NCBI GenBank assembly: GCA_913062745.1
Contig: CAJXXJ010000147.1
Location: 1 to 8,017, forward strand
Direction of reading: 5' to 3'
From: an uncultured Phaeodactylibacter sp.
GTDB taxonomy: Bacteria; Bacteroidota; Bacteroidia; Chitinophagales; Saprospiraceae
Length of the DNA stretch: 8,017 nt
Shown: piece after piece, positions 1-8,017 of the stretch
How the letters are laid out: each line of letters starts with the position of its first letter
Position numbering within the stretch: the stretch's first letter is position 1
The notes under the pieces: generated by a model
Seen by the model: the letters and a program-made list of their open reading frames with translations, nothing else
Database searches by the model: none
Told to the model about the DNA's origin: nothing
Position numbers and translations under genes: made by a program

Positions 1-1056
1 GGCCTTGTTATCGTTGTGGCTCCAGGTGACGAAGCGCTTGACGATTAGGCGGGAATTGGGCACTATCACGATCACATTATCTCTGGTCTCCACCAGAGAG
101 GTCCGTACCCCGATGCGCTTTACCGTGCCGATCAGCCCGTCTACCTCGATGACATCCCCGACTTCTGCCCGCCGTTCAAACAGCAAAATGATACCGGAGA
201 ACAAGTCTTTGAACGTTTCCTGCAGGCCCAGGCCCACGCCGACCAGCAGTGCAGCAGCACCTCCCCAGATGATGGTGAGGGTGAAGCCCAGTGCCTCCAG
301 CGCCATGAGTATGGCAATGATGTAAACGAAGTACTGCAGCAGCTGATTAATGGCGTACTGTGAGCCCACATTGATATTGCGGCTGCGGTAGTACTGGCTG
401 AGGATCAGTTGTATCGCCACCCAGCTGATGAGGCGGGCGATTAAAATAATAAATGCTGCGTTCAGAATGTTGGATACCGCAAACTCACGGGTTTGCCCCT
501 CCTCTGCATTGCGCGGGGTGTAGGTGAAAAAAGTCCAGTCAATCTCGAAGGCCTGTACGATGAACAGCAGTGCCAGGATATACACCGCATACTGAACGGT
601 GCGGTTGGTCTGTAGGCGGCTGTCTTTCTGGTAGTGCGCCAACTCGGTAGGCTCTTCTTTCTGCTTGCGGTAGTAATTGGTGATGAGCAGGCGGGAGATT
701 ACAAAGTCCAGCAGGCGGGCAATCTGCCAGATGATCAGCCCCTGCAGCACGGTAGAGATGTAGAGGTTGATGGTTTTCTCATTCGTGGTCTCTATCAGCT
801 GACGGTCCAGCTGCAGAATAGCCACCAGTGCCCACAGCCCGCTGAGGATAAGCAGGAAGGCCAGGATGCGGCGTGCCTTGCGGCGCTCGTCCGGGCCAAT
901 TTCCACCAGTTTTGCGGCTTTAGGCAGCAGCCGTATGCCGGCCACCCAGTACAGGGCAAGCAACAAGCCGATGCTCAGAAGGCTGAGGACCAGCTGCCCG
1001 ATGGTAAGCTGAAACCCGTTGAAGCTGAAAAGTGTAGTGTCGAAAAAATCCTGCAT
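1..1056 (-). CDS. MscS-family mechanosensitive ion channel (partial, C-terminus beyond window)
   Basis: Small-conductance mechanosensitive channel of the inner membrane, a pore that opens under membrane tension to release solutes during hypo-osmotic shock. The frame is open from the ATG at 1056 to the window edge, giving 352 residues without a stop. About seven hydrophobic segments are visible (near residues 18-44, 62-83, 95-120, 152-168, 190-215, 235-258 and 261-292). This is more than the three helices of E. coli MscS and closer to the larger YnaI/YbdG-type relatives. The pore-lining helix has the family's Gly/Ala packing pattern (WGGAAALLVGVGLGLQ, 264-279) followed by ETFKDLFSGI. The beta-domain then follows with FERRAEVGDVIEV, GLIGTVKRIGVRTS and VIVIVPNSRL. 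The C-terminal alpha/beta domain is missing only because the window ends. The start is the first ATG before the first hydrophobic segment. The frame stays open further upstream, so a longer form is possible. It is divergent from the PAP2-like gene. Confidence 0.93.
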   Translation of the reverse strand, partial: MQDFFDTTLFSFNGFQLTIGQLVLSLLSIGLLLALYWVAGIRLLPKAAKLVEIGPDERRKARRILAFLLILSGLWALVAILQLDRQLIETTNEKTINLYISTVLQGLIIWQIARLLDFVISRLLITNYYRKQKEEPTELAHYQKDSRLQTNRTVQYAVYILALLFIVQAFEIDWTFFTYTPRNAEEGQTREFAVSNILNAAFIILIARLISWVAIQLILSQYYRSRNINVGSQYAINQLLQYFVYIIAILMALEALGFTLTIIWGGAAALLVGVGLGLQETFKDLFSGIILLFERRAEVGDVIEVDGLIGTVKRIGVRTSLVETRDNVIVIVPNSRLIVKRFVTWSHNDNKA

Positions 1057-1312
1057 GGTTCCGGCAAAATACAAACTTTTTACTGACGAATGCAGGGCCT
1101 GAAAATCAAGCGGCACCCCAAGGGCTGAGGGAAGAGCTTTATCAAAGCTGCTGGCCTTACGGTAAAGCAGGCAGGGTCGTTTCCTCACCGGGCCCTCATA
1201 CGTGCAAAGGGTGGCTCAGGCAGGCAGGAACCGGAATTGCCTAACATCTATACGGCAAACCGCTTCCTCCTCGCCATAATGTCCCTATATTTGGAGCAAA
1301 ATTATCAGGTAC
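1057..1312. other. Divergent intergenic region between mscS-type gene and PAP2-like gene
   Basis: This 256 bp gap separates two divergently transcribed genes and must hold promoters for both. On the plus strand there is a clear -7-type octamer at 1286-1293. On the minus strand I found no exact TAnnTTTG; the nearest is a one-base-short TATTTTG just upstream of the channel gene start. No tRNA, repeat or convincing small protein gene was seen. A plus-strand open frame at 1237-1551 largely overlaps the PAP2-like gene in another frame and shows no family motifs. Confidence 0.5.
1286..1293 (+). promoter_or_regulatory. Bacteroidota-type -7 promoter box (TATATTTG) upstream of PAP2-like gene
   Basis: TATATTTG matches the TAnnTTTG -7 consensus recognised by the Bacteroidota primary sigma factor. 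It lies 19 nt before the ATG at 1313, so the leader would be only about 10-15 nt. No good TTG/TTTG -33 element is seen 17-23 nt upstream (only TTCC near 1264), which lowers confidence. Confidence 0.5.
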
Positions 1313-1981
1313 ATGCTGAAATCACTGGCACAGGTCATATCCTTCGTCTTTCACCCTCTGCTCATCGTGACCTATATGTTGGTGCTGTTGTTGCTGATCA
1401 ACCCTTACCTGTTCGGCGTCAACAGCATCAGCGACCGGGCCAGTCAGCTATTGTTGCTGCAGGTGTTTTTGTCTACCTTCTTTATCCCGGCATTCGCTGT
1501 GGCGATGCTACGGTTCACCGGCTTGGTCAAATCACTGGAAATGCGGACTAAGCAGGAACGCATCGGCCCTTACATTATCACGGGCATGTTCTACATCTGG
1601 ATGTTCCGCAACTTCCTGGGCAACGGTCAGGTGCCCACGGCATTCACCAGCTTTCTGCTCGGTGCTACCGTAGGGCTGTTCATTGCTTTTTTTATCAATA
1701 TCTTTTCCAAGATCAGCGCTCACGCCGTGGGTATGGGGGGCTTGCTGGGCATGGTAGTCATCACCATGCTGCTGTTCAGTTATGACACTTTCGTGTTGAA
1801 CTCCACCATCTTCGGTACTGTAGAAGTGAGTATGATGTGGGTGCTTGTGCTTACGGTCATCCTGGCCGGCATAGTCGGCTCTTCCCGCTTGCTGCTGCAG
1901 GCGCATGAACCGATGGACCTGTACGGCGGTTACCTCGTGGGCTTTGCAGCGCAGTTTATCGCCCTGCGCTTCCTATTTTAG
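1313..1981 (+). CDS. PAP2-like (phosphatidic acid phosphatase-like) integral membrane protein with altered active-site motifs
   Basis: A 222-residue, very hydrophobic protein with about six membrane segments. It carries the order of motifs of the PAP2/lipid-phosphatase superfamily. Motif C3 (SRx5Hx3D) is an exact match: S191-R192, H198, D202. Motif C2, normally PSGH, appears as I-S135-A136-H137. Motif C1, normally Kx6RP, is degenerate: the corresponding stretch is R78-TKQERI-G85-P86, so the lysine is replaced by Arg and the Arg by Gly. In PAP2 enzymes the C3 His is the nucleophile and the C1/C3 Arg residues hold the phosphate. Substrate is unknown. Activity on a lipid phosphate or pyrophosphate is plausible but, given C1, not assured. 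The ATG at 1313 starts just before the first helix and follows a -7-like box. kmo starts 47 nt downstream on the same strand with no visible promoter between, so the two may be co-transcribed. Confidence 0.72.
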   Translation: MLKSLAQVISFVFHPLLIVTYMLVLLLLINPYLFGVNSISDRASQLLLLQVFLSTFFIPAFAVAMLRFTGLVKSLEMRTKQERIGPYIITGMFYIWMFRNFLGNGQVPTAFTSFLLGATVGLFIAFFINIFSKISAHAVGMGGLLGMVVITMLLFSYDTFVLNSTIFGTVEVSMMWVLVLTVILAGIVGSSRLLLQAHEPMDLYGGYLVGFAAQFIALRFLF

Positions 1982-2028
1982 CAATACAACGCTGGCTGTG
2001 GTAGTCAGCGCAACCGAATACTTCTCCT

Positions 2029-3402
2029 ATGAAAGAGCACATAATAATTGTCGGTGCCGGCCTGGTCGGCTCCCTGTGGGCCGTGCTGCTTGCCAAGCGC
2101 GGCTATAAAGTCAATGTTTACGAACTGCGGGACGACCCCCGTGCTGCTGGTTTTCTGGGCGGGCGCTCCATCAACCTCGCTATGAGCGACCGCGGCTGGA
2201 GGGCTATGGAAAAAGCCGGCATCAAGGACAAAATCCGGAAAGTCGCGATACCGATGTACGGGCGGCGCATGCACGATGAAGAAGGGCAGCTTACTTTTCA
2301 GCCTTACGGCGAAGAAGGGCAGGCCATCTACTCTGTATCCCGGGGTGGGCTGAATATAGAGCTGATCAATATCGCAGATGCGCACGAGAACGTGCAGTTC
2401 CACTTTGGTTACCGCTGCCTGGAAGTAGACCTGGATACCAATACCATCTACTTTGAACGCCACACAGACGGCAAACGGCTGGAGCTGCGCCCCGACCTTA
2501 TATTCGGCACGGATGGGGCCTTCTCTGCAGTGCGCCGCAGCCTGATGATGAATACCCGCAACTTCAATTACAGTCAGTCCTTCCTCAACTACGGCTACAA
2601 AGAAGTTAATATACCCCCTTTGAAAGACGGCACCCACGCCATCGATAAAAATGCGCTGCATATCTGGCCCCGCGGCCGCTTTATGATGATTGCGCTGCCC
2701 AATGTTGACGGCAGCTTTACCGGCACTCTGTTTCTGCCTTACGAAGGAGGGGAAGAAGCATTTGAGAACCTGCAGACCGACGAGCAGGTCATGGGCTTCT
2801 TCCGCAAATACTTTGCAGACAGCATCCCGGTTATTCCCGATTTGCTGGAAGAATTCCGCAACAACCCTACCGCTTCCCTCGTCACCATCCGCTGCAACCC
2901 CTGGCATCATCAGGACAAGGTGTTGATTATGGGCGATGCCTCGCACGCCATCGTGCCGTTCTACGGGCAGGGTATGAATTCCGGCTTTGAAGACTGTACA
3001 ATACTCGATGAGATGGTCGAGGCCTTCGATGGCGACTGGAGCAAGATTATTCCGGCTTTCAGTAAAAGCCGCCCCGCTGATGCCGATGCCATTGCCGACC
3101 TCGCACTGCGCAATTTCGTCGAGATGCGCGATAAAGTGGCGGACCCTAAGTTCCTGCTGCGTAAAGAGATTGCCGCTCATCTGCATAAAAAGTATCCGGA
3201 AGACTTTCTCCCGCTTTACTCGCAGGTCACCTTCAGCCATATCCCTTACAGTAGGGCGCTGCAGGAAGGCGTGCGGCAGGATCAGCTGTTTGAGCAAATC
3301 TTCAGCATAGAGGGTGTGGAGCACAACTGGCAGGATAATCCACAAATTGACCGGGCCTTTCGTCAGTGGAAATCCGATGCGCATATAGCGGTTAGCGGGT
3401 GA
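2029..3402 (+). CDS. kmo: Kynurenine 3-monooxygenase
   Basis: FAD-dependent aromatic hydroxylase converting L-kynurenine to 3-hydroxykynurenine with NAD(P)H and O2, a step of tryptophan degradation and of the kynurenine route to NAD. At 457 residues it matches soluble bacterial KMO in length. The Rossmann motif GAGLVG (9-14) is followed by acidic E32, which should bind the FAD ribose. The KMO signature GRSINLAMSDRGW spans 45-57. Near 79-81 lies GRRMH and near 93-105 QPYG...IYSVSR, matching the substrate-pocket region. The DG motif is at D162-G163 and the GD motif at G302-D303 (GDASHAIVPFYGQGMNSGFEDC region). N362 and Y397 (PLYSQVTF) have the same spacing as the catalytic-site Asn/Tyr pair of characterised KMOs. 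No kynureninase, tryptophan dioxygenase or 3-hydroxyanthranilate dioxygenase gene is present nearby, so the pathway role must be completed elsewhere. A long open frame on the opposite strand is a codon-usage shadow. Confidence 0.95.
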   Translation: MKEHIIIVGAGLVGSLWAVLLAKRGYKVNVYELRDDPRAAGFLGGRSINLAMSDRGWRAMEKAGIKDKIRKVAIPMYGRRMHDEEGQLTFQPYGEEGQAIYSVSRGGLNIELINIADAHENVQFHFGYRCLEVDLDTNTIYFERHTDGKRLELRPDLIFGTDGAFSAVRRSLMMNTRNFNYSQSFLNYGYKEVNIPPLKDGTHAIDKNALHIWPRGRFMMIALPNVDGSFTGTLFLPYEGGEEAFENLQTDEQVMGFFRKYFADSIPVIPDLLEEFRNNPTASLVTIRCNPWHHQDKVLIMGDASHAIVPFYGQGMNSGFEDCTILDEMVEAFDGDWSKIIPAFSKSRPADADAIADLALRNFVEMRDKVADPKFLLRKEIAAHLHKKYPEDFLPLYSQVTFSHIPYSRALQEGVRQDQLFEQIFSIEGVEHNWQDNPQIDRAFRQWKSDAHIAVSG

Positions 3403-3432
3403 TGGTAACTGTTTCTGTGGTTGAGCGCTAAC
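3391..3432 (+). terminator. Weak inverted repeat spanning the kmo stop codon, possible 3'-end structure
   Basis: GTTAGCG at 3391-3397 is inverted as CGCTAAC at 3426-3432, with a 28 nt loop that contains the kmo stop codon. The arms are followed by TCTTTAG rather than a T-run, so this is a poor intrinsic terminator. It is the only candidate I see for the end of the kmo transcript. If it does not terminate, kmo mRNA would run antisense into the small RNA locus. Confidence 0.25.
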
Positions 3433-3448
3433 TCTTTAGTCTGTAGGC

Positions 3449-3484
3449 AAAAAAAAAGAGGCAGCGCTACCACAGCACTACCTC
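3449..3484 (-). terminator. Strong rho-independent terminator, minus strand
   Basis: Read on the minus strand, GAGGTAGTGCT (3484-3474), a five-base loop (3473-3469) and AGCGCTGCCTC (3468-3458) form an 11 bp stem without mismatches, counting two G·U pairs. Nine T residues follow immediately (3457-3449). On the plus strand the two wobble positions become C·A mismatches and no T-run follows, so the signal is strand-specific. No protein gene of the minus strand lies upstream of it, so it most likely ends a small RNA. Confidence 0.85.
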
Positions 3485-3553
3485 AGCCCTAACCAAATAA
3501 AACCAAATTATTCTTTATAAAGGTCGGCTCGTAAGCCGTTTATCTTCAATGCT
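3449..3553 (-). ncRNA. Putative small non-coding RNA, about 100 nt, convergent with kmo
   Basis: Inferred from a promoter and terminator that frame it, not from a known RNA family. The proximal promoter (TTG at 3588-3586, N20, TATATTTG at 3565-3558) would start transcription near 3550-3554, and the strong terminator ends it at about 3449. Predicted architecture from 5' to 3': a hairpin made of AUAAA/UUUAU (3543-3539 with 3521-3517) and CGGCU/AGCCG (3538-3534 with 3529-3525) closed by a UACG loop, with a three-base bulge on the 3' side; then an unpaired A/U-rich linker with two exact copies of AUUUGGUU (3508-3501 and 3498-3491) two bases apart; then the terminator hairpin. No ATG occurs in the transcript. 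A TTG at 3549 opens a 13-codon frame ending at 3508, which may be chance. I do not recognise it as 6S, tmRNA, SRP RNA, RNase P or a riboswitch. Transcription from the distal promoter would give a form of about 180 nt. Confidence 0.6.
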
Positions 3554-3557
3554 TATA

Positions 3558-3588
3558 CAAATATAAGGGGTTTGTGTAAAAAATACAA
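3558..3588 (-). promoter_or_regulatory. Proximal Bacteroidota-type promoter (P1) of the putative small RNA
   Basis: Minus-strand TTG at 3588-3586, a 20 nt spacer, then TATATTTG at 3565-3558. Both elements and their spacing fit the -33/-7 arrangement of Bacteroidota promoters. The -33 box lies inside one arm of the inverted repeat at 3586-3623, so its accessibility may be controlled. Expected start of transcription is near 3550-3554. Confidence 0.65.
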
Positions 3589-3623
3589 TTAGTTCCTCAA
3601 AAAAAAATTTCCTTGACTAATTG
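3586..3623. repeat. Inverted repeat CAATTAGT...ACTAATTG between the two minus-strand promoters
   Basis: Perfect 8 bp arms at 3586-3593 and 3616-3623 flank a 22 bp centre containing an A9 tract. The left arm includes the three bases that form the -33 box of P1. It lies entirely downstream of P2, so in a P2 transcript it would form a stem-loop in the 5' part. It could be a protein-binding operator or an RNA structure. Confidence 0.5.
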
Positions 3624-3632
3624 ATGACATTA

Positions 3633-3663
3633 CAAATATAGGGTTTTCTACCTGTTCTGTCAA
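3633..3663 (-). promoter_or_regulatory. Distal Bacteroidota-type promoter (P2), same architecture as P1
   Basis: Minus-strand TTG (within TTGACA) at 3663-3661, a 20 nt spacer, then TATATTTG at 3640-3633. Box identity and spacing are the same as P1, which lies 75 nt downstream, and both -7 boxes are preceded by AAACCC-like and followed by TA. Expected start is near 3625-3629, giving a longer form of the small RNA. Confidence 0.6.
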
Positions 3664-4039
3664 GATTGCAGCAGTGGCAGATATTTAGCGCTTTTTACAT
3701 ATATAGCTATTTCGATATGATTTTGAATTTATCTCACCTCTCGGGGAATTAAATTTTATTAAAAAGAGTATAGCCGAATTTAAGTCGGCAAGAAGAGGGC
3801 AAAAATTTTCCAAATTTTTATAACAGGCTTATTTGTCTCCTGAAAAATATAGCATTTGGCCTTCGAAAAGGATTTTGTCCTTTTTACCGTACCGACGATA
3901 AGGTGGTATCCCCCGGTTGAAGTTCAGTGCAGATAATTTCCTGCTGATGTATATTGGCTGGCGGGTGCATTAGGTGCACGCCTTCGCCCTCCGTTTCGAG
4001 TTTAGCCGGCCTCATTGTCGGCAGGCATTCCAATATGTG
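3664..4039. other. AT-rich intergenic stretch with short palindromes, no protein gene seen
   Basis: Between the small RNA promoters and the M28 operon promoter no convincing gene is visible on either strand. The composition drops to strongly AT-rich up to about 3890, then returns to the GC-richer style of the genes. Palindromic elements include ATAGCTAT (3703-3710), GCCGA/TCGGC with a 7 nt loop (3773-3789), AAAAATTT/AAATTTTT with a 3 nt loop (3801-3819) and AAAAGGA/TCCTTTT (3866-3884). A minus-strand open frame of 64 codons at 3884-4078 has no recognisable features and overlaps the operon promoter. It is left uncalled. Confidence 0.5.
3866..3885 (+). terminator. Weak hairpin with T-run (AAAAGGA-TTTTG-TCCTTTT)
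   Basis: A 7 bp stem with a 5 nt loop and T5 on the 3' side. It has only two G-C pairs, so it would be a weak terminator. CCTT at 3860-3863 can also pair with AAGG at 3868-3871, an alternative to the main stem. No plus-strand transcript clearly ends here. Confidence 0.2.
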
Positions 4040-4047
4040 TATATTTG
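4015..4047 (+). promoter_or_regulatory. Promoter of the M28-hpt-phosphatase-membrane protein operon
   Basis: TATATTTG at 4040-4047 matches TAnnTTTG exactly. A TTG at 4015-4017 lies 22 nt upstream, at the long end of accepted spacing. Transcription should begin near 4052-4055, leaving a leader of about 15 nt before the ATG at 4069. This also rules against the upstream in-frame TTG at 4015 as the start codon. Confidence 0.6.
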
Positions 4048-4068
4048 TTGCCCAAACCAACGAAGTAT

Positions 4069-5454
4069 ATGTCCGCACGACTGCTTTTGATCTTCGCCTT
4101 GTTTCCCCTGCTTCTTCCCGCGCAGGAGACCACGGAGCAAGATGCTTTTTACATCCGCAAGATTTACGACAATACCCTCACGAATGCGCAGTGCTACGAC
4201 TGGCTTCAGTACCTTACGCAACGCATAGGCGGGCGTCTGGCTGGTTCTCCGCAGGCCGCTGCCGCAGTGGAGTATACCCGGCAGCTGATGGAGCAGCTGG
4301 AGCTGGATACCGTCTGGCTGCAGCCTGTAATGGTGCCGCACTGGGAGCGGGGCGAGCCGGAACAGGTGCGCATCGTCAACAGCATGAAGATGGGCACGCT
4401 ACCGCTTCGTGCGCTGGCGCTGGGCAATTCGGTCGGCACAGGCCCGCTCGGCATCACCGCTGAGGTGGTAGAAGTGAAGAGCCTGGATGAGGTGGATAGC
4501 CTGGGCAGCAGCCTCCAGGGTAAAATTGTGTTTTTCAATCAGCCGATGGACCCTACCGAGCTCAATACTTTTGCCGCGTATGGCAAAGCGGCCGGGCAGC
4601 GCGTGTACGGCGCTTCCCGCGCCAGCAAGCATGGGGCTGTTGGAGTCCTGGTCCGCTCGCTCACCACCCGCCTGGATGATATCCCGCATACCGGCGTGAC
4701 GGTGTATCAGGAAGGAGCTGACCCGATCCCGGCTTTGTCGATCAGCACCAACGATTCAGAATTGCTCAGCCGGCTGCTGAAAGAGGAGCCGGTGCAGGTC
4801 TTTATGCGCAATACCAGCCATATGCTTGAGGATAAGCTATCCTACAACGTCATCGGCGAAATCCGTGGCAGCACCCATCCGGAAGAAATAATCCTGGTCG
4901 GCGGGCATCTCGATTCCTGGGATGTAGGCACGGGTGCGCACGACGACGGGGCAGGCTGCGTGCACGCATTGGAAGTGGTGCACCAAATTAAAAACCTGGG
5001 CTACGAGCCTAAACGGACCATCCGCTGTGTGATGTTTATGAACGAAGAGAATGGATTGCGCGGCGGCCGGGCCTACTGGGAATGGTCCGACGAGCAGAAA
5101 GAATACCATATGGCGGCTATCGAGTCAGACCGGGGCGGCTTTACGCCGAGGGGCTTCACTGCTGACGGGCACGAAGATATTTTTAACGATAAATTCAAGC
5201 AGGTCATCGAATGGCTGCCGCTGCTGGAGCCTTACGGACTGGCTTTCCGCAAAGGCGGCTCCGGAGCAGACATATCCGGACTGAAAGGGCAGAAGGGGCT
5301 GCTTTTCGGCTTCGAGCCGGACTCACAGCGCTACTTTGACTATCACCATACGCCCATCGACGGCCCGGATGTCGTCAACAAGCGGGAGCTGGAGCTGGGC
5401 GCTGCTGCAATGGCCAGCCTGGTGTATTTACTGGACCAATACGGAATTGACTAA
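4069..5454 (+). CDS. Secreted M28-family zinc metallopeptidase with PA domain (carboxypeptidase Q-like)
   Basis: A 461-residue exopeptidase-type enzyme expected in the periplasm or outside the cell. Residues 1-18 form a Sec signal peptide: short basic start MSAR, hydrophobic LLLIFALFPLLL, then PAQ with probable cleavage after it. A PA domain lies at roughly 120-255, inserted before the catalytic core. The core has the M28 zinc ligands in order: H280 (GGHLDSWD), D292 (AHDDGAG, bridging), E326-E327 (NEENGL; general base then zinc ligand), D354 (ESDRGG) and H427 in YHHTPID. The GGHLDSWDVGTGAHDDG pattern is typical of carboxypeptidase Q/PGCP-like members, which release N-terminal or dipeptide residues. 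The exact substrate cannot be read from sequence. The ATG at 4069 is preferred over an in-frame TTG at 4015 because it gives a clean signal peptide and follows the promoter. Its TAA overlaps the next ATG by one base. Confidence 0.92.
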   Translation: MSARLLLIFALFPLLLPAQETTEQDAFYIRKIYDNTLTNAQCYDWLQYLTQRIGGRLAGSPQAAAAVEYTRQLMEQLELDTVWLQPVMVPHWERGEPEQVRIVNSMKMGTLPLRALALGNSVGTGPLGITAEVVEVKSLDEVDSLGSSLQGKIVFFNQPMDPTELNTFAAYGKAAGQRVYGASRASKHGAVGVLVRSLTTRLDDIPHTGVTVYQEGADPIPALSISTNDSELLSRLLKEEPVQVFMRNTSHMLEDKLSYNVIGEIRGSTHPEEIILVGGHLDSWDVGTGAHDDGAGCVHALEVVHQIKNLGYEPKRTIRCVMFMNEENGLRGGRAYWEWSDEQKEYHMAAIESDRGGFTPRGFTADGHEDIFNDKFKQVIEWLPLLEPYGLAFRKGGSGADISGLKGQKGLLFGFEPDSQRYFDYHHTPIDGPDVVNKRELELGAAAMASLVYLLDQYGID

Positions 5455-5993
5455 TGAGCTACCGCATAAAGCTGCATGACCTGTACTTCAAACCTTACCT
5501 CAGCGCCGCAGAGATACAGCAGCGCGTACACGCGCTCGGGCAGAAAATCGCACAGGATTACGCCGGCAAACAGCCGCTGTTTATAGGCATACTGAATGGG
5601 GCCTTTGTATTCGCTGCTGATCTGGCAAGGGCCTGTGCGATGGATGCCGACTTTGCATTTGTGCGCTTAGCTTCCTACGAAGGGACTTCCTCCAGCGGCG
5701 TGGTCAAAACAATGATCGGGCTGAATGCCCCGGTGGAGGGGCGGCATCTTATCCTGGTCGAGGACATTATAGATACGGGCCGCACGATGTATCACTTCCT
5801 GCCGGAACTGCGGAAGCAGGGGCCAGCCTCTGTGGCGATCGCTACCCTGCTCTCCAAGCCCGAGGCCCGCGAATTTGAACTTGAGCCCGACTACACCGGT
5901 TTCGAAATTCCGAACAAATTTGTGGTAGGGTATGGCCTGGATTACGACGAGCTGGGCCGTAACCTGCCTGATATTTACCAACTTGATGAATAA
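5454..5993 (+). CDS. hpt: Hypoxanthine (guanine) phosphoribosyltransferase
   Basis: Cytoplasmic purine-salvage enzyme that joins hypoxanthine or guanine to PRPP to make IMP or GMP. The protein is 179 residues, the usual size for bacterial HPRT. The PRPP-binding signature is V102-EDIIDTGRT-111, with acidic pair E103-D104 and probable catalytic base D107. The early GILNGAFVFAADL (near 45-57) forms the pyrophosphate-binding loop. The family's C-terminal FVVGYGLDYDELGRNLPDIY is present near 156-175. It starts inside the stop codon of the M28 peptidase gene (TAATG), a sign of translational coupling. The phosphatase gene follows after only 8 nt. A role as xanthine-preferring enzyme cannot be excluded, but the VGYGLDY ending is that of HPRT. 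Confidence 0.94.
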   Translation: MSYRIKLHDLYFKPYLSAAEIQQRVHALGQKIAQDYAGKQPLFIGILNGAFVFAADLARACAMDADFAFVRLASYEGTSSSGVVKTMIGLNAPVEGRHLILVEDIIDTGRTMYHFLPELRKQGPASVAIATLLSKPEAREFELEPDYTGFEIPNKFVVGYGLDYDELGRNLPDIYQLDE

Positions 5994-6001
5994 GCCTGCC
6001 T

Positions 6002-6799
6002 ATGGACCTTTCCAAAATATGCCAAAACGCTGTACAGCTTACCGAGCGCACCGCCCGCTTCATCCACCAGGAAGCCGGCCGGGTAAGCGCCGGGCAGATT
6101 GAAGAAAAAGAGCGCAACAGCCTGGTCAGCTATGTGGATAAAGAAGCCGAAAACCAGCTGGTGGAAGGCTTGGCACAGCTGCTGCCGGGCAGTGTGTTTC
6201 TCACCGAAGAAGACACGGTGGAAAATGAAGAAGGCGAGCTGCGCTGGATCATCGACCCGCTGGACGGCACCACCAACTTTCTGTACCAGATACCCGCTTA
6301 CTCCATCAGCATAGCGCTGGAGCGCGAAGGGGAAATTGTCCTCGGCATCGTGTACGAAATCAACCGGCAGGAATGTTTCTACGCCTGGAAAGGCGGCGGC
6401 GCCCGGCTCAATGGGCAGAACATCCGGGTGAGTCAGCGGCCGACGCTTGAAGAAAGCCTTTTGGCCACCGGTTTTCCCTACTACGATTACGATCACACTC
6501 AAAGCTACCTGCAGTTGTTGGGAGAGCTGATGCAAAAAACCCGGGGCCTGCGCCGGTTGGGCTCTGCTGCGGTCGACCTGGCTTACGTAGCCTGTGGCCG
6601 TTTTGATGGGTTTTTTGAGTATAGCCTTAAGCCCTGGGATGTGGCAGGTGGCGCATTTATCGTTAAGGAAGCCGGCGGGCATGTAGTGGATTTTAATGGC
6701 GGGGATGACTGGTTACACGGCGGCGAAATGCTGGCTTCCAACCGCCTGATCGCTGAAGCCTTTTTGCTGGAAGTCGGAGCTGCTTTTAAGCGGCTATGA
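6002..6799 (+). CDS. Inositol monophosphatase family protein
   Basis: Mg2+-dependent, Li+-sensitive-type phosphomonoesterase of the IMPase/SuhB family, 265 residues as is usual. Motif E69-E70-D71 (TEED) is followed by W82-IIDPLDGTTNF-93, in which D85, D88 and T90 bind metal and phosphate. The second signature is KPWDVAGG with D213, followed by EAGG. All expected metal ligands are therefore present and the enzyme should be active. Family members act on inositol-1-phosphate, 3'-phosphoadenosine 5'-phosphate, histidinol phosphate or sugar phosphates. The motifs here do not decide among them, although the length and WDVAGG pattern favour the IMPase/SuhB branch. It lies 8 nt after hpt and its TGA overlaps the next gene's ATG by two bases. 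Confidence 0.92.
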   Translation: MDLSKICQNAVQLTERTARFIHQEAGRVSAGQIEEKERNSLVSYVDKEAENQLVEGLAQLLPGSVFLTEEDTVENEEGELRWIIDPLDGTTNFLYQIPAYSISIALEREGEIVLGIVYEINRQECFYAWKGGGARLNGQNIRVSQRPTLEESLLATGFPYYDYDHTQSYLQLLGELMQKTRGLRRLGSAAVDLAYVACGRFDGFFEYSLKPWDVAGGAFIVKEAGGHVVDFNGGDDWLHGGEMLASNRLIAEAFLLEVGAAFKRL

Positions 6800-8017
6800 G
6801 GTGGGGGCAAGCAATCGGCCTGACGCTGCTGGTAACTGCAGAGGCCGCCTGCCAGACGTTCGGCTGGCGGCATGGGGGCCTTGCTTTGGTTTCCATACTC
6901 TATATTTTGCTGGGCTTGTCTGTGGGGCTGTACGGGCTGTTGCCTCAATCAAAGCCTCTTGCTTCGCGTAGCTTCCGTTTGCCTGCCTTTGTATTGCTGG
7001 CGGTCATAATTGCAGGAGCACTCTGGCGAACGCCGGTGATCATCCAAAACTGGGGTTTCGATTACAAAATTGCCGACATGCTGCCCATCCTTCAGGTGAT
7101 GGGAGAGCGATTCTGGGCGGGTAGTCCCGTGTACGCTGAAATTCCGGAAATATGGGGAGGCATGTACCCTATTTATCTGCCAGCTATGTGGATGCCTTAT
7201 CTGCCCGCTATTGGTATAGGCATCGACCTGCGATGGGCGAATACCCTTTTCTTTCTGATTGCGGTATGCCTGGTAGCCTGGCCGGGAAGGCGTTGGAAGG
7301 CACAGGGGCTGTTGCTGTTCCTGCCGTTGATGTTGCTGGCCTACTTTGTTTTCGTACACTATACCAGCCTGATTGGCATCTCTGAAGAATCAGTAGTCCT
7401 GCTTTGGTACACCTTGCTGGGCTGGAGCTTGCTGCGCCGCAGGCCGGCCTGGATCGGGCTGGCGGCAGCCTTATGCCTGCTTAGCCGTTATGCTCTTGCA
7501 TTTTGGCTGCTGGCCTGGGGGCTTTATCAGTTATCCTGCAAGCGGCGGCAACTGGTCAGCCGGGTAACGGTGGCTGCGTTGGCTGCCGGTATATTCCTGA
7601 TGGGGGCCGGGCAGGCCTTCCCGGAAATTCCGGAATTTTTGTCCCTTCCGGGAAAATACCTGGCAGAGCTGTCTGACCCGGCAAAGGAATGGAGCATTAC
7701 GCAAACCGTACACCGCAACCTGGGGCTGGCCAAATTTGTGCCTTACGGCCACTTGCCGTTGCTGCACCGCAGCCTCATGCCGGTATCTCTGCTGCTGCCG
7801 CTGGGCCTGTTCGCTGCCCGCTGGCGTTGGCCGGAGGCTTTTAGCCGTACCGGGCTGTTTGAGCTGGCGGTGCTCAAGCTCAGCATGCTCGTTTTTTTCA
7901 ACCTGCTGCCGACGGCTTACTCTTACCTTTTCTATACCTCCACCTTGCTGTCGCTGCTGCTGCTGCGCGCTTGTCTCCTTCCGCCGATCCGTTCTTCTAT
8001 CGATCCCGCTCATTCAT
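6796..8017 (+). CDS. Multi-pass membrane protein, possible GT-C-type glycosyltransferase (partial at right edge)
   Basis: The frame opens at ATG 6796, overlapping the phosphatase stop codon, and stays open for 407 codons to the window end. It is leucine- and tryptophan-rich with about ten membrane segments (roughly 5-20, 27-50, 62-77, 125-142, 146-160, 167-190, 200-215, 217-245, 247-272, 335-352, 362-382 and 386-397). After the third segment comes a polar loop with acidic residues (GFDYKIADM, D89 and D94), then AGSPVYAEIP (108-117) and YPIYLPAMWMPYLPA (124-138). This layout, an acidic residue in the first large outer loop followed by G-x-P-Y and a Y-P-x-x-x-P stretch, resembles GT87/DUF2029-like polyprenyl-phosphate-sugar mannosyltransferases. 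No motif is decisive, so the function is inferred. It is the last visible member of the operon, and the gene is probably close to its end because the final residues are already polar. Confidence 0.7.
   Translation, partial: MRWGQAIGLTLLVTAEAACQTFGWRHGGLALVSILYILLGLSVGLYGLLPQSKPLASRSFRLPAFVLLAVIIAGALWRTPVIIQNWGFDYKIADMLPILQVMGERFWAGSPVYAEIPEIWGGMYPIYLPAMWMPYLPAIGIGIDLRWANTLFFLIAVCLVAWPGRRWKAQGLLLFLPLMLLAYFVFVHYTSLIGISEESVVLLWYTLLGWSLLRRRPAWIGLAAALCLLSRYALAFWLLAWGLYQLSCKRRQLVSRVTVAALAAGIFLMGAGQAFPEIPEFLSLPGKYLAELSDPAKEWSITQTVHRNLGLAKFVPYGHLPLLHRSLMPVSLLLPLGLFAARWRWPEAFSRTGLFELAVLKLSMLVFFNLLPTAYSYLFYTSTLLSLLLLRACLLPPIRSSIDPAHS

What the first reader, a model, noticed from the sequence alone, without database searches (positions are those of the whole stretch)
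3449..3588. Putative undescribed small RNA gene on the minus strand, convergent with kmo
Seen directly: an 11 bp terminator stem that is perfect only on the minus strand (two C·A mismatches on plus become G·U on minus), followed by T9, and about 75 nt upstream of its stem a TTG-N20-TATATTTG promoter on the same strand. The transcript of about 100 nt has a UACG-loop hairpin and a single-stranded linker with two copies of AUUUGGUU, and it has no ATG. Known: TAnnTTTG with a TTG near -33 is the Bacteroidota promoter type. Inference: this is a stand-alone small RNA of a family I cannot name. The repeated linker would be a natural target-pairing or protein-binding site.
Basis: partly seen in the sequence, partly recalled or inferred. 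Interest (0 to 1): 0.78.

Follow-up and report, generated by a model that had tools for sequence, protein, structure and literature searches.

The report
Small RNA predicted to curb catabolism
Many Saprospiraceae bacteria carry a short conserved gene, predicted to make a roughly 100-base RNA, whose nearly unchanging middle stretch is complementary to the start regions of mRNAs for enzymes that break down amino acids and acyl-CoA compounds, so it likely pairs with them and would turn that catabolism down.

Summary
On the minus strand a TTG-N20-TATATTTG promoter, a 5' hairpin, a linker with two AUUUGGUU copies and an intrinsic terminator form a small gene (about 3552-3449). No Rfam family matches. 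It is conserved in the window's family (82 of 150 genomes by pattern, 80 of them with one copy), usually beside a divergent M28 peptidase gene (101 of 136 loci). The linker is nearly invariant while the terminator arms covary. The linker is antisense to translation-start regions. In four orthologue sets (amino-acid dehydrogenase, 2-oxoacid dehydrogenase E1 and E2, isobutyryl-CoA mutase-type IcmF) RNA-bearing genomes show start-proximal pairing (means -18.2 to -21.5 kcal/mol; shuffled seeds about -11.7, 0 of 300 as low); genomes without the RNA sit at background. Mean pairing separates bearing from lacking genomes in 29 of 29, but on only 2-3 independent changes in the tree. The neighbouring peptidase mRNA shows no clear excess. 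phaC, a thiolase and an aldolase/dehydrogenase mRNA carry the same seed, in sense, in their 3' UTRs. Best reading: a new trans-acting base-pairing RNA family that likely represses amino-acid, 2-oxoacid and acyl-CoA catabolism (branched-chain specificity is inference). Expression and direction of regulation are untested.

The parts
3449..3552 (-). predicted small RNA of about 104 nt (5' end placed 6 nt after the -7 element; inferred)
3558..3588 (-). promoter TTG-N20-TATATTTG
   Evidence: pattern in 77 of 132 loci, shuffles 2.66
3572..3588 (-). imperfect palindrome TTGTATTTTTTACACAA overlapping the promoter, possible operator
   Evidence: TTGTA-N3-8-TACAH in 52 of 132 loci, shuffles 1.0; factor unknown
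3525..3538 (-). 5' hairpin with UACG loop, sequence not conserved
3485..3509 (-). linker/seed AAUUUGGUUUUAUUUGGUUAGGGCU, antisense to target start regions
3449..3484 (-). intrinsic terminator, stem 3484-3458 and T9
4069..5454 (+). divergent neighbour, M28 peptidase gene, syntenic; used as control, not a predicted target
   Evidence: PF04389; 101 of 136 loci

Best explanation
It is likely a stand-alone, trans-acting base-pairing small RNA whose near-invariant 25-nt linker is complementary to the translation-start regions of mRNAs for amino-acid, 2-oxoacid and acyl-CoA catabolic enzymes, and which would repress them by covering the ribosome-binding region. Shown by sequence: the conserved gene anatomy, the complementarity, its position (median paired segment from -32 to -5 relative to the start codon) and its co-occurrence with the RNA gene across genomes. 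Inferred: that the RNA is made, that it pairs in the cell, and that the outcome is repression. Predicted targets tested across genomes: a Glu/Leu/Phe/Val-family amino-acid dehydrogenase, a fused 2-oxoacid dehydrogenase E1, a lipoyl E2, and the fused mutase/GTPase IcmF. Predicted in Phaeodactylibacter only: an enoyl-CoA hydratase, an acyl-CoA dehydrogenase, an acyl-CoA synthetase, malic enzyme and a further E1. That the theme is branched-chain amino-acid catabolism is my inference, because the substrates of the dehydrogenases are not settled by the family models. Transcription is probably set by a factor that reads the palindrome over the promoter.
For: Conservation and covariation; synteny. 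With discovery genomes left out, mean seed-leader energy in RNA-bearing genomes is -21.5 (amino-acid dehydrogenase, n 14), -18.2 (E1, 21), -19.6 (E2, 21), -19.1 (IcmF, 20) against -11.6 to -11.9 for shuffled seeds, 0 of 300 each; RNA-lacking genomes give -10.0 (5), -10.8 (6), -10.4 (8), -10.7 (8), equal to shuffled seeds; rank tests p 8.6e-5 to 4.8e-4, not corrected for relatedness. The excess is confined to the start region. 29 of 29 genomes on the tree are separated at -14 and -15 kcal/mol, 28 of 29 at -16. The amino-acid dehydrogenase was found in a scan of one congener and then confirmed elsewhere, the window's own genome included (-20.8). 8 of the 10 best-scoring of 843 start regions there are catabolic enzymes.
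Against: No RNA evidence at all. Only 2-3 independent presence/absence changes in the tree, too few for a significant sign test. Not every bearing genome fits each target (E2 in G035 -9.8, in G023 -12.5; E1 in G031 -11.8, in G019 -11.6). Of 11 antisense sites ending within 25 nt of an ATG in the pattern survey, 2 lie in genomes without an RNA hit (G116, G126). The genome-wide excess of long complementary runs is modest (19 of 841 start regions with 9 or more pairs, 7.9 for shuffled seeds). The linker is predicted only about half unpaired. G022 was first labelled lacking and relabelled after a diverged copy was seen; G009, counted as lacking, has a weak model hit with AUUUGGUUGG (E 0.002).
Confidence: 0.75

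Rival explanations
1. The linker is mainly a binding site for an RNA-binding protein; the RNA is a sponge for a protein that also binds 3' UTRs bearing the same sense motif.
For: Two-fold repeat in the linker; the same motif in sense in 3' UTRs of phaC, a thiolase and an aldolase/dehydrogenase. RbpB of Bacteroides is a global binder that prefers single-stranded regions (PMC11697453, section 7 read).
Against: Does not predict antisense matches at start codons that track the RNA gene. A protein could still assist the pairing.
Confidence: 0.1
2. AACCAAAU-rich leaders are a general feature of start regions in this clade, and the match to the linker is coincidence of composition and ancestry.
For: Few independent contrasts; modest genome-wide excess; PEP carboxykinase leaders also run below shuffled seeds (-16.1 against -11.4, n 6).
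Against: M28 leaders next to the RNA show no clear excess (-10.7 against -9.9 +- 0.5, 6 of 100 shuffled seeds as low, n 101). Composition-matched shuffled seeds do not reproduce the signal. Different targets use different halves of the seed. A near-invariant linker between drifting arms needs a reason.
Confidence: 0.1
3. Same pairing, but the RNA activates or stabilises its targets.
For: Direction cannot be read from sequence; the Neisseria sibling sRNAs act both ways (PMC9973317, abstract).
Against: Pairing usually ends a few bases before the start codon (median -5), which commonly blocks initiation (general knowledge).
Confidence: 0.1

Closest known systems
NgncR_162/163 sibling sRNAs of Neisseria (PMC9973317, abstract and outline seen)
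   Same: small RNAs that act on central-metabolism and amino-acid mRNAs; interactions predicted within the 5' UTR and coding region (section heading)
   Different: two sibling copies in a distant phylum; by the abstract they control citric and methylcitric acid cycle genes and amino-acid uptake, not the genes predicted here; no homology claimed
GibS and FopS sRNAs of Bacteroides thetaiotaomicron (PMC11697453, passages and section 7 seen)
   Same: single-stranded conserved seed before a terminator, shared by several loci including one 3' UTR-derived copy; acts on translation-initiation regions
   Different: FopS seed lies at the 5' end and targets are polysaccharide-utilisation mRNAs; 14 paralogues; no Rfam family matched the window
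BTnc201/MasB of B. theta (Rfam RF04177; PMC10994844, passages seen)
   Same: about 100 nt; 5' hairpin, U/G-rich linker and terminator hairpin in the Rfam alignment; inhibits a target by binding its 5' region
   Different: 24.2 bits against a gathering score of 105; linker sequence differs; the paper calls MasB narrowly conserved

Membership tests
trans-acting base-pairing sRNA (a kind, not a homology family) | own promoter and intrinsic terminator, no reading frame starting at ATG | tested here: met
   (sequence patterns only)
trans-acting base-pairing sRNA (a kind, not a homology family) | conserved seed complementary to target mRNAs, sites co-occurring with the RNA | tested here: met
   few independent contrasts
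trans-acting base-pairing sRNA (a kind, not a homology family) | transcript made and targets regulated | not testable with these tools
   no expression data at hand
BTnc201/MasB (RF04177) | match at gathering score | tested here: not met
   24.2 against 105 bits
any of the 4227 families of Rfam 15 | match at gathering score | tested here: not met
   0 matches in the window and in 12 homologue or paralogue loci
FopS/GibS | R1 seed sequence | not tested
   seed letters not compared; the paper says FopS was deposited in Rfam, and no Rfam family matched

The most novel reading that the evidence does not exclude
A family-wide RNA circuit: the stand-alone RNA and 3' UTR copies of the same seed in storage-polymer (phaC, thiolase) and sugar (aldolase/dehydrogenase) mRNAs act together, so that making storage or sugar-using mRNAs silences branched-chain amino-acid and acyl-CoA burning in trans.
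Probability: 0.27. Interest if true: 0.82.

Novelty: new member of a known kind. Interest (0 to 1): 0.68.

Why it matters
Searches of the held library for 'Saprospiraceae' with 'sRNA' and for 'isobutyryl-CoA mutase' with 'sRNA' returned no paper, so this looks like the first small RNA of that family with a predicted, testable regulon. If true, one seed would tie amino-acid, 2-oxoacid and acyl-CoA catabolism to storage-polymer genes. It also offers a clean natural case in which a seed is nearly frozen while the stems around it drift.

Tried and rejected
Protein-coding or leader-peptide reading: no ATG in the transcript, and the downstream gene is convergent. Leader or attenuator of a downstream gene: downstream neighbours differ between loci while the divergent M28 gene is kept. 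Regulation of the M28 neighbour by the seed: no clear excess. PEP carboxykinase as a conserved target: partial only (2 of 6 further bearing genomes with 8 or more exact pairs; mean energy still below shuffled seeds; one lacking genome to compare). Family beyond the window's own: model R1 reached E <= 0.01 in 28 of 295 class genomes, but outside the family the best was 1.3e-5 and many of those printed lack the linker, so no claim is made. Regulator of the palindrome: no informative second site in the 1.2 Mb of G001 examined. Substrates of the dehydrogenases: not settled. The amino-acid dehydrogenase matches PF00208 but only 83 bits of a 620-bit glutamate dehydrogenase cut-off, with glutamate dehydrogenases as nearest solved chains. 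E1 and E2 fall below the curated cut-offs; nearest solved chains of one E1 include 2-oxoisovalerate and pyruvate dehydrogenases, those of E2 are pyruvate and 2-oxoglutarate complexes with one 2-oxoisovalerate chain. Literature searches gave only analogues or unrelated papers.

Full report
WHAT IS THERE. On the minus strand the window holds TTG-N20-TATATTTG (3588-3558), a predicted start near 3552, a UACG-loop hairpin (3538-3525), the linker AAUUUGGUUUUAUUUGGUUAGGGCU (3509-3485) and a terminator (stem 3484-3458, T9 to 3449). No Rfam family reaches its gathering score in the window or in 12 homologue and paralogue loci. The best sub-threshold hit is BTnc201/MasB, 24.2 bits against 105.

CONSERVATION. 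BLAST with 251 bases against 59 genomes gave core hits (E at most 3.2e-7) in 25 of the 36 genomes of the window's family and nothing below 1e-3 in the 23 of other families. In those 25 loci, not chosen by pattern, AUUUGGUUAGGG is intact in 25 of 25. A pattern search hit 82 of 150 family genomes, 80 of them once and 2 twice, with the reversed-pattern control 0 in all rows. Linker invariance in loci is partly imposed by the pattern. Terminator pairs covary: 98.5% of cells paired, 9 of 10 pairs with changes on both sides, 0 of 500 shuffles. This is expected of any maintained terminator, and it shows that the arms drift while the linker does not. The promoter pattern is in 77 of 132 loci (shuffles 2.66) and a palindrome overlapping it in 52 of 132 (shuffles 1.0) (132 of the 136 distinct loci had enough upstream sequence). 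In 101 of 136 loci the upstream neighbour is the M28 peptidase, divergent in all 101.

TARGETS. The linker pattern with a variable spacer was run on 100 family genomes and gave 102 places. By my count 52 of these are RNA genes already listed and 4 were already held as loci; the other 46 were fetched, together with one place, and read. They comprised extra stand-alone copies, sense copies in 3' UTRs, hits inside coding regions, intergenic hits, and 11 antisense sites ending within 25 nt of an ATG. Of those 11, 9 lie in RNA-bearing genomes and 2 (G116, G126) in genomes without an RNA hit. Their genes include a fused 2-oxoacid dehydrogenase E1 in two genera, another E1, a lipoyl E2, the IcmF-type fused mutase/GTPase, a PaaY-like protein and PEP carboxykinase (NCBIfam; E1, E2, PaaY and the truncated IcmF query fall below the curated cut-offs).

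I tested orthologues of four genes in 30 genomes each (29, 30, 29 and 20 genomes matched). With the discovery genomes left out, mean duplex energies of the 25-nt seed with -60..+12 in RNA-bearing genomes were -21.5 (amino-acid dehydrogenase, 14), -18.2 (E1, 21), -19.6 (E2, 21) and -19.1 (IcmF, 20), against -11.6 to -11.9 for shuffled seeds (0 of 300 each). Genomes without the RNA gave -10.0 (5), -10.8 (6), -10.4 (8) and -10.7 (8), equal to shuffled seeds. Runs of 8 or more exact pairs: 11 of 14, 14 of 21, 16 of 21, 12 of 20 against 0 of 5, 1 of 6, 1 of 8, 1 of 8. Over 76 leaders the energy falls to -18.4 at the start codon and is -12.2 to -15.2 in the other windows from -300 to +300; in 27 leaders of lacking genomes it is flat. 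Averaged over targets, -15 kcal/mol separates bearing from lacking genomes in 29 of 29 on the tree (discovery genes included); G031, with E1 only at -11.8, is outside that tree. The lacking genomes are not one clade (3 changes, 2 forced by well-supported branches), too few contrasts for a significant sign test. G022 was first labelled lacking, then found to carry a diverged copy, and is counted as bearing. PEP carboxykinase is only partial: 2 of 6 further bearing genomes have 8 or more exact pairs, mean -16.1 against -11.4.

SCAN OF A CONGENER. In 1.2 Mb of G001, on contigs chosen because they held known hits, 843 start regions were scored. The ten best were the amino-acid dehydrogenase, an enoyl-CoA hydratase, IcmF, lipoyl E2, a glycosyltransferase, a universal stress protein, malic enzyme, an acyl-CoA synthetase, an acyl-CoA dehydrogenase and a further E1 (Pfam). 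Ranks 11-20 were mixed and held no acyl-CoA enzyme. Of 30 controls drawn at random below rank 200, 20 were scanned and none was an acyl-CoA or 2-oxoacid dehydrogenase enzyme (8 had no Pfam family). The amino-acid dehydrogenase came from this scan and was then confirmed elsewhere, in the window's own genome too (-20.8). The overall excess of runs of 9 or more is modest (19 of 841 against 7.9). The M28 leaders show no clear excess (-10.7 against -9.9 +- 0.5; 6 of 100 shuffled seeds as low; n 101).

SENSE COPIES. The linker or a near variant also lies, in sense, between stop codon and terminator of PHA synthase genes (TIGR01836 tested on the window's own genome's copy, L210; the same C-terminal end was read in L225, L226, L232-L234 and by eye in L242), of a thiolase in one genome (L241), and of a bifunctional aldolase/short-chain dehydrogenase in three (L222-L224; family tested on L222). 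Whether these release seed-bearing RNAs is untested.

READING. The simplest account is a trans-acting base-pairing RNA that covers the start regions of amino-acid, 2-oxoacid and acyl-CoA catabolic mRNAs and so would repress them. Transcription, pairing in the cell and direction are inferred. Branched-chain specificity is a further inference: IcmF points to it, but the dehydrogenase substrates are not settled. It works like the Neisseria sibling sRNAs or GibS/FopS of Bacteroides but belongs to no Rfam family.

PAPERS. PMC10994844: passages; PMC11697453: passages and section 7; PMC9973317: abstract and outline; all others: search listings only. 'Not in print' rests and covers only that library.

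Noticed in passing
L210, L225, L226, L232-L234, L242 (phaC); L241 (thiolase); L222-L224 (aldolase/dehydrogenase): Sense copies of the seed between stop codon and terminator of protein genes, possibly 3' UTR-derived sibling RNAs.
   Followed up: partly
window 3588-3572 and homologous promoters: Palindrome TTGTA..TACAA overlapping the promoter in 52 of 132 loci; the regulator is unknown.
   Followed up: partly
L195 and L211 (genome G429, another family of the class): Two near-identical short loci with a TAnnTTTG-type promoter, AAUUUAGGUUUAUAAUUGGUUAG and a terminator; looks like a separate paralogous sRNA pair.
   Followed up: no
window 3663-3633 (minus strand): TTGACA-N17-TATATTTG promoter and an AAUUAGU..ACUAAUU inverted repeat upstream of the small RNA; two such promoters occur in 4 of 131 loci.
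   Followed up: partly
L452:5215-6060, L470:5333-6211, L438 (G001): Start regions of universal-stress-protein-like genes score high for seed pairing; only L452 was checked against Pfam. Possible further targets.
   Followed up: no
L384, L385, L386: Diverged copies of the RNA in genomes missed by the pattern (G110, G099, G022), so the 82 of 150 is a lower bound.
   Followed up: partly
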